In this document: piece after piece, positions 1 through 64,000 of the stretch
Position numbering within the stretch: position 1 is the first letter of the stretch
Layout of the letters: every line of letters starts with the position of its first letter
Assembly (NCBI RefSeq): GCF_014202975.1
Contig: NZ_JACHHZ010000003.1
Coordinates: 620,001 to 684,000 of the forward strand
Length of the DNA stretch: 64,000 nucleotides
Reading direction: 5' to 3'
Source of the DNA: Povalibacter uvarum
GTDB taxonomy: Bacteria > Pseudomonadota > Gammaproteobacteria > Steroidobacterales > Steroidobacteraceae
Position numbers and translations under genes: made by a program
Notes under the pieces: model-generated
Told to the model about the DNA's origin: nothing
Databases searched by the model: none
The model's input: only the letters and a program-made list of their open reading frames with translations

Positions 1-822
1 GCGCGGCGCCTCGATCCATGTCTCGATGGGTGTCGTGCCCGCCAGAATCCACTCGCCGTTCTCGTCGTCGTAAGACTTGAAGTAAACAGTGGCGCCCGGC
101 TGCGAGACCAACGGTCGCATCGGAACGATGATCTTTCGCCACAGTGCCTCGAAGGCCGGGTCCTCGCGGACGCGATCCATTCTGCTTGCTCGCGAAAGCA
201 CGAACGCCGCGCTGTACTGATCCTTGGCTACTAGCGCGGCGATCTCTGACATCGCCTTTACATCCTTTGCGCGCTGTTGGGAGCTCAGATGCGTAAAGAC
301 GAAATAACTCGCACCCACCGCCAACACTGCGGCTGCGGCAAGCCCGATGGTCCACTTCGACCGCCGACGCTGGGGCTCCCCGGCGGTGTCCGTTGAAGTG
401 GGCGAGGGCGGTTCCGGACTTTCCTGGATCTCCGGCGCCGTTTGTCCCGGTTCTGCGACCCCGACCTGTGCCTTGGGAGTGCCTGCCAGTTCCGTTAGCC
501 GATAGCCGACCCGCGCGATCGTTTCGATCGAGAAGCCGCCGTGCGCTTCCGCCAGGCGCCGGATTCTGGCGATGCAACGGTTGATTGCATCCTCACCGAC
601 GACGCGACCGGCCCAGCACTCATCGATGAGTTGATCGCGTGAGACGACCTGGCCCCGGCGGCGCGCCAGGACGACGAGCACCTGCATCACCCTCGGTTCG
701 AGGACTTCCCGGCTGTCGCCGGCTACGACCTCCCGGGACGAAGGCCGGATCAGCAAGTCGCCGAGCGTGAAGTCGGGTTCACCTGCCAGATCCACCGAAA
801 ACGGCCCCTGATCGGCGCTCAT
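1..822 (-). CDS. Winged-helix (CadC/ToxR-like) transmembrane transcriptional regulator, truncated at the window edge
   Basis: The reading frame is open from a start at 822 (MSADQG; an alternative ATG lies at 828) to base 1, so only the first 274 codons are here. Residues about 10-110 form an OmpR-type winged helix, with the typical stretch RVMQVLVVLARRRGQVVSRD, then INRCIARIRRL and the wing IETIARVGYRL. A Pro/Ser/Thr-rich linker follows, then one membrane segment (TIGLAAAAVLAVGASYF, about residues 158-175) and the start of a periplasmic domain. CadC/ToxR proteins of this layout sense signals across the membrane and bind promoter DNA directly. It is divergent from the cytochrome genes at 1039, which are plausible targets. 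The C-terminal sensor domain is outside the window, so the ligand cannot be guessed. Confidence 0.85.
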   Translation of the reverse strand, partial: MSADQGPFSVDLAGEPDFTLGDLLIRPSSREVVAGDSREVLEPRVMQVLVVLARRRGQVVSRDQLIDECWAGRVVGEDAINRCIARIRRLAEAHGGFSIETIARVGYRLTELAGTPKAQVGVAEPGQTAPEIQESPEPPSPTSTDTAGEPQRRRSKWTIGLAAAAVLAVGASYFVFTHLSSQQRAKDVKAMSEIAALVAKDQYSAAFVLSRASRMDRVREDPAFEALWRKIIVPMRPLVSQPGATVYFKSYDDENGEWILAGTTPIETWIEAPR

Positions 823-1038
823 CGGCATTCCATCGGCGATTCATCAGGCACTGATCCTGTCCGGCGCGGCGCTGAAGCGGTGTCATGGCCCCGCGATCGC
901 ACCCCGGTGTCGGTCGCACAGATCCGCCTCGGGCAGGGTGGCAGTGGCATCGCTGAAGGCTCCGGCCATGTTTTTCGGAGCATAACGCGAACCCTGCTGC
1001 ACCTGCGATTGGCGCCACGTTGGTCCGGTGAGTACGTC

Positions 1039-2097
1039 ATGTTGCGAGCCTTTCCATCCCTGATCATCGCGGCGATCGCGCTGCCCGGCATCTTGTTGCA
1101 TTCGGCACTCGCGGAGGCCGCGGACCCGCTGCCGAGGCATCTTCACGAGACGGGGCTGTTTGCGGATGCGGGGACGACGATCGACGCGAGGAACCTCCCA
1201 TTCGCACCGCAGTATCCGCTCTGGTCGGACGGCGCACGCAAGCGTCGATGGATCCATCTGCCGCCGGGCAGTGCGATCGACGCATCGCGGCCCGATGCAT
1301 GGGAGTTCCCGGTCGGGACCCGGCTGTGGAAAGAGTTCTCGCTCGGGCGCCCCATCGAAACCCGCTTCATCGAGCGGCTGGCCGACGGCACCTGGCGATT
1401 CGCCGCGTATGTTTGGAACGAAGCGGGCACGGAAGCAACGCTCGCTCCGCGCGAAGGCATGTCGCTCAGCGTGCCGATGGCGCCGCAGGGTCGCTACTCG
1501 ATACCCGCAAGCGACGATTGTCGCGCGTGTCACGAAGGCGCGGCTGTTCCCGTGCTGGGCTTCAGTGCGTTGCAGTTGTCGTCAGACCGTGACCCGCTCG
1601 CACCGCACACCGAAGCACACACGGGGATCAGTGTCGCCGATTTCGTCAGGCGCGGTCTGATTCGGAATGCGCCCGCTGCACTGATCGACGATCCACCCCG
1701 CATCGCAGCCACTTCTCCAGTGGAGCGCGCTGCGCTCGGCTACCTGCATGGCAACTGCGCGCACTGTCACAACGACAGCGGCGCACCCGCACCGGTCGAT
1801 CTGGTGCTAGCGCAGAGCGCAGGCGATCCGGCGAGCACGCAGCGCGTACTGCACTCGATGATCGGCGGGGCTGTGCGCTTTCGTGGTCACGGGCTGGGAA
1901 ACGATGCCACGTTGATCGCTGTGGGCAACCCACAGTCGAGCGTGCTCATCGCGCGCATGCGTTCGCGCAATCCGAACACACAGATGCCGCCGATAGGAAC
2001 GCAGGCGGCGGATATCGAAGCGCTCGCCCTGATCGAGCGCTGGATCGCCGAGAAATCTCTTTCAACACCATCCCCATCACAGGAGACGAAGCCATGA
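1039..2097 (+). CDS. Exported diheme c-type cytochrome-like protein (SO2930/HNE_0200 family)
   Basis: The ATG at 1039 begins a signal peptide ([20 protein letters not shown]), which favours it over the longer frame from 880. The mature protein has two heme-binding motifs, CRACH (residues 161-165) and CAHCH (240-244). The family hallmarks PLWSDGA near residue 60 and [11 protein letters not shown] follow the N-terminus, and a QMPPIGTQ motif before the end could supply an axial Met. Length is 352 residues. Members of this family are periplasmic proteins of unknown role, often beside other cytochromes, as here: the stop overlaps the start of the next cytochrome gene (ATGA). Heme attachment is a firm reading; the redox partner is unknown. 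Confidence 0.8.
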
Positions 2098-2666
2098 ATC
2101 GATCACGCTCTATAACATTGATTGTTCTTGCCATCGCCGCATCCGCCAGCGACACGGCGTCCGCGGAAGAGAAAGCCGCCGACACACTCGCGCGTGGCAA
2201 ATATCTCGTGACCGTTGCCGGCTGCAACGACTGCCACACGCCGTGGAAGGTCGGGCCGGCCGGCCCTGAGCCGGACATGAGTCGCATGCTGTCCGGTCAC
2301 CCCGAGAGCATCGCCATAAGCGCGCCGGCGACGGCTGTCGGTCAGTGGATTGCCGCGGCGAACACGACGAACACTGCTCACTCGGGTCCGTGGGGAGTCA
2401 GCTTCACCGCGAACCTCACGCCGGATGCTGAAACCGGTCTCGGCAAGTGGACGCAGAGCACATTCACGCAGACGATCCGCACGGGGCGTCACATGGGGCG
2501 CGGGCGAAAAATCCTGCCGCCGATGCCGATCCCGATGTACAGGAACTTCACGGACGAAGATCTCGCGGCGATGTTCACCTACCTGCAGAGTATTCCGGCG
2601 ATCAAGAATCGCGTGCCGGAGCCGTTGTCGCCGGCGGTTGCGAGCGCGGCAGCGACGTCAGAGTAA
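2094..2666 (+). CDS. Exported monoheme cytochrome c
   Basis: A 190-residue protein with an N-terminal signal peptide ending near ASA-EEK and one heme-binding motif, CNDCH (residues 44-48), followed by HTPW. The C-terminal part LPPMPIPMYRNFTDEDLAAM contains candidate axial methionines and ends in the usual c-type helix (MFTYLQSIP). This resembles the cytochrome subunits that accompany membrane or periplasmic dehydrogenases. The start overlaps the stop of the upstream diheme protein (ATGA), so the two are probably co-translated and may pass electrons to one another. The partner dehydrogenase is not identifiable nearby. Confidence 0.85.
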   Translation: MNRSRSITLIVLAIAASASDTASAEEKAADTLARGKYLVTVAGCNDCHTPWKVGPAGPEPDMSRMLSGHPESIAISAPATAVGQWIAAANTTNTAHSGPWGVSFTANLTPDAETGLGKWTQSTFTQTIRTGRHMGRGRKILPPMPIPMYRNFTDEDLAAMFTYLQSIPAIKNRVPEPLSPAVASAAATSE

Positions 2667-2692
2667 TTGGCGGGCGAGGCAATGAAATCTGC

Positions 2693-2725
2693 AGCGCGCG
2701 GCAAGCAGGAGGTTTGCCGCGCGCT
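2693..2725. terminator. Perfect 12-bp hairpin between convergent genes
   Basis: The arms AGCGCGCGGCAA and TTGCCGCGCGCT pair perfectly around a 9-nt loop. The element lies in the 80-bp gap between the cytochrome gene and the convergent FAD oxidoreductase, so it may stop transcription from both sides. There is no U-tract. Confidence 0.6.
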
Positions 2726-2746
2726 CGAGTGTGGGTGACTGTAGGT

Positions 2747-4108
2747 TCAGAATTCCTTCTCAGCTTCGGAGTGCGCACGCAGCGTGTCTTTCTGAAAGAA
2801 CTTCGCCCACGTATTGGCCAGTGAGAACAGCATCGGTTTGCCGATGATCTTCCCCAGGCTGCTGGGCAGCGCGAAAGCGCGGTGATTGGAGAAGTAGTTG
2901 AAGTACTTCTTGTAGTCCTCCGTCGCATCGCCCAGGACATTTCTCGCTGCGAAGCTGCCGCAGAACGTCGCCCAGGGAATTCCGACGCAGCCCAGGATGA
3001 AACGCACGTGTTCCTGGCCGGGTGGTCGTGCAATCACCGGCAGCAGATCTCTCGTCATGTCGATCTGGCCGGGCCAGAACTGCATGAAGGAGAGCGTCTT
3101 CAGTTCGGGGAAGTGACTCTGAAAATCCTTGATGACCCGCCTGATGATGCCGGGATTGTTATAGGCGTCCGTCAGAAACGTGGTGACCGGCGTTCCGCCG
3201 CCCAGCAACAGGCGGTTGTCGGCCGTCAGCCGAAAATACGAATATACGAGTTTCGAATCCCAGCACTGCATCTGCTCGCCTGACGGAAAGAGAATGCGCA
3301 GTTCCTTGTCGGTGAGCGGTTCAGTGACGCTCAGGAACGTCTGCGCATGGAACGCTTCGTCCGCGAACGGGCTGATGGAGCTGGTCAGTTTGTCCACGGC
3401 GATGATGATGCTGTCCGCGGTGACACTGCCCCCGTGCGTATACGCTGTGTGGCCTTCCAGCCGTTCCATGGCAGTGCTCTCGAAGATCTGCATGCCGTTG
3501 TCGACGAGCAGGTCCTTGATGCCCTGCAGACAAGCCAGCGGGTTGACGCCGTATGTGCCGCCGTACCGCACACCCGCCGCATACCCCTGCGCGCCCAGTA
3601 TCCCTTTGAGTTGCGTTTCGTCGTACGCGCGCTGATCGGAGAAGCCGACGCTTTCACGACATTCGATTTCCGAGGCCACGGCGTCTTTGCCGCCAGAGCC
3701 GAGGCCGAGGAACAGAGAGTCCTGCTTGAGCAATCCGCACTGGATATCGTGCTTCTTGATGGTGTCGACAAGTCGTTCGATGCCCCGCAAGGGCGCATCC
3801 CAGATCTCGCCCGCTGCCTTAGTGCCGTAGCGGCGAACCAATTGATGAAGTTCGAGCTCACTGTCCGGAGTGAGAAAGCCCGCGCTTCGCCCCGAAGAGC
3901 TGCCGCCGACGATGTTCTTCTCGATCAGGACGACCTTCAGCCCCTGGGCCAGGAACTCCGCGGCGGCGCTGATGCCGCTGAATCCTCCGCCGACGATCAG
4001 GACGTCGCATTTGATGTCTTTCGTCAGGGGCGGACAGTACTTGTGCCCCTTGATCATGAGGGTGGTGATCCACCAGTTCTGGTTGATGATTCGGGGTTTC
4101 GCGGGCAC
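2747..4108 (-). CDS. FAD-dependent amine/amino-acid oxidoreductase (DAO family)
   Basis: The protein carries an N-terminal dinucleotide-binding motif (CDVLIVGGGFSGISAAAEFL) and the FAD-contacting stretch GGSSSGRSAGFLTPDSE, both typical of the D-amino-acid-oxidase fold and of gamma-glutamylputrescine oxidoreductase-like enzymes. The C-terminal FILGCVGIPWATFCG fits the FAD-closing segment. I favour a GTG start at 4108 because AAGG sits about six bases upstream; the frame stays open to 4216 and a later ATG exists at 4057. From 4108 the product is 453 residues, normal for the family. There is no signal peptide. The substrate is not evident and neighbours do not form an obvious catabolic operon. 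Confidence 0.8.
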   Translation of the reverse strand: MPAKPRIINQNWWITTLMIKGHKYCPPLTKDIKCDVLIVGGGFSGISAAAEFLAQGLKVVLIEKNIVGGSSSGRSAGFLTPDSELELHQLVRRYGTKAAGEIWDAPLRGIERLVDTIKKHDIQCGLLKQDSLFLGLGSGGKDAVASEIECRESVGFSDQRAYDETQLKGILGAQGYAAGVRYGGTYGVNPLACLQGIKDLLVDNGMQIFESTAMERLEGHTAYTHGGSVTADSIIIAVDKLTSSISPFADEAFHAQTFLSVTEPLTDKELRILFPSGEQMQCWDSKLVYSYFRLTADNRLLLGGGTPVTTFLTDAYNNPGIIRRVIKDFQSHFPELKTLSFMQFWPGQIDMTRDLLPVIARPPGQEHVRFILGCVGIPWATFCGSFAARNVLGDATEDYKKYFNYFSNHRAFALPSSLGKIIGKPMLFSLANTWAKFFQKDTLRAHSEAEKEF

Positions 4109-4398
4109 GTCGCACCTTGTTGTCGTTTTCCGCCGGACGCACTGACTATTAAGCGTTCTGCTTCTCCGTGTGAGTACGTAGTAAGGGAAGGTGCGGGGCA
4201 GGGGGCGCGTGGGCAACGTCAGACCCGCTAGCGGAGGCCCTTCGATAGATCGCGTCGGACGAGGTTCGCGCCGATGCGATGATCCTTGATGCCGAAGCCA
4301 GCACGACCCGCATGACGGGTAACAGGTACGGCAGGATCAGCCACGTACCTGGGCGAAGTATTGAGCTGTCGTGCTGTGCCGTCCGGCGGAGCCCGCGG
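4109..4398. other. Intergenic stretch without a recognised gene
   Basis: About 290 bases separate the start of the FAD oxidoreductase from the end of the next minus-strand gene. The reading frames here are short or are upstream extensions of the oxidoreductase frame. It presumably holds the oxidoreductase promoter, but no clear promoter boxes or strong inverted repeat stood out. Confidence 0.4.
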
Positions 4399-4938
4399 CT
4401 ACGGTCCCCAGGTGCCCTGCATGGATGAGAAGCCGGCATCGAGCAATTGCCTGCGGGCCTGGAGCCAGGAATTGACGAAGCTCTTCTGCGCACCGCTCGT
4501 CGGACGCTTGACGCCCTTGCTGGCCTCGTCGACCGCAATGCGCATGGCGTTGTTGTCTTCCTGTCGAAAGACAGCCGGCAACAGGAAGTCGAACTGTTCC
4601 CGTACGGGAGTGCGATTGCTGGACGTAGCAATCCGCTTGAGGAAGTTCATCTGCTGCGCTGCCTGGCGCTGCTCGCGGTACCAGTCGATCATGCCGCTCA
4701 GTTGCGGATTCTTCGGCGGCAGCAGCTCGTCGCAGTTGATGCGGTAGGGCGCGTTCGGCGAGCAGAACAGGTCGTAGATGGCGATGGCCTTCTTCTTGCT
4801 CGGTGTCGTTCGATATTCCGATACGAGGAATTCGAAGACGTAATCCGTCATGCCTTCCATGATGCACTTGTTCAGGAAGTTGATGCGCTCCGCGCCCCCT
4901 GCCAGTGCGTGCTTCGCGTACTTGCTTTGATGTGCCAT
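4399..4938 (-). CDS. Hypothetical protein, 179 residues
   Basis: I do not recognise this protein. The ATG at 4938 is preceded by GAGGAA about 11 bases upstream. The product is probably cytosolic and largely helical, with no signal peptide or membrane segment. It is rich in Lys, Gln and Asn and has stretches such as MIDWYREQRQAAQQMNFLKR and AVDEASKGVKRPTSGAQKSF. It contains two cysteines (CIMEG and LFCSP) and no recognisable metal site. Codon choice fits the rest of the window, which supports it being a real gene. It lies upstream of the FAD oxidoreductase on the same strand, but a 290-base gap makes an operon uncertain. Confidence 0.6.
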   Translation of the reverse strand: MAHQSKYAKHALAGGAERINFLNKCIMEGMTDYVFEFLVSEYRTTPSKKKAIAIYDLFCSPNAPYRINCDELLPPKNPQLSGMIDWYREQRQAAQQMNFLKRIATSSNRTPVREQFDFLLPAVFRQEDNNAMRIAVDEASKGVKRPTSGAQKSFVNSWLQARRQLLDAGFSSMQGTWGP

Positions 4939-5197
4939 AGGTAGGGGATTTCCTCATGGCGACGTTGCGCCGTCAACGAGCGGCAGTTGAAGTGCGTCAC
5001 GCTTGATGGATTTTTTCTGGCGCTGGCCCGGGCACGGGATTGATCGCGATCAGCCCTTACATAATGAACGCCGGCTCCTTCGGCAGATCAAAGTAGTCGC
5101 GTACATCTCGCGCGCGACCTTCATTCGTATCAGTCTGTGCTTGACCGGCTTCCCGATATCCGCTGCTATCCGGGAGGTCAAAGCTATCGGTCCCCTC

Positions 5198-6151
5198 ATG
5201 CCTAAAGGTTTCTACAGCCAGGGAGTCACTCTCCTCACCGATGGCAGCACCACCGTGCGTGACGTGAGGGCTGCGTTGCAGAAGCGCGGCTTCAACATCG
5301 CCAGGGAAACGGAAGGCTCGGAACACTGGCAGCTTGGCGGCGCGACGCTCGTGGTGCCGTATCGACCTGAGATCAATGGCTACGTCGCGGTCGATCTCGT
5401 GAATGAGAAGTGGCCGGATACGATGGGCGATCCTAAAGCGGACACGATGACGTTCGGCGCGTGGTCGATGGGACACTTCGGGCCTTGGGCGTATCCGCAC
5501 GGCTTGCGACGCGCGGGGCAGCACGCATGGGCGTGGGAGCCGGCGAGCAGCATTGCCGACGGACACGCTGGCTTCATTCGTATCCGGCTCAGCTATGCCT
5601 TCGGCGCAAATCAGGATGCGCCAGTGCTACCGGAGAACTACGACGCGCTCGATGAGCTCGACTTTGTCGGACGTATCGTGGTGGCTGCGCTGGAGGCGCC
5701 CGGTGTGCTCTGTTACTTCAATCCCAACGGCGAAGTGCTGAGGGACCGCGAGAGCTTCTCTGAAATGTGGAACGCCTGCGTTGCGGACAAAGTCATCGCG
5801 CTGCCGCTCTGGTCGAACATCCGCTTCTTCAACCTGGGGGAGCTGATGCTCATGGACACGGTGGGCAACGCTCAGTTCGATGCGATGGATATCGAAGCCA
5901 TCTTTCCCGAGAGCTACTCGCCGCAGGAGGTGGATGGGTATCTGCGCAACGTGACGCTCTACCTGATCGATTCCCGCCCGCGGTTCGAATCCGGCGAATC
6001 GATCGATGGCCCGGGCGAGCAGAACACATCGTGGACGCTCGAAGTGCTGGAAAGCGGTTTGACCAGTCCGCCAAGGCAGATCCTGCGCTTGTATCCGAAG
6101 CGGGATGCGGATGTAGTAAGACGGGCGGTCGCGGAAGTGGACCGGGAGTGA
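5198..6151 (+). CDS. Hypothetical cytosolic protein, possibly DUF4261-like
   Basis: The frame is open from 5003, but the coding character begins at the ATG at 5198 (MPKGFYSQGVTLLTDG). That gives a 317-residue product without signal peptide or membrane segments. Features include SEHWQLGGATLVVPYRPEI, a Trp/His/Gly-rich part (FGAWSMGHFGPWAYPHGLRR) and a later DAMDIEAIFPESYSPQEVDG segment. The general look (a domain that compares substrate-like surfaces, then a C-terminal alpha/beta part) reminds me of the uncharacterised DUF4261 proteins, but this is a weak match from memory. It is followed after two bases by the cupin gene, so the two are probably co-transcribed. Confidence 0.55.
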   Translation: MPKGFYSQGVTLLTDGSTTVRDVRAALQKRGFNIARETEGSEHWQLGGATLVVPYRPEINGYVAVDLVNEKWPDTMGDPKADTMTFGAWSMGHFGPWAYPHGLRRAGQHAWAWEPASSIADGHAGFIRIRLSYAFGANQDAPVLPENYDALDELDFVGRIVVAALEAPGVLCYFNPNGEVLRDRESFSEMWNACVADKVIALPLWSNIRFFNLGELMLMDTVGNAQFDAMDIEAIFPESYSPQEVDGYLRNVTLYLIDSRPRFESGESIDGPGEQNTSWTLEVLESGLTSPPRQILRLYPKRDADVVRRAVAEVDRE

Positions 6152-6153
6152 CC

Positions 6154-6621
6154 ATGAAGCACAAGATCGACATGAATCAGGTTTCGCGCGCGCAAGGTTC
6201 GGGCTATCCGGCGCCCTTCGATGAGCCCTGTCGCGAACGACTTCGACGTCGACTCGGCGATGCGGCCGGTCTCACGCAATTCGGAGTGAATCTGCTGACG
6301 CTGCCGCCAGGTGCATGGTCGAGTCAGAGACACTGGCACACGATCGAGGACGAATTTGTCTTTGTGCTGGACGGAGAGGTCGTGCTCGTAACCGATGCGG
6401 GCGAGGATCTTCTGAGCGCGGGCGATTGCGCTGGCTTCCCGGCGGGTGCACCCGACGGCCACCATTTGCAGAATCGATCAGCGCGTTCGGCAACCGTTCT
6501 CGAGGTCGGCACGCGTCGACCCGCGGATGACGAAGTTTTCTACTCAGATATCGATATGCATGCGCCCAAGGGTGATGTGGGTTATGCGCATCGGGACGGG
6601 CGGCCGTACCCGCGCAAATAG
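6154..6621 (+). CDS. Single-domain cupin protein
   Basis: A 155-residue protein beginning at the ATG at 6154, two bases after the previous stop. The core cupin motifs are visible: SSQRHWHTIEDEFVFVLDGE supplies the His/His/Glu metal ligands, and GDCAGFPAGAPDGHHLQNRS supplies the second conserved motif with its His. The C-terminal VGTRRPADDEVFYSDIDM is typical of small cupins annotated as dioxygenase-like or isomerase-like proteins of unknown substrate. No signal peptide is present, so it acts in the cytoplasm. A longer frame in the same register (from 5767) overlaps the upstream gene and is not needed. Confidence 0.8.
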   Translation: MKHKIDMNQVSRAQGSGYPAPFDEPCRERLRRRLGDAAGLTQFGVNLLTLPPGAWSSQRHWHTIEDEFVFVLDGEVVLVTDAGEDLLSAGDCAGFPAGAPDGHHLQNRSARSATVLEVGTRRPADDEVFYSDIDMHAPKGDVGYAHRDGRPYPRK

Positions 6622-6625
6622 CTCG

Positions 6626-7213
6626 TCAATCCTCGAAGCTCGAATTCACCGGTGACTTGGGCAGTGCCACCTCCGGAGGCCCGGAGGTGGTCAAGGGGAC
6701 GGTCCGATCGACGACTTCCAGGGCGAAGTCGTCTGCCCACACGGTTCCCGTGCCGAACAGGAAGAATCCGAATGCGATGTTCTTCGCGGCAGCCGGAACG
6801 TCCACAACGATCTCATACCGTCGCCATTGCGTCGTCCCGGTGACTGGGCGTGAATCCATGTTGTCGAACCCCATGACTTTTCGATCGGCGCCGTCGACTC
6901 GCAGCCACATCTGGGCACGATTCGCGTCCTTCGTCCGCATCACTGCCGAAAGACGAACCCGCGATCCCGCATAGCTTTCGGGGGAGACGTTCTGCATCAA
7001 CGTCCCGAATCCCGATGAGTCCCCCACGACCGATTTGATGTACGCCGCCTTGCCCCCGTCCGGGCGGGCAGAGGGATCCGTTCCGAACTCATAGTCCTTC
7101 GGCGCGTTTCCTGCGACGAACCAGCCGGCGGGAGTAGCCGCAACGGCTGAGCCCAATGCGGCTCCAAGAGAGCAGAGAACAGCCACTGCCGTGATTCGTT
7201 TCCAGAGCTTCAT
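6626..7213 (-). CDS. Exported beta-sandwich (carbohydrate-binding-like) protein
   Basis: The ATG at 7213 starts a clear signal peptide (RITAVAVLCSLGAALGSAVA); the frame upstream is non-coding in character. The mature part, about 170 residues, is a single beta-rich domain: GWFVAGNAPKDYEFGTD, then FGTLMQNVSPESYAGSRVRL, MWLRVDGADRKVMGFDNM and a final VWADDFALEVVD. This pattern matches galactose-binding-like folds that occur alone or fused to AraC regulators. It begins one base after the probable anti-sigma stop and four bases before the convergent cupin end. Its position as third gene of a sigma/anti-sigma operon suggests a periplasmic sensing or effector role; that is inference. Confidence 0.7.
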   Translation of the reverse strand: MKLWKRITAVAVLCSLGAALGSAVAATPAGWFVAGNAPKDYEFGTDPSARPDGGKAAYIKSVVGDSSGFGTLMQNVSPESYAGSRVRLSAVMRTKDANRAQMWLRVDGADRKVMGFDNMDSRPVTGTTQWRRYEIVVDVPAAAKNIAFGFFLFGTGTVWADDFALEVVDRTVPLTTSGPPEVALPKSPVNSSFED

Positions 7214-7214
7214 T

Positions 7215-7571
7215 TCAATCTTCCTCCGAGTTGTCTTCCATCCGAACAAAAAGTGAATCGCCTGGGCCCACACCCTCGGCCCCTGTTTGCCCCAGCAGGA
7301 AAGCGCGCGAGTTTCCTTCGATGAGGCCGAACGTATCCGTTGCACCGGTGACGATGACGTCGCGCTGCGTCCCTGCCTGATGCAGGCCGATCGCAATGAC
7401 CGCCGCCACGACGGAGGCCGCAAGTGCGTACCAGGTTCGCGCCGCCGCCTTCGGCCGGGTGCGGGCAACTGAGATACCGAGGATTCGCTCATCCACGGTC
7501 TCGTCGGGTACTTCCCGCGCAACGGTGCGGTATCGCGAGATGACGTCGTGTCCGTCTTCGGTTTCCTTCAT
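7215..7571 (-). CDS. Probable membrane anti-sigma factor
   Basis: A 118-residue protein whose start overlaps the stop of the ECF sigma gene (ATGA at 7568-7571). Residues 1-45 are charged and likely cytoplasmic (DVISRYRTVAREVPDETVDE). One membrane segment follows (WYALAASVVAAVIAIGLH, about residues 47-64), and then a short periplasmic tail. No zinc-binding HxxxCxxC motif is present, so it is not a ZAS-type anti-sigma. The assignment rests on coupling to the sigma gene and on topology. A different regulatory membrane role is possible. Confidence 0.6.
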   Translation of the reverse strand: MKETEDGHDVISRYRTVAREVPDETVDERILGISVARTRPKAAARTWYALAASVVAAVIAIGLHQAGTQRDVIVTGATDTFGLIEGNSRAFLLGQTGAEGVGPGDSLFVRMEDNSEED

Positions 7572-8176
7572 CTCCAGGTCCTCAGTTCGTGGCGAAGCCG
7601 GTTGAACGCGTATCGCAGCCGGCTCTTTGCCGTCTCGCTGCCAACGCCCGTCACCTCGGCGATCTCTGTCACGGTCAGGTCACCTTCCGCCTTCAGGAGA
7701 AAGGCTTCTCGCTGCTCGATTGGAAGCTGTTCCACTGCGTGCAACAGGGCCCGTCCCAACGACTCGTTCTCTGCGCTGCGATCCGGCTCATCACTCGATT
7801 GAGCCAGTGCGGTTGACTCTCCCAGGTCGGCCGATGCCTCGGTGTTCGATCCTTGCGTGCGCCCCTGCCGGCGGTGGTGCGCCAGCCGCTTCTGCGCGAT
7901 GCTGAACAGGAAGGTCACGAACCGCGCCGTGGCGACATACCGGGACCTGCCATCGATGATCGCGATCCAGGTCTCCTGGAAAACCTCGTCGGCGACCGAC
8001 TTGTCTCGCGCGATGCGCCGGATGAATCGGTGCAGGCGGCCGCGATGTCGCAGATACAGCGTACGAAAGGCTTCCTGATCGCCTTGTGCGTAGAGCTGCA
8101 TCAACGCCTCGTCCGATGGCCCCGTATCGGCTTGACGTTCTTTCAACAGGCCTTCTTCGACCGGCGCACTGGCCAC
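7568..8176 (-). CDS. ECF-type RNA polymerase sigma factor
   Basis: The protein has the two ECF domains: sigma-2 (DEALMQLYAQGDQEAFRTLY through VADEVFQETWIAIIDGRSRY and FVTFLFSIAQKRLAHHRRQG) and sigma-4 (AVEQLPIEQREAFLLKAEGD, then VTEIAEVTGVGSETAKSRLR as the helix-turn-helix). The sigma-2.2 acidic residues (A-D-E before VFQETW) are kept, as usual for factors controlled by an anti-sigma. Translation probably begins at GTG 8176, preceded by AAGGGA. It heads a compact operon with the anti-sigma and an exported beta-sandwich protein. Its target promoters cannot be read with certainty from one site. Confidence 0.9.
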   Translation of the reverse strand: MASAPVEEGLLKERQADTGPSDEALMQLYAQGDQEAFRTLYLRHRGRLHRFIRRIARDKSVADEVFQETWIAIIDGRSRYVATARFVTFLFSIAQKRLAHHRRQGRTQGSNTEASADLGESTALAQSSDEPDRSAENESLGRALLHAVEQLPIEQREAFLLKAEGDLTVTEIAEVTGVGSETAKSRLRYAFNRLRHELRTWR

Positions 8177-8330
8177 TGGATGTCCCTTCGTATTCGATCA
8201 ATGCTTGTTTATAGCGGCAGCGATCGGAACGGGGTTAAAAAGACTGTGAACAAATATTTCCCGCGCGAGTGTCGGCGGGCGGATCCCAGGCGTGTCCTTG
8301 GAGCGCAAGCCGGCGCACAGGAGATCAGGT

Positions 8331-10040
8331 ATGAAGGTCGGGGCTGAACGCATGCAAACCTGGAATCGGCGCTCTTTCATGCTGGGAACGGGGCTTGCAG
8401 CGGCGGCAGCGTCCGTGCCTGCTCGGGCGGAGCGCGAGCGCAGTCATGACGACGACGTGAAGGCCCTCATCGACGCCGAACGCAAGCGCATTGTCGACTC
8501 GATGGCTGGTGCAGATATTCCCGGTGTCGCCGTCTGCCTGATCCACGACGGCATGCCGATCTGGACCGAGGGCTTCGGTGTCACTGATCGCAACGCGGGG
8601 CGCAGCGTCGGGTCCGACACGATCTTCAGCATCCAGTCCACGTCGAAGAATTTCACCGCGACGGCGGTCATGATGGCTGTTCAGCGAGGGCTTCTCGATC
8701 TCGACAAGCCGGTCACCGCGTACCTGCCGGACTTCAAGGTCAACAGCCGATTCGAGGCGCGACCGCAGGAGAAGATGACCCTGCGCCTGTTGCTGTCCAA
8801 TCGCGCTGGATTCACCCACGAGGCGCCCGTCGGCAACAACTACGATCCGGCGTTCGAGAGCTTCGAGGCGCACGTCCGCAGCATTTCACAGACGTGGTTG
8901 CGTTTTCCGGTCGGCGAGCGCTACCGCTATTCCAATCTCGGGTTCGACCTGGCCGGCTACATCCTGCAGTTGCGCATGGGCATGCCGTTCGCGGAGTGTG
9001 TGCGCAGGCTGATCTTCGAGCCGCTCGGGATGAAGGGCAGCACGGTCGCGACCGATGAGTACGCCAGCCGCTCGAATCGCGCGGTGGGTCATCAGAAAGA
9101 TCATGCGACGGTGCCCTTGAAGACGCCGTTGATTCCATCTGGCGGCGTCTACACCAGTGCGCGGGACATCGCTGCGTATTCGATGCTCCATTTGAATCGA
9201 GGTCGTTTGAACGGTGCGCCGCTGCTTCAGGAGGCACTCTGGGACGAGATGCACGGGTTCCCTTTCGGCGGCGACTACAGTCTGGGCGTCATTCGCAAGG
9301 AATCACGCTATGGCAGCACCGACGTTCGCATGTTGAGTCACGCCGGCGGCGGCTTTGGCTTCGGTTGCGTGTTTCAGTACTGCCCGATTGCAGGTCTCGC
9401 TTGGGTCGCGATGTTCAATCGGCCGGTCTCGGCCGCGTATGGCTTCGGCTCAAAGCTCATCGACGAGCTGCTCACCCGTCGCTTCGGTGCAGCCACACCG
9501 CGACTCGCGGCTGACGATCTCCCGGTGGCCGTGCTGCCGGATGCGTGGCTGCAGAAGTTCGCAGGCCGCTATGTGGGTCGTGGCGGGCCTGCCGAGATCG
9601 AAGTCAAAGACGGATCGCTCGTTCTGCGCAACGGCAACTCGGCGTTGCCCATGCGCTTCATGTCGCCTGATGAAATGTTCGTCGCCGCTCCACAAGGTGA
9701 TGCGGCAATGTATCGCTACATGCCGGCAACCGGCTTCGCGCCGGCTCATCTCGAATGCTGGTTCAGCGAGGCGAGCCTGGACTACAACGACAGCGAACGC
9801 GACCCGCCAGGGCCGGACAAGCCCGAGTGGCAACCGTATCTCGGCAATTATCGGCTCGAGCGATGGGGGCAACCCGCCGACGAGATCTTGATCCGCCGCA
9901 GGAACGGATACCTGTACCTCAACGATACTCGTCTGACGGAGCACGAGCCCGGCCTGTTCTTCACCGCCGAAGGTGAGGCGGTCGATTTCCGGGCGGCGGT
10001 GCCGGTGTATCGAAGTGTTCGTATGACGCCAGGATCCTGA
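8331..10040 (+). CDS. Exported serine hydrolase of the beta-lactamase class C / penicillin-binding-protein-like fold
   Basis: I chose the ATG at 8331 because AGGAG lies seven bases upstream; it precedes a Tat-type leader (NRRSFMLGTGLAAAAASVPA). The catalytic motifs are SxxK (S103-T-S-K106), the Tyr motif YSN (Y200) and HAG (337-339) in SHAGGGFGFG. A C-terminal half (from about residue 400) has two beta-rich repeats of the type that follow esterase/beta-lactamase domains in this family (PDAWLQKFAGRYVGRGGPAE and PEWQPYLGNYRLERW). At 569 residues it is longer than a classic AmpC. It is probably a periplasmic esterase or peptidase; resistance activity cannot be inferred. The end overlaps the convergent PIN gene by 80 bases. 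Confidence 0.85.
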   Translation: MKVGAERMQTWNRRSFMLGTGLAAAAASVPARAERERSHDDDVKALIDAERKRIVDSMAGADIPGVAVCLIHDGMPIWTEGFGVTDRNAGRSVGSDTIFSIQSTSKNFTATAVMMAVQRGLLDLDKPVTAYLPDFKVNSRFEARPQEKMTLRLLLSNRAGFTHEAPVGNNYDPAFESFEAHVRSISQTWLRFPVGERYRYSNLGFDLAGYILQLRMGMPFAECVRRLIFEPLGMKGSTVATDEYASRSNRAVGHQKDHATVPLKTPLIPSGGVYTSARDIAAYSMLHLNRGRLNGAPLLQEALWDEMHGFPFGGDYSLGVIRKESRYGSTDVRMLSHAGGGFGFGCVFQYCPIAGLAWVAMFNRPVSAAYGFGSKLIDELLTRRFGAATPRLAADDLPVAVLPDAWLQKFAGRYVGRGGPAEIEVKDGSLVLRNGNSALPMRFMSPDEMFVAAPQGDAAMYRYMPATGFAPAHLECWFSEASLDYNDSERDPPGPDKPEWQPYLGNYRLERWGQPADEILIRRRNGYLYLNDTRLTEHEPGLFFTAEGEAVDFRAAVPVYRSVRMTPGS

Positions 10041-10455
10041 CCCCGAACTTCATCGCCTTTCTCCGCAGCTTCAGCACCGCTTTGTCCTTTGTCACCAGGC
10101 CGTCCGCTCGCGCGTGGTAGGCGAGGGCGAGAAACGGTTCGTCGTCGGTGTCGCGACATGGTGGGAAGCCCGGTGGCAGCAAGAGTGCTTCGCGACTGAA
10201 GCCTGTCGGCATCTCCATCTGTGTTGCTGCCGCGAGATAGCGATCGAGCACCAGTCGCTGTGCGTCCGCTGCCAGCCGGAACTGCGAATAAGTCAGCACG
10301 CGTTCGAGCTCGTCGATCGCGAGTTGGTGAACGATCACCTGCACTTGCCGGGCTTCGATCGCGGTCATCAGGTCGCGCGTCGCCGGGTCGCGGAAGACCA
10401 GGCAATCGAGAACGACGTTGGTGTCGAGGACCAGGCGGGGCAGGATGGCGTTCAC
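9961..10455 (-). CDS. PIN-domain protein (putative toxin-type ribonuclease)
   Basis: A 164-residue protein with the PIN acidic residues: LVLDTNVVLDCLVF (D11), an internal HQLAIDELERVL (Glu) and RDTDDEPFLALAYHARADGL, followed by VTKDKAVLKL. This is the layout of the PIN family listed as a putative toxin component (COG1569-like), which cleaves RNA in a metal-dependent way. No small antitoxin gene adjoins it: upstream lies the ECF sigma of the opposite strand and downstream it overlaps the serine hydrolase. It may be a solitary PIN protein, or the antitoxin may be elsewhere. Confidence 0.8.
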   Translation of the reverse strand: MNAILPRLVLDTNVVLDCLVFRDPATRDLMTAIEARQVQVIVHQLAIDELERVLTYSQFRLAADAQRLVLDRYLAAATQMEMPTGFSREALLLPPGFPPCRDTDDEPFLALAYHARADGLVTKDKAVLKLRRKAMKFGVRILASYEHFDTPAPPPGNRPPHLRR

Positions 10456-10537
10456 AGCGCCGCATCATAGTCGGATGGGGGCGCAAGTGCCCTTCGGGGG
10501 AATTTCCTGATCGCGATCCAGGGCGCACAATGCCGCC

Positions 10538-11101
10538 ATGGACACTCCGGAATCGCTGACGGACCTGATTCGACTCGCGAGGGAAGGCGATTCCAATGCG
10601 CTCAGCCGCGTCTTCGATGCCACCTATCCGGAGTTGCGACGCCTCGCCCGCACGCGGCTCACACCGCATGCGCGAGGTTTGCTGCTCGATACGACATCGC
10701 TGGTCCACGAGTCCTATCTGCGGTTCATTCACACCGGTGCGCTCAAGTTGAACGACCGGCAGCATTTCATGCGCTATGCAGCGAACGTCATGCGCTCCGT
10801 CGTCGTCGATTTCGTCCGCGAACGCCAGGCGGAGCGCCGTGGCGGCGATGCTCAGCAGGTGACGCTCGATACGCATGTCGCAGACACGGCGGCAGCTGGT
10901 GAGGAGGAGATCCTCAAGGTTCACGAAGCCCTGGAAGAACTGGCGACCTACGACGAACGCATGGCGCGGATCGTCGAGATGCGCTACTTCGCCGGGATGA
11001 CGGAGAACGAGATCGCGGAAGCGTTCGGCGTGACGGATCGAACGGTGCGCCGCGACTGGGAAAAAGCACGCCTGCTTCTCGCCAAGGCGCTGTCACGTTG
11101 A
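10538..11101 (+). CDS. ECF sigma factor of the kinase-associated type
   Basis: A 187-residue factor with the start MDTPESLTDLIRLAREGDSN. Sigma-2 is followed by FVRERQAERRGGDAQQVTLD, a signature of the TIGR02999-type ECF group, and the sigma-4 helix-turn-helix is MTENEIAEAFGVTDRTVRRD. The position normally holding the acidic D-A-E-D before LVQE reads D51-T52-T53-S54-L-V-H-E, so two acidic contacts to RNA polymerase are replaced by phosphorylatable residues. It is followed after 72 bases by a Ser/Thr kinase gene. In Vibrio parahaemolyticus a factor of this kind (EcfP) is activated when its partner kinase PknT phosphorylates it; the same logic is inferred here. Confidence 0.9.
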   Translation: MDTPESLTDLIRLAREGDSNALSRVFDATYPELRRLARTRLTPHARGLLLDTTSLVHESYLRFIHTGALKLNDRQHFMRYAANVMRSVVVDFVRERQAERRGGDAQQVTLDTHVADTAAAGEEEILKVHEALEELATYDERMARIVEMRYFAGMTENEIAEAFGVTDRTVRRDWEKARLLLAKALSR

Positions 11102-11173
11102 GTTGCGTGTCCGGTTCCGCCGGCGAAAAGCGTTGATAAGGAATCTGTCGTTCGCGTTCCGTTGGGAGCGTTC

Positions 11174-14089
11174 ATGATTCGCATGTCGATCGATCGGGGG
11201 CAGTGGCCGCAGCTCAGTCGGTTGCTCGACGCAGCGCTCGACCTCCCGCCTGCCGAGCGCGATCGCTGGATCGAGGCGCTCGATTCGTCGTTCGATGCGC
11301 TGAAGCCGGACCTGCGTGACCTGCTGTCGCGGGCGAGCAGCGTCGAGACCCGTGACTTCCTGAACAGCCTGCCTGCCGTCAGCTCAGGCTCGAGCGATTC
11401 CGTTACCGATGCCGCGGACCACGCGGGTCGCTGCATCGGTCCGTACAGGCTGACGCGCGAACTCGGCGCCGGTGGAATGGGTTCCGTCTGGCTCGCCGAA
11501 AGAACCGACGACTCGGTCCGTCGGCCCGTCGCACTCAAGCTGCCGCATGTCATGTCGGCCCGCATCGGACTCGCGGAGCGGATGGTTCGCGAGCGCGACA
11601 TCCTGGCGACGCTCGTGCATCCGAACATCGCGCGGCTGTATGACGCCGGGATTTCGCCGGAGGGTCGGCCCTACCTTGCGCTCGAGTACGTCGAGGGCGT
11701 GCGGATCGATCGTTATTGTCGCGAGCAGGCCCTGGATGTTCAGGGGCGGTTGCGCCTGTTTCTGCAAGTCGCGGCGGCCGTCGCCTACGCGCACGCGAAG
11801 CTCGTCATTCATCGTGATCTCAAGCCGGCCAATATCCTCGTCACGCGCGACGGTGAAGTGCGGCTGCTCGACTTCGGTGTCGCCAAGTTGCTCGACGACG
11901 GTCGCGCGGAAATGACTCGCCTCACGGAATTGTCGGGTCGCGCGCTTACGCCCGACTACGCATCGCCGGAGCAGATCCTGGGTCAGTCGCTGACCATCGC
12001 CTCTGACATCTATTCTCTCGGCGTCGTGCTCTACGAACTGCTGGCCCAGACGCGGCCATATCGGCTGTCCCGCGAGTCGCGCGGTGCTCTCGAGGAGGCG
12101 ATTCTCGAGGTGGAGCCAGTGCGAATGAGCGGTGTCGCCCCTCCTGGAATGCAGAAAGCCCTGCGTGGCGATCTCGACACGATCGTGCTCAAGGCGCTGA
12201 GGAAGCAACCCGAAGATCGTTATGCGACCGTGAATGCTTTCTCGGATGACGTCATTCGTCATCTGCGACGATTGCCTGTTCTCGCACGGCCTCAGAGCAC
12301 GTGGTACCGCGTGAGTCGCCTGATCGCCCGCAATCGCGTCACAGCGATGGTTGTCACGGTTGCGAGCATCGCGGTACTGGTCGGTGCGATCGTTGCACTC
12401 TGGCAGGCGCGGGCGGCGGTTGCGGAAGGTCGCAGAGCCGAGGAAGTGCGTGAGTTCATCGCGACCATCTTTCAGGAAGCGAATCTCGACAGCGACCAGA
12501 GCCGGCCCGCCTCCGTGCTCGAACTGCTGAAGCAGGCCAGCAATCGGGTGGACGCGCTCGAAGCAGAGCCGGCGGTGCGGGTCGAACTGCTGACCCTGAT
12601 CGGTTCGGGCCTTCTCAGCCTGGATGACACTGATGCGCTCGAGAACGTTGCACGACGTGCAGTGGACGAGGGGACGCAGTCGCTCGGCTCAGATCATCCG
12701 CTGACTGTCCGTGCCCGCATCCTGATGGTCTGGGCTCACATGTATCGAGGACGAACGCAGGAGGCGGGTGGCGAGATCGATGCATTGATGCAGGTGATGA
12801 CGCGAGACGAGTCGGCATTCGGTGAGGAACTGATCGAGCTCTGGCGGATTCGCGCGGACCAGGCCATCGATGCGCACCGCTACGAGGATGCGGAAGCCGC
12901 AGCGATGCAAGCGCTGACGAGGGCGGAAGCTTCGTTCGGAGCGCAGCATCCGGAATCATTGCGTGCGCTTGGCGTACTGTCGACAGCCTATCGCCGCCAG
13001 GACAAGCATGCGGAAGCGCTGCGAACGGCTGAGCGAGGCAGAGACCTCGCGTTGAAGCTGTTCCCCGATGGGCAGCACGCAATGGCGATTTTCGCGCGGG
13101 CAGAGTACGGACGCGCGCTGGCCGAAGCGGGTGATGTAGCGGGCGGAGTCGAACAGCTCTCGCTGGCGACCCGCGATGCGGAGAAGTTGTACGGGCCCAC
13201 CGCGCGTACAGTCGGATTTCATTTGCAGAACATCACGCAGTATCACCTGCAGCTAGGATCGATCCAGGCCGCGGTAGTCAGCAGCACGCGTGCCTTCGAC
13301 ATCATGAAGGAACATGCGGAGCCGGATACTTTCAACTATGCGGCGGCGTTGAACGCAAAGACACAGGCGTTGCTGGCGGCGAGGCGCGGCGAAGAAGCAT
13401 TGCCAGCGACTGCGCAGATTCAGGAAGCGGCGAAGCGGTTGTTCGGTGACACCCATCCCAACGCCGTCGGCGCGCGGGCGAGTCATGCACTCGCATTGGG
13501 ACTGAGCGGGCGAGTCGACGAAGGACGCGCGCTCATTGATGCAGTCCTTGCCGACGCTCGAAGAACTCAGAAGCCGTCCGCTCGTCCTTTCTATATCGCA
13601 GGCGACCTCGAGCGCCTGGCAGGTCGCCATGCGCGCGCGTTGGCCCGGGCAGAAGAGGCATTGGCGCTGCTGAACGGCGGCGATGGAACCGCTGCGGAAC
13701 TGGCACGAGTACAGATGCAGGTAGGGCTCGCACGCGTGGAGACCGGTGCAGCGGAAGCGGCCTCGATGCTCGATCAGGCGCTATCCGGCTTTCGTGAAAG
13801 CCAGTCGGAAATGACGCCTGCGCAAGCTGATGCCCTCGTCGGTCGGGCGCGATTGCATCTCGATGCTGGTCGTGCGGATGAGGCGCTGCCGTTGCTGATC
13901 GAAGCGGATCAGTTCTGGCGTGACTTTGACGATCAGAGTCGCTGGGCGGGCGAGGCCGCTCTGTGGCTGGGTCGCTGTCTTCGTACTCTTGGTCGCGGCC
14001 CCGAGGCGGCGGACGTACTCGATCGTGCCCGACGCACACTGTCGCATTCGCCGATACTGAATGACCGCGAACTCGTAACGCGGATCTGA
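11174..14089 (+). CDS. Membrane Ser/Thr protein kinase with C-terminal TPR repeats
   Basis: The ATG at 11174 gives 971 residues. The kinase domain (about residues 90-355) has the Gly loop LGAGGMGSVWLAE, the ATP-anchoring Lys in VALKLPH, the catalytic HRDLKPANIL (D215) and the DFG motif LLDFGVAK, followed by YASPEQ. A membrane segment follows (VVTVASIAVLVGAIVALW, about 391-410). The outer part is made of repeated helical pairs of tetratricopeptide type (for example ALRALGVLSTAYRRQDKHAE). The N-terminal 80 residues (WPQLSRLLDAALDLPPAERD) form the short helical cap often found in this family. It probably senses a periplasmic signal through the TPR part and phosphorylates the ECF sigma encoded just upstream. 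Confidence 0.9.
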   Translation: MIRMSIDRGQWPQLSRLLDAALDLPPAERDRWIEALDSSFDALKPDLRDLLSRASSVETRDFLNSLPAVSSGSSDSVTDAADHAGRCIGPYRLTRELGAGGMGSVWLAERTDDSVRRPVALKLPHVMSARIGLAERMVRERDILATLVHPNIARLYDAGISPEGRPYLALEYVEGVRIDRYCREQALDVQGRLRLFLQVAAAVAYAHAKLVIHRDLKPANILVTRDGEVRLLDFGVAKLLDDGRAEMTRLTELSGRALTPDYASPEQILGQSLTIASDIYSLGVVLYELLAQTRPYRLSRESRGALEEAILEVEPVRMSGVAPPGMQKALRGDLDTIVLKALRKQPEDRYATVNAFSDDVIRHLRRLPVLARPQSTWYRVSRLIARNRVTAMVVTVASIAVLVGAIVALWQARAAVAEGRRAEEVREFIATIFQEANLDSDQSRPASVLELLKQASNRVDALEAEPAVRVELLTLIGSGLLSLDDTDALENVARRAVDEGTQSLGSDHPLTVRARILMVWAHMYRGRTQEAGGEIDALMQVMTRDESAFGEELIELWRIRADQAIDAHRYEDAEAAAMQALTRAEASFGAQHPESLRALGVLSTAYRRQDKHAEALRTAERGRDLALKLFPDGQHAMAIFARAEYGRALAEAGDVAGGVEQLSLATRDAEKLYGPTARTVGFHLQNITQYHLQLGSIQAAVVSSTRAFDIMKEHAEPDTFNYAAALNAKTQALLAARRGEEALPATAQIQEAAKRLFGDTHPNAVGARASHALALGLSGRVDEGRALIDAVLADARRTQKPSARPFYIAGDLERLAGRHARALARAEEALALLNGGDGTAAELARVQMQVGLARVETGAAEAASMLDQALSGFRESQSEMTPAQADALVGRARLHLDAGRADEALPLLIEADQFWRDFDDQSRWAGEAALWLGRCLRTLGRGPEAADVLDRARRTLSHSPILNDRELVTRI

Positions 14090-14181
14090 CGTAAACGCCG
14101 CAAGATTGTTTTCGCCCATGTCCGGATTCGCGGCCGCAATCCGTTGCCCTGACAAGAACAACACTCGTTCGGGGCAGGCAC

Positions 14182-17100
14182 ATGAAAATCCGTCGATGGC
14201 TTTGGGTGGGAGTCGCAGCGGCAATGCTCTCGTTGTCGGCGTGCGGTGGGGGCGACGACGACAACAGCAACGGAGGTGGCGGCGGTAGCCCAGGCGGTGG
14301 CACTACCCCTGGCGGCGTCGGGGCTGCAGGCGGAACGGTTACCGGCCCTGGTGGCGCGCAGATCGTGGTGCCTGCGGGCGCGCTGACTCAGAACGTATCG
14401 ATAGCCATCTCTGCGTCGAGCAACGGCGCGCCAACTCTGGGCGATGGCATGAGTGCTGTCGGGCAGGTCTACGAATTCACACCGCACGGCACGGCGTTCG
14501 CGTCCCCGGTGTCGGTTACGGTGCCATTCGACGCGAGCCGGGTGCCGGCCGGCGAAACCGCAGCGCTGTTCAAGACCAACGCTGCGACCACCGAATGGGA
14601 AATCGTGCCGAACGCCACGGTCAGCGGCAACACGATGGTCGGGCAGGTGAGCGGCTTCTCCTGGTTCGTAGTGGCGCTTCAGCGTCCGTCGCCGTCGTGG
14701 CAATTCATCGCGCACACGGCAGACGACCAGAGCGCGCCGATCAAGACGGTCGGTGAGCACATCGGCGCCGTCGATGACGACATCGACTTCGGCCCGCTGT
14801 CCATCGCGCCGCTGGGACACGACCTCACTGCCTCGGGCGAAGTGTTCGCGACCGCCAGCGGCAAGACCTACTGGGTCGAAGCGGAAGCGCCGCGAGGCGA
14901 GGTATCTCGCCCGGCTGATCGTGTCGGCGGCGAGACCCGTTTCAATCTGTTCCAGGCATTCCGCAAGAACGAAGCGGGCGCGACGCTGCGTTTCCAGATC
15001 ACACAGGCGCTGATCGAGGCCATCGACAACAACGGTTCGATGCCGGTTTTTTCCGAGTGCCCCTGGGCGCCGGGCACCGGGCCGGCGGACGTCTGCAAAG
15101 ACGAAGTCTTCGGCGAAGTGGAAATCACCATCGCGGCCGTGGTGATCAACGCAGGGCCCGGTCTCAATCCCGATCCCGGCATCGAAGTGCCCGACGACTT
15201 CGAGGTGCTCGAAGCTCACCAGGGCGCGCTGCGTCTCTGGGGCTGGCAGGAAAACTGGCGCGCCGAAGTCCAGACGGACGTCGTCTATCGCCACGAATAC
15301 ATGGATGGCTCGTTGCCCGGCCCCGCGCAGGAGGTCCTCGAGCTTTACGACATCATTCCGGTATTCAAGGCGGATCATTTCGAGTTCACGGTTGCCTCCG
15401 GCGCGGCCGCCAGCACGGATGCGAAGGTGACGCTCAAGGAGCCCGTGAATGTCGAGATCGACCTGTCGCGGCTGCCGATCGGAACGTCGTTCTACATCGA
15501 AGCGAACGCGATCGCGTTCGCCCACAATCGTCGCGGCCGGGAATCGTTCGTTTCCGCTCGCTTGCGCGATCCCGCCGACTCGACAGGGCTCGAATGGGAA
15601 GCAGAGGGTCTGCAGGCGCTGCCCAAACCGAAGGTGCTCGCCGGCGCACTCTTCCAGGACGAGCCGGACTGCGGCGCCGATGCCGATGAAGAATCCGGAA
15701 CGCTGCAGTTCAATGCCGCGGCTTATGGGTTGCCTGAGTTCCGCAACAACAGCAACGACATCCTTGTGACGCGCACGGGCGGAAGCAAGGGCAAGGTTGT
15801 AGCGAGAGTGGCGACGACAACAGGGGGCACCGCGGTTCCCGGTGGTCACTACACACCTGTTTCCCACTTCGTCGTCTTCGGGGACGGCGACACGACGCCA
15901 CGCGCGGTCACGATTCCGATCGTCAACGACGACACTTTCTCGGGCGCGAACACGATCGAGATCGAACTTGAAGCAGTAAACAACTGCGCGAACGTTGGCA
16001 CACCGGACACGGCGATCATCACGATACTCGACGATGAAACACCTCCGCCCGAGACGTACAGTGTGGGCGGTGTGATCTCGGGTCTCAGCGGCAGCGGGCT
16101 CGTGCTCGAAGATGTGCGCACCGGCATCGATGTCGAAGCATCCGGCAACACATTCATCTTCGATTACAACTATGCGACCGGTATGGACTACGAGGTTCGC
16201 GTGAAGACGCAGCCGACGAATCCGATCCAGGTCTGCAGCGTGACGAACGCGTCGGGCACCTTGCAGGGAGCGAATATCAAGGACGTCGCGGTTTCCTGCA
16301 CGACGCCACAGGCCACCGGATCGCTCGATCTCACCTTCGGTTCGAATGGCAAGGTCGTGACGGGTCTGAGCGGTGGCGCGGTGGCGATGGTCCTGCAGCC
16401 CGACGGACGGATTCTCGCCCTGAGCAACCGTGCGCTCGCGCGCTACAACACGGACGGTAGTCGCGACAGTGCCTTCGGTTCGGGCGGTGAAGTGCCCGTC
16501 GACTTCAGCAGCGGCGGCGGGGACGAATTGAACTCCCTCGTCGTGCAGCCGGATGGCCGCATCGTCGTGGCCGGCTTCGCGCAGAACGGCAGGACCAGCG
16601 CCGGTCTCTTCAACTATGACTTCGGTGTCGTGCGTTTCAACGCCGACGGAACGCGCGATACGACGTTTGGCACCAGCGCGGAGACGTACATCGATTTCGC
16701 GGGCAGCACCGATCGTGCATACAAGGTACTGCTGCAGCCGGATGGACAGCTTGTGGTCGCAGGGCACGCAAACATCGGAGCGCGGCATGAGTTCGCCGTC
16801 GTGCGGTTGACGAGCACCGGTGCGATCGACATGACGTTTGGCACGAACGGCCGGAGCACGGTGAGCCTCGCGGGGACCGATTTCGGCTACGGAGCGGCGC
16901 TGCAAGCGGATGGTGCGATCGTTGTAGCGGGACGTTCCGCGCCCGACGGTACGACATCGCCCGATGTGGGTGTCGCGCGATTCCTTGCGACTGGCGCAAT
17001 CGACACGAGCTTCGGTACCGGGGGAACGACACGCATCGATTTCACGGGGACAGGGGGCTGGGATGAGGCAACCAGCGTCACATTGCAGCCGGATGGAAGG

Positions 17101-17514
17101 TTGCTGATCACAGGACATCTCTCGCCCGCAGCCGCGGATTTCCTCCTGGCGCGACTGAATACGAACGGCAGCCGCGACGTGAGCTTCGATGCGGATGGCC
17201 TCGTGACGGCGGACTTCATCGGTCAGAGTGATGTTGCGCAAGCGGTGGCGGTTCAGTCCGACGGACGAATTGTCGTGACAGGGTCCGCGTACACGTCCGG
17301 GCAGACAGTGCTCGATTTCGCCATCTTGCGTTACGAGGTCGACGGATCGCCGGACACGGACTTCGGCACCGACGGTCGACTCATCATCGATTTCTTCGCC
17401 GCGAACGATGCCGCCGAAGCGATCGCGATCCGGCCCGATGGCCTCATCGTCGTTGGGGGCTCGGCACGTAACGGCACGAGCAGCGCGGTCGGGATCGTGC
17501 GGGTGGTGCCGTAG
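14182..17514 (+). CDS. Large lipoprotein with ZU5, Calx-beta and delta-60 repeat domains
   Basis: The product is 1110 residues. A lipoprotein signal peptide ends at LSLSAC (C21), followed by a Gly/Asp/Asn-rich linker. Residues about 48-165 form a ZU5-like domain (AAGGTVTGPGGAQIVVPAGA). A Cys-containing beta region (about 170-490) follows, then a Calx-beta domain (about 500-620, ending VNDDTFSGANTIEIELEAVN and TAIITILDD). From residue 714 to the end there are seven delta-60 type repeats, each ending in forms of D-x-x-FGxxG with LQPDGRIVVAG-like strands, which should fold as a propeller. It lies 92 bases after the kinase and could be its cargo or sensor, but this is only context. Likely exposed on the outer membrane or in the periplasm. 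Confidence 0.85.
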   Translation: MKIRRWLWVGVAAAMLSLSACGGGDDDNSNGGGGGSPGGGTTPGGVGAAGGTVTGPGGAQIVVPAGALTQNVSIAISASSNGAPTLGDGMSAVGQVYEFTPHGTAFASPVSVTVPFDASRVPAGETAALFKTNAATTEWEIVPNATVSGNTMVGQVSGFSWFVVALQRPSPSWQFIAHTADDQSAPIKTVGEHIGAVDDDIDFGPLSIAPLGHDLTASGEVFATASGKTYWVEAEAPRGEVSRPADRVGGETRFNLFQAFRKNEAGATLRFQITQALIEAIDNNGSMPVFSECPWAPGTGPADVCKDEVFGEVEITIAAVVINAGPGLNPDPGIEVPDDFEVLEAHQGALRLWGWQENWRAEVQTDVVYRHEYMDGSLPGPAQEVLELYDIIPVFKADHFEFTVASGAAASTDAKVTLKEPVNVEIDLSRLPIGTSFYIEANAIAFAHNRRGRESFVSARLRDPADSTGLEWEAEGLQALPKPKVLAGALFQDEPDCGADADEESGTLQFNAAAYGLPEFRNNSNDILVTRTGGSKGKVVARVATTTGGTAVPGGHYTPVSHFVVFGDGDTTPRAVTIPIVNDDTFSGANTIEIELEAVNNCANVGTPDTAIITILDDETPPPETYSVGGVISGLSGSGLVLEDVRTGIDVEASGNTFIFDYNYATGMDYEVRVKTQPTNPIQVCSVTNASGTLQGANIKDVAVSCTTPQATGSLDLTFGSNGKVVTGLSGGAVAMVLQPDGRILALSNRALARYNTDGSRDSAFGSGGEVPVDFSSGGGDELNSLVVQPDGRIVVAGFAQNGRTSAGLFNYDFGVVRFNADGTRDTTFGTSAETYIDFAGSTDRAYKVLLQPDGQLVVAGHANIGARHEFAVVRLTSTGAIDMTFGTNGRSTVSLAGTDFGYGAALQADGAIVVAGRSAPDGTTSPDVGVARFLATGAIDTSFGTGGTTRIDFTGTGGWDEATSVTLQPDGRLLITGHLSPAAADFLLARLNTNGSRDVSFDADGLVTADFIGQSDVAQAVAVQSDGRIVVTGSAYTSGQTVLDFAILRYEVDGSPDTDFGTDGRLIIDFFAANDAAEAIAIRPDGLIVVGGSARNGTSSAVGIVRVVP

Positions 17515-17520
17515 GGGCAC

Positions 17521-18159
17521 TCAGATATCGAGGATGCCGCGCCTCAAAGCGATCATCACGGCGTGAGTACGGTCGGACGCATCGAGCTTGGGCAGGATGC
17601 TCTTCATATGCGTCTTGACCGTGCCTTCGGAGATGTCGAGCTCCGCCGCGATCAGCTTGTTCGATTTGCCGGCGGCGACCCGCTGCAGCACCTCGATCTC
17701 CCGGCGGGTCAGCGCGTCATCGGCGACGTGTTCGGCGATCCCCGTCGCGATCTCCGGCAGCACGCGGCGTTTTCCTGCGTGCACGGCGCGGATCGTCTCG
17801 AGCAGTTCCTTGCGGACGAGATTCTTGAGCAAGTAGCCCGACGCGCCTGCTTTCAGAGCCGCCGCCGCCTGCACGTCGCCGGCGTAAGTCGTCAGCACTA
17901 TGATCCGCGCATCCGGGAATTCACCGCGAATCGCGGTGATCGCCTCGATGCCGCTCATGTCTGGCATGCGCAGATCCATCAGAGTTACGTCGGGCCGCAA
18001 TCGCCGGAAGCTGTCGACGGCCTCGTGCCCGTTGCTCGCCTGCGCCACGAGCGTCATGTCCTCCTGGCTTTCGAGCACGGCAGCGATTCCCTCGCGCAGC
18101 AGTTGATGATCGTCGACGGTGAGGATGCGGATCGATTCAGATCGCCGCGGAACGTTCAT
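17521..18159 (-). CDS. NarL/FixJ-family response regulator
   Basis: A 212-residue protein. The receiver domain carries the acidic pair in ILTVDDHQLLREGI, the phosphoacceptor D62 in TLMDLRMPDMSG and the conserved Lys in ASGYLLKNL. The C-terminal LuxR helix-turn-helix is LTRREIEVLQRVAAGKSNKL and ISEGTVKTHMKSIL. Its start overlaps the stop of the upstream histidine kinase (ATGA at 18156-18159), so the two form a translationally coupled two-component system. Only three bases separate its end from the convergent lipoprotein stop. Targets are unknown. Confidence 0.92.
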   Translation of the reverse strand: MNVPRRSESIRILTVDDHQLLREGIAAVLESQEDMTLVAQASNGHEAVDSFRRLRPDVTLMDLRMPDMSGIEAITAIRGEFPDARIIVLTTYAGDVQAAAALKAGASGYLLKNLVRKELLETIRAVHAGKRRVLPEIATGIAEHVADDALTRREIEVLQRVAAGKSNKLIAAELDISEGTVKTHMKSILPKLDASDRTHAVMIALRRGILDI

Positions 18160-21100
18160 GTTGTTGCTCCAAGCCAGGATCGCAGGCTGCGCCTCGCCGG
18201 CTGCGATTTTCGGTAGGCCACGTTGGCGGGTACGCGCAAGTCGATCTCTGTTCCCGCGCCCGGCTTGCTCCAGACTTCGAGATGCGCACCCAGTTTCTTC
18301 GCTCGCTCGCGCATGCCCAGCAGGCCGAAATGACCGGGCCTCCCGCCCGCGGCGAGGATCGCTTCGCCGATGCCTCGTCCGTCATCGCGGATGCGGATAT
18401 GCAGCGCGCCATTGCCGTACGTTACTTCAGCTTCGATATCCGTCGCACTCGCGTGCCGGAAGGCATTTGCCAGCGCTTCGCGCGCAATCATGAGACCTTC
18501 TTCGCGCACGATAGGATGCAGATCCCGCTGCGTGCCTTCCACGCCGACGCGGAACTTTGCGGAGTGCAGTTGCGCGAACTGTTCGCCTTCGGCCGCCAGC
18601 GCCTGCGCGAAATCCGCAACGCTGCTGGCGGCGGGCCGCAGGTCTTTCACTTTGTCCCGACTCTCTCCGAGCAGCTTGTCCGCGCGCTCGAGCGACTGCT
18701 CCATCAGCTGTCGTGCCGGCTCATTTGCCGGAATGCGATCGGTGGCTGCCTGGAAGCGCCAGATCAATCCCTGTACACCCTGCAACAGGGTGTCGTGCAG
18801 ATCGCGGGCAATGCGCTCGCGTTCGGCGAGCCGTGCTTCCAGTCGGCCGCGAACCTGCGCGGCGAGCTGACGCACTCTTACTCGGTAGAAGACGGTGAGA
18901 AGCGCCGCTGCCGCCAGCGCGCACAGCGCGTAGAACCAGGTTGTCTGGCGGAAGGCGGGTGGAATAGTGAACGCGACCGAAGCGCCTGCTTCGTTCCAGA
19001 TCCCGTCGTTGTTGGAGGCTATCACCCGAAACTCGTAGTCGCCCGGAGCGAGATCAGTGAAGAACGCGGTGCGTCGCGAACCCGCGTCCTGCCAGGATTT
19101 GTCGGCGCCGAGTCGGTAGCGAAACCGGACGCGTTCCGGAATCGACAGGCTCAGCGCGGTGTAGCTGATCTGCACATCGCGCGGATTGATCGGCAATCGC
19201 AGGCTCGCGCCCGGTTCGTAACGATTGCCGTCGACGACGATGGATTGCACTTCGACGTTCGGCGCGAGCGAGTTGGTGGCGACGTGGCGGGGATCGATCC
19301 ATGCGATGCCACTCGTCGTCGCGAACCACAACCGTCCGTCGGTGCCGGCCGCAATGGAGGGCAGGGGACGGATTGCGTTCGGCGTTCCCGGCAGTCCGTC
19401 GAGGTGGTCGAACAGCTCGGCTCGGACAGCGTGTTTCGAATCAGCTGACACGCGCTGCACGTCGTCGGCGGGAATTCGGATTGCACCGGCGCTCGTGCTC
19501 AACCACAGATCGCCTTCCGTAGTCGTGACGATGCCTGACACGCTGGGCAACTGCGTGCCATCGCGCTGAGAGACTGTATGGAAGTGCTGGCCATCGAAGC
19601 GAGCGAGGCCGAGCTCACCGCCGACCCACACGTCCTTCTCATGCGGCAGGATCGACATGACGTTACCGATATCGAGTCCATCGGCAATGGAGAGATCTCG
19701 CGTCGAGTTCGATGCCGGGTCGATTACCTGGATGCGGCTTCCGGGGAACCCGAGCCAGACGCGTCCATCAGGTGCCGCAGCCAGTGAAAGCGCGGTCTCA
19801 CTCTCGCGTGTCCAGTTTCCGTCGGCCAGGCGCAGCACGCCTCCGCGCACCACGGATACCCACATCGCTCCGGATCGGTCCCTGGTGATCGCCTGCACGG
19901 GATAGTAGTTGGCGTTGTCGCGATCGACGGGCATCGTGACAGGCGTCCATTGCGATCCGTTCGAATGCCACAGCATCGCGCGACCTCCGAACCACACGAC
20001 GCCGTCGTCCGTGCGATAGGCGGAGGTGATGAATTGCGGGCCCGGCACGGTGTCGACCGTCGACGACCCGCTGACCTTGAATGCGCCTTCATCGAAATCG
20101 ATGCCGACCAGCATCGTGCCCGCATCGCCCGGCGCGATGGCGAAGCCGTTCGCGCCGTGCGGAAGCGGCACGCGGGTCAGGCGTGATTCGCGAAAGCGGT
20201 CGATGCCGCTGGCGGTGCCGATCCAGATGTTGCCCTCGCGATCCTCCAGGAATGCATTCGCGTAAGGGCCGGTCAGACCGTCGTCGCTGGAGAAGTCATC
20301 GGATCGGGCGCTCGCCATCGGTGTACGACCGAGCAGTTGGCCGACATCCCTGATGCGATGGATGCCTGCCGCTGACGCCGTCCAGAGCGTGCCATCGCGA
20401 TCGATCAGCTTGCCCCACAGCGACACTTGCTGTGGATTGCGCAGCGCGATCCACCCATGTTGCAAGGGGGAGGTCACCGCGACGCCGTCTCCGGGGATGT
20501 AGACCGGACGCATGCCGAGACTGGCATCGGTCAGCCAGAGTGTTCCGTCGGGCGCCTCGACGAAGTCGACCATCTCTTCGCTGGTGCGAATGGTCGTCGG
20601 CGCGAACGCGGACTCTCCGGATCGCAGGAACAGGACTGTCCGGCCCACGACGATCCACAATGTTCCATCGCGCGCCACCTTTGTGGCTTTCACATACTCG
20701 GAGGGAAGATCGAATCTCTCGCGTATGTCCTCCCAGAGCGAGCCGTCGAAGCGGCGCAGTCCGAAGCTGGTATCGGCCCACACGAGACCCGAGCTGTCTT
20801 GTGCGAATCGCGTCAGACTGCCCGCGGGCAAGCCCTCACGTTCGCCGTAGTTCGTCACCTTCCCGTCACGAATGAAGCTGGCGCCGCCGAATCGATAGCC
20901 AACCCAGAGACCGCCATCGCGGGGTGCGAAGAGCGACAGGACATTCGTTGAAGGCAGACGCTGGCCCCGAATGCTGTCGATGCGCTCGAAGCGAACCCCG
21001 TCGAACCGGAAGAGCCCGGCCGCGCCGGCGATCCACAGATAGCCGTCGGCAGTTTGCGCCAGCGATTCGATGCCGCCGGGCGCGCCGTCCTTCGCGGTCC

Positions 21101-21230
21101 ACGCGGTGTGATGGAGTTGAGCGATGTGCAGGTCCGGCGGCAACGCGGATGCGTGCGATGTCGCCAGCAACGCGGCTGCAATCGCGATCGCCGATTGCAG
21201 TAGTCGGAATGCTGTTGACCGCGTTGCCAT
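18156..21230 (-). CDS. Two-component sensor histidine kinase with periplasmic beta-propeller (reg_prop/Y_Y_Y)
   Basis: I chose the ATG at 21230 (MATRSTAF) because GGAG precedes it and a signal peptide follows (LLQSAIAIAAALLATSHASA); the frame is open further upstream. The 1024-residue protein begins with many short propeller repeats (DGYLWIAGAAGLFRFDGVRF, GNIWIGTASGIDRFR and others, about residues 40-660). A Y_Y_Y domain follows (ISYTALSLSIPERVRFRYRL), then a membrane segment (WFYALCALAAAALLTVFY). The kinase part has a HisKA_3 motif, RIARDLHDTLLQG with H812, and the ATPase stretch EALANAFRHASATDIE and DDGRGIGEA. Such sensors in other bacteria detect oligosaccharide or related ligands; no ligand can be named here. 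Confidence 0.9.
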   Translation of the reverse strand: MATRSTAFRLLQSAIAIAAALLATSHASALPPDLHIAQLHHTAWTAKDGAPGGIESLAQTADGYLWIAGAAGLFRFDGVRFERIDSIRGQRLPSTNVLSLFAPRDGGLWVGYRFGGASFIRDGKVTNYGEREGLPAGSLTRFAQDSSGLVWADTSFGLRRFDGSLWEDIRERFDLPSEYVKATKVARDGTLWIVVGRTVLFLRSGESAFAPTTIRTSEEMVDFVEAPDGTLWLTDASLGMRPVYIPGDGVAVTSPLQHGWIALRNPQQVSLWGKLIDRDGTLWTASAAGIHRIRDVGQLLGRTPMASARSDDFSSDDGLTGPYANAFLEDREGNIWIGTASGIDRFRESRLTRVPLPHGANGFAIAPGDAGTMLVGIDFDEGAFKVSGSSTVDTVPGPQFITSAYRTDDGVVWFGGRAMLWHSNGSQWTPVTMPVDRDNANYYPVQAITRDRSGAMWVSVVRGGVLRLADGNWTRESETALSLAAAPDGRVWLGFPGSRIQVIDPASNSTRDLSIADGLDIGNVMSILPHEKDVWVGGELGLARFDGQHFHTVSQRDGTQLPSVSGIVTTTEGDLWLSTSAGAIRIPADDVQRVSADSKHAVRAELFDHLDGLPGTPNAIRPLPSIAAGTDGRLWFATTSGIAWIDPRHVATNSLAPNVEVQSIVVDGNRYEPGASLRLPINPRDVQISYTALSLSIPERVRFRYRLGADKSWQDAGSRRTAFFTDLAPGDYEFRVIASNNDGIWNEAGASVAFTIPPAFRQTTWFYALCALAAAALLTVFYRVRVRQLAAQVRGRLEARLAERERIARDLHDTLLQGVQGLIWRFQAATDRIPANEPARQLMEQSLERADKLLGESRDKVKDLRPAASSVADFAQALAAEGEQFAQLHSAKFRVGVEGTQRDLHPIVREEGLMIAREALANAFRHASATDIEAEVTYGNGALHIRIRDDGRGIGEAILAAGGRPGHFGLLGMRERAKKLGAHLEVWSKPGAGTEIDLRVPANVAYRKSQPARRSLRSWLGATT

Positions 21231-21380
21231 GATTCTCCGCTGAGCTCCTTCGTAGGATACGCCGCAAGTGTGACTCTCAGTACTGTGATCAGGGTCTGAC
21301 GGACATCTCCCGAAAGGGGCAGGTCGCGGTGCCCTGCTATCGGCTACGTGACACTCCGGGCGTGTAGCACCCTGCTCGCC

Positions 21381-21746
21381 GTGCAACGACTATTCTCCAT
21401 GTTCCCTCCCGGTCTGCCGGGGCTCGCATTGCTGCTTCTGCGCGCTTCGGTTGCCGCCGCGCTGCTGCTCGAAAGCCATGGGCATCGACAGGCACTGCCT
21501 GGCTGGATTCATGCTGCTGCGGTACTGATTTCTCTCGCGGTATTCGCGGGATATCTCACGCCCATCGTCGCGGCCGCGGCGCTCGCATACCACGCCGCGA
21601 TCTGGTTCGCGTTCGACATCGACAGTGTCGCTGTAGCCATCACGTTCTCTCTCGATGCATTGGCTCTGGCGCTGCTCGGTCCCGGCGCGTACTCCGTCGA
21701 CGCCCGGCGCTTCGGTCGCCGACTCGTCGTCCTTCCGCCGCAATAG
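21381..21746 (+). CDS. Small DoxX-like integral membrane protein
   Basis: The product is mostly hydrophobic, with four likely membrane helices: GLALLLLRASVAAALLL, IHAAAVLISLAVFAGYL, IVAAAALAYHAAIWFAF and AVAITFSLDALALALLG. This pattern and length (about 121 residues) are those of short DoxX-like proteins. The frame opens at 21348; I prefer the GTG at 21381 (VQRLFSMFPPGLPG), because the N-terminus MQRLFS-FP fits relatives as I recall them. The ATG at 21399 is another option. No function is established. It is divergent from the propeller kinase gene and shares its 150-base intergenic region. Confidence 0.65.
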   Translation: MQRLFSMFPPGLPGLALLLLRASVAAALLLESHGHRQALPGWIHAAAVLISLAVFAGYLTPIVAAAALAYHAAIWFAFDIDSVAVAITFSLDALALALLGPGAYSVDARRFGRRLVVLPPQ

Positions 21747-22051
21747 GCGCGATTCCCACTTCAACCTCCTGCCCCATCGTGTCGGGCTCCTGCCTCCCAT
21801 AAGAGGCGTGCCGTCCGATCGCTGACCGCAGACGATGCTGACACGCAGATGTTTTCTGCGGGGACGCAACCATCGTCTCTCCGCCTCGGCTCAACGGCAC
21901 GGCGCAGCAGCGAGTTACGCATGACCGCCGGTCACGAAGCTACGTTGCTTAGCGCGCTTTAACACCGCTGAACTTGGGGCAGGGACGATCAGATGGGAGA
22001 GTCGTCCCGTGGATCGAGAAGAACCGGTGACTCACTCCATGGAGAAATTTG
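21747..22051. other. Intergenic region, 305 bp
   Basis: No coding frame here looks real. The only clear structure is a small hairpin near 21844-21860 (CGCAGA, loop TGTTT, TCTGCG), which could end the upstream membrane-protein transcript. The remainder presumably carries the promoter of the hydrolase at 22052. Confidence 0.4.
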
Positions 22052-22939
22052 ATGAACGCGAATCCTTCCTCGGTCACTGCCAATCGTCGCGAAGTGCTCG
22101 CAAGAGGAACCCGAACAGTGAACACGATTACCAGCAAAGACGGTACGCAGATCTACTACAAGGACTGGGGTCGAGGCCCCGTCGTTACTTTCTCCCATGG
22201 CTGGCCGCTCAACGCCGATGCCTGGGACGGTCAGATGCAGTTTCTGGTGCAGCACGGCTTCCGTGTGATCGCACACGATCGACGCGGTCACGGCCGTTCC
22301 GAGCAGGCGTCCTCGAACAACGACATGAACGGTTATGCCGATGACCTGGCGGCGGTGATCGAGACGCTCGACCTCAAGAACGTCACGCTGGTCGGTCATT
22401 CGACCGGCGGCGGCGAAGTGGTGCGCTACCTCGCTCGTCATGGGTCGAAGCGTGCCGCGAAGGCCGTGCTGATCGGCGCCGTGCCGCCGCTGATGGCCAG
22501 GACGCCTGCCAATCCGGAAGGCATTCCGATCGAAGTGTTCGATGGATTGCGCGCGTCGGTCGCCAGGGATCGGTCGCAGTTCTACAAGGAATTCGCGATT
22601 CCTTTCTATGGGGTGAACCGCGACGGCGCGAAAGTCTCGCAGGGTACGCTCGACCAGTTCTGGCTGTGGAGCATGCAGGTCGGTCTGAAGAATGCCTACG
22701 AATGCATCAAGGCGTTCTCGGAAACCGACTTCACGGAGGATCTGAAGAAGATCGACGTGCCGACGCTGCTGCTGCACGGCGAAGACGATCAGATCGTGCC
22801 GGTGAACAACTCCGCCAGGAAGGCTGAGCGCCTCATCAAGGGCGCAAAGGCCATCTACTACCCGGCGGCACCCCACGGCCTTACGACGACTCATCAGGAT
22901 CAGGTGAACGCCGATCTGCTGGCGTTCCTGCGTGGCTGA
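22052..22939 (+). CDS. Alpha/beta hydrolase of the non-heme chloroperoxidase / esterase group
   Basis: The ATG at 22052 has GGAG seven bases upstream. The 295-residue protein has the oxyanion motif [12 protein letters not shown], the nucleophile elbow GHSTGGGE (S117), the acid in [12 protein letters not shown] and the His in [13 protein letters not shown]. This sequence style is that of cofactor-free haloperoxidases/arylesterases (COG0596). The first 25 residues, ending before [17 protein letters not shown], contain RREVLARG and could be a remnant of a Tat leader but lack a hydrophobic core. It starts a likely same-strand cluster with an AraC regulator and an SDR. Confidence 0.85.
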
Positions 22940-22971
22940 GCGGCGATCATCCCCAAGCTGGAGCTAAGTTC

Positions 22972-23643
22972 ATGGACACTTCGACCTCCTCGTTCGTGCG
23001 GATCCCCGCTATTCCACCGGTTCTCGACGCGGAAGCAGACCAGATCACCTCGGCAGAGGATTCGACGGTCGACGCGTCTTCGATTCGGGCCGTGTTCGAC
23101 GCACTGTCCGTCGATGGATTGAAGGGGGATTCCGCGTTCCCGGTGCGCAAGCTCCAGTCGGTCGTGACGGAGTTGTGCGCAGCCGTCCGCAGTGCGCTCG
23201 ATGATGAACGTGATACCGCCGAGGACAGCCTTCGGCGGGCTACGGAAATCCTGCGGGGCATTCGCGAAGCCGAAGCGCCGAAAAAGGAGTCGGTGCAGAG
23301 CGGCGGCCTGGCTCCGTGGCAGATTCGGAAGGTGACCAGCCACGTCGAAGCCAACCTGGACGCGACGATCCGCAACGAAGATCTCGCGGCCATTGCACGG
23401 TTGAACCCGTCGCACTTCGGCCGCGTGTTTCGCAACAGCTTCGGCGTGCCGCCGCACGAGTACGTCATCCGGCGGCGAGTCGAGCGCGCGCAGGGGCTCA
23501 TGCTCACGACGGCTGCCTCTCTCAGCGAAATTGCGCTGGACTGCGGACTCGCCGATCAGTCGCACCTGACGCGCCTGTTCCGCAGGCTCGTGGGCGAAAG
23601 CCCGCGCGCGTGGCGTCGTGCAAGATTGACCGCTCCGGCCTGA
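22972..23643 (+). CDS. AraC-family transcriptional regulator
   Basis: The 223-residue protein ends in a complete AraC DNA-binding domain (about residues 118-220). The first helix-turn-helix is in RNEDLAAIARLNPSHFGRVF, followed by FGVPPHEYVIRRRVERAQ, and the second is in SLSEIALDCGLADQSHLTRL. The N-terminal 110 residues show no cupin-type sensor and are rich in acidic residues, so the effector domain is unusual or degenerate. It begins 32 bases after the hydrolase and precedes the SDR by 13 bases, which suggests that it regulates this local cluster. Confidence 0.88.
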   Translation: MDTSTSSFVRIPAIPPVLDAEADQITSAEDSTVDASSIRAVFDALSVDGLKGDSAFPVRKLQSVVTELCAAVRSALDDERDTAEDSLRRATEILRGIREAEAPKKESVQSGGLAPWQIRKVTSHVEANLDATIRNEDLAAIARLNPSHFGRVFRNSFGVPPHEYVIRRRVERAQGLMLTTAASLSEIALDCGLADQSHLTRLFRRLVGESPRAWRRARLTAPA

Positions 23644-23656
23644 TCGGGAGAACGTG

Positions 23657-24406
23657 ATGAACGAGTCCAATCAGGTCGTGATCATTACCGGCGGTGGTGC
23701 CGGCATCGGGCTGGCCGCCGCCAGGGCGTTCGCGCACGAGGGCGCGAACGTGCTGATCACAGGACGCAGGGTAGCGAAGCTCGACGAAATCACTCGCTCA
23801 GAGCCCCGCATCCGATCGGTGACGGCGGACGTAGCGACTCCGCTCGACGCCCGACGCACAATCGACAAGGCGATCGATATGTGGGGGCGCATCGATGTCC
23901 TGGTAAACAATGCTGGTGCCGGAGCGCCGCTTTCGCTGGCGGATGCGACGGCTGATCGCGTCAATGCGGTCTACGCGGTGAATGTGGTCGGCCCTACGTT
24001 GCTTTCAGCGGCTGCGGTGCCTCATCTCGTGAAGTCGCGCGGGTCGATCATCAACCTGTCGAGCAGTCTTGCAACCAAGGCAGTCGCGGGGTTCGCGGAC
24101 TACTGCGCCAGCAAGGCGGCGCTCGAGCAACTGACTCGTTGCTGGGCATTGGAGCTGGCAGCGCAGGGCGTGCGTGTGAACGCTGTCGCTGCCGGGCCGG
24201 TCGAGACGGAGTTCCTGCAGGAGCGCATGGGTTTGACGGAGCCGGAGGCGGAAGCTGTCAGAGCGCAGGAGCGCAGCGTGATTCCACTCGGCCGCAGAGG
24301 CGTGCCGGAAGATGTGGCGCGCTGGATCGTCGCACTCGCGAGTCGTGAGGCGCAGTGGGTGACGGGTCAGGTGTTCGGCATCGATGGCGGATTCACGCTC
24401 GTCTGA
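23657..24406 (+). CDS. Short-chain dehydrogenase/reductase (SDR)
   Basis: The ATG at 23657 has GGGAG six bases upstream. The 249-residue protein has the classical SDR motifs: VVIITGGGAGIGLAAARAFA for NAD(P) binding, VLVNNAGAG, the catalytic Ser in IINLSSSLATKAV, YCASKAALEQL (Tyr-x3-Lys) and the C-terminal WVTGQVFGIDGGFTLV. These fit a cytosolic NAD(P)-dependent oxidoreductase of the 3-ketoacyl-ACP-reductase type. The substrate is not apparent. It ends just before a perfect hairpin that separates it from the convergent cupin gene. Confidence 0.92.
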   Translation: MNESNQVVIITGGGAGIGLAAARAFAHEGANVLITGRRVAKLDEITRSEPRIRSVTADVATPLDARRTIDKAIDMWGRIDVLVNNAGAGAPLSLADATADRVNAVYAVNVVGPTLLSAAAVPHLVKSRGSIINLSSSLATKAVAGFADYCASKAALEQLTRCWALELAAQGVRVNAVAAGPVETEFLQERMGLTEPEAEAVRAQERSVIPLGRRGVPEDVARWIVALASREAQWVTGQVFGIDGGFTLV

Positions 24407-24413
24407 GCGCGAT

Positions 24414-24442
24414 GTGATCCGGTGAAAGAATCACCGGATCAC
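24414..24442. terminator. Perfect 11-bp hairpin between convergent genes
   Basis: The arms GTGATCCGGTG and CACCGGATCAC surround the 7-nt loop AAAGAAT. It lies between the SDR stop and the convergent cupin stop and probably terminates both transcripts. A T/C-rich run follows on the plus strand. Confidence 0.7.
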
Positions 24443-24456
24443 TCGATCTCGTTCTC

Positions 24457-24858
24457 TCACTCCAGCATCAATACCGGCTTGCCGCTGTCCTTCACCAGGA
24501 ACACCAGGAACTTCGCCGGCTCGGTGTTGCTCGCGTTCTTGCCGACGGTGTGGATGTCGTTCGGTCCCTCGTAGAACGTCTCTCCGGGCTTCAGTGTTAC
24601 GGCGGGGCCGCCTTTCACCTGCATCACGATCGAGCCTTCCAGTACGTAGATGAAGCCGTGCGCATCGTGTCGATGAACAGGATCGGCGCCGCCGGGAGGG
24701 AACTCGACCGTGATGACCAGGACTTCCTTGCCGGGAAATTCCGGCAGCGGCTTCGTCATCACCGGCGTTACGACAGGATCAGCGGCATTCACGACTGTGG
24801 CGGCAAGTGCGCCGAAGGTGATTGCGGCAGCGGGGACAAGGCTTCTCAGGAACGACAT
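24457..24858 (-). CDS. Exported cupin protein
   Basis: A 133-residue protein with a signal peptide (FLRSLVPAAAITFGALAATV, cleavage near VNA-ADP) and a single cupin barrel. The metal-site motif is GADPVHRHDAHGFIYVLEGS, and the second motif is PGETFYEGPNDIHTVGKNAS. Small periplasmic cupins of this kind are common beside hydrolases and SDRs and have no established reaction. The gene precedes nothing co-transcribed with certainty; a 25-base gap separates it from the hypothetical gene upstream on the same strand, so the two may form one unit. Confidence 0.85.
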   Translation of the reverse strand: MSFLRSLVPAAAITFGALAATVVNAADPVVTPVMTKPLPEFPGKEVLVITVEFPPGGADPVHRHDAHGFIYVLEGSIVMQVKGGPAVTLKPGETFYEGPNDIHTVGKNASNTEPAKFLVFLVKDSGKPVLMLE

Positions 24859-24883
24859 GGCGAACTCCTCCTACGGAACGACA

Positions 24884-25225
24884 TCAGGTAAAGGCCCACG
24901 GCTCGCGCCAGCTCAGCTCGGCGATCACATCGCCGCTGGAATCGGCATCGAGCTCATCGAACGGATCGGCGACGACCAGCTTCAGCTGCACATTGCGGCG
25001 CGTGAGCGCGGTGAGATCGCTTGCCCACCGGCCGTTGTTCGCGAACCAGACCGGAAGCGCGTCATCGCCATCGGATGTGGGCTCGAGCGAGATGTGCACG
25101 ACGATCGACGAGGACTCTTCGGTTGCGCGCAGGCGGCGAACAGACGACTGCTCGGCGTACCAGCTTGCAAGCACCGACGGCAGGTCGGCGGCGTCAGTGG
25201 TCGAGAGGCGAGTGGCGAGGTTCAT
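24884..25225 (-). CDS. Hypothetical protein, 113 residues
   Basis: The frame opens at 25393, but coding character starts at the ATG at 25225 (MNLATRLSTTDAADL). The product is acidic and soluble, with blocks such as SSIVVHISLEPTSDGDDALP and VQLKLVVADPFDELDADSSG, and has no signal peptide, membrane segment or known motif. It lies upstream of the exported cupin gene on the same strand. I do not recognise a family. Confidence 0.5.
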   Translation of the reverse strand: MNLATRLSTTDAADLPSVLASWYAEQSSVRRLRATEESSSIVVHISLEPTSDGDDALPVWFANNGRWASDLTALTRRNVQLKLVVADPFDELDADSSGDVIAELSWREPWAFT

Positions 25226-25439
25226 ACGCAGCCAGTGATTGAGAATGTGTGCTGCGATTATTCGAACCGCGAACGTCCAATGCTTGGCGGATCCGGCCGA
25301 CAATTGGACGCGACTGCGAGACCAGCACCGTTCTCGAAGAATCCAAGCAACGCCGCGGTTCATCAAGAAGACCGCCCCGCACTCCGAGAACATGCAATCA
25401 CGGCGACATCGATCGCTTCATCTGCGTGAGGGCACTGGG

Positions 25440-26102
25440 ATGGCTACCAAAGTGAACGGCTTGATCGAGACGCGCGTGCTGGCAGGAATCGTCGTTCCAG
25501 ATACTGCGTTGGTCGCCGGGGCGATCGAGTACGCGCGCAAGAACTCCGAGCCGTACTTGTTCAATCACGCCATGCGCTCGTGGCTGTTCGCGGTGGCGAT
25601 CGCTGAGTTGAAGGGCACCGCGCACGATCCGGAGGTGCTCGCCGTTGCGACTCTTCTGCACGATCTCGGGCTGGAGAAAGCATTCGACGGCCCGTTGCGA
25701 TTCGAAGTGGAAGGCGCGAACGCGGCGCGGGCGTTTGCGCTCGGGCAGGGGATGGGGGAGCGCCAGGCGCAACTGGTCTGGGACGGCGTTGCGCTCAACT
25801 CGACGCCGTCCATCGGCTTATATAAGGAGACAGAAGTTGCGCTCTGCACGACCGGGATCGGCGTCGATTGGGGCGGCTGGGGTTATGAGCTGCTGACTCG
25901 CGAGCAATCCGGCTCGATCCTCGAGGCCTTCCCACGGCTCGACATGAAGCAGCGATTCACCCGCGCGGTGTGCCGCATCGTCGAGTCACGACCGGCGACG
26001 ACATACGACAACTTCGCCCGGGACTTCGGTGACCGATTCGTTGCGGGCTATCAGCGGCCGTCGACGGTGGATCTGTTGCTGAAGGCGCCGTTCGAGGAGT
26101 AG
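25440..26102 (+). CDS. HD-domain metal-dependent phosphohydrolase-like protein
   Basis: The ATG at 25440 has GAGGG seven bases upstream, which places it well inside the longer open frame from 25239. The 220-residue product has an HD domain: FNHAMRSWLFAVAIAELKG supplies the first His and LLHDLGLEKAFD the His-Asp pair. It resembles cytosolic HD proteins related to cyanamide hydratase, in which SEPYLFNHAMRSW is conserved. The second half (LYKETEVALCTTGIGVDWGG) fits the same group. The exact substrate is unknown. It is divergent from the 113-residue hypothetical gene. Confidence 0.8.
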   Translation: MATKVNGLIETRVLAGIVVPDTALVAGAIEYARKNSEPYLFNHAMRSWLFAVAIAELKGTAHDPEVLAVATLLHDLGLEKAFDGPLRFEVEGANAARAFALGQGMGERQAQLVWDGVALNSTPSIGLYKETEVALCTTGIGVDWGGWGYELLTREQSGSILEAFPRLDMKQRFTRAVCRIVESRPATTYDNFARDFGDRFVAGYQRPSTVDLLLKAPFEE

Positions 26103-26109
26103 TCGACCG

Positions 26110-27030
26110 CTACGTGTCGCGTCCGGCGAGCCAAAGCGCGGCGTTTCGCACGTAGCGATGCACCGACGCCATGGCCTTCGAGTCGCCCGGAAGTGCGTAA
26201 ACCGGCGCTTCGCTGACAAAGTCCGGGCTTCCCCGGTGCGGGTCCCAGTTGTAGTCGGCGAAGTGATGGAACGTGGACTGCGCGATTGCTGGACCATCGC
26301 TGTCGGAGCGTTCGAAAGCGACGGCGATATTGAACCGTTGCCCGCTCGCGAGACTCGTGCCAGTTGCAATGACCCGAGCCGCGGAGCCTGACGTTGGAGC
26401 GAGCACGGCACCTTCGTGAGGATGCGAGGGGAGGTACATCACTGTGCCGTTCTCGGAATCCGCGTCGAGCATGACGGGATGCGCCGGCAACTGCGCATCC
26501 ACGCGCTGCACTCCGCCATTCGCACCCGAGTGAAAGTTCGGCCACAGGATCTGCGGAGTTCCGAGATCATCCGGGGGAGGCGGGTCCGCATCGATGTTGT
26601 GAGTGTGGAATACATGCGCCGCGCCCAAGGGGCCGAGCGTGCAGACAGAGCAACCGAGATCCATGTGATCCCGGGTCAGCAGGATGCCGCCGCCGCGTGC
26701 CCGGAACCTCAGGATGCCGGCTCGATCTTCGTCGCTGAGGCCGTTGCCAACGTCGACCGCGAACAGCCACAGTTCGTCGTAGATGGATTGGTCGAGTGTC
26801 GAAAGAACCGGATCGGGCGCATCGACCGAGTCTCGATCACGCGCGGTGACGCGGAACAGGGGATGGCCATCGACGTCCCGCAACGAAGCCAGGTACTCCT
26901 GCAGCATCGAGAAGCGACCGATATGCCAGTCGTTGTCGGTGCGTTCGATGGTCGTCTGCAGGAGGATGTTGATCGGCTGGTTCACTGTTGGATCTCGTGT
27001 CGGGACTATTGCTGCCGCGGCTCCTTCCAT
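26110..27030 (-). CDS. Hypothetical protein, possibly a glutamine-amidotransferase-like / ThuA-like fold
   Basis: A 306-residue protein without signal peptide. It shows a phrase like those of trefoil amidotransferase-like folds: YDELWLFAVDVGNGLSDEDR, ILRFRARGGGILLTRDHMDL, then GCSVCTLGPLGAAHVFH, and a later TFHHFADYNWDP. The candidate Cys in DLGCSVC and the His residues downstream could form an active site, but I cannot assign the family firmly. The start at 27030 overlaps the previous gene by 25 bases. A GTG at 26985 (VNQPINILLQ) would remove the overlap. Confidence 0.55.
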   Translation of the reverse strand: MEGAAAAIVPTRDPTVNQPINILLQTTIERTDNDWHIGRFSMLQEYLASLRDVDGHPLFRVTARDRDSVDAPDPVLSTLDQSIYDELWLFAVDVGNGLSDEDRAGILRFRARGGGILLTRDHMDLGCSVCTLGPLGAAHVFHTHNIDADPPPPDDLGTPQILWPNFHSGANGGVQRVDAQLPAHPVMLDADSENGTVMYLPSHPHEGAVLAPTSGSAARVIATGTSLASGQRFNIAVAFERSDSDGPAIAQSTFHHFADYNWDPHRGSPDFVSEAPVYALPGDSKAMASVHRYVRNAALWLAGRDT

Positions 27031-27191
27031 GCCGCGCAGTAGTCATAGCACACCCGGAGCTCGTTGATGACCGTGAGGATCTGGTCCGCGGAAAGCACGA
27101 TCGCAGCGCTGCTCGACTGCTCGATGATCGTGCGTCCGTCCTCGGTGGTGTAAACCTTGAGTTGCGTGCTGGCATCGGTGTCCGGGCTCAT
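27006..27191 (-). CDS. Small conserved-looking hypothetical protein, 61 residues
   Basis: The ATG at 27191 has a strong ribosome-binding site, GGAGG, just upstream, which supports a short product rather than the longer frame from 27287. The protein is soluble: STQLKVYTTEDGRTIIEQSS, then VLSADQILTVINELRVCYDY and the tail CAAWKEPRQQ. The first part looks like a short beta-hairpin and the second a helix with two cysteines (CYDYC). It lies between an alpha/beta hydrolase and the ThuA-like protein in one minus-strand series. I do not recognise it. Confidence 0.55.
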   Translation of the reverse strand: MSPDTDASTQLKVYTTEDGRTIIEQSSSAAIVLSADQILTVINELRVCYDYCAAWKEPRQQ

Positions 27192-27210
27192 GGGACCTCC
27201 TGCAGTGGAT

Positions 27211-28233
27211 TCATGAGTAGCGATCGACGGCGACGATCGCATCGACGAAGGCCTGCGGCGATTCCTGCGGCAGGTTGTGACCGACACCGTTTTCGATCAG
27301 ACGGTGCCCATAAGGGCCGGTGAACTTCCGTGCGTATGCGGCACTGTCGGGATGAGGCGCTCCGTTGGCGTCGCCTTCCATCGTGATGGTCGGGACCGAA
27401 ATCAGCGGGCCGGCGGCAAGCTGTTTCTCGAGCGCATCCAGCTTCGGGTCGCCGGCTGCCAGACTGATCCGCCAGCGATAGTTGTGAATCACGATGTCGA
27501 CGTGATCCGGGTTGTCGAATGCCGCGGCGGAGCGATCGAAAGTGCCGTCGTCGAAATTCCATCGCGGCGATGCGGTCTGCCAGATGAGCTTCGCGAAGTC
27601 GCGTCGATAGGCTGCATAGCCCGCGCGGCCTCGTTCCGTTGCAAAGTAGAACTGGTACCACCAGGCCAGCTCGGCCTTCGGCGGCAGCGGTCGTTCATTG
27701 GCTTCGCGGCTGCCGATCAGGTAGCCGCTGACCGATACCATTGCCTTGCATCGCTCGGGCCACAGGGCTGCGACGATGTTCGCCGTTCGTGCGCCCCAGT
27801 CGAAGCCCGCAACGATCGCCTTCCTGATGCGCAGCGCATCCATCAAAGCGATGACGTCGAGGGCAAGCGCGGACTGCTGTGCATTGCGTGGAGTGTCGGG
27901 CGAGAGAAAGCGCGTCGGGCCATAGCCGCGCAGGTACGGGACGACGACTCGATATCCCTTCGCGGCCAGGGCAGGGGCGACGTCGGCGAAGCTGTGAATG
28001 TCGTAAGGCCAGCCATGCAGCAAGACAACTGCCGGCGCGTTACTCGCTCCGAGGTCGACGTAGCCGATGCTCAGGTCGCCGGCGTCGATCTGCCTGAGCG
28101 GGCCGAACGTGGTCGTGCTCGGGCTTGCGGATGCCGGGGGGATCAAAGGAACCTCGTCGAGCGCGAGCGCACCGAGTGCGCCCGTCGCTATCGTCAGGAA
28201 ATGGCGGCGAAGACTGTCGACCGTTTCTGTCAT
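27211..28233 (-). CDS. Alpha/beta hydrolase, epoxide-hydrolase-like
   Basis: The ATG at 28233 has GAGG five bases upstream. The 340-residue protein begins with a leader (RRHFLTIATGALGALALDEV) that looks Tat-like, so it is probably periplasmic. The core has the oxyanion HGWP, the nucleophile region IVAGFDWGARTAN with Asp at the nucleophile position, a lid region and the catalytic His in NGVGHNLPQESPQ. The Asp nucleophile and HGWP favour the epoxide hydrolase / haloalkane dehalogenase branch over esterases. It lies seven bases after a second hydrolase gene in the same direction. Confidence 0.82.
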   Translation of the reverse strand: MTETVDSLRRHFLTIATGALGALALDEVPLIPPASASPSTTTFGPLRQIDAGDLSIGYVDLGASNAPAVVLLHGWPYDIHSFADVAPALAAKGYRVVVPYLRGYGPTRFLSPDTPRNAQQSALALDVIALMDALRIRKAIVAGFDWGARTANIVAALWPERCKAMVSVSGYLIGSREANERPLPPKAELAWWYQFYFATERGRAGYAAYRRDFAKLIWQTASPRWNFDDGTFDRSAAAFDNPDHVDIVIHNYRWRISLAAGDPKLDALEKQLAAGPLISVPTITMEGDANGAPHPDSAAYARKFTGPYGHRLIENGVGHNLPQESPQAFVDAIVAVDRYS

Positions 28234-28240
28234 GGCAGCC

Positions 28241-29026
28241 TCACTCCCGCTGCTTTGCTTTTGGCGCCGTCGCGGCACGCTCGATCATCTTCGCGACCGC
28301 GTCGGGATGGGAAGTCATCACCACATGCGATGCACCACGGACAGCTTCGGTCTGCTTCGACTTTGCCCGCTCGGCCATGAACTGCAGCGCCTGCGGCGGG
28401 ATGTTCCTGTCCTGGTCGCCGTAGATGAACCAGGAGGGAATCGATTTCCAGATTGCCTCGCGGGCGGCTTCGTTCAGTGCGGCTTCGGTGATCGGTCGCT
28501 GTCCGGCACCCATCACGGCGGCATCCGCCGCAGGGACATCGGCTGCGAACTGGTCGTGGAATTTCTCGCGCTGGATGTAGAGATCGTTGCCGCCGCCCGA
28601 AAGCGCCACCGGTTTGGCGAGCGCCGGGCCGAGCGTGCTGCCCGGAAACTTCTGTGAGAGTGCGCTCGCCGTTTCGCCGACGTCCGGAGCAAACGCGGCG
28701 ACGTAGACGAGGGCCGCGACATTCGGCGCCTTCACTTCGGAGATCACCGCTCCGCCGTACGAGTGGCCCACGAGAACGACTGGCGATCCGATCGACTTCG
28801 CGATGTCGGCCACGTATTGCGCATCGTTCTTCACGCTGCGCAATGGATTCGCGACAGCCACGACGCGATACCCGTCCTTCTCGAGGATGGGGATCACACC
28901 GTTCCAGCTGGACGCATCGGCAAACGCACCATGCACGAGGAGGATCGTGGGTTTCTCGGGCTGCGCTGACGCAGTGGCGGCTGTCAGCACGGCGGCTGCA
29001 GCGGTGACGGACAACAGGATTCCCAT
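28241..29026 (-). CDS. Exported alpha/beta hydrolase (esterase type)
   Basis: I chose the ATG at 29026, seven bases after AGGAG; the frame runs further up to 29053. A signal peptide follows (ILLSVTAAAAVLTAATASAQ). The catalytic features are ILLVHGAFADASSWNGVIPI, the nucleophile elbow VLVGHSYGGAVIS, the acid in WFIYGDQDRNIPP and the His in GASHVVMTSHPDAVAKMIER. This is the pattern of small periplasmic esterases of the EstC/salicylate-ester type. It starts a run of four minus-strand genes with short gaps (29026 down to 26110). Confidence 0.85.
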   Translation of the reverse strand: MGILLSVTAAAAVLTAATASAQPEKPTILLVHGAFADASSWNGVIPILEKDGYRVVAVANPLRSVKNDAQYVADIAKSIGSPVVLVGHSYGGAVISEVKAPNVAALVYVAAFAPDVGETASALSQKFPGSTLGPALAKPVALSGGGNDLYIQREKFHDQFAADVPAADAAVMGAGQRPITEAALNEAAREAIWKSIPSWFIYGDQDRNIPPQALQFMAERAKSKQTEAVRGASHVVMTSHPDAVAKMIERAATAPKAKQRE

Positions 29027-29122
29027 GGGAGCGCTCCTCGCGGTTTGAAACACGAGGTGCAGGCTCTCTCAAGTCGGGTCTTCAGCGCTTGAACAATTGC
29101 TGCGGATGTTGGACGCGCAGGC

Positions 29123-31387
29123 TTACCACTCGAAGCGGTAGTTCAGCTTGACCAGCAGTTGCTCGTCGTCGCGCAGGCTGAAGCTGTCGCGCAACGGTCG
29201 CCCCGAGTCGTCGGCAACGGACTCCTGCGCGTAGCCGCCGCGACCGTACACGATGTACAGGTACGACAGCGGAGCAAGTTCGTAGCGATAGCGGATCTGG
29301 AATCCCAGGTTGCTCACGGTGAAGTCGTCGACGGGTTCGTCGGTTTCGATGGCATCGCCCGAGGAGTCGACGCGGTAGGCCCGGTTCAGCGGCGCATTGA
29401 TGCCGATGGCTTGCAGCTTGAGCCGCAGTTCCTGGCGAGGGCTGATGATCCAGTTGAAGCCTGCGTTGAAGTCGACCTCGCGACCGTCGAAGCTGCCGAT
29501 CAGGTTGTCCTCCTGCCAGACCAGCCAGTCGGGCGTGCGGCTGCCGAACACACCGACATAGACGTTGAACGCGTCGCTGATGAAGTAGGTGGGTTCGAGC
29601 ATCAGGCTGTAGCCGATCTCGTCGTTGCCCTCGAGCCCGCCGCTGTACACCTCGGCTTCGACGGCAAATCCCCAGCTGCCTTTGCGCGGCCTTTCGTACT
29701 CGAAGAACGAGTTGAAGTTGGGCGGCAGGTTGATATTGCCGTTGCCGCGAGTGAGCAGATCATCCGCGCCCGCACTGTTGATGTTGATCTGAGCGTACTC
29801 GTAGCTGCCGTCGCGCAGCCGACTCTCGCGACTCATGCGGAACTGGTCTCGAAGCAGGTCCCCATGGTTGTTGCGGCTGGTGCTGACGCGCCAGCGCCAA
29901 TCCTTGGAAGCGTACCGTGATTCCTCGGGCAGATCGGCGAACCGTCGCTGCACCTGCCAGTGCACATAGTTCGTGCTGTTGCGCTGGAGATAGCCGGCAT
30001 CGTTGATCTGCAATTCGTCGCCGAAGTGCATGCCGATCCATTGCTGGCGCCAGCCGTGGTCCATCTCGTAGTCGGCCCAGATCGTTGCGCCTCCGTCGCG
30101 AACGCTCTGGCCGTCGTCATCGATGTCGCTGCCGATCAGGCGCGTGCGCACATTCCAGCGTGAGGTCGGTCGCCAGTTGTGATCGATACCCGCCACGGTG
30201 GCGATGCGATCGTAGTAGGGGCGTTCGACGCGCGTGAGCATCATCCCCAGGTTCTGCGTCGAGAAGTCACGAACCAGGCGCACGGCGCTGAACGTCCGGC
30301 CCACGGAGTCTGCTTCGTCAGCTCCGAAGATGCCGTACTTGGTCGCGCCGATGCTGCCGTTCAACTTGAGAGCGGCAATGATGTCGCCGGAGCCGACGCC
30401 GTCGTCGGCCGGGCCACCGACGCGGCGCGTGTAGAGCAGCTGGCTGAAGTCGGAAGGCGTCGTGAATTCGAAGATGCCCTGATTCTCGGTGAAGAAGGGC
30501 CGCTTGTCGCTGATGAAGGTTTCAGTCGCGTCGAAGTTCACGACGAGGTCGTCGCTTTCCACCTGGCCGAAATCGGGATTGAGGGTGCCGGTCAGCTGCA
30601 TCTGGCCGTTCGGCTTCCAGAACACATCGATGCCGGCGTCGCCCTCGGTGTGGTATTCGACGTTGTCGTACAGCCCGGAAACGTAGGGCGTGAGAGCAAG
30701 CAGCGACTGGCTGTAGCTGGTTACTTCGATCGGGGCGAAGTCGGAAAGGAAGCGCGGCCGTTCGAAACTCGCCGACGGCCAGGCGGCGCGCTCGCCGGTG
30801 ACGCCGACGACGCGATCGAGATAAATCCTGAGCGTGCGCGTTTCACTCGTGGTCTCGCGCATCGGCGCGATGTGCCAGGGAATGAGCACTTCGACCGTCC
30901 AGCCAGCCTCGTCCTCGCCGACTTCGTGACGCCAGTTGCCGTCCCAGTCCTCGTTGAATTCGGTTTCGTTCGTGATGATCGCGTCGTAGATGCCGCCCGT
31001 CGAACTGACCGTGAAGGCGTAGCCGGTGCGATGGTCGCCGTCGAAATCGACCATGACATTGACGCGGTCCACCTGCTCATCGAAGTCGCGTTGCACGCGT
31101 TGCTGAGTGCGGGGTACCGAGGGGGGCTGCACGTTCCGGAAAGCAACTGCCAGGCCATCCGCGGTGGCGAGGACCCAGACCTGAGTGGGCACGGAAGCCG
31201 GCTCGCCGTTGAGCGGCTGCACTTTGCGGAAGTCGGTGAATTGCTGTGCGCCCTGCCATTCCTGTGGATCGATCTGGCCGTCGATTTCGACGGCGGTGGC
31301 GGGGAAGGCAGCAGCGATCGTGATCGCTGCGATCCATTTTCTGAAGTCGCCGGGTCGTTCCGCGTACGTCTCGGTCTGCTGTTCCAT
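29123..31387 (-). CDS. Exported CBM9/DUF5916-like protein with beta-barrel C-terminus
   Basis: The 754-residue protein starts at 31387 with a long n-region and a signal peptide core (WIAAITIAAAFPATAVEIDG). Residues about 32-220 look like a carbohydrate-binding family 9 domain: VEIDGQIDPQEWQGAQQFTD, then AYVDFD-type strands such as VNVMVDFDGDHRTGYAFTVS. From about residue 230 the sequence is the DUF5916 type, with alternating aromatic strands and a short C-terminal strand LVKLNYRFEW ending in an aromatic, as in outer-membrane barrels. Members of the family are usually found near TonB receptors or peptidases. A role in binding or transport at the outer membrane is likely; the ligand is unknown. 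Confidence 0.8.
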   Translation of the reverse strand: MEQQTETYAERPGDFRKWIAAITIAAAFPATAVEIDGQIDPQEWQGAQQFTDFRKVQPLNGEPASVPTQVWVLATADGLAVAFRNVQPPSVPRTQQRVQRDFDEQVDRVNVMVDFDGDHRTGYAFTVSSTGGIYDAIITNETEFNEDWDGNWRHEVGEDEAGWTVEVLIPWHIAPMRETTSETRTLRIYLDRVVGVTGERAAWPSASFERPRFLSDFAPIEVTSYSQSLLALTPYVSGLYDNVEYHTEGDAGIDVFWKPNGQMQLTGTLNPDFGQVESDDLVVNFDATETFISDKRPFFTENQGIFEFTTPSDFSQLLYTRRVGGPADDGVGSGDIIAALKLNGSIGATKYGIFGADEADSVGRTFSAVRLVRDFSTQNLGMMLTRVERPYYDRIATVAGIDHNWRPTSRWNVRTRLIGSDIDDDGQSVRDGGATIWADYEMDHGWRQQWIGMHFGDELQINDAGYLQRNSTNYVHWQVQRRFADLPEESRYASKDWRWRVSTSRNNHGDLLRDQFRMSRESRLRDGSYEYAQININSAGADDLLTRGNGNINLPPNFNSFFEYERPRKGSWGFAVEAEVYSGGLEGNDEIGYSLMLEPTYFISDAFNVYVGVFGSRTPDWLVWQEDNLIGSFDGREVDFNAGFNWIISPRQELRLKLQAIGINAPLNRAYRVDSSGDAIETDEPVDDFTVSNLGFQIRYRYELAPLSYLYIVYGRGGYAQESVADDSGRPLRDSFSLRDDEQLLVKLNYRFEW

Positions 31388-31570
31388 CGAATCTGCTTCT
31401 TGAATCCAATGACGGTTCCTGACGTTCTTTGGACGCCGGAACGGGACGACAGGTTGAAATCGAGGATCGCGAAATTTGTGAGGCCGCGGATCTTCTCACG
31501 ATTGACCGCGTCGCAGGGCGCCGGGGAATCGCCGATTCACCATAGCCGCGCGATACTGTATATAACATCA

Positions 31571-32206
31571 GTGCCGCGACATTCCGCCCAACTCACGACG
31601 CCCTTCACTGCCGCCTCGGCGGAAGGTGGCTGGTTCGTCTATCTGCTCGCGCTCGCAGACGGTTCAGCGTTCAAAGTCGGCTTTTCCTGCCATCCCTTGC
31701 ATCGCGCCTTCACGTTCAGTCGCCGCTACTTCGAACAATTCGATCTCGGCCGGTCGCTGCTCGTGAGGCTCGATACGTGTCCGGAGGCGAGAGTGCTGGA
31801 AGCGGCAATCAAGAACGAACTGGCGGGGCATCGGTACGACTGTCCATCCTGGGTGCCGGCCGAGGCGGGCGGCCACACGGAATGGTTCGACGCGTTCCAG
31901 TGGCAGCCGGCGGAAGACCGGGTTCGCGCGGCATCGGATGGGGACGAGTCCCGTCTCATATATATGAGCGATTTCGTCCGCACGATGCTCATGCGACAGG
32001 CGCGGTCATTCGAGTTCTGGGCGCTGCACCAAGCGCAGTTTGTCGCACAGGCGCTGTCATCCTCGGTGGACGCTCATCTTGCGTTCGGGAGCGCGCGAGC
32101 GCTCCGCGATTGGGTCGATGCCTACCGATGCTGCGGGATCCCGTTGTTCCCCGACGATCCGGCGGTCCGTGCGTTCGTAACGGATGCAGCGAGACAGAGC
32201 GGCTGA
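31571..32206 (+). CDS. GIY-YIG / T5orf172-like nuclease-fold protein
   Basis: The coding part of a long open frame begins near the GTG at 31571. The 211-residue product has a GIY-YIG-like beginning, GGWFVYLLALADGSAFKVGF, a following basic HRAFTFSRRYF and a conserved-type Glu in ARVLEAAIKNELAGHRYDCP. This arrangement fits the T5orf172 branch, where YVYL and KVG replace GIY and YIG. The C-terminal half is helical and not assignable. No ribosome-binding site is visible. A TATATAAC box lies immediately upstream, so the message may be leaderless. It is divergent from the DUF5916-like gene. Whether it is an active nuclease is unclear. Confidence 0.55.
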   Translation: MPRHSAQLTTPFTAASAEGGWFVYLLALADGSAFKVGFSCHPLHRAFTFSRRYFEQFDLGRSLLVRLDTCPEARVLEAAIKNELAGHRYDCPSWVPAEAGGHTEWFDAFQWQPAEDRVRAASDGDESRLIYMSDFVRTMLMRQARSFEFWALHQAQFVAQALSSSVDAHLAFGSARALRDWVDAYRCCGIPLFPDDPAVRAFVTDAARQSG

Positions 32207-32259
32207 GCGCGACGAGCGGTTGCCCGCCTGCGCCGGCAGGATCGCCGTTCGGTGGCGGG

Positions 32260-32273
32260 CGGACTATAGTCCG
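32260..32273. promoter_or_regulatory. 14-bp palindrome with embedded -10-like box
   Basis: The perfect palindrome CGGACTATAGTCCG lies 26 bases before the M13 peptidase start and contains TATAGT, a good -10 box for the plus strand. No convincing -35 is seen at the usual distance. It may be a promoter, an operator, or both. Confidence 0.35.
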
Positions 32274-32299
32274 GGCTTCGATTTTCCTGGGGGACCGTC

Positions 32300-34330
32300 A
32301 TGGTGCGATCGGCTCGAATCGTGGTGATCTGCGCGTTGTCAGTCTTTGGCGTTCCTGCCTTCGCGCAGGACTCAGGCCGGCAGGGTGTACAACTCGGGGA
32401 CATCGATCGCACGGCCGATCCCTGCAACGATTTCTTCCAGTACGCGAACGGCAAGTGGCGCGAAGAAAATCCGATTCCCGCTTCGATGTCGCGCTGGAGC
32501 CGTCGCTGGCAGGCCGGTGAGTCATCGAAGGATCGGCTGCGAACCATCCTCGAAGCAACGGCGTTGACCAAAGCGCCGCGCGGCAGCATCGAACAGCTCA
32601 CCGGCGATTTCTATGCGGGTTGCATGAACGAGACGCAGATCGATCGGTTGGGCGTCGAACCGCTGCGGCCGCTGCTGACTGACATCCGGCAGATGAAGTC
32701 GCCGCAGGACGTGCAGAAGATGATCGTGCGGCTCAACGGCATGGCGATCTCCGCGCCCTTCGCGTTCTACTCGAGTCCGGACAACCACGATCCGTCGTTC
32801 GTCATTGCACAGGTCATCGCATCCGGACTCGGCATGCCCGATCGCGATTACTACGTGAAGCCGGACGAACGTTTCATCCAGGCACGGGAGAAGTACCAGG
32901 CCTACGTCGCCAGGCTCTTCGAGCTCGCGGGTTCAACGAAGGCAGAAGCACAGGCGGCCACGAAAGCTGTCGTCAGGATGGAGACGGAGCTGGCACGGCA
33001 GTCGCTGGACAACGTGGCGCTGCGTGACCCGCAGGCGACCGACCACAAAATGTCGATCGCGCAGTTGCAGAGGCTCACACCCCGTTTCGATTGGAATGCG
33101 TACTACACGGCGTCCGGACTCACCACCGGTGACGTGAACGTTGCCGAGCCGAAGTTCATGGAGGAGGTCGATCGCCAGCTGGGCGCGGCTTCTCCCGATG
33201 ACTGGAAGGCGTACCTGACGTTCCACGTCCTCGACTCCGCGGCACCTTCGTTGTCGAAGCCGTTCGTCGAAGAGCACTTCGGATTCCACAGTGCCTATCT
33301 GCGCGGCGCCAAGGAAATGAAGCCGCGCTGGAAGCGCTGCGTCGAATCGACGGACGAGCAGCTCGGCGAGGCGCTCGGCAAGATCTACGTCGAGAAATAT
33401 TTCCCACCCGAGGCGAAGGCGCGCATGCAGGAGCTCGTGAAGAACCTGCGGCTCGCGATGAAGGAAACGATCGAGGAGCTCGACTGGATGAGCGCGCCGA
33501 CGAAACAGAAGGCGCTCGAGAAGCTGTCCACCTTCAATCCGAAGCTCGGCTATCCGGACAAGTGGAAGGACTACAGCACCGTGCCCGTCAAACGCGATGC
33601 GTTCTGGGGTTCGACCGTCGCGGCGCGTGCCTTCAACGTCAAGGACGATCTGACCCAGATCAACAAGCCTGTCGACCGGGGTCGCTGGTACATGTCGCCG
33701 CCGACATCGGATGCGTATTACAACCCGCCGCTGAACGAGATCGTCTTCCCGGCCGGCATCCTTCAGCCGCCAGCGTTCAGCGTCGATGCGATCGATGCGG
33801 TCAACTACGGCGCGATCGGTGTCGTGATCGGCCACGAGATCAGCCACGGCTTCGACGATCAGGGCTCGCAGTACGACGCGCAGGGCCGCCTCAGGAACTG
33901 GTGGACGGCCGAGGATCTAAAGAAGTTCGAAGCCCGCGGGGCCTGCGTCGTGAAGCAGTTCGACAACTATTTCGTCGAGCCTGGCCTTCATCACAACGGC
34001 CAGCTCGTGCTGGGCGAGAGCATCGGCGACCTGGCCGGCGCGAAGATCGCTTACAGGGCCTTCAAGATTTCACAGCGCGGCAAGCCCGCACCGGCAAGCG
34101 TCGATGGCTTCACGCAGGATCAGCAGTTCTTCATCGCGTGGGGACAGTTTCGCGGCGATGCGGTTCGTCCGGAATTCGCGCGAACGATGGTGCAGGGCGA
34201 TCCTCACCCGATCGGCAAGTACCGCGTGATCGGGCCGCTGTCGAATCTGCCGGAATTCCAGCGGGCGTTCTCGTGCAAGGCCAGCTCGCCGATGGTCCGC
34301 CCGCCGCAGGAGCGCTGCGAAGTCTGGTGA
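32300..34330 (+). CDS. M13-family zinc metallopeptidase (neprilysin/PepO-like)
   Basis: A 676-residue exported protein with signal peptide SARIVVICALSVFGVPAFAQ. It has the M13 hallmarks: N-terminal PCNDFFQYANGKW, the substrate-side stretch NPPLNEIVFPAGILQPPAF, the zinc motif HEISH (512-516) in VVIGHEISHGFDDQGSQYDA, the third ligand E573 in GESIGDLAGAKIAY, and the C-terminal CEVW. These residues are all present, so the enzyme should be an active endopeptidase for short peptides, probably in the periplasm. The family usually has about 670-700 residues. It ends two bases from the convergent small-protein gene. Confidence 0.95.
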   Translation: MVRSARIVVICALSVFGVPAFAQDSGRQGVQLGDIDRTADPCNDFFQYANGKWREENPIPASMSRWSRRWQAGESSKDRLRTILEATALTKAPRGSIEQLTGDFYAGCMNETQIDRLGVEPLRPLLTDIRQMKSPQDVQKMIVRLNGMAISAPFAFYSSPDNHDPSFVIAQVIASGLGMPDRDYYVKPDERFIQAREKYQAYVARLFELAGSTKAEAQAATKAVVRMETELARQSLDNVALRDPQATDHKMSIAQLQRLTPRFDWNAYYTASGLTTGDVNVAEPKFMEEVDRQLGAASPDDWKAYLTFHVLDSAAPSLSKPFVEEHFGFHSAYLRGAKEMKPRWKRCVESTDEQLGEALGKIYVEKYFPPEAKARMQELVKNLRLAMKETIEELDWMSAPTKQKALEKLSTFNPKLGYPDKWKDYSTVPVKRDAFWGSTVAARAFNVKDDLTQINKPVDRGRWYMSPPTSDAYYNPPLNEIVFPAGILQPPAFSVDAIDAVNYGAIGVVIGHEISHGFDDQGSQYDAQGRLRNWWTAEDLKKFEARGACVVKQFDNYFVEPGLHHNGQLVLGESIGDLAGAKIAYRAFKISQRGKPAPASVDGFTQDQQFFIAWGQFRGDAVRPEFARTMVQGDPHPIGKYRVIGPLSNLPEFQRAFSCKASSPMVRPPQERCEVW

Positions 34331-34332
34331 CG

Positions 34333-34488
34333 CTATTGCAGCTGCGTGATCGTTATGGAATAGCCGGGGTGACTGTCGCGCTCGGCGCCGTATGCCCAGG
34401 CACTGAAGCTCCCAGCGACGATTACGACCGACAGCAGCAGACAGACTGCGCGCTGTACAGTCCGGCTGGAACCCTTCGAAACGAACAT
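34333..34488 (-). CDS. 51-residue predicted exported small protein, copy 1
   Basis: The ATG at 34488 follows GAGGAGAAGGCA. The product begins MFVSKGSSRTVQRAVC, has a hydrophobic core (LLLSVVIVAGSFSAWAYG) and ends with the short tail AERDSHPGYSITITQLQ. The core followed by A-Y-G-A looks like a signal peptide with a cleavage site, which would release a peptide of about 17 residues; a membrane-anchored form is the alternative. It is the most divergent of three tandem relatives (see 34832 and 35436), with the same length and the same GYS-x-T-x-TQ-x-Q ending. No family is known to me. Confidence 0.75.
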   Translation of the reverse strand: MFVSKGSSRTVQRAVCLLLSVVIVAGSFSAWAYGAERDSHPGYSITITQLQ

Positions 34489-34628
34489 TGCCTTCTCCTC
34501 ATCGAGCGATTGATTGATGACGAGAAATCTATAGGCAGGCCGGGTGCGCAACCACTAACCATCGTCGGTGTCGTGCGCCCGCGGAAGACAGAGTGCAAGG
34601 CGGCTGAGCGGCGGAACTTGCTTCTTGT

Positions 34629-34739
34629 TGTGGGTCCGGCTTCAGCCGGACGTCATGCCGAAGGCATCTTTCGGAAGTGGATGGCGCACGCGTGCGCCGG
34701 ATCGCTTCGCGATAACGTCCGGCTAAAGCCGGACCCACA
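34629..34739. repeat. Palindromic repeat of the GTGGGTCCGGCTTCAGCCGGAC type, copy 1 (REP-like)
   Basis: An imperfect long inverted repeat: the left end TGTGGGTCCGGCTTCAG is mirrored by the right end CTAAAGCCGGACCCACA, each end itself being a small hairpin. The same ends recur at 60615-60694 and 61323-61397. It sits between the first and second small-protein genes, with no coding frame of its own. Confidence 0.75.
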
Positions 34740-34785
34740 ACAGGAACAGTGCGATCAAGCAGGGGCTTGGCCTCGTGGGCCAAAG

Positions 34786-34821
34786 CCTGCCGGCGCGCCT
34801 CTCATGGGCCACGCCGGCAGG
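34786..34821 (-). terminator. Hairpin downstream of small-protein copy 2
   Basis: The arms CCTGCCGGCG and CGCCGGCAGG (10 bp) lie 10 bases after the stop of copy 2 on the minus strand. The same element follows copy 3 at a nearly equal distance. There is no U-tract, so it may protect or delimit the RNA rather than act as a classical terminator. Confidence 0.5.
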
Positions 34822-34831
34822 GGGCGGGGAA

Positions 34832-34987
34832 TTACTGAATCTGAGTCACCGTCACCGAGTAACCGTCGTGAGCGGCATGCTCGGCGGCAAAGGCACCGAG
34901 CGACAAGCTCACGCTGACGATGACAGCGGCCAGGACCATGCAGACAGCGTTCTGGACTTTGTTGTTGACGACGGTGAGGGCAAACAT
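34832..34987 (-). CDS. 51-residue predicted exported small protein, copy 2
   Basis: The ATG at 34987 follows AAGGAG. The product starts MFALTVVNNKVQNAVCM, has the hydrophobic core VLAAVIVSVSLSLGAFA and ends EHAAHDGYSVTVTQIQ. A signal peptidase site after AFA is likely and would release about 17 residues. It aligns without gaps with copies 1 and 3 over all 51 residues and is closest to copy 3 (the same tail except one residue). Substitutions are mostly conservative and the frame is intact, both of which argue for purifying selection on the protein. Function unknown. Confidence 0.78.
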   Translation of the reverse strand: MFALTVVNNKVQNAVCMVLAAVIVSVSLSLGAFAAEHAAHDGYSVTVTQIQ

Positions 34988-35019
34988 GGCGATTCTCCTT
35001 TGGGTCTCTTCAGTTCGAT

Positions 35020-35033
35020 CCGCATTGTTGCGG
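35020..35033 (-). promoter_or_regulatory. Conserved leader hairpin of small-protein copy 2
   Basis: On the minus strand the sequence is CCGCAACAATGCGG, a 5-bp stem with a 4-nt loop, beginning 33 bases before the start codon. The equivalent site before copy 3 is CCGCAATAACGCGG at the same distance. Flanking bases (GTGTC-TAAC-C-AAC) are also shared, so this is a conserved 5'-leader element. Confidence 0.5.
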
Positions 35034-35130
35034 TGTTGGTGTTAGGACACGGGAGGAGGAGCCAGGGTTACAGCGATTCCGCGAATACCGGCGAGTGACG
35101 GCAGAGTGCCGGTGAGCGTAAGAACGAATC

Positions 35131-35349
35131 CGTCACTCCCACGAAAGCGGGAGTCCATGCATCAGATTCGGATGGATTCCCGCGTGCGCGGGAATGACGA
35201 GGGAGTTCCGTCACCCGCGAAAGCGGGAATGACGAGGCAGTTGCGTCACTCCCGCGAAAGCGGGAACGACGAGGCAGTTGCGTCACTCCCGCGAAAGCGG
35301 GAGTCCACGCATCAGTTCGGATGGATTCCCGCGTGCGCGGGAATGACGG
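35131..35349. repeat. Array of six short palindromic repeats (GTCA-TCCCGC-N-GCGGGA type)
   Basis: Six copies of an approximately 26-base inverted repeat lie at about 35131, 35174, 35209, 35244, 35281 and 35323. Four have the form CGTCACTCCCGCGAAAGCGG and two the form GGATTCCCGCGTGCGCGGGA. A 69-base unit containing one of each form occurs at both ends (35131-35199 and 35281-35349). Another single copy is at 59127-59156. This is a mobile-like intergenic repeat resembling the dRS3-type palindromes of other proteobacteria. It is not a CRISPR, because the spacers are short and unequal and the units vary. Confidence 0.75.
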
Positions 35350-35388
35350 AGGAGGGGGTGGGGGAAGGATTGCGGCTTCCCGCCAATG

Positions 35389-35424
35389 CCTGCCGGCGCG
35401 CCGTTCATTGGCTACGCCGGCAGG
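35389..35424 (-). terminator. Hairpin downstream of small-protein copy 3
   Basis: The arms CCTGCCGGCG and CGCCGGCAGG lie 11 bases after the copy 3 stop, matching the element after copy 2. Loops differ by a few bases. No U-tract follows. Confidence 0.5.
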
Positions 35425-35435
35425 GGGCGAGCGGG

Positions 35436-35591
35436 TTACTGGATCTGAGTCACCGTCACCGAGTAACCGTCCCGAGCCGCGTGCTCGGCGGCAAAGGCAC
35501 CGAGGGACAGGCTGGCGCTGACGATGACAGCCGACAGGAACATGCAGATGGCGCTCTGGGCTTTGCGGCTGATTTCGGTGAAGGCAAACAT
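35436..35591 (-). CDS. 51-residue predicted exported small protein, copy 3
   Basis: The ATG at 35591 follows AAGGAG. The product starts MFAFTEISRKAQSAICM, continues with the hydrophobic core FLSAVIVSASLSLGAFA and ends EHAARDGYSVTVTQIQ. It shares the Cys at position 16, the hydrophobic run, the A-F-A-A-E site and the ten-residue tail with copy 2. The likely mature product is about 17 residues. It is transcribed away from the nap operon, with 317 bases between them; its leader shares that region. It is one of three tandem paralogues and I recognise no described family. Confidence 0.78.
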   Translation of the reverse strand: MFAFTEISRKAQSAICMFLSAVIVSASLSLGAFAAEHAARDGYSVTVTQIQ

Positions 35592-35623
35592 GACGGTCTC
35601 CTTGGGTATCTTCTCTGCGACGT

Positions 35624-35637
35624 CCGCGTTATTGCGG
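35624..35637 (-). promoter_or_regulatory. Conserved leader hairpin of small-protein copy 3
   Basis: CCGCAATAACGCGG on the minus strand, with its first base 33 bases before the start codon, exactly as in copy 2. The loop bases differ while the stem is kept by pairing, which supports an RNA-level role. Confidence 0.5.
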
Positions 35638-35732
35638 GGTTAGCGTTAAGACACGGCAGACCCGCGCAGGGTTACACCGATCTGCGCGATGCCGGTGAGC
35701 CGCGGCGATGTGCCGGCGAGCCCATCCCTGGC

Positions 35733-35847
35733 GCGGGAGGAGGACCCGCAGGCCGGGGACTGAATCCCCGCCGTATCAGTGAGATACGGACGGGCGTCGA
35801 GCACATCCGCGCCCGGGAAGCCACCCTGACGGGCTGTGGAAACCCGT
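35733..35847. other. Hairpin-rich leader upstream of napE
   Basis: Four short perfect hairpins follow one another. They are GCGGG/CCCGC with loop AGGAGGA (35733-35749), CGGGGA/TCCCCG with loop CTGAA (35754-35770), CCGTATC/GATACGG with loop AGTGA (35771-35789) and ACGGG/CCCGT (35829-35847). The region is non-coding, lies 62 bases before the napE start and probably forms its 5' leader, although the divergent small-protein transcript may begin here too. I could not match it to a riboswitch class that I know. Confidence 0.4.
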
Positions 35848-35908
35848 GATTCACACGCCCCGCGTGAGCGAATAGAAATCAGGTTGTCCGCGGTCCACGG
35901 GAGGCGCG

Positions 35909-36055
35909 ATGCAAACAGAAAAAAAGCGCGAACTGATCGTCTTCACCTTTCTCGCGCTCGTGCTCGCACCCATCCTGGCCGTGATCATCGTTGCCGGCTT
36001 CGGCTTCAGTGTCTGGATGTATCAGCTCATCGCCGGTCCGCCCGGCCCTCCTTGA
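35909..36055 (+). CDS. napE: NapE, small membrane protein of the periplasmic nitrate reductase operon
   Basis: The ATG at 35909 follows GGGAGG. The 48-residue product begins MQTEKKREL, has a single membrane helix and includes the family signature FTFLALVLAPILAVIIVAG and VWMYQLIAGPPGPP. NapE proteins are short integral membrane proteins coded at the front of nap operons; their exact role is not settled. It is followed by napD after 19 bases and starts a tightly packed unit. The length and motifs leave little doubt about the assignment. Confidence 0.9.
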   Translation: MQTEKKRELIVFTFLALVLAPILAVIIVAGFGFSVWMYQLIAGPPGPP

Positions 36056-36074
36056 CGCACGCGAGGTCGATTCC

Positions 36075-36413
36075 ATGCATTCCCCGTTGTCACGTCGTGA
36101 TCTCTTTCGCCTGGGCGATGAGCCCGGGCAGGCAGCGCGCGCGCAGGAGATCGTCCACATCGCCAGCCTGTTGCTGCAGGTGTTGCCCGACCGGATCGAT
36201 GCAGTCCGCGAGACAGTTGAGCAGCTTCCGGGCGCGGAACTGCACAGCACAGCGCATCCGGGCAAGTTCGCGGTCGTGCTCGAAGCAGGCAATGAGCGAG
36301 CGCTGGCTGATGCAACAGAGACACTCTCCCGGCTGCCAGGTGTGCTGACCGTTTCCATCGTTGCGCATCTGACCGAACAGGCGTCGGCACTCGACGAGGA
36401 GTGGCAGCCATGA
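36075..36413 (+). CDS. napD: NapD, cytoplasmic chaperone for NapA
   Basis: The 112-residue product starts at the ATG at 36075. The core (from about residue 25) matches Nap[21 protein letters not shown], then [20 protein letters not shown] and [16 protein letters not shown]. NapD binds the NapA signal peptide and delays export until the cofactor is loaded. An unusual N-terminal extension, [20 protein letters not shown], is present and resembles the SRR-type start of NapF or of a Tat leader. The stop overlaps the napA start (ATGA). Confidence 0.9.
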
Positions 36414-38905
36414 ATCGTCGCCAGTTCCTTCGCCGCAGTGCTGCCGCGTCGGCGATTGCCGCGGCTTCCGCGAATCCCGCGCAGGCATCGAACATCATCA
36501 CCGAGTCGCAGTTCACGCGAATGAAGTGGTCGAAGGCGCCGTGCCGGTTCTGCGGAACCGGCTGCGGCGTGCGCGTGGCCGTCAAGGACAACCGGGTCGT
36601 CGCCACGCACGCCGATGCGAACGCCGAGGTCAATCGCGGCCTGAACTGCATCAAGGGCTATTTCCTGTCGAAGATCATGTACGGCACGGACCGTCTGACG
36701 CAGCCGCTGCTGCGCATGACGGACGGGAAGTTCGACAAGAACGGCGAGTTCGTGCCTGTGACGTGGGACCAGGCGTTCGACATCATGGCCGAGAAGTTCA
36801 AAGCGGCGCTGCAAGCGCGAGGACCGGAAGGCGTCGGCATGTTCGGTTCCGGTCAGTGGACGATCTGGGAAGGCTACGCGGCGAACAAGCTGTTCAAAGG
36901 CGGATTCCGCAGCAACAACGTCGATCCCAATGCGCGTCACTGCATGGCATCGGCCGCTTACGCATTCATGCGCACGTTCGGCATGGATGAGCCGATGGGC
37001 TGCTACGACGATTTCGAAGCCGCCGATGCCTTCGTGCTCTGGGGCTCGAACATGGCGGAGATGCATCCGATCCTGTGGTCGCGCGTTGCCGATCGCCGCC
37101 TGTCAGCGCCGCACGTGAAGGTGGCGGTGCTCTCGACGTTCGAGCATCGCTCGTTCGATCTCGCCGACATTCCGCTCGTGATGAAGCCGCAGTCGGACCT
37201 CGCGATCATGAATTACATCGCGAACCACATCATCCAGACGGGCAAGGTGAACAAGGACTTCGTCAGCAAGCACGTGAACTTCAAGCGCGGTGCGACCGAC
37301 ATCGGCTACGGGCTGCGTCCGGATCATGAGCTCGAGAAGAAGGCGAAAAACGCGACCAAGCCGGGCGATTCCGAGCCGATGACGTACGAGGAATTTGCCG
37401 CGTTCGTGAAGCCCTACACGCTGGAGCATGCGGCGAAGCTGTCCGGATGTCCTGAAAGCTGGCTCAAGCAACTGGCCGATCTCTACGCCGATCCGAAAGT
37501 CCGAGTGACTTCGTTCTGGACGATGGGATTCAACCAGCACACGCGCGGCGTGTGGGCCAATCACATGGTCTACAACCTGCACCTGCTCACCGGGAAGATC
37601 GCGACGCCGGGCAACAGTCCATTCTCGCTGACGGGTCAGCCTTCGGCCTGCGGCACGGCGCGCGAGGTCGGCACCTTCGCGCATCGATTGCCAGCCGACA
37701 TGGCGGTCACGAACCCCGATCACCGCAAGCATGCAGAGGAAATATGGAAGCTGCCCGCGGGTACGATCAATCCGAAGCCGGGCTACCACGCGGTCGAACA
37801 GAACCGCATGTTGAAGGACGGGAAACTCAACGCGTACTGGGTCCAGGTCAACAACAACATGCAGGCCGCGGCCAACATGAATGAGGAAGGACTGCCGGGT
37901 TATCGCGACCCGCGCAACTTCATCGTGGTGTCGGAGGTGTATCCGACCGTGACCGCGCAGGCGGCGGACCTGGTTCTTCCGGCAGCGATGTGGGTCGAGA
38001 AAGAAGGGGCGTACGGCAATGCCGAACGTCGCACGCAGTTCTGGCATCAGCTCGTCGATGCACCGGGCCAGTCCCGTTCGGATCTGTGGCAGCTGATGGA
38101 GTTCTCGAAGCGGTTCAAGACCGACGAGGTGTGGACTGCTGAAACGCTCGCGGCGAATCCATCGTATCGCGGCAAGACGCTGTTCGAGGTCCTGTTCGCG
38201 AATGGCCACGCAAATCGCTATCCCCTGAGCGAGACCCATCGTGAATACAACAACCAGGAATCGAAGCACTTCGGCTTCTATGTGCAGAAGGGTCTCTTCG
38301 AGGAATACGCCGAGTTCGGCCGGGGACACGGCCACGATCTCGCGCCCTTCGATACGTATCACCAGGTGACCGGGTTGCGCTGGCCCGTGGTTGACGGCAA
38401 GGAAACGCTGTGGCGCTACAAGGAGGGCACGGATCCCTACGTGAAGAAGGGCGCTGATTTCGAGTTCTACGGCAACAAGGACGGACGCGCGAATATCTTC
38501 GCGCTGCCCTATGAGCCACCCCCCGAGTCGCCGGACGGCGAGTACAACTACTGGCTCGTCACCGGACGTGTCCTGGAGCACTGGCATTCAGGCTCGATGA
38601 CGGGTCGTGTGCCGGAGTTGTACCGCGCGTTCCCGAATGCACTCGTTTTCATGCACCCGGACGACGCGGAGGCGATGAAGATTCGCCGCGGCGTCGAAGT
38701 CCGGGTCGTCTCGCGACGCGGCGAGATCCGTTCGAGGGTCGAAACGCGTGGTCGCAACAAGCCACCGCGAGGCGTCGTGTTCGTGCCGTGGTTCGATGCG
38801 TCGCAGCTCATCAACAAGGTGACGCTGGATGCGACCGATCCGATCTCGAAGCAGACCGATTTCAAGAAATGCGCGGTGAAGATCGTGCCCCTCGGAGCGG
38901 TCTGA
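36410..38905 (+). CDS. napA: NapA, periplasmic nitrate reductase catalytic subunit
   Basis: Translation from the ATG at 36410 (overlapping the napD stop) gives 831 residues. The Tat leader [20 protein letters not shown] is followed by the four Cys of the 4Fe-4S cluster: C45 and C48, then C52 and C80, in [12 protein letters not shown] and GLNCIKG. The Mo-ligand Cys is in [16 protein letters not shown]. The rest matches bis-MGD molybdoenzymes throughout, with no truncation. The enzyme reduces nitrate to nitrite in the periplasm, taking electrons from NapB. Nitrate use may serve respiration or redox balancing. Confidence 0.97.
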
Positions 38906-38924
38906 TGACCACTGGAGCGCAGTG

Positions 38925-39407
38925 ATGAGAGCCACTCACCTGTTCGGCATTGTCTTCACCGGCGTGCTGGCAACTGCAGCGCTGTTCGCGGATGAGCTCG
39001 GAACCGGATTGCGCGGCCCCGCGCCGCTCAACGAAGAGGCCAAGGCACCGAAGATCGCTGATGTCGAGAACTTCGACATCAAGCGTGGACGCGCTTACAC
39101 GAGCCAGCCGCCCACGATCCCGCACGCGATCGACAAGTACGAGATCACCCGCAACGTGAACATGTGCATGTACTGCCATGGTCGCGTCCGCAACGCGGAG
39201 TTCGGCGCACCGATGGTCAGCGCGACCCACTTCATGGACCGCGAGTACGATTTCCTCGCCGAGATTTCGCCCCGGCGCTACTTCTGCACCCAGTGCCATG
39301 TGCCGCAGACGGATGCCATTCCGCCGGTCGGCAACAGCTTCCTCGATGTCGATCAGATCCTCGACCGGGAGCGCAAGGTGACGGCCGGGGAAAAGAAAGA
39401 GCAATGA
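38925..39407 (+). CDS. napB: NapB, diheme cytochrome subunit
   Basis: The ATG at 38925 has GGAG seven bases upstream, better than the GTG three bases earlier. The 160-residue protein has a signal peptide ([20 protein letters not shown]) and two heme motifs, CMYCH (81-85) and CTQCH (121-125). The stretch [20 protein letters not shown] with its His is a classic NapB feature for axial ligation. It lies 19 bases after napA and overlaps napC by the sequence ATGA. It accepts electrons from NapC and delivers them to NapA. Confidence 0.95.
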
Positions 39408-40051
39408 AGCGCCTGAAGGAATTCGCGGTCCGCTGGTGGCAAGTAGTTCGCTCGCCGAGCCGCTACTTCAGCCTCGGTTTCCTCACGATCGGCGGCTTCA
39501 TCGGCGGCATCATCTTCTGGGGTGGATTCAACACCGCACTCGAGGCAACGAACACCGAGGAGTTCTGCACGAGCTGCCACGAGATGCGGGAGAACGTGTT
39601 CGCCGACCTCAAGCACACGATCCACTACAGCAACCGCTCCGGTGTTCGCGCGACGTGCCCGGATTGTCACGTGCCGCACGACTGGTCCGATAAGATTGCG
39701 CGCAAGATGCAAGCCTCGAAGGAAGTCTGGGGCAAGATTTTCGGCACGATCAACACGCGGGAAAAGTTCCTCGACAACCGGCGGGAGCTCGCCGAGCACG
39801 AATGGGCACGGCTCAAGGCGAACGATTCGCTCGAATGCCGCAACTGTCACAACTACCAGTTCATGGATTGGACGCGTCAGAGCGATCGCGCGGTCTATGT
39901 CCATTCGACCGCGCTGGCCGGCAAGGACTACACCTGCATCGATTGCCACAAAGGCATCGCGCACAGCCTGCCCGACATGGAAGGCGTCGAAATGCTCTAC
40001 GGTGCGCCTGTCGAGGAGATCACACCCAACGCCGAGGGCGGCAAGCGCTAG
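39404..40051 (+). CDS. napC: NapC, membrane-anchored tetraheme quinol dehydrogenase
   Basis: A 215-residue protein with one N-terminal membrane anchor ([20 protein letters not shown]) and four heme-binding motifs: CTSCH (55-59, followed by EM), CPDCH (85-89), CRNCH (145-149) and CIDCH (178-182). This is the NapC/NirT layout. It oxidises membrane quinol and reduces NapB. The stop overlaps by four bases (40048-40051) the stop of the convergent kinase gene. No napF, napG or napH follows in this operon. Confidence 0.95.
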
Positions 40052-42675
40052 AGCGAACTGATCGTGTAGCGGCGATCTTTACCGCCCGAGGCGGGCGCTG
40101 GAACTTCGGCCGCCTGCCGTCTCTCGTGATCCAGATCGCGCAACGCGTCGTCGCACGAGCGAAGCGCCAGCTGCGCCGAGTGCAGGTGATCGCTCGCTTC
40201 GGCCGACAGCACCGCATCGCTTTGCGCTGCTGTGAAGACCTGCTCTGAACGACGAAGCAGGGTACGGGCTTCCCGCCACAGCGACTCGCGCCGCTCTGAC
40301 GTAGTCGCGGCGGAAGCGGCGGCCATGCGGGTCCGCCCGAGCCTCATGTCGTTCGTGGCCAGGATGAAGTGCGTGCTGTTAAGGCGCGGCGATTCGGCTC
40401 CTGAGACTCCACGGAGCAGTTTCTGCGCCTCTTCAAGATGACGCGCTGCATCCTCGTGACGGCCGTATGCTTCGAGCGATGACGCCAGCTCACCCTTCGC
40501 CCAGCCCAGCGTGAAGCGAAGTTCTTCGCGCTGGGGATCGGTGTTCGCCAGCGCCTGGAGGCGGTCCACCGCAGCGTTCCGTTTGTCGAGTCCCTCGCGC
40601 GATCTTCCGATCCATGTTGCAGCCTCGCCAGCATCCATGAGGATGAACGCAGCTTCCTTTCGCAGCTCGCTGTCCTGAGGATTTTCAGTCAGCAGCGACT
40701 CGTAGATCTCGAGCGACCGGATCTGGGATGCATACGCGAGCTCGTGGCGGTTGCCGAGCTTCGCAGCCAGGCTGCCGCGGCGGCTGTAGGCTGTCGCAAG
40801 GCCGCGGCGCACCTTGATGCGTGTGTCGCCTTTGAGGATCTGCTGCTCATACAGCTCGATCCCCAGGCCGAGTTCGGCGAGGCCTTCATCGAGCGCGCCT
40901 CTCATCGCTTCGATCGTGCCCCGCACGACGTGAGTCGTCGCCATGAGTCGCGCGTCTTCCTCGTTGGCCTCGGGTCTTTGCACGAGTGTGCGAGCGATCT
41001 GGATCGCTTCGCGCGAGTAGCGGTCCGCGTCATCGAGGGCGCGATTGGACTGGCTGATCTGCGCGATTCGCAGGAAGAGCTGAAGTCGCTCGCGCACCAA
41101 TCCGTTGTCCCATGGCTCGTGCTTCCGGAGCGACTCCCGAAGCTCAAGCGCCTTGCGGAAGCTGCCGATGGCGGTTTCGTTGTTCTGGAGATTCGACGCG
41201 AGGAAGTCGCTCTGCATGTCGCCGACGCGCTCATAGGCACGGGCGAGATCGCGGCGAACCCGTGGATCGTCCGCATTCTCCCGCGCCAGCGCGTCGAGAT
41301 ACTGCAGGGAGTGGCCGATGATCTTCCCGCGCACCGGCAGCGTGCCGGGTAACGGCGTGATCGAGTCATGGACGTCCAGCATGAATGTCTGCGCGAGGCT
41401 GCGGACATCATCGAAATGCCGCTGCGCCCGCTGGCGCTCGAGATCCGCGCGATGCGCCTGCCAGCTGGTGGCGACGATGCCGACGATCAGCGATACGGCG
41501 AAGAGCAAGCCGACAGCCACAAGGGCAAGATTGCGTCCGACGAACTTCCGCAGCCGGTAGCGTTTGCTCTCGGGAGCCGCAGTGACCGGGAAGCCGCCGA
41601 GATACCACGCAGCATCCTGAGAGAGCTGCTGCACGGATTCATAGCGGCGCTGCGGATCTTTGTGCAGTGCCTTGAGAACGATGTTGTCGAGATCGCCACG
41701 CAGTTGCGAAGGAGAGCAGGGTGCCTCGACACCTTGCACCGCCAGGCTCGGGCGACGCGGTGCCTGCTCGCAGATCTGTCGTGCAACGTCGTAGTAGGCG
41801 GTGCCTTCCATCTGATAGACGGGCTGCGCTGTCAGCAGGCGGTACAGCAGCACACCGAGCGAATAGATGTCGCTGGCGGTAGTCAGCGGTTCACCGCGAA
41901 TCTGCTCCGGGCTTGCGTACTCGGGTGTCAACGCGACGGTGCATGTATGGGGTTGATGCGCGTGCCCGTGCTCCGGATCGAGCAGTCGCGCGATGCCGAA
42001 GTCGAGGAGCTTGACGATGCCGTCCTCGTTGACGAGCACGTTGCTGCACTTGATGTCGCCGTGAACCATGAGATGGCGATGCACGTGATGAACGGCGTCG
42101 CAAAGCGTCCGGAAGAGCCGAAGTCGCGCGACGATGCTCAGCTTGCGACGTTCACAGTACACATCGATGGGTTCGCCACGGACGTACTCCATCACGAGGT
42201 AGGGAACGCCATCCTGCGTGCTGCCGCCGTCGAGCAGGTGCGCGATGTTCGGATGACTGAGGCGGGCCAGCATCTGGCGCTCGGCACGGAAGCGGCGCAT
42301 CAGCGCTTCGGGCTCGTGCGTGCGGTACAGAAGCTTGATCGCGACTTCGTGCTCGAACTGTTCCTCGATCCGCGTCGCACGGAAAACCGCGCTCATGCCG
42401 CCGCGGCCGATCTCTTCGAGAATGCGATAGCGACCGACCGTCTGTCCGGGCCAGTGAGTCGGTGTCGTGGAGGTCAGGGGCCGGCCGTGCTCGACGGCCG
42501 GAACATCGATGAAGTTCGGCGCGCCTTCATGTGCTTCGATCAGAGAGTGAACTTCGCTGCGCAGGCCGTCGTCGCCTGCGCAGGCGCTTTCGAGCCATCG
42601 ATCGCGGGTTTGCGGGTCCTGTTCGAGAGCGGCGCAGAGGACGTCCTTGACCTGCTGCCAGCGGTCCGGCGTCAT
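40048..42675 (-). CDS. Second membrane Ser/Thr protein kinase with C-terminal helical repeats
   Basis: The ATG at 42675 overlaps the sigma stop (ATGA) and gives 875 residues. The N-terminal cap is [20 protein letters not shown]. The kinase domain shows the Gly loop [14 protein letters not shown] and VAIKLLYR with the ATP Lys. The catalytic loop is [12 protein letters not shown] (HGD at 205-207, with Gly in place of the usual Arg), followed by [10 protein letters not shown] and [12 protein letters not shown] membrane segment, [20 protein letters not shown], lies near residue 382. The outer part is made of helical TPR-like repeats. It very probably phosphorylates the adjacent ECF sigma. Confidence 0.9.
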
Positions 42676-43310
42676 CGAGCCGGCTGCGCGAGTTCGCGGC
42701 GCAGCCATGCCCTGGCTGCTACCCATTCGCGCTTGACGGTGGCCTCGGAGATGTTCAATGCCTGCGCCGTCTGCTCGACAGTGAGGCCGCCGAAGTAGCG
42801 CATCTCCACGACTTGCGACTGTCTCACGTCGAGTGCTTCCAGCTGCGAGAGCAGATCGTCGAGTGCGGTGATGTCCTCGCTGCTGGCGGCTTCCGTGAGG
42901 AAGAACTCGCCGGCGGCAATGCACGGCAGCCAGTCATCATTCATGCCCCCCGTGGATTGGGCGTCTTCGAGCAGATCGCTCGAAATCCGCACGGCGTCGC
43001 CACCGCGCTTGCTGCTCAGTCGTGCCCGTGCGTGATCCACCAGGATGCGCCGCATGACGGTGGATGCGACGGCGAAGAAGTGTGCGCGATCCCGGATGTC
43101 GACCGACTGCAGCTTCACCAGTCGCATGAAAGCTTCGTTGACGAGCGCCGTTCCCTGCAGCGTGTGATCCCGGCGTTCGCGTCGCACGTGTTCGCGGGCC
43201 ATCGCCCGCAGCTCACGATAGAGAAGCGACATGAGGTCGGCTATGGCGTCGGAGTCGCCTGCACGCCACTGCCGCAGCAGGTGCGTAACGCTAAGTGCAG
43301 ATGTGTCCAT
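42672..43310 (-). CDS. Second ECF sigma factor of the kinase-associated type
   Basis: The 212-residue factor has the pattern VTHLLRQWRAGDSDAIADLM for sigma-2 and LSQLEALDVRQSQVVEMRYF, then VEQTAQALNISEATVKREWV for the sigma-4 helix-turn-helix. The sigma-2.2 acidic motif is replaced by Q52-G53-T54-A55-L-V-N-E, so a Thr stands where a Glu is usual. It contains the LVDHARARLSSKRGG signature of TIGR02999-type factors. It is translationally coupled to the kinase gene, whose product could supply the missing negative charge by phosphorylation. Its targets may include the divergent TonB receptor. Confidence 0.9.
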   Translation of the reverse strand: MDTSALSVTHLLRQWRAGDSDAIADLMSLLYRELRAMAREHVRRERRDHTLQGTALVNEAFMRLVKLQSVDIRDRAHFFAVASTVMRRILVDHARARLSSKRGGDAVRISSDLLEDAQSTGGMNDDWLPCIAAGEFFLTEAASSEDITALDDLLSQLEALDVRQSQVVEMRYFGGLTVEQTAQALNISEATVKREWVAARAWLRRELAQPAR

Positions 43311-43642
43311 CGGGAGGTTTGAGCAATTTCGTCAGACAGGATCATGCCACGGGCGGCCCGGGGCCCATGCCAGGGGATCACCGGCCCGTCGCACATCCTG
43401 TTCGTTCTGTCTCAAGGCGCGGCATTCATAGTGTTAGCGGAAAAAACCCGAAAAACAGCTCACGACAGCAGTGTCCCGCCTGAAGTGAGCTGATTCCCGT
43501 GCTGGTACCGCTGACCTGATTGTCGGCGACGCAAAAGACCTCGAGTGCCTGTTGATGCGTGCCGACCACAGGTCCGGACCTGGCCGCCGGCGCATGCGCG
43601 TCGCGATGGCAGCCGGCGAATACACACAGGAGAGTTGCGGGT
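43311..43642 (+). promoter_or_regulatory. Leader of the first TonB receptor, with three inverted repeats
   Basis: The 332-base divergent region contains CAGCTCAC/GTGAGCTG (43456-43492, spacer 21), a hairpin GTCGGC/GCCGAC (43522-43566) extended by ACGC/GCGT, and a perfect 14-base palindrome CAGGTCCGGACCTG (43569-43582), all between the sigma factor and the receptor. Promoter boxes could not be fixed. The palindrome lies about 60 bases before the receptor start and could be an operator or part of a folded 5' leader. Confidence 0.45.
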
Positions 43643-46411
43643 ATGAGCACGAATATTCTTTCGCTGCGACGGGCGATTCATTGCACGCTGCTGGCGTGCG
43701 TCGGCGTGACCAGTGCGCCGGTCGCATTCGCGCAGGATCCATCGATCCAGGAGATCATCGTTACGGGCTCGCGCATCCGGCGCGTGGACGACGAAACCGC
43801 TTCGCCGGTTCAGGTCGTCGATCGCAAGGACATCGAACGCACCGGCGCGACGAACATTGCGGACGTGATCCGCAACGTCGTTCAGTCGGACAACCAGGGC
43901 TCGATCCCCACCGCGGCGACGGGTGGTTTTGCTGCAGGCTCGGCGGGTATTTCCCTGCGCGGACTCGGTGTGAACTCGACCCTGGTGCTGGTCAACGGCC
44001 GGCGCATGGCGAGCTACGGTCTCGCGGATGACGGCGTCCGCACGTTCGTCGATCTGAACTCCATTCCGTTCGAAGCCGTCGAGCGCATCGAAGTGCTGAA
44101 GGACGGCGGTTCCGCGATCTACGGATCGGATGCGGTGGCCGGCGTCGTCAACATCATCCTGCGCGAGAAGTTCGACGGCGTTTCCATCTCGGGTGAAAGC
44201 GGCGTGACTCAGCGCGGTGACGGCGACACCTACCGTCTCTCGGTGATGGCGGGTACGACCACTGATCGCTTCAGCGGCTACGTCGCGGTCGAAGGCCTGG
44301 AGGAAAAGGCTATCGCACAAGGTGATCGCGGCGGCTATCTCGGCACGCACGATCTGCGTCCCTACGGCTTCTTCGATAGCCGCCAGGGCGCACCCTACGC
44401 GGGCGCCGGCAACTACTCTCCCGGCGTACCGGCATTCAGCGGCAGCACGCCCTATGGCTCGGTGCGCGTTCCGGGCGGGCAGGTGCAGCAGCGCATCAAC
44501 CTGCTGCCGTGCCCGGAAGTATCGAGCGTCACGGGGGTCTGCGTTTTCGACACCATCGACTACATCCAGATTGCGCCGGAAGTCGAACGTCTCAATGTCA
44601 TGGCTCGCGGCAGCTTCAAGTTCAGCGACACACTCGAGGCCTACGCGGAGCTCGGCTACTTCAGTTCGCATGTCACCGCGCTCGGCTCGCCAGGCGGCGT
44701 GAATGACAACGGCGTCTACGATCCCGCCAATCCGGCCAGCCCGATCGTTCACACGACGGTGCTGCCGGCGAATCACCCCGATAACCCGACCGGTGTCGCC
44801 CGCACCCTGAGCCTGCTCACGACGATGGTCGGCGGGCGAAACGGCGAACAGGAAACGGAAGTCTTCCGCGGCATCGCCGGACTGACAGGTGAAATCGGCG
44901 CGGACTGGGAATGGGATGTGGGCGTCGGCTATATCGACAACCGTCTCACGGATACGAACACAGGCTACATCCGTCATCCGGTGCTGCAGGCCGCGCTGAA
45001 CTCCGGCCAGTTCCGTGTCGATGGTGCGCTGAACTCGCAGGAGCTGCTGAACGCGATTTCGCCGACGCTCGTGCGCGAACCGACCAGCACGGTTGCGATG
45101 ATGGATGCACGCATCTCAGGCTCGCTCATCGATCTGCCGGGCGGACGGCTCGGGCTCGCGGTCGGCACTGAATGGCGCAATGAAGAAGTCGACACGCCGC
45201 CCGTTCCCTTCACCAACACCGGCGAGATCGTCGGCCTCGGCTACTCCGCGTACTCGAAAGACCGCGAAGTCTACGCAGGCTATGTGGAAGTCGATGCGCC
45301 TGTCACCTCGATGCTCGGGTTGAATGCAGCGCTGCGCTACGACCACTACGACGACTACGGCTCCTCGATGACACCCAAGGTCGGTGTGACCTTCAAGCCG
45401 TTCTCGCAACTGCTGTTGCGCGGCACGTACCAGGAAGCATTCCGCGCTCCTGGTCCGGCCGAGAGCGGCAACAGCGCATCGTTCGGCTTCACCAACATCG
45501 GCATCCTCACGACCGGCAACCCCGATCTGAAGCCCGAGGAAGCGCAGGCGTACACGTTCGGCGTGGTCTATGAACCGATCCAGGGCACCAGCGTGTCGGT
45601 CGACTACTATCGCATCGATCGCGACAACGAAATCGTCGCTGCCGACCAGGCGGTGGTGGTGGGCGATCTGCCCGTCAACGGCGTGCCGGACTCGCGGATT
45701 CCCGGCCTGATTCCGAACTCTTACCTGTTCTACGATGAGTTCGGCGATCTCGCCACGATCTCCGCTCCGTTCGTCAATGCGAACAAGACCAACACCGATG
45801 GTTTTGACCTCGACGTGCGTCAGCGCTTCGAGCTCGGCGGTGCAGGCACTTTGACCGCGGCATTGGTGTGGACGCACGTGCTGAGCTTCGAGCGGCAGGT
45901 GCCGGGAGGGCAGGCGTTCGAGTACGCCGGCACGCACGGGCCGTACGTGCTCAGCGCCGCAGGTGGCACACCTGCCGATCGCGGACGGCTGCAGCTCACG
46001 TGGGACTACGGAAATCTGTCCGTCACGGGAGCCGTCGGCTACGTGAGCAGCATGGACATGATCGACCACGAAGGCGAAGAGCTGGTCGACGTGGGCGATG
46101 GCACGTACACCACGACGACGGGCGAGGGCTACTACGTCGTCGCGGATCCGGCGGGCAAAGTCTGCGGCGTCTACAACCCGGACGGCTCAGTGCCGAACGG
46201 CTGCAAAGTCGACTCGTTCACGACGGTCGATCTGCGCGGCTCGTATGTCTACGGTGAAGCATGGGAGTTCAGCGCGAGCATCAAGAACCTGCTTGACGAG
46301 AAGCCTCCGTTCGATCCGTATACCTACGGCGGCCTCAACTACAACCCGGTGTTCCACCAGCAGGGTGCGATCGGCCGCGCGTTCAGCGTGGGGCTGAAGT
46401 ACTCGTTCTAA
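43643..46411 (+). CDS. TonB-dependent outer-membrane receptor
   Basis: The ATG at 43643 opens a 922-residue protein with a signal peptide (HCTLLACVGVTSAPVAFAQD). The TonB box region is IQEIIVTGSRIRR. The plug domain has VQVVDRKDIERTGATNIADV and GIYGSDAVAGVVNI-type signatures (SAIYGSDAVAGVVNIILREK). The barrel ends with the aromatic KYSF, as needed for outer-membrane insertion. The length is typical of the IIVTGSRI-type receptors that are abundant in this kind of bacterium and import oligosaccharides, steroids or siderophores. The ligand is not identifiable. A strong hairpin terminator follows. Confidence 0.92.
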   Translation: MSTNILSLRRAIHCTLLACVGVTSAPVAFAQDPSIQEIIVTGSRIRRVDDETASPVQVVDRKDIERTGATNIADVIRNVVQSDNQGSIPTAATGGFAAGSAGISLRGLGVNSTLVLVNGRRMASYGLADDGVRTFVDLNSIPFEAVERIEVLKDGGSAIYGSDAVAGVVNIILREKFDGVSISGESGVTQRGDGDTYRLSVMAGTTTDRFSGYVAVEGLEEKAIAQGDRGGYLGTHDLRPYGFFDSRQGAPYAGAGNYSPGVPAFSGSTPYGSVRVPGGQVQQRINLLPCPEVSSVTGVCVFDTIDYIQIAPEVERLNVMARGSFKFSDTLEAYAELGYFSSHVTALGSPGGVNDNGVYDPANPASPIVHTTVLPANHPDNPTGVARTLSLLTTMVGGRNGEQETEVFRGIAGLTGEIGADWEWDVGVGYIDNRLTDTNTGYIRHPVLQAALNSGQFRVDGALNSQELLNAISPTLVREPTSTVAMMDARISGSLIDLPGGRLGLAVGTEWRNEEVDTPPVPFTNTGEIVGLGYSAYSKDREVYAGYVEVDAPVTSMLGLNAALRYDHYDDYGSSMTPKVGVTFKPFSQLLLRGTYQEAFRAPGPAESGNSASFGFTNIGILTTGNPDLKPEEAQAYTFGVVYEPIQGTSVSVDYYRIDRDNEIVAADQAVVVGDLPVNGVPDSRIPGLIPNSYLFYDEFGDLATISAPFVNANKTNTDGFDLDVRQRFELGGAGTLTAALVWTHVLSFERQVPGGQAFEYAGTHGPYVLSAAGGTPADRGRLQLTWDYGNLSVTGAVGYVSSMDMIDHEGEELVDVGDGTYTTTTGEGYYVVADPAGKVCGVYNPDGSVPNGCKVDSFTTVDLRGSYVYGEAWEFSASIKNLLDEKPPFDPYTYGGLNYNPVFHQQGAIGRAFSVGLKYSF

Positions 46412-46506
46412 GAAGCGGATGGCGGATAGCGGATGGTGAATAGTCAGAATCGATGTGGGCAATGCGCAGGGATCTGATGGCTCACACCGCTGCTCCGTGA
46501 AAAGCA

Positions 46507-46555
46507 GATGCGCCGTCGCGGTATCGCCGCGGCGGCGCATCTCTTTCTTGTCTTG
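46507..46555 (+). terminator. Intrinsic terminator after the first TonB receptor
   Basis: The arms AGATGCGCCG and CGGCGCATCT (46507-46516 and 46534-46543) enclose a 17-base loop and are followed by a T-rich run, CTTTCTTGTCTT. This is the best intrinsic terminator in the window, about 95 bases after the receptor stop. Confidence 0.75.
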
Positions 46556-46671
46556 CGGCATTGCGATCGTAACGGCAGGTAATCCGCTCACCGACAGGAA
46601 AGTGAGAACTGGTTCAAATTTGCGGTCGTCGGTGCGACGTAATCTGCGCCCCTGCCGAGCGGGAAGGGCGC

Positions 46672-48183
46672 ATGGACATTTCGGACTATTCCACTCTGAT
46701 TGGCCGGTTGGAGCATGAGGCGGATCGCCGGCCTCCGTTGTATAGGCTCAAAGCCCGCTTCGTGGCGGCACTCGGCTATGCACCTGTCGCCGTGGCTGGT
46801 CTCGGCGTGCTCGCCGCGCTCGGTCTGCTGATCGTTCCTCTTGCTTCGGGCGGTCATCCTGCGATCACCAGCGGCGTGGTTTTCCTGGTCTCGGTGCTCG
46901 TGCTCCTGGCTTTCGTTCGTGCATTGTGGGTATCGATCGAATTGCCCTCCGGACGCTACCTGGACCGCGAAGAAGTCCCCGCGCTGTTCGCGGCCATCGA
47001 TGAGATCACTCAGAAGTCGGCGGGCCGGAATTCGTTGCCGGCGGTCATCGACTCGGTAACGCTGAATCGCGAATTCACCGTCGCTCTCTGGCAGGTGCCG
47101 ACTCGCGGCGTGTTCGGCGCTTGTCGAAATCATCTCGAAATAGGCGTGCCGATGCTGGCGGCGCTCAGCACGGCAGAGCTCAAGACCGTTCTCGCGCACG
47201 AAATCGGTCATCTCGGCGGCGCGCACGATACGTTCAGCGCATGGATCTACCGACAGCGCTCGGTGTGGATGGAAGTGGAGCGGAAGTTCTCCGCTGCCGA
47301 GGGTGTCGTGGAACGCGTCCTCGCGAAGTTCTACAGCTGGTACGTCCCTTACTTCGCTGCCTATACCTTTGTGCTCGCTCGTGAGCACGAGTATGCGGCC
47401 GACCGTGCTGCTGCCCGTGCGACGAATTCCCGCGTGCTGGGTCGAGCCCTGATCAAGGCCGATCTCATGGGGCGATTCCTCGCGGAGGTTTTCTGGAAGC
47501 GGCTGTTCGAACAGGTCGAGCGGTTGCCTGAACCGCCGTATTTGCCGTACTCGGTTCTGCCGCGCGTTTTCTCGATGGCGCAGAAGGAATGGTCGCGGCG
47601 CGATTGGCTCGATCAGAGCCTGCGCACTTATCCGACCCACGAGGAGACGCATCCCGGGCTCGGCGAACGTCTCACCGCGCTCGAGGTGACGCCGGAATTG
47701 CCGACGCAGGTTCCCGACAAGTCCGCGCTCGCACTGCTGGGCGACAACGCGACCATGCTGCTCAAATGGTGCGACGACGAATGGGGCAACGAATACCTGT
47801 CCGCCTGGCGCAAGCGCCACGACGCACTCCGTGAAGTGCGATGGAAGATCGCTCAGTACGCCGGCACGCCCGAAGAGCAGCTCAAAGCGGAAGATCTCTG
47901 GGAGAAGTCGGCGCTGCTGCTCGACGTCGGGCAGGAACTGGATGCCATCCAGACGCTGCACCTGCTCGTCGGTCGCAATGACGAGAAGTTCGCCAAGGCG
48001 CACCTGCTGCTCGGGCGCCTGCTGCTCGAAGGCGGCAACGAGCACGGGCTCGAGAATCTCGCTGAAGCAGCTCATCAGGATCCGGAGCTCGTCGCCGAGG
48101 CGGGCGAGCTGGGTTACGGTTACCTGATCCAGCGCGGTCGCAAGGGAGAAGCGCAACGCTTCTGGGATCGCATCCGCGCCTGA
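46672..48183 (+). CDS. M48-family integral membrane zinc peptidase
   Basis: A 503-residue protein with two N-terminal membrane segments (APVAVAGLGVLAALGLLIVP and GVVFLVSVLVLLAFVRALW). The zinc motif is HEIGH (176-180) in LKTVLAHEIGHLGG, and the later EHEYAADRAAARATNSRVLG supplies the third ligand Glu. This is the HtpX/M48 pattern. The C-terminal 150 residues form a soluble helical domain of TPR-like character (LRLLVGRNDEKFAKAHLLLG type). It likely degrades membrane or membrane-adjacent proteins. It sits between two TonB receptor genes but has its own upstream region and a hairpin after it. Confidence 0.9.
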   Translation: MDISDYSTLIGRLEHEADRRPPLYRLKARFVAALGYAPVAVAGLGVLAALGLLIVPLASGGHPAITSGVVFLVSVLVLLAFVRALWVSIELPSGRYLDREEVPALFAAIDEITQKSAGRNSLPAVIDSVTLNREFTVALWQVPTRGVFGACRNHLEIGVPMLAALSTAELKTVLAHEIGHLGGAHDTFSAWIYRQRSVWMEVERKFSAAEGVVERVLAKFYSWYVPYFAAYTFVLAREHEYAADRAAARATNSRVLGRALIKADLMGRFLAEVFWKRLFEQVERLPEPPYLPYSVLPRVFSMAQKEWSRRDWLDQSLRTYPTHEETHPGLGERLTALEVTPELPTQVPDKSALALLGDNATMLLKWCDDEWGNEYLSAWRKRHDALREVRWKIAQYAGTPEEQLKAEDLWEKSALLLDVGQELDAIQTLHLLVGRNDEKFAKAHLLLGRLLLEGGNEHGLENLAEAAHQDPELVAEAGELGYGYLIQRGRKGEAQRFWDRIRA

Positions 48184-48191
48184 TTTCCTCT

Positions 48192-48211
48192 GCCGGCGGA
48201 TCCTCGCCGGC
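48192..48211 (+). terminator. Short hairpin after the M48 peptidase
   Basis: GCCGGCG and CGCCGGC pair perfectly (7 bp) around GATCCT, eight bases after the stop. No T-run follows. Possible terminator. Confidence 0.4.
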
Positions 48212-48541
48212 TCACTCCCCAGCTTCGTTGGGCTCAATCCCGCAGCGCGGTACGGTTCCGTGCGCTGGTTCACTAATGGTGCTGGCGTCAGTAAGACGCT
48301 GCGTCAAGCACGCCGCAGCTCTCGACCGTTTCAGCGGCGAGTTGGCTGGCTGCATTTTAATCTTTAAGTATCAAATAAATAGCTTGTGAGCACTCCCGGA
48401 GATGGATTGCGATCTTCGGCATCGAGATTCTCTTACTGGTTGCAACGTCAGAAAGCTGGTTGCATGATCAACCGGTGCGCTGCTTTCAGGTGAAGCATCG
48501 CCAGAGACTCGAAGAACTATCCAAATGGGGGGCAATCGACC
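48212..48541 (+). promoter_or_regulatory. Control region of the second TonB receptor: AT-rich patch and repeated CTGGTTGCA
   Basis: Bases 48353-48386 are strongly AT-rich (TTTTAATCTTTAAGTATCAA), unlike the rest of the window, and are a plausible promoter core. Downstream, CTGGTTGCA is present twice, at 48436-48444 and 48456-48464, exactly 20 bases apart. The second copy is part of the inverted repeat GGTTG-N6-CAACC (48458-48473). This arrangement suits a regulator that binds two sites on one DNA face. The receptor begins at 48542. Confidence 0.5.
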
Positions 48542-51499
48542 ATGTTGAAGTGCAGAAACGGTCGCGGTCAGATCGCGGCGGCTGTGGCCTTGGCGTTGTG
48601 CGGAGAGATCGCAACCGCGCAGGACGCGACGCCCGAGACGAGCGAGATCGAGATGATCATCGTTACGGGCTCGTTCATCCGTGGCGCGGCGGAGGATGCG
48701 GCTCTGCCGATCGACGTGCTCACGGCGGAAGATCTGGCGAAGCAGGGCTCGCCGAGCATGGTCGAGATCGCGAAAGCATTGCCGGCGTCCCAGGGCGTGT
48801 TCGGCGATTCGAACCAGTTCGGCGCCGGCCAGTCGACCGGGTCAGCCAACGTGAACCTGCGCGGTCTCGGAACGCTGCGCACGCTGGTCATGCTCAACGG
48901 CAGGCGCCTGGCGCCCAACCCCGCGATCGGTGCCGGCGTCGACATCAACCTGTTGCCGACCGCGGCGATCGGTCGCATTGAAGTTCTGAAAGACGGTGCC
49001 GCGGCCACTTACGGTTCGGATGCAATCGCAGGCGTCGTGAACTTCATCACGCGCGACAACTTCGAAGGCCTGCAGGTCGACGGCAGCTACAGCCACATCG
49101 ACGGATCCGATGGCGACTACGGCGCCAACATCGCTTACGGCTGGAAGGGCGAGACCAACTCGTTGCTCCTCACTGCCGGCTATCGCGCACGTTCGGAGTT
49201 GCCGGCTCGCGAACGGGATTGGGCGCTGCGAACGCTCGCCGAAAATCCCCAGGGCGGATGGAGCGGCTCCGGCAGCCCCGGTGTCTATCTCGCCGGCGCT
49301 GGATTCGCCACGCGCATCGTCGACCCGCAGTGCGAGAACCTCGGCGGAACGTTCACGGGAACGGGCTCCGATGGCCGCACGGGATCTCCGGTCGGCGCCG
49401 CGCAGGCGACGGGTTGTTCGTTCCAGTACCTGGCATTCGACAACCTCGTCGAAGACGAAGAGCACTACCAGGTCTATGGCCAGTTCGATCAGGATATCGG
49501 CGAGAGCACGTCGCTGCATTTCGAAGCTCTGTACGGAGCCCACAACGTCGAGCGCGAGAATTCATCGCCGTCGTATGCGCCGAATCAGGGTGCCTCGGGT
49601 GGTGCGCCGAATTACTTCATCCCGATCGCGAACCCAGGCTTGGCAGCCCTCTTGCCGCAGCTGACACCGACGCAGCAGGCGATCGTCACGGGAACCGGAG
49701 GCATGCTCGCGAATGCACTGCTGTGGCGCCCGCTGGGCGTCGGCGGCAATCCACTGACCGGCGAAGGCAAGGAAGACCAGCGCAATTTCGATGGCTATCG
49801 GTTCTCGCTCGGCTTGAACGGAACCATCGGTGAGACGCTGACGTGGGATACGGCGGCGACATACAGCGTTACTCGCGCTGACGTGGCGACGCCGGACATG
49901 CTCGTGGCCCGCCTCGGTCGCGCGCTTTCAGGACTCGGCGGACCGAATTGCACCGGAACCACCGCGGGACAGAACGGCTGTCTCTGGTTCAATCCGTTCT
50001 CCACCGGCGTTGCCGAGAACATCGTCACCGGCCAGCAGAATCCCGCGGGCGCTTCGGTCCCCAACAATCTGGAAGTGATCGACTGGCTGTTCGAGGACTA
50101 CGCATACGAACTCGAACAGAGTGTGCTGGCTGTCGATGCCGTACTCGCGGGCGAGATGGGCATCGCGCTTCCGGGCGGCAACATCGGTTGGGCATTCGGT
50201 GCGCAGTATCGCGAAAACGGCTATGTGCGCGACGCGAACGATCTTTCGGATCCTGCAACCACGCCATGCCCGCAAACTGTCGTGAATCCGGCCGCGACGT
50301 GCACCGTGCAGTCGGGCGCATTCTCGTTCTTCGGTCCGCTGGCGGCGTACGACCTGACTCAGGAAGTGAAGGCGGCATATGCCGAGTTCAACCTTCCGCT
50401 GTTCGATTCGCTCAATGCACAACTCGCCGTGCGCTACGAGGACTACGGCGACGGTATCGGTGACACGACGAATCCGAAGCTGGCTCTGCGCTGGCAGCCG
50501 TTCGACGCACTCGTGATGCGCGGCTCGGTCAGTACGACGTTCCGCGCTCCTTCTGCGACTGCGACGGTGCCGGGCTTCCTGCAGACCACATCGGGCTTCA
50601 CCGCACAGGCGGTCACGTACAAGCCATACGACAACTTCGGTAATCCGGATCTCGAAGCCGAGACCGCGCTTGCGTTCAATGTGGGCATGATCGTGAAAGC
50701 CGCGGGCTTCACCGGATCGGTGGACTACTGGAGCTTCGACATCGAAGACGAGATCGTCGCGGAGCCAGGTACGGCGATGGTGCGTGCGTTCTACGATCCG
50801 AACTTCGATCCTTCGACGTATGCGACGCGCTGTATCGATCCGAACTACGCCGCGCTGCGTTCCCGATTCACCTTCCAGGGCACGGGATGCGGCAGCGCCG
50901 CGACGCCGAATCAGCCCGCGATCGCCAACCTGGTGAGAACGGCCATCCAGACCAACAACAGCGAGACGAACACGAAGGTCTCCGGTCTCGACGTTGCGCT
51001 GTCGTACCTGTTCAACGGCGTCGGACCTGGTGACCTGCTGATTGGTGTGGATGGCACATACAACCTGGAGTACGACCAGGGAGCGACAGTGGTCGAAGGC
51101 ATCGAAGTGCTCGCTGCGGGTGACTATGTCGGCACGCGCGGCGCCGCGGGTTCATTGCCGACGTGGAAGGCATCGGGCTACATCGACTACGGCTTCGGCG
51201 CACACAACCTGCGATGGACTGCCCGGTATCTGAGCGAGATGGATGACACCCGCACGGGTGAGTCGCTCACCACGTTCGCCGGCATCCGTGAGGGCGATCC
51301 GGGAAGCGTCGTGGAATCGACCCTGATTCACGACTTCACCTACCGGGCCGAACTGCCGTGGCAGAGCACGCTCAATTTCTCGGTGCTCAACGTGTTCGAC
51401 GAAGACCCGTCGTTCGCGCGACTCGATCTGAGCTACGACCCGTTCACGGGCAGCCCCGTCGGTCGTGTCTTCAAGGTCGGCGTGAGCAAGGTGTTCTGA
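48542..51499 (+). CDS. TonB-dependent outer-membrane receptor
   Basis: The start ATG at 48542 follows a G-rich ribosome-binding stretch. The 985-residue protein has a signal peptide (GQIAAAVALALCGEIATAQD), the TonB box EIEMIIVTGSFIRG, the plug signature LPTAAIGRIEVLKDGAAATY and GSDAIAGVVNFITR, and a barrel that ends SKVF. It resembles receptors that take up large or lipophilic organic substrates. Paired cysteines in the barrel loops (for example GCSFQYLAF, CTGTTAGQNGC) suggest disulphide-stabilised outer loops. The ligand is unknown. Confidence 0.92.
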   Translation: MLKCRNGRGQIAAAVALALCGEIATAQDATPETSEIEMIIVTGSFIRGAAEDAALPIDVLTAEDLAKQGSPSMVEIAKALPASQGVFGDSNQFGAGQSTGSANVNLRGLGTLRTLVMLNGRRLAPNPAIGAGVDINLLPTAAIGRIEVLKDGAAATYGSDAIAGVVNFITRDNFEGLQVDGSYSHIDGSDGDYGANIAYGWKGETNSLLLTAGYRARSELPARERDWALRTLAENPQGGWSGSGSPGVYLAGAGFATRIVDPQCENLGGTFTGTGSDGRTGSPVGAAQATGCSFQYLAFDNLVEDEEHYQVYGQFDQDIGESTSLHFEALYGAHNVERENSSPSYAPNQGASGGAPNYFIPIANPGLAALLPQLTPTQQAIVTGTGGMLANALLWRPLGVGGNPLTGEGKEDQRNFDGYRFSLGLNGTIGETLTWDTAATYSVTRADVATPDMLVARLGRALSGLGGPNCTGTTAGQNGCLWFNPFSTGVAENIVTGQQNPAGASVPNNLEVIDWLFEDYAYELEQSVLAVDAVLAGEMGIALPGGNIGWAFGAQYRENGYVRDANDLSDPATTPCPQTVVNPAATCTVQSGAFSFFGPLAAYDLTQEVKAAYAEFNLPLFDSLNAQLAVRYEDYGDGIGDTTNPKLALRWQPFDALVMRGSVSTTFRAPSATATVPGFLQTTSGFTAQAVTYKPYDNFGNPDLEAETALAFNVGMIVKAAGFTGSVDYWSFDIEDEIVAEPGTAMVRAFYDPNFDPSTYATRCIDPNYAALRSRFTFQGTGCGSAATPNQPAIANLVRTAIQTNNSETNTKVSGLDVALSYLFNGVGPGDLLIGVDGTYNLEYDQGATVVEGIEVLAAGDYVGTRGAAGSLPTWKASGYIDYGFGAHNLRWTARYLSEMDDTRTGESLTTFAGIREGDPGSVVESTLIHDFTYRAELPWQSTLNFSVLNVFDEDPSFARLDLSYDPFTGSPVGRVFKVGVSKVF

Positions 51500-51507
51500 G
51501 GATCGTG

Positions 51508-51549
51508 CGAGGAGTCGTCCCATGGCGCTCATGCCAGGGCGGCTCCTCG
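51508..51549 (+). terminator. Hairpin after the second TonB receptor
   Basis: CGAGGAG (51508-51514) pairs with CTCCTCG (51543-51549), with an internal short palindrome in the loop. It lies just after the receptor stop and may end its transcript. No T-run. Confidence 0.4.
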
Positions 51550-51646
51550 CCCCGAATGCGGGCGCCGGGCGAGAGGCTGACGACCCCCAAGACTCGACTC
51601 AGTCGCACTTGCCCGGCGCTTCGCACTGCGCTGAACCAGGCCGCGT

Positions 51647-51661
51647 CAGGTTGACAACCTG
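51647..51661. promoter_or_regulatory. 15-bp palindrome, candidate TetR operator
   Basis: CAGGTT-GAC-AACCTG is a perfect palindrome centred 61 bases before the TetR-type gene. It contains TTGACA, a perfect -35 hexamer at 51651-51656. A -10-like site 17 bases downstream is weak. Autoregulation by the TetR-type protein is likely but inferred. Confidence 0.45.
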
Positions 51662-51715
51662 TCGCCGGCCCCGTTAGCGTCCGGCGCAGTTTCGCTGGTC
51701 AGATCTTCGCCCCAC

Positions 51716-52573
51716 ATGACTCTAAGAACGTCGACAGCCCTGAGCCGCAAGGAGCTCTATCGACGCGTCTGGAGCGAGCCGCTCGGGGTCGTCGCGAAAG
51801 ATGTCGGATTGAGCGGCAGCGCGCTCGCGAAGATCTGCAATCGCTTGCTGGTGCCGTATCCGACTCGCGGTTACTGGGTGAAAGTCGCCGCGGGACAAAA
51901 GCCCCCGCGCGAGCCGCTGCCGGCGGCTCCCGAAAAAGCATCCAACGACGTCGTATTTTCCGCGAAGCGAGTGTCCTCGCGGCGTTCACGAACGCGTCTG
52001 GATCCTTCGGCGCGCCGCGAGCAGTTGCTGAAGGTCGCTGAAGAACTCATTACGCAGCAGGGCCTGCATGCTGCGACGATGAAGCGCATCGCCGCGATCG
52101 CCGGGATCAGCGAGACGCAGTCGTACAACTACTTCCGCAGTCGGGAAGAACTTTTCGGTGAGCTCGCCCGACGCGAGTTCGCACGCATCCGCGACGCGCG
52201 GCAGGCGGAAGTCGTCCGGTCGGACGACCACTACGAATTGATCACACGAACTACGCGAGCGTATCTGAGGCACATCGGACAGCGCGGTCGTCTGCTGCAG
52301 ATATTGCTGAGCAGCCCAGGTGTGCGTGCATTGTTGCGAGCGGAGAACCGGCAGAAGCAGCACACCGAAGTGCGTTCGCACGCGCAGAACCTGGTGGGCT
52401 TGTATGGGATTTCGAAGTCGCTGGCGCTCGGCACGACTGTGGTGCTGACGACCCTGTGCCTGCGGGCCGGTAAAGTGATCGCGGACGGGAAGATTTCGGA
52501 GGAGGCGGCCGAGCGGCTTTGTCTAACGCTCGTTCTGCAAGGTTCTCGCGATCTCGTCAGTCGGGGATCCTGA
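51716..52573 (+). CDS. TetR-family regulator with an extra N-terminal DNA-binding-like domain
   Basis: The 285-residue protein has two parts. Residues about 9-70 (LSRKELYRRVWSEPLGVVAK, SGSALAKICNRLLVPYPTRG, YWVKVAAGQKPPREPLP) form a helix-turn-helix-like domain that I have seen at the N-terminus of unrelated uncharacterised proteins. Residues about 95-150 form a normal TetR helix-turn-helix: LKVAEELITQQGLHAATMKR and IAGISETQSYNYFRSREELF. The C-terminal ligand domain is helical, without an identified ligand. The fusion is unusual for TetR proteins. The end overlaps the convergent second TetR gene by 17 bases. A palindrome lies upstream. Confidence 0.75.
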   Translation: MTLRTSTALSRKELYRRVWSEPLGVVAKDVGLSGSALAKICNRLLVPYPTRGYWVKVAAGQKPPREPLPAAPEKASNDVVFSAKRVSSRRSRTRLDPSARREQLLKVAEELITQQGLHAATMKRIAAIAGISETQSYNYFRSREELFGELARREFARIRDARQAEVVRSDDHYELITRTTRAYLRHIGQRGRLLQILLSSPGVRALLRAENRQKQHTEVRSHAQNLVGLYGISKSLALGTTVVLTTLCLRAGKVIADGKISEEAAERLCLTLVLQGSRDLVSRGS

Positions 52574-53201
52574 CCCCGTCGGGCGCGCGCAGCGCCTTCA
52601 GACTGCTGGTGATCAATCCGTGACAGATCTGGCGCGCTGTCGTCGGGTCCAGTTCGCCGTGGAAAACCAGGCGACCTGATTCCTCGGGGATGGCCGACAT
52701 CATTTCCACGGCCGCATAAATTTCGGCTTCGTTCAGTGGCAATGATTCGCTGGCCAGTTTGAGCAGCCGCCGCATCACCTCGTCGCGCATCTCGAGCAGA
52801 CGCGGCTCGATGCGTTCCTTCATGTAGAGATCGGTCATGAGGATGTGCAGCAGCGGTCCGCTGCGCGCCACATGCTCGTGGTACATCATCGCGCACAGCA
52901 CTGCCGCCTGGTCGAGTTCATTCACCCTCGAAGCGGTGTCGAAGCCGGCGAGTGCGAGACTCTGGATTTCACGATCGAGCAGTGCATTGAACAGCGCGTA
53001 TTGCGTTGGGAAGTACGCGTAGATGAGCGCCTTGCTTGCACCCGCCGCGCGAGCCAGTTGTTCGATGGGCAAGGGCAGATAGCCCTGCTCCACCACCATC
53101 CGCGCAGCCGCTTCCAGCATCTGAGCCCGGCGCAATTCGGGCGCGAGGCGCTTTCCCTTCTGCGTTTTCGGTTCCTGCTTGAGGGTCTGGGTGCGGGGCA
53201 T
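52557..53201 (-). CDS. TetR/AcrR-family transcriptional regulator
   Basis: A 214-residue protein. After a basic N-terminus (QEPKTQKGKRLAPELRRAQM) comes the TetR helix-turn-helix, MLEAAARMVVEQGYLPLPIE, QLARAAGASKALIYAYFPTQ and YALFNALLDRE. The C-terminal effector domain is helical and ends ICHGLITSSLKALR. It is divergent from the HiPIP gene. A 15-bp palindrome lies at 53280-53294 between them, over the probable -35 region of the HiPIP promoter, so repression of the HiPIP and of itself is plausible. Its tail overlaps the convergent TetR fusion gene. Confidence 0.9.
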   Translation of the reverse strand: MPRTQTLKQEPKTQKGKRLAPELRRAQMLEAAARMVVEQGYLPLPIEQLARAAGASKALIYAYFPTQYALFNALLDREIQSLALAGFDTASRVNELDQAAVLCAMMYHEHVARSGPLLHILMTDLYMKERIEPRLLEMRDEVMRRLLKLASESLPLNEAEIYAAVEMMSAIPEESGRLVFHGELDPTTARQICHGLITSSLKALRAPDGVRIPD

Positions 53202-53279
53202 AGGCGTCGCTTATAGCCTGTCGCCGACAGGGCTTCAATACTGCAGCGTGAGCGGAAATTCGTGGGATCGCAAGCGCGT

Positions 53280-53318
53280 GTCAATGTTATTGACTGTCGC
53301 ACCATTACTAAGTATCTA
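53280..53318 (+). promoter_or_regulatory. HiPIP promoter with overlapping palindromic operator candidate
   Basis: A sigma-70-type promoter reads TTGACT (53290-53295), 17 bases, TATCTA (53313-53318). The -35 lies inside the perfect palindrome GTCAAT-GTT-ATTGAC (53280-53294), which also has a TTGACA on the opposite strand for the divergent TetR gene. A regulator bound here would block both directions. Confidence 0.6.
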
Positions 53319-53363
53319 TGACCGCACTCGCGCATCACCGCTTTTCAGGCAAGAGGCCAGCGA

Positions 53364-53660
53364 ATGCAGTCACTCGATCGTCGCAGGTTCCTTCGCTGGG
53401 GCGTGCAGTTGCCGGTCGCCACGCTCGTTGCGGGCAAGGCATTCGGCGCGTGCGTGGACCCCGATGAGTTGAGCGACAGCCTTCGCGACATGCGCGAGTC
53501 TCTCGACTACGCGGACACAGCGAGCAACGCGAATCAGGCTTGCAACGGCTGCTCGTTCTTCAAACCCACGAAGGCGGGCGACAGTTGTGGTTACTGCGAA
53601 GTCCTGCAGGGGCCCGTCAGCTCGGCCGGACATTGCGTGTCCTGGACGAAGCGATCCTGA
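53364..53660 (+). CDS. High-potential iron-sulfur protein (HiPIP)
   Basis: The 98-residue protein has a Tat leader (LDRRRFLRWGVQLPVATLVA) and a small mature domain of about 70 residues. The four cluster Cys are C60 and C63 (QACNGCSFFKPTK), C78 (CGYCEVLQG) and C91 (SAGHCVSWTKRS), the HiPIP order C-x2-C-x14-C-x12-C. An extra Cys (C75) is present. HiPIPs are periplasmic one-electron carriers between the respiratory chain and terminal oxidases or other acceptors. It lies 42 bases before a cytochrome c' gene. Confidence 0.93.
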   Translation: MQSLDRRRFLRWGVQLPVATLVAGKAFGACVDPDELSDSLRDMRESLDYADTASNANQACNGCSFFKPTKAGDSCGYCEVLQGPVSSAGHCVSWTKRS

Positions 53661-53702
53661 CCCGCGGCATCGCAACGAATTCATCCGGAGACACAGTCGA
53701 TC

Positions 53703-54176
53703 ATGAGGTCATTGCGAATTGCGGGCGCGCTCCTGGCGCTCGGTACCTGTGCAGGCATCGGCGTTTCGATTGCGGAGGAAGAGTTCGATCCGCAGCCCAT
53801 CATCGAAGGAAGGCAAGCAGCCCTGCGGGATATCGGCGGGGCGTTCAAGGGAATCAGCGATGAACTGAAAGTGTCCTCGCCCTCGATTCCGACGATCAGC
53901 CACTACGCGCGGCAGATCGACGATCTGTCGCGACAGCAGAAGTTCTGGTTTCCCGCCGGCACTGGCCCCGAGGCGGAGATCGAGACCCGAGCGAAGCCCG
54001 AGATCTGGCAGTCCCCCGAAGAGTTCAGGAAAGCGCAGTCCGCGTTCAGCGAGCACGTGCAGAAGCTCGTGAAGGCGGCAGAGTCGGGCAACGTGGCAAC
54101 CATCCAGGCGCAATGGCGTGAATTGGGCAAGTCGTGCAAAGGATGTCACGACAGGTTCCGCGAGGAAGAAGACTGA
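53703..54176 (+). CDS. Exported cytochrome c' (class II c-type cytochrome)
   Basis: The 157-residue product has a signal peptide (SLRIAGALLALGTCAGIGVS) and a single C-terminal heme motif, CKGCH (145-149), in GKSCKGCHDRFREEED. This placement near the C-terminus is characteristic of class II cytochromes c'. The helical body, RQAALRDIGGAFKGISDELK to AFSEHVQKLVKAAESGNVAT, fits the four-helix bundle. Cytochromes c' bind small gases such as NO and act in nitrosative stress; this role is plausible beside nitrate reduction but not shown. It follows the HiPIP by 42 bases. Confidence 0.88.
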   Translation: MRSLRIAGALLALGTCAGIGVSIAEEEFDPQPIIEGRQAALRDIGGAFKGISDELKVSSPSIPTISHYARQIDDLSRQQKFWFPAGTGPEAEIETRAKPEIWQSPEEFRKAQSAFSEHVQKLVKAAESGNVATIQAQWRELGKSCKGCHDRFREEED

Positions 54177-54294
54177 CGTCAGTCGCGCCGGCAGAGCGCG
54201 CTGCAGTGCGAGCGGGCGGCAAGATTCGTCAAGAACGCTCCGCGGCGGCGTTCGCTAAATTGACGGTCACTCCAGTAATGTACTACGGTTGATC

Positions 54295-56028
54295 ATGCGA
54301 ACTGGCCGTCGAGCCATCGCGGTGACAGGGGGACGAGCTTTGCTGACGAAGATCGCGGCACGGGGCAGGATGATCGCGGTGGTCTGTGCGGGCCTCGTGG
54401 GTGCCGCCGGCTTGAATGCGGCTCCGGCCGCTGAGAAGAACTCTGCGGGCGCCGCCACGAAAGTCGCCCTTCGCCGCATCACGGAGTCGCAGTACCGGCA
54501 CACCATCGCCGATGTTTTCGGTCCCGGCATCAAGGTCGAAGCCCGCTTCGAGCCGGAGCGTCGCGAAGACGGTCTGCTTGCGCTCGGCAGCGCGGTCCTG
54601 TCGCTGACCTCTTCGGGATTCGAGCAGTACTTTGCACTGGCCGGTTCCATTGCGGATCAGGCGTTGAGCCGCAAGGATCGGGAATCGTTCGTCGGCTGCG
54701 CGCCGCATGATCCATCGAAAGCGGATGATGCCTGTGCCCGCGGTTTCATTGCGAAGTACGGTGAGTCGCTCTTCCGCCGGCCGTTGACTGAGAGTGAGCT
54801 GCAGTCGCGACTCAAGGCGGCGGCGCTCGGGGCGAACCAGTCAGGCGATTTCTACGGCGGCCTCGAACTCGCGCTGGCGAGCCTGCTGGTCGCACCAGAC
54901 TTCCTTTTCCGAGTAGAGATGGCGGAGCCGGATCCGGCGAACGCCGGCCAGTACCGCCTCGACGCTTACACCAAGGCTTCGCGGCTGTCGTTCCTCATCT
55001 GGGACTCGACGCCCGACGCTGAGCTGCTCGCAGCGGCGCGCAGCGGCGCGCTGCATTCGCAGGAAGAATTGGACAGTCAGATCAGGCGACTGATCGCGTC
55101 ACCGAAGTTCGAGGCCGGTGCCCGCGCTTTCTTTGCCGACATGCTGCAGCTCGATGGCTTCGGCAACCTCGTCAAGGATCCGACCATCTATCCCAAGTTC
55201 AACCAGTCCATCGCGGAAGAGTCCCGTGAGCAGATGCTGCTGCGCGCCGTGAATCTGCTGGTGCACAGAAAGGGCGACTACCGCGATCTGTTCACGTCGA
55301 AGGACACGTTCATCAGCCGGCCGCTGGCGTCTGTCTACAACGTGCCCTTCGCGTCGAAGCAGTCGTGGGCAACGTACACGTTCCCGGAAGACTCCGAACG
55401 CTCGGGCATCCTCACCGATATCGGCTTTCTCGCGCTCAACGCGCATCCCGGTTCCTCGTCGCCGACGCGTCGCGGCATCAAGGTGCTCGAAGTCTTCATG
55501 TGCCAGGCGACGCCGCAGCCGCCGGCGAATGTCGATTTCTCCAAGGTTCAGGACAGCAAGCAAGGCACAGTGCGCGGCCGGCTGCTCGATCACATGGAGA
55601 ACGAAGGCTGTTCCGGTTGCCATCGCCGAACGGATCCGCTTGGCCTCGCCCTCGAGCACTTCGACGGACTCGGGCAGTTGCGCACGATCGAGAACGGTAT
55701 GCCGATCGATGTCACCGCCGATCTCAAGGAAGTGAAGCTCGAAGGCGCACAGGGCGTCGGTGAGTACCTGCGCAACGAACCGCGTGTGCCCGCATGCCTG
55801 GTTCGTAATGTGTATCAGTACGGCGTGGGGCAGAAGACCGTCGGTCGCGACCGGCCCTACCTTGCCGCGCAGACGGAAGCATTCGCTGCCAGCGGATACC
55901 GTTTCCCAGATCTCGTCGCGAGCGTCGCCTCCAGTGCCGAGTTCTTCAAAGTCGTGACGCCGAAGAAGGCGTCGCCCGCCCCGATTGTCGCCAGTACGGC
56001 GTCACCGTCGCCACCCATCGCGGAGTAA
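54295..56028 (+). CDS. Exported DUF1592/DUF1588-type protein with a heme-like CxxCH motif
   Basis: The ATG at 54295 opens 577 residues; the first 50 carry a hydrophobic leader (MIAVVCAGLVGAAGLNAAPA). The domains are of the planctomycete-type set: a DUF1587-like start (ALRRITESQYRHTIADVFGP), DUF1592 (GLELALASLLVAPDFLFRVE), DUF1588 (GCSGCHRRTDPLGLALEHFD with CSGCH) and DUF1585 near the end (YQYGVGQKTVGRDRPYL). Such proteins travel with DUF1552 partners, as here, three bases downstream. The biochemical function is unknown; a periplasmic redox or hydrolytic role is speculative. Confidence 0.85.
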   Translation: MRTGRRAIAVTGGRALLTKIAARGRMIAVVCAGLVGAAGLNAAPAAEKNSAGAATKVALRRITESQYRHTIADVFGPGIKVEARFEPERREDGLLALGSAVLSLTSSGFEQYFALAGSIADQALSRKDRESFVGCAPHDPSKADDACARGFIAKYGESLFRRPLTESELQSRLKAAALGANQSGDFYGGLELALASLLVAPDFLFRVEMAEPDPANAGQYRLDAYTKASRLSFLIWDSTPDAELLAAARSGALHSQEELDSQIRRLIASPKFEAGARAFFADMLQLDGFGNLVKDPTIYPKFNQSIAEESREQMLLRAVNLLVHRKGDYRDLFTSKDTFISRPLASVYNVPFASKQSWATYTFPEDSERSGILTDIGFLALNAHPGSSSPTRRGIKVLEVFMCQATPQPPANVDFSKVQDSKQGTVRGRLLDHMENEGCSGCHRRTDPLGLALEHFDGLGQLRTIENGMPIDVTADLKEVKLEGAQGVGEYLRNEPRVPACLVRNVYQYGVGQKTVGRDRPYLAAQTEAFAASGYRFPDLVASVASSAEFFKVVTPKKASPAPIVASTASPSPPIAE

Positions 56029-56031
56029 CGA

Positions 56032-57396
56032 ATGAAATCGCGTCTCACCCGTCGTTCGGTTCTTCGCGGCCTCATGGGCGGCGCCGCTGTTTCCGTCGGG
56101 CTGCCCGTTCTCGACATGTTCCTCAACGGCAACGGCACGGCGTACGCGAGCGGCGCGCCGCTGCCGACACGGTTCGGTACTTACTTCTGGGGTCTCGGGC
56201 TCACCGACACTCCGGCCGGTGGCACACGCTGGGTGCCCGGCAAAGTCGGCGCGGGCTACGAAATCATGCCGGAGCTCGAGCCGCTGGCTGCGGTCAAGGA
56301 CAAGGTGTCTGTGTTCTCCGGTTTCCGGGTGATCGGAGATGGCCGCGCGAATCTCGTGCACTGGAGCGGTCACGCATCGATCCTCTCCGGCATCGCCCCC
56401 GCGTCGGCAAGCCGCTTCGACGGTCCGTCGTTCGACACGAAGGTAGCCGACGCCATCGGCACGGGCACTCGCTTCAAGTCTCTCGACGTCGATGCATCCA
56501 TTTCACGCCAGCCCGTGAGCTATTCCACTCGCACGGGGTCGACGTTCGCATCGCCAGACGTCACGCCGCTCGCGCTGTACACGCGACTGTTCGGGCCGGA
56601 CTTTCAGGATCCGAACAGCGACAACTGGAAGCCCGATCCTTCGATCATGCTGCGCCAGAGCGTGCTGTCCGCGGTCACCGAGGAACGCAAAGCATTGATG
56701 AAGGGGCTGGCGAAGGACGATCAGATCAAGCTCGACCAGTACTTCAGTTCGGTGCGGGACATGGAGAATCAGCTGGCCGTCCAGTTGCAGAAGCCCGAGA
56801 AGTGCGAGGCGTGTGTCGTTCCGTCCGCCCCGAGGGAAATGCAGCGCGGCGCATCCGTCGAGCTCGTGAATGAGAACACCCGCACGATGGCCAAACTGCT
56901 CGCCATGGGGCTCGCGTGCAACCAGTCGCGTGTCTTTACGTTCGTGCATACCTCGGGCGCGTCGGAAACGTACATGGCGGGTCAGAGCAAGATCTATCAC
57001 CAGATCACGCACGATGAGCCCACCGATGCGAAGCTCGGCTATCAGCCGGAAACGAGTCGCCTCGCCGGGCTCGTCATGCAAGGCCTCGGCACATTCCTGA
57101 CCGAGCTCGATGCGATCAAGGAAGGCGACGGCACGCTGCTCGACAATTCGCTCGTGATGGCGTTCAGCGACACGGGCTACGCCAAGATCCATGCGATCGA
57201 GAACATTCCGATTTTCTTTGCCGGCCGCGCGGGCGGCAGACACAAGGCGGGGCAGCACATCGCCGGCCATGGTGACTCGGTAACGCGTGTATCGCTCACC
57301 GCAATGCAGCTCGCGGGCGCGTCGGTCGGCGAGTTCGGTTCCGGTTCGATGAAGACCTCCAACCCGATCAACGAAGTCCTGGGAGCGCGGACGTGA
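56032..57396 (+). CDS. Exported DUF1552 protein
   Basis: The 454-residue product begins with a Tat leader (KSRLTRRSVLRGLMGGAAVS) and then the DUF1552 pattern: PTRFGTYFWGLGLTDTPAGG, HWSGHASILSGIAPASASRF, GPSFDTKVADAIGTGTRFKS and the end part DNSLVMAFSDTGYAKIHAIE. DUF1552 proteins resemble sulfatase/alkaline-phosphatase-superfamily relatives (DUF1501) and usually lie beside DUF1592 proteins; no substrate is known. It starts three bases after the DUF1592 stop and overlaps the next gene by ATGA, so the three are translated together. Confidence 0.88.
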   Translation: MKSRLTRRSVLRGLMGGAAVSVGLPVLDMFLNGNGTAYASGAPLPTRFGTYFWGLGLTDTPAGGTRWVPGKVGAGYEIMPELEPLAAVKDKVSVFSGFRVIGDGRANLVHWSGHASILSGIAPASASRFDGPSFDTKVADAIGTGTRFKSLDVDASISRQPVSYSTRTGSTFASPDVTPLALYTRLFGPDFQDPNSDNWKPDPSIMLRQSVLSAVTEERKALMKGLAKDDQIKLDQYFSSVRDMENQLAVQLQKPEKCEACVVPSAPREMQRGASVELVNENTRTMAKLLAMGLACNQSRVFTFVHTSGASETYMAGQSKIYHQITHDEPTDAKLGYQPETSRLAGLVMQGLGTFLTELDAIKEGDGTLLDNSLVMAFSDTGYAKIHAIENIPIFFAGRAGGRHKAGQHIAGHGDSVTRVSLTAMQLAGASVGEFGSGSMKTSNPINEVLGART

Positions 57397-58661
57397 AGCA
57401 TCACATCGCAGCCGGGCTGGCGATCGCGGCGGCAGCACTTCCCGGCGTCGCCTCCGCGGACTGGACTCGCGGCTACGTTGTGGAGTGGAACGAACCCGCG
57501 ATGTACTACGGCGCAAAGGATGGCGTGATCGATCCGGGGACCGATTGTCCCGGCGGAACGAACCCCGAGGTCGACTGGATCAAAGTCATGACGACGGCGG
57601 GCTACACCGAAGAAGAGGCGAAGTGGCTGCGCAATCCGGCGAATCCCACGCGCAGTCCTGTGCACGGGCAAAACCAGATGGCGTTCCGCGGCAAGGATCG
57701 CGCGAATGTCTACGTGAATCCGACATCAACGCCCGATCCCGGCCTGACCGCTGTGACGGGCACGATCGGCGAAGGTATCGATCTCGACGGCAGCAAGAAG
57801 ACAGGCTTTACGAGTCCCGCGGGGGAGAAGGGCATCGACAACAACTTCTACAAGACGGTCGGTTGCTGGAAGACGTATCGCGGACCGCGCCGGCTGTCGA
57901 GCGGAGCGCTGCAGTTCAACGACTCGATGCGCAACGGCGGATGGACGACGGTGATCGTCGTCGCCGGCAAGGGCAATGACCCGATGAACGACAAAGAGGT
58001 CACGGTCGGATTCTTCGTCAGCGACGACAAGATGGTGAAGGACGGCAACGGCAGCATTGCGCGCGACTACACGTTCAACGTCAAGCCGCATGCGCGATAC
58101 GAAGCCGTCTTTCCCGCGAAGGTCGAGAACGGAGTGATCACGTCTACGAAGGCAGTGGATGGTGTGCTGCGCGAACCAGCTTACTGGCGTGATCTCGAGC
58201 TGCTGCGCGCGCAGATCAAGCTCGAAATGAAGCAGGACGGTTCGTTGATCGGCTACGTCGGCGGCTATCGTCCCTGGGAGGATGTCTACAGAGGATGGGT
58301 CGGCGCACGCGGGCCGGTGATCGAATCGCTGACGTGGGTGCAGCTCCCTGGCGTCTATTACGCGTTGCGTCGCAATGCCGATTTCAGTCCGACGGGTCCG
58401 AAGGGCGAGAAGACTCACATCTCGTACGCATTGCGCGTCGATGCGATTCCGGCCTTTGTCATGACGCCCGATGCGACGGCGCAGGTTGCGTCCGTGCAGT
58501 CTTATAAGTCCCTTGCGGCTGCCGAGCCCGGGCGATCGATGGCAGCCATACCGTCGATTCGCGTGGTCGACGGTATCGTGATCGATCCCAAGTCGAAGTA
58601 TCAGGCGGGGCCGACCGCCGATGTCTTCGCTTCAAGAGTGGCGGCGGCAGCGAGCAACTGA
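57393..58661 (+). CDS. Exported hypothetical protein, 422 residues
   Basis: A signal peptide (HHIAAGLAIAAAALPGVASA) precedes a mature protein that starts DWTRGYVVEWNEPAMYYGAK. It contains two lone cysteines (DCPGGTNPEVDW and VGCWKTYRGP) and a Trp/Tyr/Gly-rich region, SLIGYVGGYRPWEDVYRGWV. It has no CxxCH motif. It is translationally coupled to the DUF1552 gene and two bases from the VOC gene, so it is part of this operon. I do not recognise a family; the setting suggests a periplasmic partner of the DUF1592/DUF1552 pair. Confidence 0.75.
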   Translation: MKHHIAAGLAIAAAALPGVASADWTRGYVVEWNEPAMYYGAKDGVIDPGTDCPGGTNPEVDWIKVMTTAGYTEEEAKWLRNPANPTRSPVHGQNQMAFRGKDRANVYVNPTSTPDPGLTAVTGTIGEGIDLDGSKKTGFTSPAGEKGIDNNFYKTVGCWKTYRGPRRLSSGALQFNDSMRNGGWTTVIVVAGKGNDPMNDKEVTVGFFVSDDKMVKDGNGSIARDYTFNVKPHARYEAVFPAKVENGVITSTKAVDGVLREPAYWRDLELLRAQIKLEMKQDGSLIGYVGGYRPWEDVYRGWVGARGPVIESLTWVQLPGVYYALRRNADFSPTGPKGEKTHISYALRVDAIPAFVMTPDATAQVASVQSYKSLAAAEPGRSMAAIPSIRVVDGIVIDPKSKYQAGPTADVFASRVAAAASN

Positions 58662-58663
58662 TC

Positions 58664-59125
58664 ATGAAAAGAGCATGGGTGCTGATGGGATTGGTTGCGT
58701 TCTGCGCGTTCGCCGACGCACCTGAGCTCGCGGCGGATGCGAAACCGATTCGCGTCGCCGGACTCGGCCTGCGCGTAAGCGACCTCGAACGGTCCAAGCA
58801 GTTCTACACCGAAGTTCTCGGACTGAAGGTGGCGGCAAAGGTGCCGGCGCAAGGCGAACCCATCGAATACCTGCTCGGGCTCACGGGCAACATCCGCGAA
58901 GACACGCTGATCGTCATCCGCAAGGGCGAGGTGAAGCCCGGAGCATCCGAATTCGGGTCGGTCACATTGGTCGTTCCGAATGGCCGCAAGATGGCGGAAC
59001 GCGTCGTGGCCGCTGGCTACTCCAACGCGCGTCCCATCGTCGATGGCACGAACTTCGTCCGCGATCCCGACGGCTACATGATCGAGTTGTACCAGCGTCC
59101 GGCGCCGAAGCCGGCTGCGAATTAA
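58664..59125 (+). CDS. Exported VOC (glyoxalase/bleomycin-resistance fold) protein
   Basis: A 153-residue protein with a signal peptide (WVLMGLVAFCAFADAPELAA). The VOC domain starts IRVAGLGLRVSDLERSKQFY and TEVLGLKVAAKVP, and ends with FVRDPDGYMIELYQRP, whose Glu and Asp are typical metal-site positions. Most VOC proteins are cytosolic; a secreted member coupled two bases behind the hypothetical gene is notable. It closes the compact DUF1592 operon; a short palindromic repeat separates it from the following carboxylesterase. Confidence 0.82.
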   Translation: MKRAWVLMGLVAFCAFADAPELAADAKPIRVAGLGLRVSDLERSKQFYTEVLGLKVAAKVPAQGEPIEYLLGLTGNIREDTLIVIRKGEVKPGASEFGSVTLVVPNGRKMAERVVAAGYSNARPIVDGTNFVRDPDGYMIELYQRPAPKPAAN

Positions 59126-59126
59126 A

Positions 59127-59156
59127 GGCATGGATTCCCGCTTTCGCGGGAATGAC
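59127..59156. repeat. Isolated copy of the TCCCGC/GCGGGA palindromic repeat
   Basis: The copy reads GGATTCCCGCTTTCGCGGGA followed by ATGACGC and is the same family as the array at 35131-35349. It sits in the 51-base gap between the VOC gene and the carboxylesterase gene. Confidence 0.7.
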
Positions 59157-59176
59157 GCAGACCTGTAGGGGGAATC

Positions 59177-60604
59177 ATGATTCGACATCTGACGGCCGGC
59201 TTGCTGGCCACAGCGATTGCTGTTGCTGCGCACGCGCAAACTAGCGCAACGCAAGCGAAGCGCGAAACAGTGAAGGTGACCGTCGACAGCGGCGTTCTCG
59301 TCGGCGAGACGAACGACGGTGTGAATGTGTTCCGCGGCGTCCCGTTCGCAAAACCACCGATCGGCGATCTGCGATGGAAGGCACCGGCGAAACTCGACAA
59401 GTGGGTGGGTGAGCGCGCGGCGTTCGCGGATGAACCTCCGTGCCCGCAGCCCGTCAACCGCGACGGCTCGCCGAACGGCGGCGGCGTCTCAGGTGTGCAA
59501 TCGGAAGACTGTCTTTATCTCAGCGTCTATGCGCCAGCTAATGCGAACAAGGCACCCGTCGTGCTGTGGCTCTACGGCGGCGGTGCATTTCTCGGGGCCG
59601 GTCATCTCGGTTCCTACAACGGCACGTCGAATGCGAAGAACGGCGTGATCACGATTCCGATCAACTATCGCCTCGGAACACTCGCCAACTTTTCGCATCC
59701 AGCCCTGACGAAGGCGGCGGGTCCGAAGGATCCGCTCGGTAATTTCGCGCTCACGGATGCAGTCGCAGCGCTCGAATGGGTCAAGCGCAACGTCGCCGCA
59801 TTCGGCGGCGATCCCGGCAACGTGACGGTCGCCGGGCAGTCCGCCGGCGCAGCGATGGTGGTGAACCTGCTTTCGATTCCGTCGGCGAAGGGGCTGTACC
59901 ACAAGGCGATCATTCAGTCGGGTGCCTTGCTACGCCCCGGACAGACGATGGCGGAAGCGGAGAGCAAGGGTGTCGACGCGGCGAAGGCGCTCGGCCTGCC
60001 CGAGAATGTGACGGCAGCCCAGTTGCGGGAAGTTTCCGCGCAGACACTTGCCGCCACCGAAGCGACGCGTCGCGGCGTGACCACGCCGATCGACGGGCGC
60101 TTCCGCACGATCTCGACAGCCGACGCTCTCAAGGCGGGCACTGAGATCGACGTTCCCGTCCTCGTCGGCTCGAATGACGGCGAACCGGGATTCGATGCGG
60201 CGCGCACGGTCGCAACTTCCGCAGGGGACGCCGGCGCAGGAGCGTGGCTCTACAACTTCGCCTACGTGCCCGGCTTCCGTCGCAACGAATGGAAAGCCGG
60301 TGCGATTCATTCGGCGGAGCTCATGTTCACCTTCGACTCGATGGACACTTCCGGCTGGGCGAGGAGTGCGGCGGGCACCGTCGATCAAGCGGACCGGGCC
60401 GTTGGCAAGCTGGTGAATTCCTGCTGGATCGCGTTCTACAAGATGGACGCGAAGGCAAAATCCTTCACGTGCGCCGATGGCGTGACGTGGCCGGCGTACA
60501 CAGCGGCAGGTGACGACGCCATGAAGTTCACCGACAAGGCGCACATCGTGAAGTCACAGAGCATCCCGAGCGGCCCACCCCGACCGGCGACTGCCGGAAG
60601 CTGA
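59177..60604 (+). CDS. Exported type-B carboxylesterase
   Basis: The 475-residue protein begins with a signal peptide (HLTAGLLATAIAVAAHAQTS). It has the type-B carboxylesterase landmarks: GVPFAKPPIGDLRWKAP near residue 55, the SEDCLYLSVYAP stretch, the oxyanion region LWLYGGGAFLGAGHLG, and the nucleophile elbow VAGQSAGAAMVVNL. It lacks nothing obvious and is of normal length for the bacterial branch. It lies after the VOC gene at the end of the DUF1592 operon. A REP-like element follows the stop. Substrate unknown. Confidence 0.9.
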   Translation: MIRHLTAGLLATAIAVAAHAQTSATQAKRETVKVTVDSGVLVGETNDGVNVFRGVPFAKPPIGDLRWKAPAKLDKWVGERAAFADEPPCPQPVNRDGSPNGGGVSGVQSEDCLYLSVYAPANANKAPVVLWLYGGGAFLGAGHLGSYNGTSNAKNGVITIPINYRLGTLANFSHPALTKAAGPKDPLGNFALTDAVAALEWVKRNVAAFGGDPGNVTVAGQSAGAAMVVNLLSIPSAKGLYHKAIIQSGALLRPGQTMAEAESKGVDAAKALGLPENVTAAQLREVSAQTLAATEATRRGVTTPIDGRFRTISTADALKAGTEIDVPVLVGSNDGEPGFDAARTVATSAGDAGAGAWLYNFAYVPGFRRNEWKAGAIHSAELMFTFDSMDTSGWARSAAGTVDQADRAVGKLVNSCWIAFYKMDAKAKSFTCADGVTWPAYTAAGDDAMKFTDKAHIVKSQSIPSGPPRPATAGS

Positions 60605-60614
60605 CGGCCTGGAC

Positions 60615-60694
60615 TGTGGGTCCGGCTTCAGCCGGACGTCATCGCGTTAGCGATCCGGCCTTCGGCCTGACGTCCGACTAAAGCAGGACCCACA
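60615..60694. repeat. Palindromic repeat of the GTGGGTCC type, copy 2
   Basis: Left end TGTGGGTCCGGCTTCAGCCG and right end CTAAAGCAGGACCCACA mirror each other, with an internal GGCCTTCGGCC hairpin. Same family as 34629-34739 and 61323-61397. It lies 10 bases after the carboxylesterase stop. The 165 bases from here to 60860 hold only a weak T-tailed hairpin (60748-60766). Confidence 0.7.
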
Positions 60695-60859
60695 GCCGGA
60701 CTACCCTTGTTTTCCGGTTGTTAGTACGCCGCGGCGCGCGCATCATCAAAGCACGAGTTGCTTTTTCAACGGCGTCAGCCCGATCCTCCCCCGCCTGCGC
60801 GGAACCGCATGCTGTGATTGCCGTCGAACCGGGGTCGGACATCGTAAGGAGGGATTCAG

Positions 60860-61309
60860 ATGCGCGCTTCTTCCGGACGAACTCTCAGTTGCGTCGTTCT
60901 CACGGTGGCCGCAGCGTGCGGCTTTTCGCTTCCTGCAGCGGCGGGCGACGGTCCAGGCTGCCAGAAGCAGCAAATGGTCCAGGATGTCGAGGGCAACGGC
61001 CAGCTCACTTCCGCCTCGCATGTCGCCAGTGCTGCAAAGCGATTCGAAATGATGGACGCGGACAAGGACGGCAAGGTGACGGCGGCGGAGATCGGTGCCA
61101 GCCGCGGAGCCGAAGCGATCGCCTGGGCGACGGAAGATATTTCAGCGTCCGACAAGATCAAGAAGCTGGACGCGAACCGGGACGGTGCGTTGTCGGCCAA
61201 AGAGTACGCGGACGGTTCCCAGGCGATGTTCAAGTCGCTCGACGCCGATGGCGACGGCGTGCTGACACCGGATGAGATGTATATACCGTCGAAGGTGGGG
61301 GCGCGGTAA
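60860..61309 (+). CDS. Exported EF-hand calcium-binding protein
   Basis: The ATG at 60860 follows GGAGGGATTCAG. The 149-residue protein has a signal peptide (LSCVVLTVAAACGFSLPAAA), and three EF-hand loops: DADKDGKVTAAE (66-77), DANRDGALSAKE (104-115) and DADGDGVLTPDE (128-139). All have Asp or Asn at positions 1, 3 and 5 and Glu at 12, so calcium binding is likely. It is of the small periplasmic EF-hand type. It is followed by a palindromic repeat and a convergent MmgE/PrpD gene. Confidence 0.88.
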   Translation: MRASSGRTLSCVVLTVAAACGFSLPAAAGDGPGCQKQQMVQDVEGNGQLTSASHVASAAKRFEMMDADKDGKVTAAEIGASRGAEAIAWATEDISASDKIKKLDANRDGALSAKEYADGSQAMFKSLDADGDGVLTPDEMYIPSKVGAR

Positions 61310-61322
61310 GACTGCCTCTGCT

Positions 61323-61397
61323 TGTGGGTCCGCCTTTAGGCGGACGTTGTCGCGATAGCGATGCTTCGCATGCCGTCCGACTGAAGTCGGACCCACA
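61323..61397. repeat. Palindromic repeat of the GTGGGTCC type, copy 3
   Basis: Left end TGTGGGTCCGCCTTTAGGCG and right end CTGAAGTCGGACCCACA, with an internal GCGATAGCGATGCTTCGC-like stem. It occupies most of the 100-base gap between two convergent genes, a typical place for such elements, and may help end transcription from both. Confidence 0.7.
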
Positions 61398-61409
61398 AAG
61401 AGATCCGAC

Positions 61410-62903
61410 TCACGCCGCAATCATCGCCACCAGTTCGCTTCCGTTCTTGAGCTGCTCCAGCGACCGGACGCGCTCGATGACCTGTTTCGCCCGCGCACCA
61501 CCCAATCGCGGCGACATCAGCTCCATGGCTTTCTCTTCGACTTCCTGACGACTCATCGGGTGCGAAGGGAAGCCGACCACGTAAGGCACGTAGGCCTCGT
61601 GTTTCCTGCCGCCGTTCTCGATCACGATGACTCGCGCCGATTCCGTGCGCGGTGAACCCGCCGGTGCTTCCTGCGCCGGATCGTGCACGATCGAGATACG
61701 CTCCATGAGCGCTTTCACCTTCGCATCGTTCGCCATCCGCTCCAGCGACTGGGCCGAAACGAAGTCCAGCCTGCCGTCGAGAAGAATGATCGACGTCGTG
61801 TAGCGCAGGTTCAGTGCAGGCATGGCAGCGTCGCGAAAGGCCTGCCAGCGGCCGGGCATTTCGATGCGGACCGACTGCACGTTGCCGCGATCGATCTTCG
61901 GCAGCAGGTCCAGCAGGCCCTTGATCGCAGGTTGCGTCGGGCCCCCCACGGGATAGCGCTTGAACGCCGTCAGCGGCAGCTCCGATCGCTCGCCCAGCCT
62001 GTCGATCAGGTACGCGGGATTCGAATCGCCCTTCGCGAAGAGGCCGCCGCGCAGCCAGCCTTCCGGATTGTCGAAACTGTCCCTTACGCCGCGGAAACCG
62101 GCTTCCACGAAAAGAGCGGCCTGCAATCCATTGCGTGCCCCCATGCCCGCGAACACGAACGCCTTCTCGATGTGCTCGACATCCAGAAGCCACTGCCATG
62201 ATCCGGACGCCTGTTGGGCGCTGAAGGTGAGCAGGTCGCTGATGCGGTTCTCCGGAATCCCCATCATTACGGCCGCCGCCGCCGCAGTGCCGAACACTGG
62301 GCCGATGCCGTGATTCGCGAGGCCGGAGTCATAGAGATTGCGCACGCCGACGGCCTTGGGCACGCGTGATGCCATTTCATAACCAGTCACGATGGCGCGC
62401 ACGAGTGCGTCGCCGCTGCCGCCACGAACTTCCGCAAGCGCAATCGCCGCGCTCACGATGGACGGGCCCGGTTGCACGAAGGCTGAAGGGATGAAGTCGT
62501 TGATCTCGGCAGCGTGCCCGCACATCGCACTCGCGAAAACAGCATCGCTCAATGCGGCTTTCTCCTTCGTGCCGAGAATCGTTGCGCCGTTGCTCACTGA
62601 TCCGGTTTGCGCAACTGCGTAGCGGCGGGCGAGCACGGATGGCTCGAGATCGCGACACGCCACGATCGACGCGAGCGTATCGAGGATGTGCTGGCGCGCG
62701 AGCTCGCGATGCTCTTCGGGAATCGACGTCGTGCGATTGCCTGCTATGTAGCGCGACACGACTGGAGTGACGACGACGCTGGAAGTGTCTTTGGTCGTGG
62801 CTGCTGCGGACTGACTGGCCTGCGTCGACGCGGCAGTCAGTGCCGCGGGTGTGGCGGCGAGTAATGCCATCGCCTGCCGGCGATCGACCGTGGGTGTGCT
62901 CAT
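61410..62903 (-). CDS. MmgE/PrpD-family protein
   Basis: The 497-residue product has an N-terminal Tat-like leader (VDRRQAMALLAATPAALTAA), which is unusual because most members are cytosolic. The body has family stretches: HRELARQHILDTLASIVACR near residue 70, AHEINDF-type CGHAAEINDFIPSAFVQPGP, and GMGARNGLQAALFVEAGFRG. The family contains 2-methylcitrate dehydratase and related enzymes with mixed functions. The reaction here is not fixed. It is divergent from a carboxylesterase gene and convergent with the EF-hand gene. Confidence 0.82.
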   Translation of the reverse strand: MSTPTVDRRQAMALLAATPAALTAASTQASQSAAATTKDTSSVVVTPVVSRYIAGNRTTSIPEEHRELARQHILDTLASIVACRDLEPSVLARRYAVAQTGSVSNGATILGTKEKAALSDAVFASAMCGHAAEINDFIPSAFVQPGPSIVSAAIALAEVRGGSGDALVRAIVTGYEMASRVPKAVGVRNLYDSGLANHGIGPVFGTAAAAAVMMGIPENRISDLLTFSAQQASGSWQWLLDVEHIEKAFVFAGMGARNGLQAALFVEAGFRGVRDSFDNPEGWLRGGLFAKGDSNPAYLIDRLGERSELPLTAFKRYPVGGPTQPAIKGLLDLLPKIDRGNVQSVRIEMPGRWQAFRDAAMPALNLRYTTSIILLDGRLDFVSAQSLERMANDAKVKALMERISIVHDPAQEAPAGSPRTESARVIVIENGGRKHEAYVPYVVGFPSHPMSRQEVEEKAMELMSPRLGGARAKQVIERVRSLEQLKNGSELVAMIAA

Positions 62904-63026
62904 CAGGCTCCGTCGTCAGGTGTGTAGTTAGGTGAAGGCGCGTCGGCGCGAAATTGTGCGTGGCTATACTGCCCGGCGATTGCTGGGTCGATCGTCAGTA
63001 ATTGTGAGCGTTGGCGGGGAAAGAGA

Positions 63027-64000
63027 ATGAAACTGAGTCGCCGGGAGCTGATTGCGAAGAGTCTCGTGCTTGCGGCGGGAACGCTGCCCGGAGGCTCGCT
63101 GCTGGCGCAGCCTGCATCGCAGTCCGTCGTGGAGACCGCGCAAGGAAGGGTCCGCGGATCGATTGCTCCAAACGGTGTGCATGTCTTCAAAGGGATGCGC
63201 TATGCGGGTTCGTCCGCGGGTGTGCTCCGATTCATGCCGCCGACGGCGCCGCCGCGCTGGGCCGGCATCCAGGATGCGCTCGAGTATGGCGATCAGTCGC
63301 CGCAGGCACGCAGCTCGCTCGCTGCCGCGCAGGCAATGTCGGACGACTGTCTGCGAATCAACGTGTGGACGCCGGGTGCCGATGGGGCGAAGCGCCCCGT
63401 AATGCTGTGGTTTCACGGCGGCGGCTTCGAGGCGGGCGCGGGTTCGATTCCTCTGTATGACGGCACGCGCATGGCGCGCCGCGGCGATGTCGTGGTTGCG
63501 ACCATCAATCATCGGCTGAATGTATTCGGGAATTGTTATCTGGGCGGCGTACTTGGCGACGACTTTGCGCAGTCAGGCAACGTCGGCTATCTCGACCTCA
63601 TCGCGTCGATGCGATGGGTGAAGGAAAACATCGCGCGGTTCGGCGGTGATCCGGACAACGTGATGATCTACGGCCAATCGGGCGGCGGACGGAAGGTGAG
63701 TCTCTGCTACGCAGGCCGGGATGCGCAGGGGCTGTTCCACAAAGGCGTCGTACAGAGCGGATCGCATCTGAAGGTACAAACCACCGAGCGCGCCAACGAG
63801 TTGACGGAGCAGTTGCTCAAGGAACTCGGGATTGCGGCCAACGATGCACGCAAGCTGCAAACCATCGACGTCGAAACCTTGTCCGCCGCGCAGCGCAAGG
63901 TGATTGCCGCCGCAGGCGCTAGATTCTCGCCAGTTCTCGACGGCAGAACATTCACCGCGCATCCCTTCCTGCCGGACGCGCCGGCCATCTCCAATCACTT
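63027..64000 (+). CDS. Exported type-B carboxylesterase, truncated at the window edge
   Basis: The ATG at 63027 follows a GGGGAAAGAG stretch and starts a Tat-type leader (KLSRRELIAKSLVLAAGTLP). The visible 324 codons show the landmarks KGMRYAGSSAGVLRF, SDDCLRINVWTPGA, the oxyanion WFHGGGFEAGAGSI and the nucleophile elbow IYGQSGGGRKVSL. The catalytic His lies beyond the window. A TATACT -10-like box sits at 62965-62970 in the 123-base divergent gap to the MmgE/PrpD gene. This is the second such enzyme within 4 kb; a long frame starting at 63011 is only a shadow. Confidence 0.88.
   Translation, partial: MKLSRRELIAKSLVLAAGTLPGGSLLAQPASQSVVETAQGRVRGSIAPNGVHVFKGMRYAGSSAGVLRFMPPTAPPRWAGIQDALEYGDQSPQARSSLAAAQAMSDDCLRINVWTPGADGAKRPVMLWFHGGGFEAGAGSIPLYDGTRMARRGDVVVATINHRLNVFGNCYLGGVLGDDFAQSGNVGYLDLIASMRWVKENIARFGGDPDNVMIYGQSGGGRKVSLCYAGRDAQGLFHKGVVQSGSHLKVQTTERANELTEQLLKELGIAANDARKLQTIDVETLSAAQRKVIAAAGARFSPVLDGRTFTAHPFLPDAPAISNH

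Follow-up and report, generated by a model that had tools for sequence, protein, structure and literature searches.

The window, a 64,000-nucleotide stretch of a contig from the soil bacterium Povalibacter uvarum, contains three minus-strand open reading frames (ORFs) of 51 residues, referred to here as copies 1, 2 and 3 (Table 1). An earlier note had reported these frames, and all three were present at the positions it gave. It had assigned them the span 34333-35640; coding sequence reaches only to 35591 (minus strand), and in 35592-35720 copy 3 has its leader, promoter and repeat box. The good ribosome-binding sites it described were also found, each copy having an ATG preceded by AAGGAG or GAGGAG, as do 28 of 28 members of the family described below. 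Protein identity is 76% between copies 2 and 3 and 47% between copies 1 and 3. Copies 2 and 3, 604 nt apart, share 85% nucleotide identity over 160 nt spanning the entire gene and are a tandem duplication that includes the downstream hairpin block. Copy 1 converges with an M13-type peptidase-like gene (32300-34330), their stop codons lying 2 nt apart.

Palindromic repeats of two kinds, resembling REP/BIME elements, occupy the gaps between the three copies (35131-35354 and 34622-34746); one kind is TTCCCGCGTGCGCGGGAATGACG with its variants, and the other, GTTGTGGGTCCGGCTTCAGCCGGAC, forms a large inverted pair. A NapE gene (48 aa, 35909-36055, plus strand) and a NapD gene (36075-36413, plus strand) lead into the gene for a large molybdopterin oxidoreductase (36401-38905), which places the three copies beside a periplasmic nitrate reductase cluster. 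Adjacency to a nap cluster is repeated in G002 (L055) and is absent for the members of other genomes. A large Ser/Thr protein kinase-like ORF (40048-42924, minus strand) is a signalling gene close to the locus.

Table 1. Positions of the small genes, their predicted signals and related host loci (window coordinates unless a contig, C, is named)
Feature	Position	Strand	Remark
Copy 1, 51-aa small protein, predicted exported	34333..34488	-	MFVSKGSS...GYSITITQLQ; diverged, lacks repeat box and ECF-type promoter
Copy 2, 51-aa small protein, predicted exported	34832..34987	-	MFALTVVN...GYSVTVTQIQ
Copy 3, 51-aa small protein, predicted exported	35436..35591	-	MFAFTEIS...GYSVTVTQIQ
Shine-Dalgarno of copy 1	34495..34500	-	GAGGAG
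Shine-Dalgarno of copy 2	34995..35000	-	AAGGAG
Shine-Dalgarno of copy 3	35598..35603	-	AAGGAG
Strong hairpin after copy 2	34786..34821	-	10 nt past stop codon; probable 3' end or stabilising hairpin
Strong hairpin after copy 3	35389..35424	-	11 nt past stop codon
5'-UTR stem of copy 2	35020..35033	-	CCGCAACAATGCGG
5'-UTR stem of copy 3	35624..35638	-	CCCGCAATAACGCGG
ECF-type promoter of copy 2	35042..35072	-	TGTAACCC-N13-CGTGTCCTAA
ECF-type promoter of copy 3	35646..35676	-	TGTAACCC-N13-CGTGTCTTAA
21-nt-period direct-repeat box of copy 2	35086..35116	-	CTCACCGGCA-N11-CTCGCCGGTA; probable LytTR site (putative)
21-nt-period direct-repeat box of copy 3	35690..35720	-	CTCGCCGGCA-N11-CTCACCGGCA; probable LytTR site (putative)
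Further host copy	C3:579173-579325	-	
Further host copy	C2:95898-96050	+	
Further host copy	C2:112562-112717	+	
LiaF-TM (two genes), LytS-type histidine kinase and LytTR response regulator operon	host (G000) C2 ~304.7-307.8 kb		L208; box in front
LytTR gene	host C2 ~304.7-305.4 kb		

A family of small proteins in Steroidobacter relatives

The host genome (6.3 Mb) holds six copies, three of them in the window. Homologues in related genomes, on which the earlier note had made its claim depend, were found in 12 of the 14 genomes of the GTDB genus containing Steroidobacter, Peristeroidobacter and related MAGs (G005 and G009 gave no member), with genus orthologues matching at E values down to 1e-26. 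One clear member lies outside the genus (L147); otherwise a class-wide search of 369 genomes gave just weak partial matches beyond it, and an order-wide search of 396 genomes gave no convincing extra members. Full ORFs were read for 28 members, from the 12 genus genomes and the one genome outside. They range from 48 to 55 residues. In alignments of the genus members M1, C16 and V24 are invariant, and the conserved Cys at position 16 pointed out in the window copies thus extends across the genus. The shared tail GYS(V/I)T(V/I)TQ(I/L)Q held for the window copies but not for the wider family: most members end in GYSVTVTQLQ, and the others in VTVHY (L013, L016), VTITQIA and relatives (L006, L024 and others) or RAQVIVEVA (L082-L084). 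The RAQVIVEVA type, with this or a similar ending, is a third subfamily of 51-52-aa ORFs (L082 1210-1365, L083 9878-10033, L084 5136-5288), with an ECF-type promoter and a syntenic position close to an ABC-F-like ATPase gene or the gene following it.

The view that no described family has this ending agreed with our searches, in which the 51-aa proteins had no match in Pfam or PADLOC, no relevant match in NCBIfam and no significant match in PHROG; a literature search for the tail YSVTVTQ found nothing. There was also no plasmid match and no confirmed viral-contig match, and on these and the PADLOC and PHROG results a phage, plasmid or defence origin was rejected. Neighbourhoods vary, those in common mirror orthology only, and they contained no conserved neighbour gene that would give a binding partner.

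Pooled pN/pS was 0.35 for the subfamily of the window copies and 0.43 for the main syntenic orthologue group. Eight pairs, not all strictly independent, gave 105 synonymous and 150 nonsynonymous changes where the neutral expectation is 72% nonsynonymous; nonsynonymous changes are therefore rarer than under neutrality (p = 2e-6), and not equal in rate to synonymous ones, the outcome that the earlier note had set against its own claim. The last ten alignment columns by themselves also fell below the neutral expectation for nonsynonymous changes (p = 4e-4), and some divergent pairs (L003-L018; the sigma-54 group) were nearer neutral. Judged by these substitutions, the family ORFs are real genes under purifying selection. 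Given six genomic copies, genus-wide orthologues and purifying selection, the likeness among the copies is not due to chance, and on the sequence evidence the 51-aa ORFs are a previously undescribed orphan family of ~50-residue proteins that is almost confined to Steroidobacter relatives.

Residues 1-12 are polar, frequently including R or K, and residues ~14-31 are hydrophobic, with an 18-residue hydropathy maximum of 1.9-2.7. In 26 of the 28 members positions 32 and 34, the -3 and -1 sites, carry small residues, and a variable linker (35-42) separates residue 34 from the conserved tail. The signal-peptidase-like site proposed past the core, leaving ~17 residues in the window copies, is therefore a feature of nearly the whole family, and with n, h and c regions in place the proteins are still candidates for secretion or a periplasmic location, export being predicted. 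The anatomy is compatible both with a single membrane anchor and with a Sec signal peptide that signal peptidase I could cut, and a cut to a ~17-residue peptide is plausible. An AlphaFold2 model from a 16-row alignment was a single helix (mean pLDDT 71, ~53 in the tail); it is a low-confidence prediction and uninformative about the tail. A lipoprotein was rejected, there being no lipobox ([LVI]-[ASTVI]-[GAS]-C): C16 lies where the hydrophobic stretch begins, and the residue before it is V, I, L or T, not G, A or S, in nearly all members.

Promoter units and the genes that share them

Alignment of the upstream regions resolved separate modules, and most members have their own promoter unit of direct repeat, ECF-type promoter and 5'-UTR stem. 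The repeat box, TTCRCCGGYA-N11-TTCRCCGGYA with a 21-nt period, is present in the 15 class-B members that served for its profile, its second 10-nt half-site lying 13-14 nt from the -35 or, one helical turn more, 24-25 nt. The ECF-type promoter, TGYAACCY-N13-YGYRTC, precedes 20 members, a stem (CCGCAATAACGCGG) lies close to the start of the probable 5'-UTR, and a strong hairpin follows shortly past the stop codon of most members. In place of box and ECF promoter, a sigma-54-like site, TGGCACG-N4-CTGCAA, lies 71-79 nt ahead of the ATG in five members. The pattern TGGCACG-N4-YTGCA is carried by all five, and in 2.06 Mb of the host genome it matched once, before that genome's own member of the class. 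The members with a sigma-54-like promoter (L006, L023, L024, L026, L147) also have altered tails. Upstream of copy 1 there is neither box nor ECF motif, and L005, L016 and the VIVE-tail group have the ECF-type motif and no box. With these exceptions, no single regulator covers the family, and members may answer different stresses.

A profile of the box, built from the 15 family promoters, was used to scan 2.06 Mb, about a third, of the host genome. Six matches scored at least 20, two of them copies 2 and 3; because the profile was trained on the family, independent evidence comes from the non-family matches only. The remaining four lie upstream of DUF2807, SPFH/stomatin, YqiJ+flotillin and LiaF-like (LiaF-TM pair) genes, the YqiJ-side box overlapping a divergent ORF as called, whose start is uncertain. 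Weaker intergenic matches follow, including one ahead of an ABC exporter gene that is accompanied by two permease-like genes, and most others are coding. Across the genus the box, with at most one mismatch, gave 27 matches, and its reversed control gave 0. Family promoters account for nine of the 27; the 18 others include YqiJ/flotillin (three genomes), LiaF-TM genes (two), DUF2807 (host genome), an ABC exporter (one genome) and an exported protein without a name (three), the rest being coding or unassigned sequence. A ~200-aa exported protein family (VTAVWKAQQVNFEYRGYSTMYSCR...; L313, L307, L299) has the 21-nt box ~95 nt upstream in three genomes, and its N-terminal 110 residues had no Pfam match. 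LiaI-LiaF-TM, Toastrack (DUF4097/DUF2807) and YqiJ/flotillin proteins are all partners of the phage-shock (PSP) envelope response (PMC11237479). In sharing its box with LiaF-like, Toastrack, flotillin and exporter genes, the family has what marks a Lia/Psp regulon by regulation.

A typical LytTR site consists of 9-bp direct repeats separated by 12 bp and located upstream of the -35, thus having a 21-nt period, and LytTR regulators often govern their own operon (PMC6193735). The class-B repeats have that 21-nt period and agree with LytTR targets taken as direct repeats of ~9 bp, 11-13 bp apart, upstream of the -35; the similarity of the box core RCCGGYA to the LytTR consensus ACCRCTTAT is partial. 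A LytTR regulator was proposed from the repeat geometry first, and the LytTR gene in the box-bearing LiaF-like operon (L208) was found afterwards. This operon is probably an autoregulated envelope-stress system in a gammaproteobacterium. No description of a Steroidobacter LytTR/LiaF-like regulon was found in the open-access papers that were searched.

The strict ECF motif had eight perfect matches in the host genome, three of them at family genes, and the other five lie ~30-45 nt before ORFs whose N-termini resemble signal peptides or membrane segments. These ORFs include a DUF4097 protein, a DUF6249 protein and, with similarities below cut-off, a repeat protein weakly like LiaX and a protein weakly like ChaN. 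The relaxed motif matched five times in 2.06 Mb of the host genome, never in coding sequence. A site with one mismatch lies before a UrcA gene of the host, and the site recurs before several further UrcA genes in the genus. An ECF sigma gene with a zf-HC2 anti-sigma gene behind it (C5 ~55 kb) runs divergently from the DUF6249 gene, and this sigma gene itself has a similar site, CGCAACC...CGTC, upstream. The zf-HC2-linked ECF factor is likely the cognate sigma of the ECF-type promoters.

Function and alternative readings

Function is better indicated by features absent from the earlier note, namely the further copies, the arrangement of the promoters and the envelope-stress regulon, than by its signal-peptide argument. 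We consider it probable that the 51-aa family consists of Sec-exported small effectors of a Lia/Psp-like envelope-stress response. Membrane damage would be sensed through the LiaF-like/LytS-type kinase operon, whose LytTR response regulator would bind a pair of TTCRCCGGYA half-sites with 21-nt spacing, which lie upstream of the ECF-type promoter by about one helical turn or two. An RpoE-like sigma, restrained by the zf-HC2 anti-sigma, would read this promoter, and the two factors would jointly drive short, hairpin-bounded mRNAs. The hydrophobic segment (~14-31) would insert the product and leave its conserved tail on the periplasmic side; there the beta-prone YSVTVTQLQ end would, at a guess, bind a periplasmic partner or the stressed membrane. 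We infer that this LytTR protein and this ECF factor are the regulators, that stress induces the genes, and that the products are exported with this topology.

Alternatively, the proteins might be precursors of secreted peptides, cut by signal peptidase near residue 34 to release a ~17-residue extracellular signal or antimicrobial ending in YSVTVTQLQ. The -3/-1 rule satisfied in 26 of 28, and a variable linker followed by ten residues under purifying selection, are as in leader plus mature-peptide genes. LytTR systems govern Streptococcus bacteriocin genes (PMC6193735), and an ABC exporter bears the same box. But that exporter is not adjacent, family genes have no conserved receptor, maturation or immunity gene next to them, and the hydrophobic core is conserved too (C16 and V24 invariant), which is unusual for a discarded leader; we regard this reading as unlikely. 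A version that we find quite improbable has the released periplasmic or secreted peptide feeding back on the LiaF-like/LytS sensor, as a Gram-negative peptide alarm for envelope stress whose ECF-, LytTR- and sigma-54-wired paralogues carry different tails.

Stress-induced, membrane-active type I toxins like Hok/Ldr, restrained by antisense RNA, would share the family's size, its single hydrophobic segment and short tail, predicted periplasmic, its tandem and dispersed copies and its narrow distribution. The genes, however, have a conserved short 5'-UTR and a strong Shine-Dalgarno with no long inhibitory leader, no Rfam match was found within 33000-37000, and the promoter elements are common to protective-type genes, so that toxins of this kind seem very improbable. 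The Rfam result for the same interval lent no support to a structured RNA either. That the genes are UrcA remnants, a leader and first beta-strand (SVxVxYxDLDL) ended by an early stop, is scarcely credible: tails such as QYTVTVHY* do look like the opening of UrcA strand 1, and the same ECF-type promoter precedes several UrcA genes, including one in the host genome, but hhalign gave a profile-profile probability of 0.6% (no relation), no tested member matched TIGR04433, the C16 pattern is missing from UrcA leaders, and maintained length and selection mean that the family is not a product of decay.

Small exported proteins often escape gene callers and profile libraries. For this orphan family of candidate stress effectors, its own promoters suffice for a probable placement in an envelope-stress response, and through it a probable LytTR/LiaF-like regulon comes to light in Steroidobacter. 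With paralogues that combine the same leader, different tails and three promoter types, it is also a compact test case.

Relation to known systems

Small membrane proteins are normal members of Lia/Psp modules (LiaI, PspB, PspG). Like those modules (LiaIHGFSR, VraTSR, PspABC; PMC11237479), the present system has LiaF-TM, Toastrack and YqiJ/flotillin genes and a two-component system, which share the family's promoter elements. The differences are that no LiaI-LiaF-TM, PspB or PspC model matches the 51-aa proteins, that the response regulator belongs to the LytTR and not the LiaR type, and that the genes are dispersed single units outside the operon. LytTR direct-repeat promoters likewise have two short repeats of 21-nt period upstream of the -35, and LytTR systems a membrane-protein partner and probable positive autoregulation (PMC6193735); they differ in the core (ACCRCTTAT, versus RCCGGYA here), in the ECF-type promoter found downstream here, and in the 13-14 or 24-25 nt here between the second half-site and the -35. 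The UrcA proteins (TIGR04433) are also small and exported, several with the same ECF-type promoter, and have a short VTV-type strand past the leader, whereas the family has no detectable homology to them, ~51 instead of ~120 residues, and no UrcA domain. The small stress-induced membrane proteins of E. coli (below ~50 aa) resemble the family in size, single hydrophobic segment and stress-type promoters. No sequence relation to them was found, and the family differs in its conserved beta-prone tail, predicted to be periplasmic. In sum, the family by its predicted regulation resembles a small member of the Lia/Psp response, and by sequence it stands outside every modelled family.
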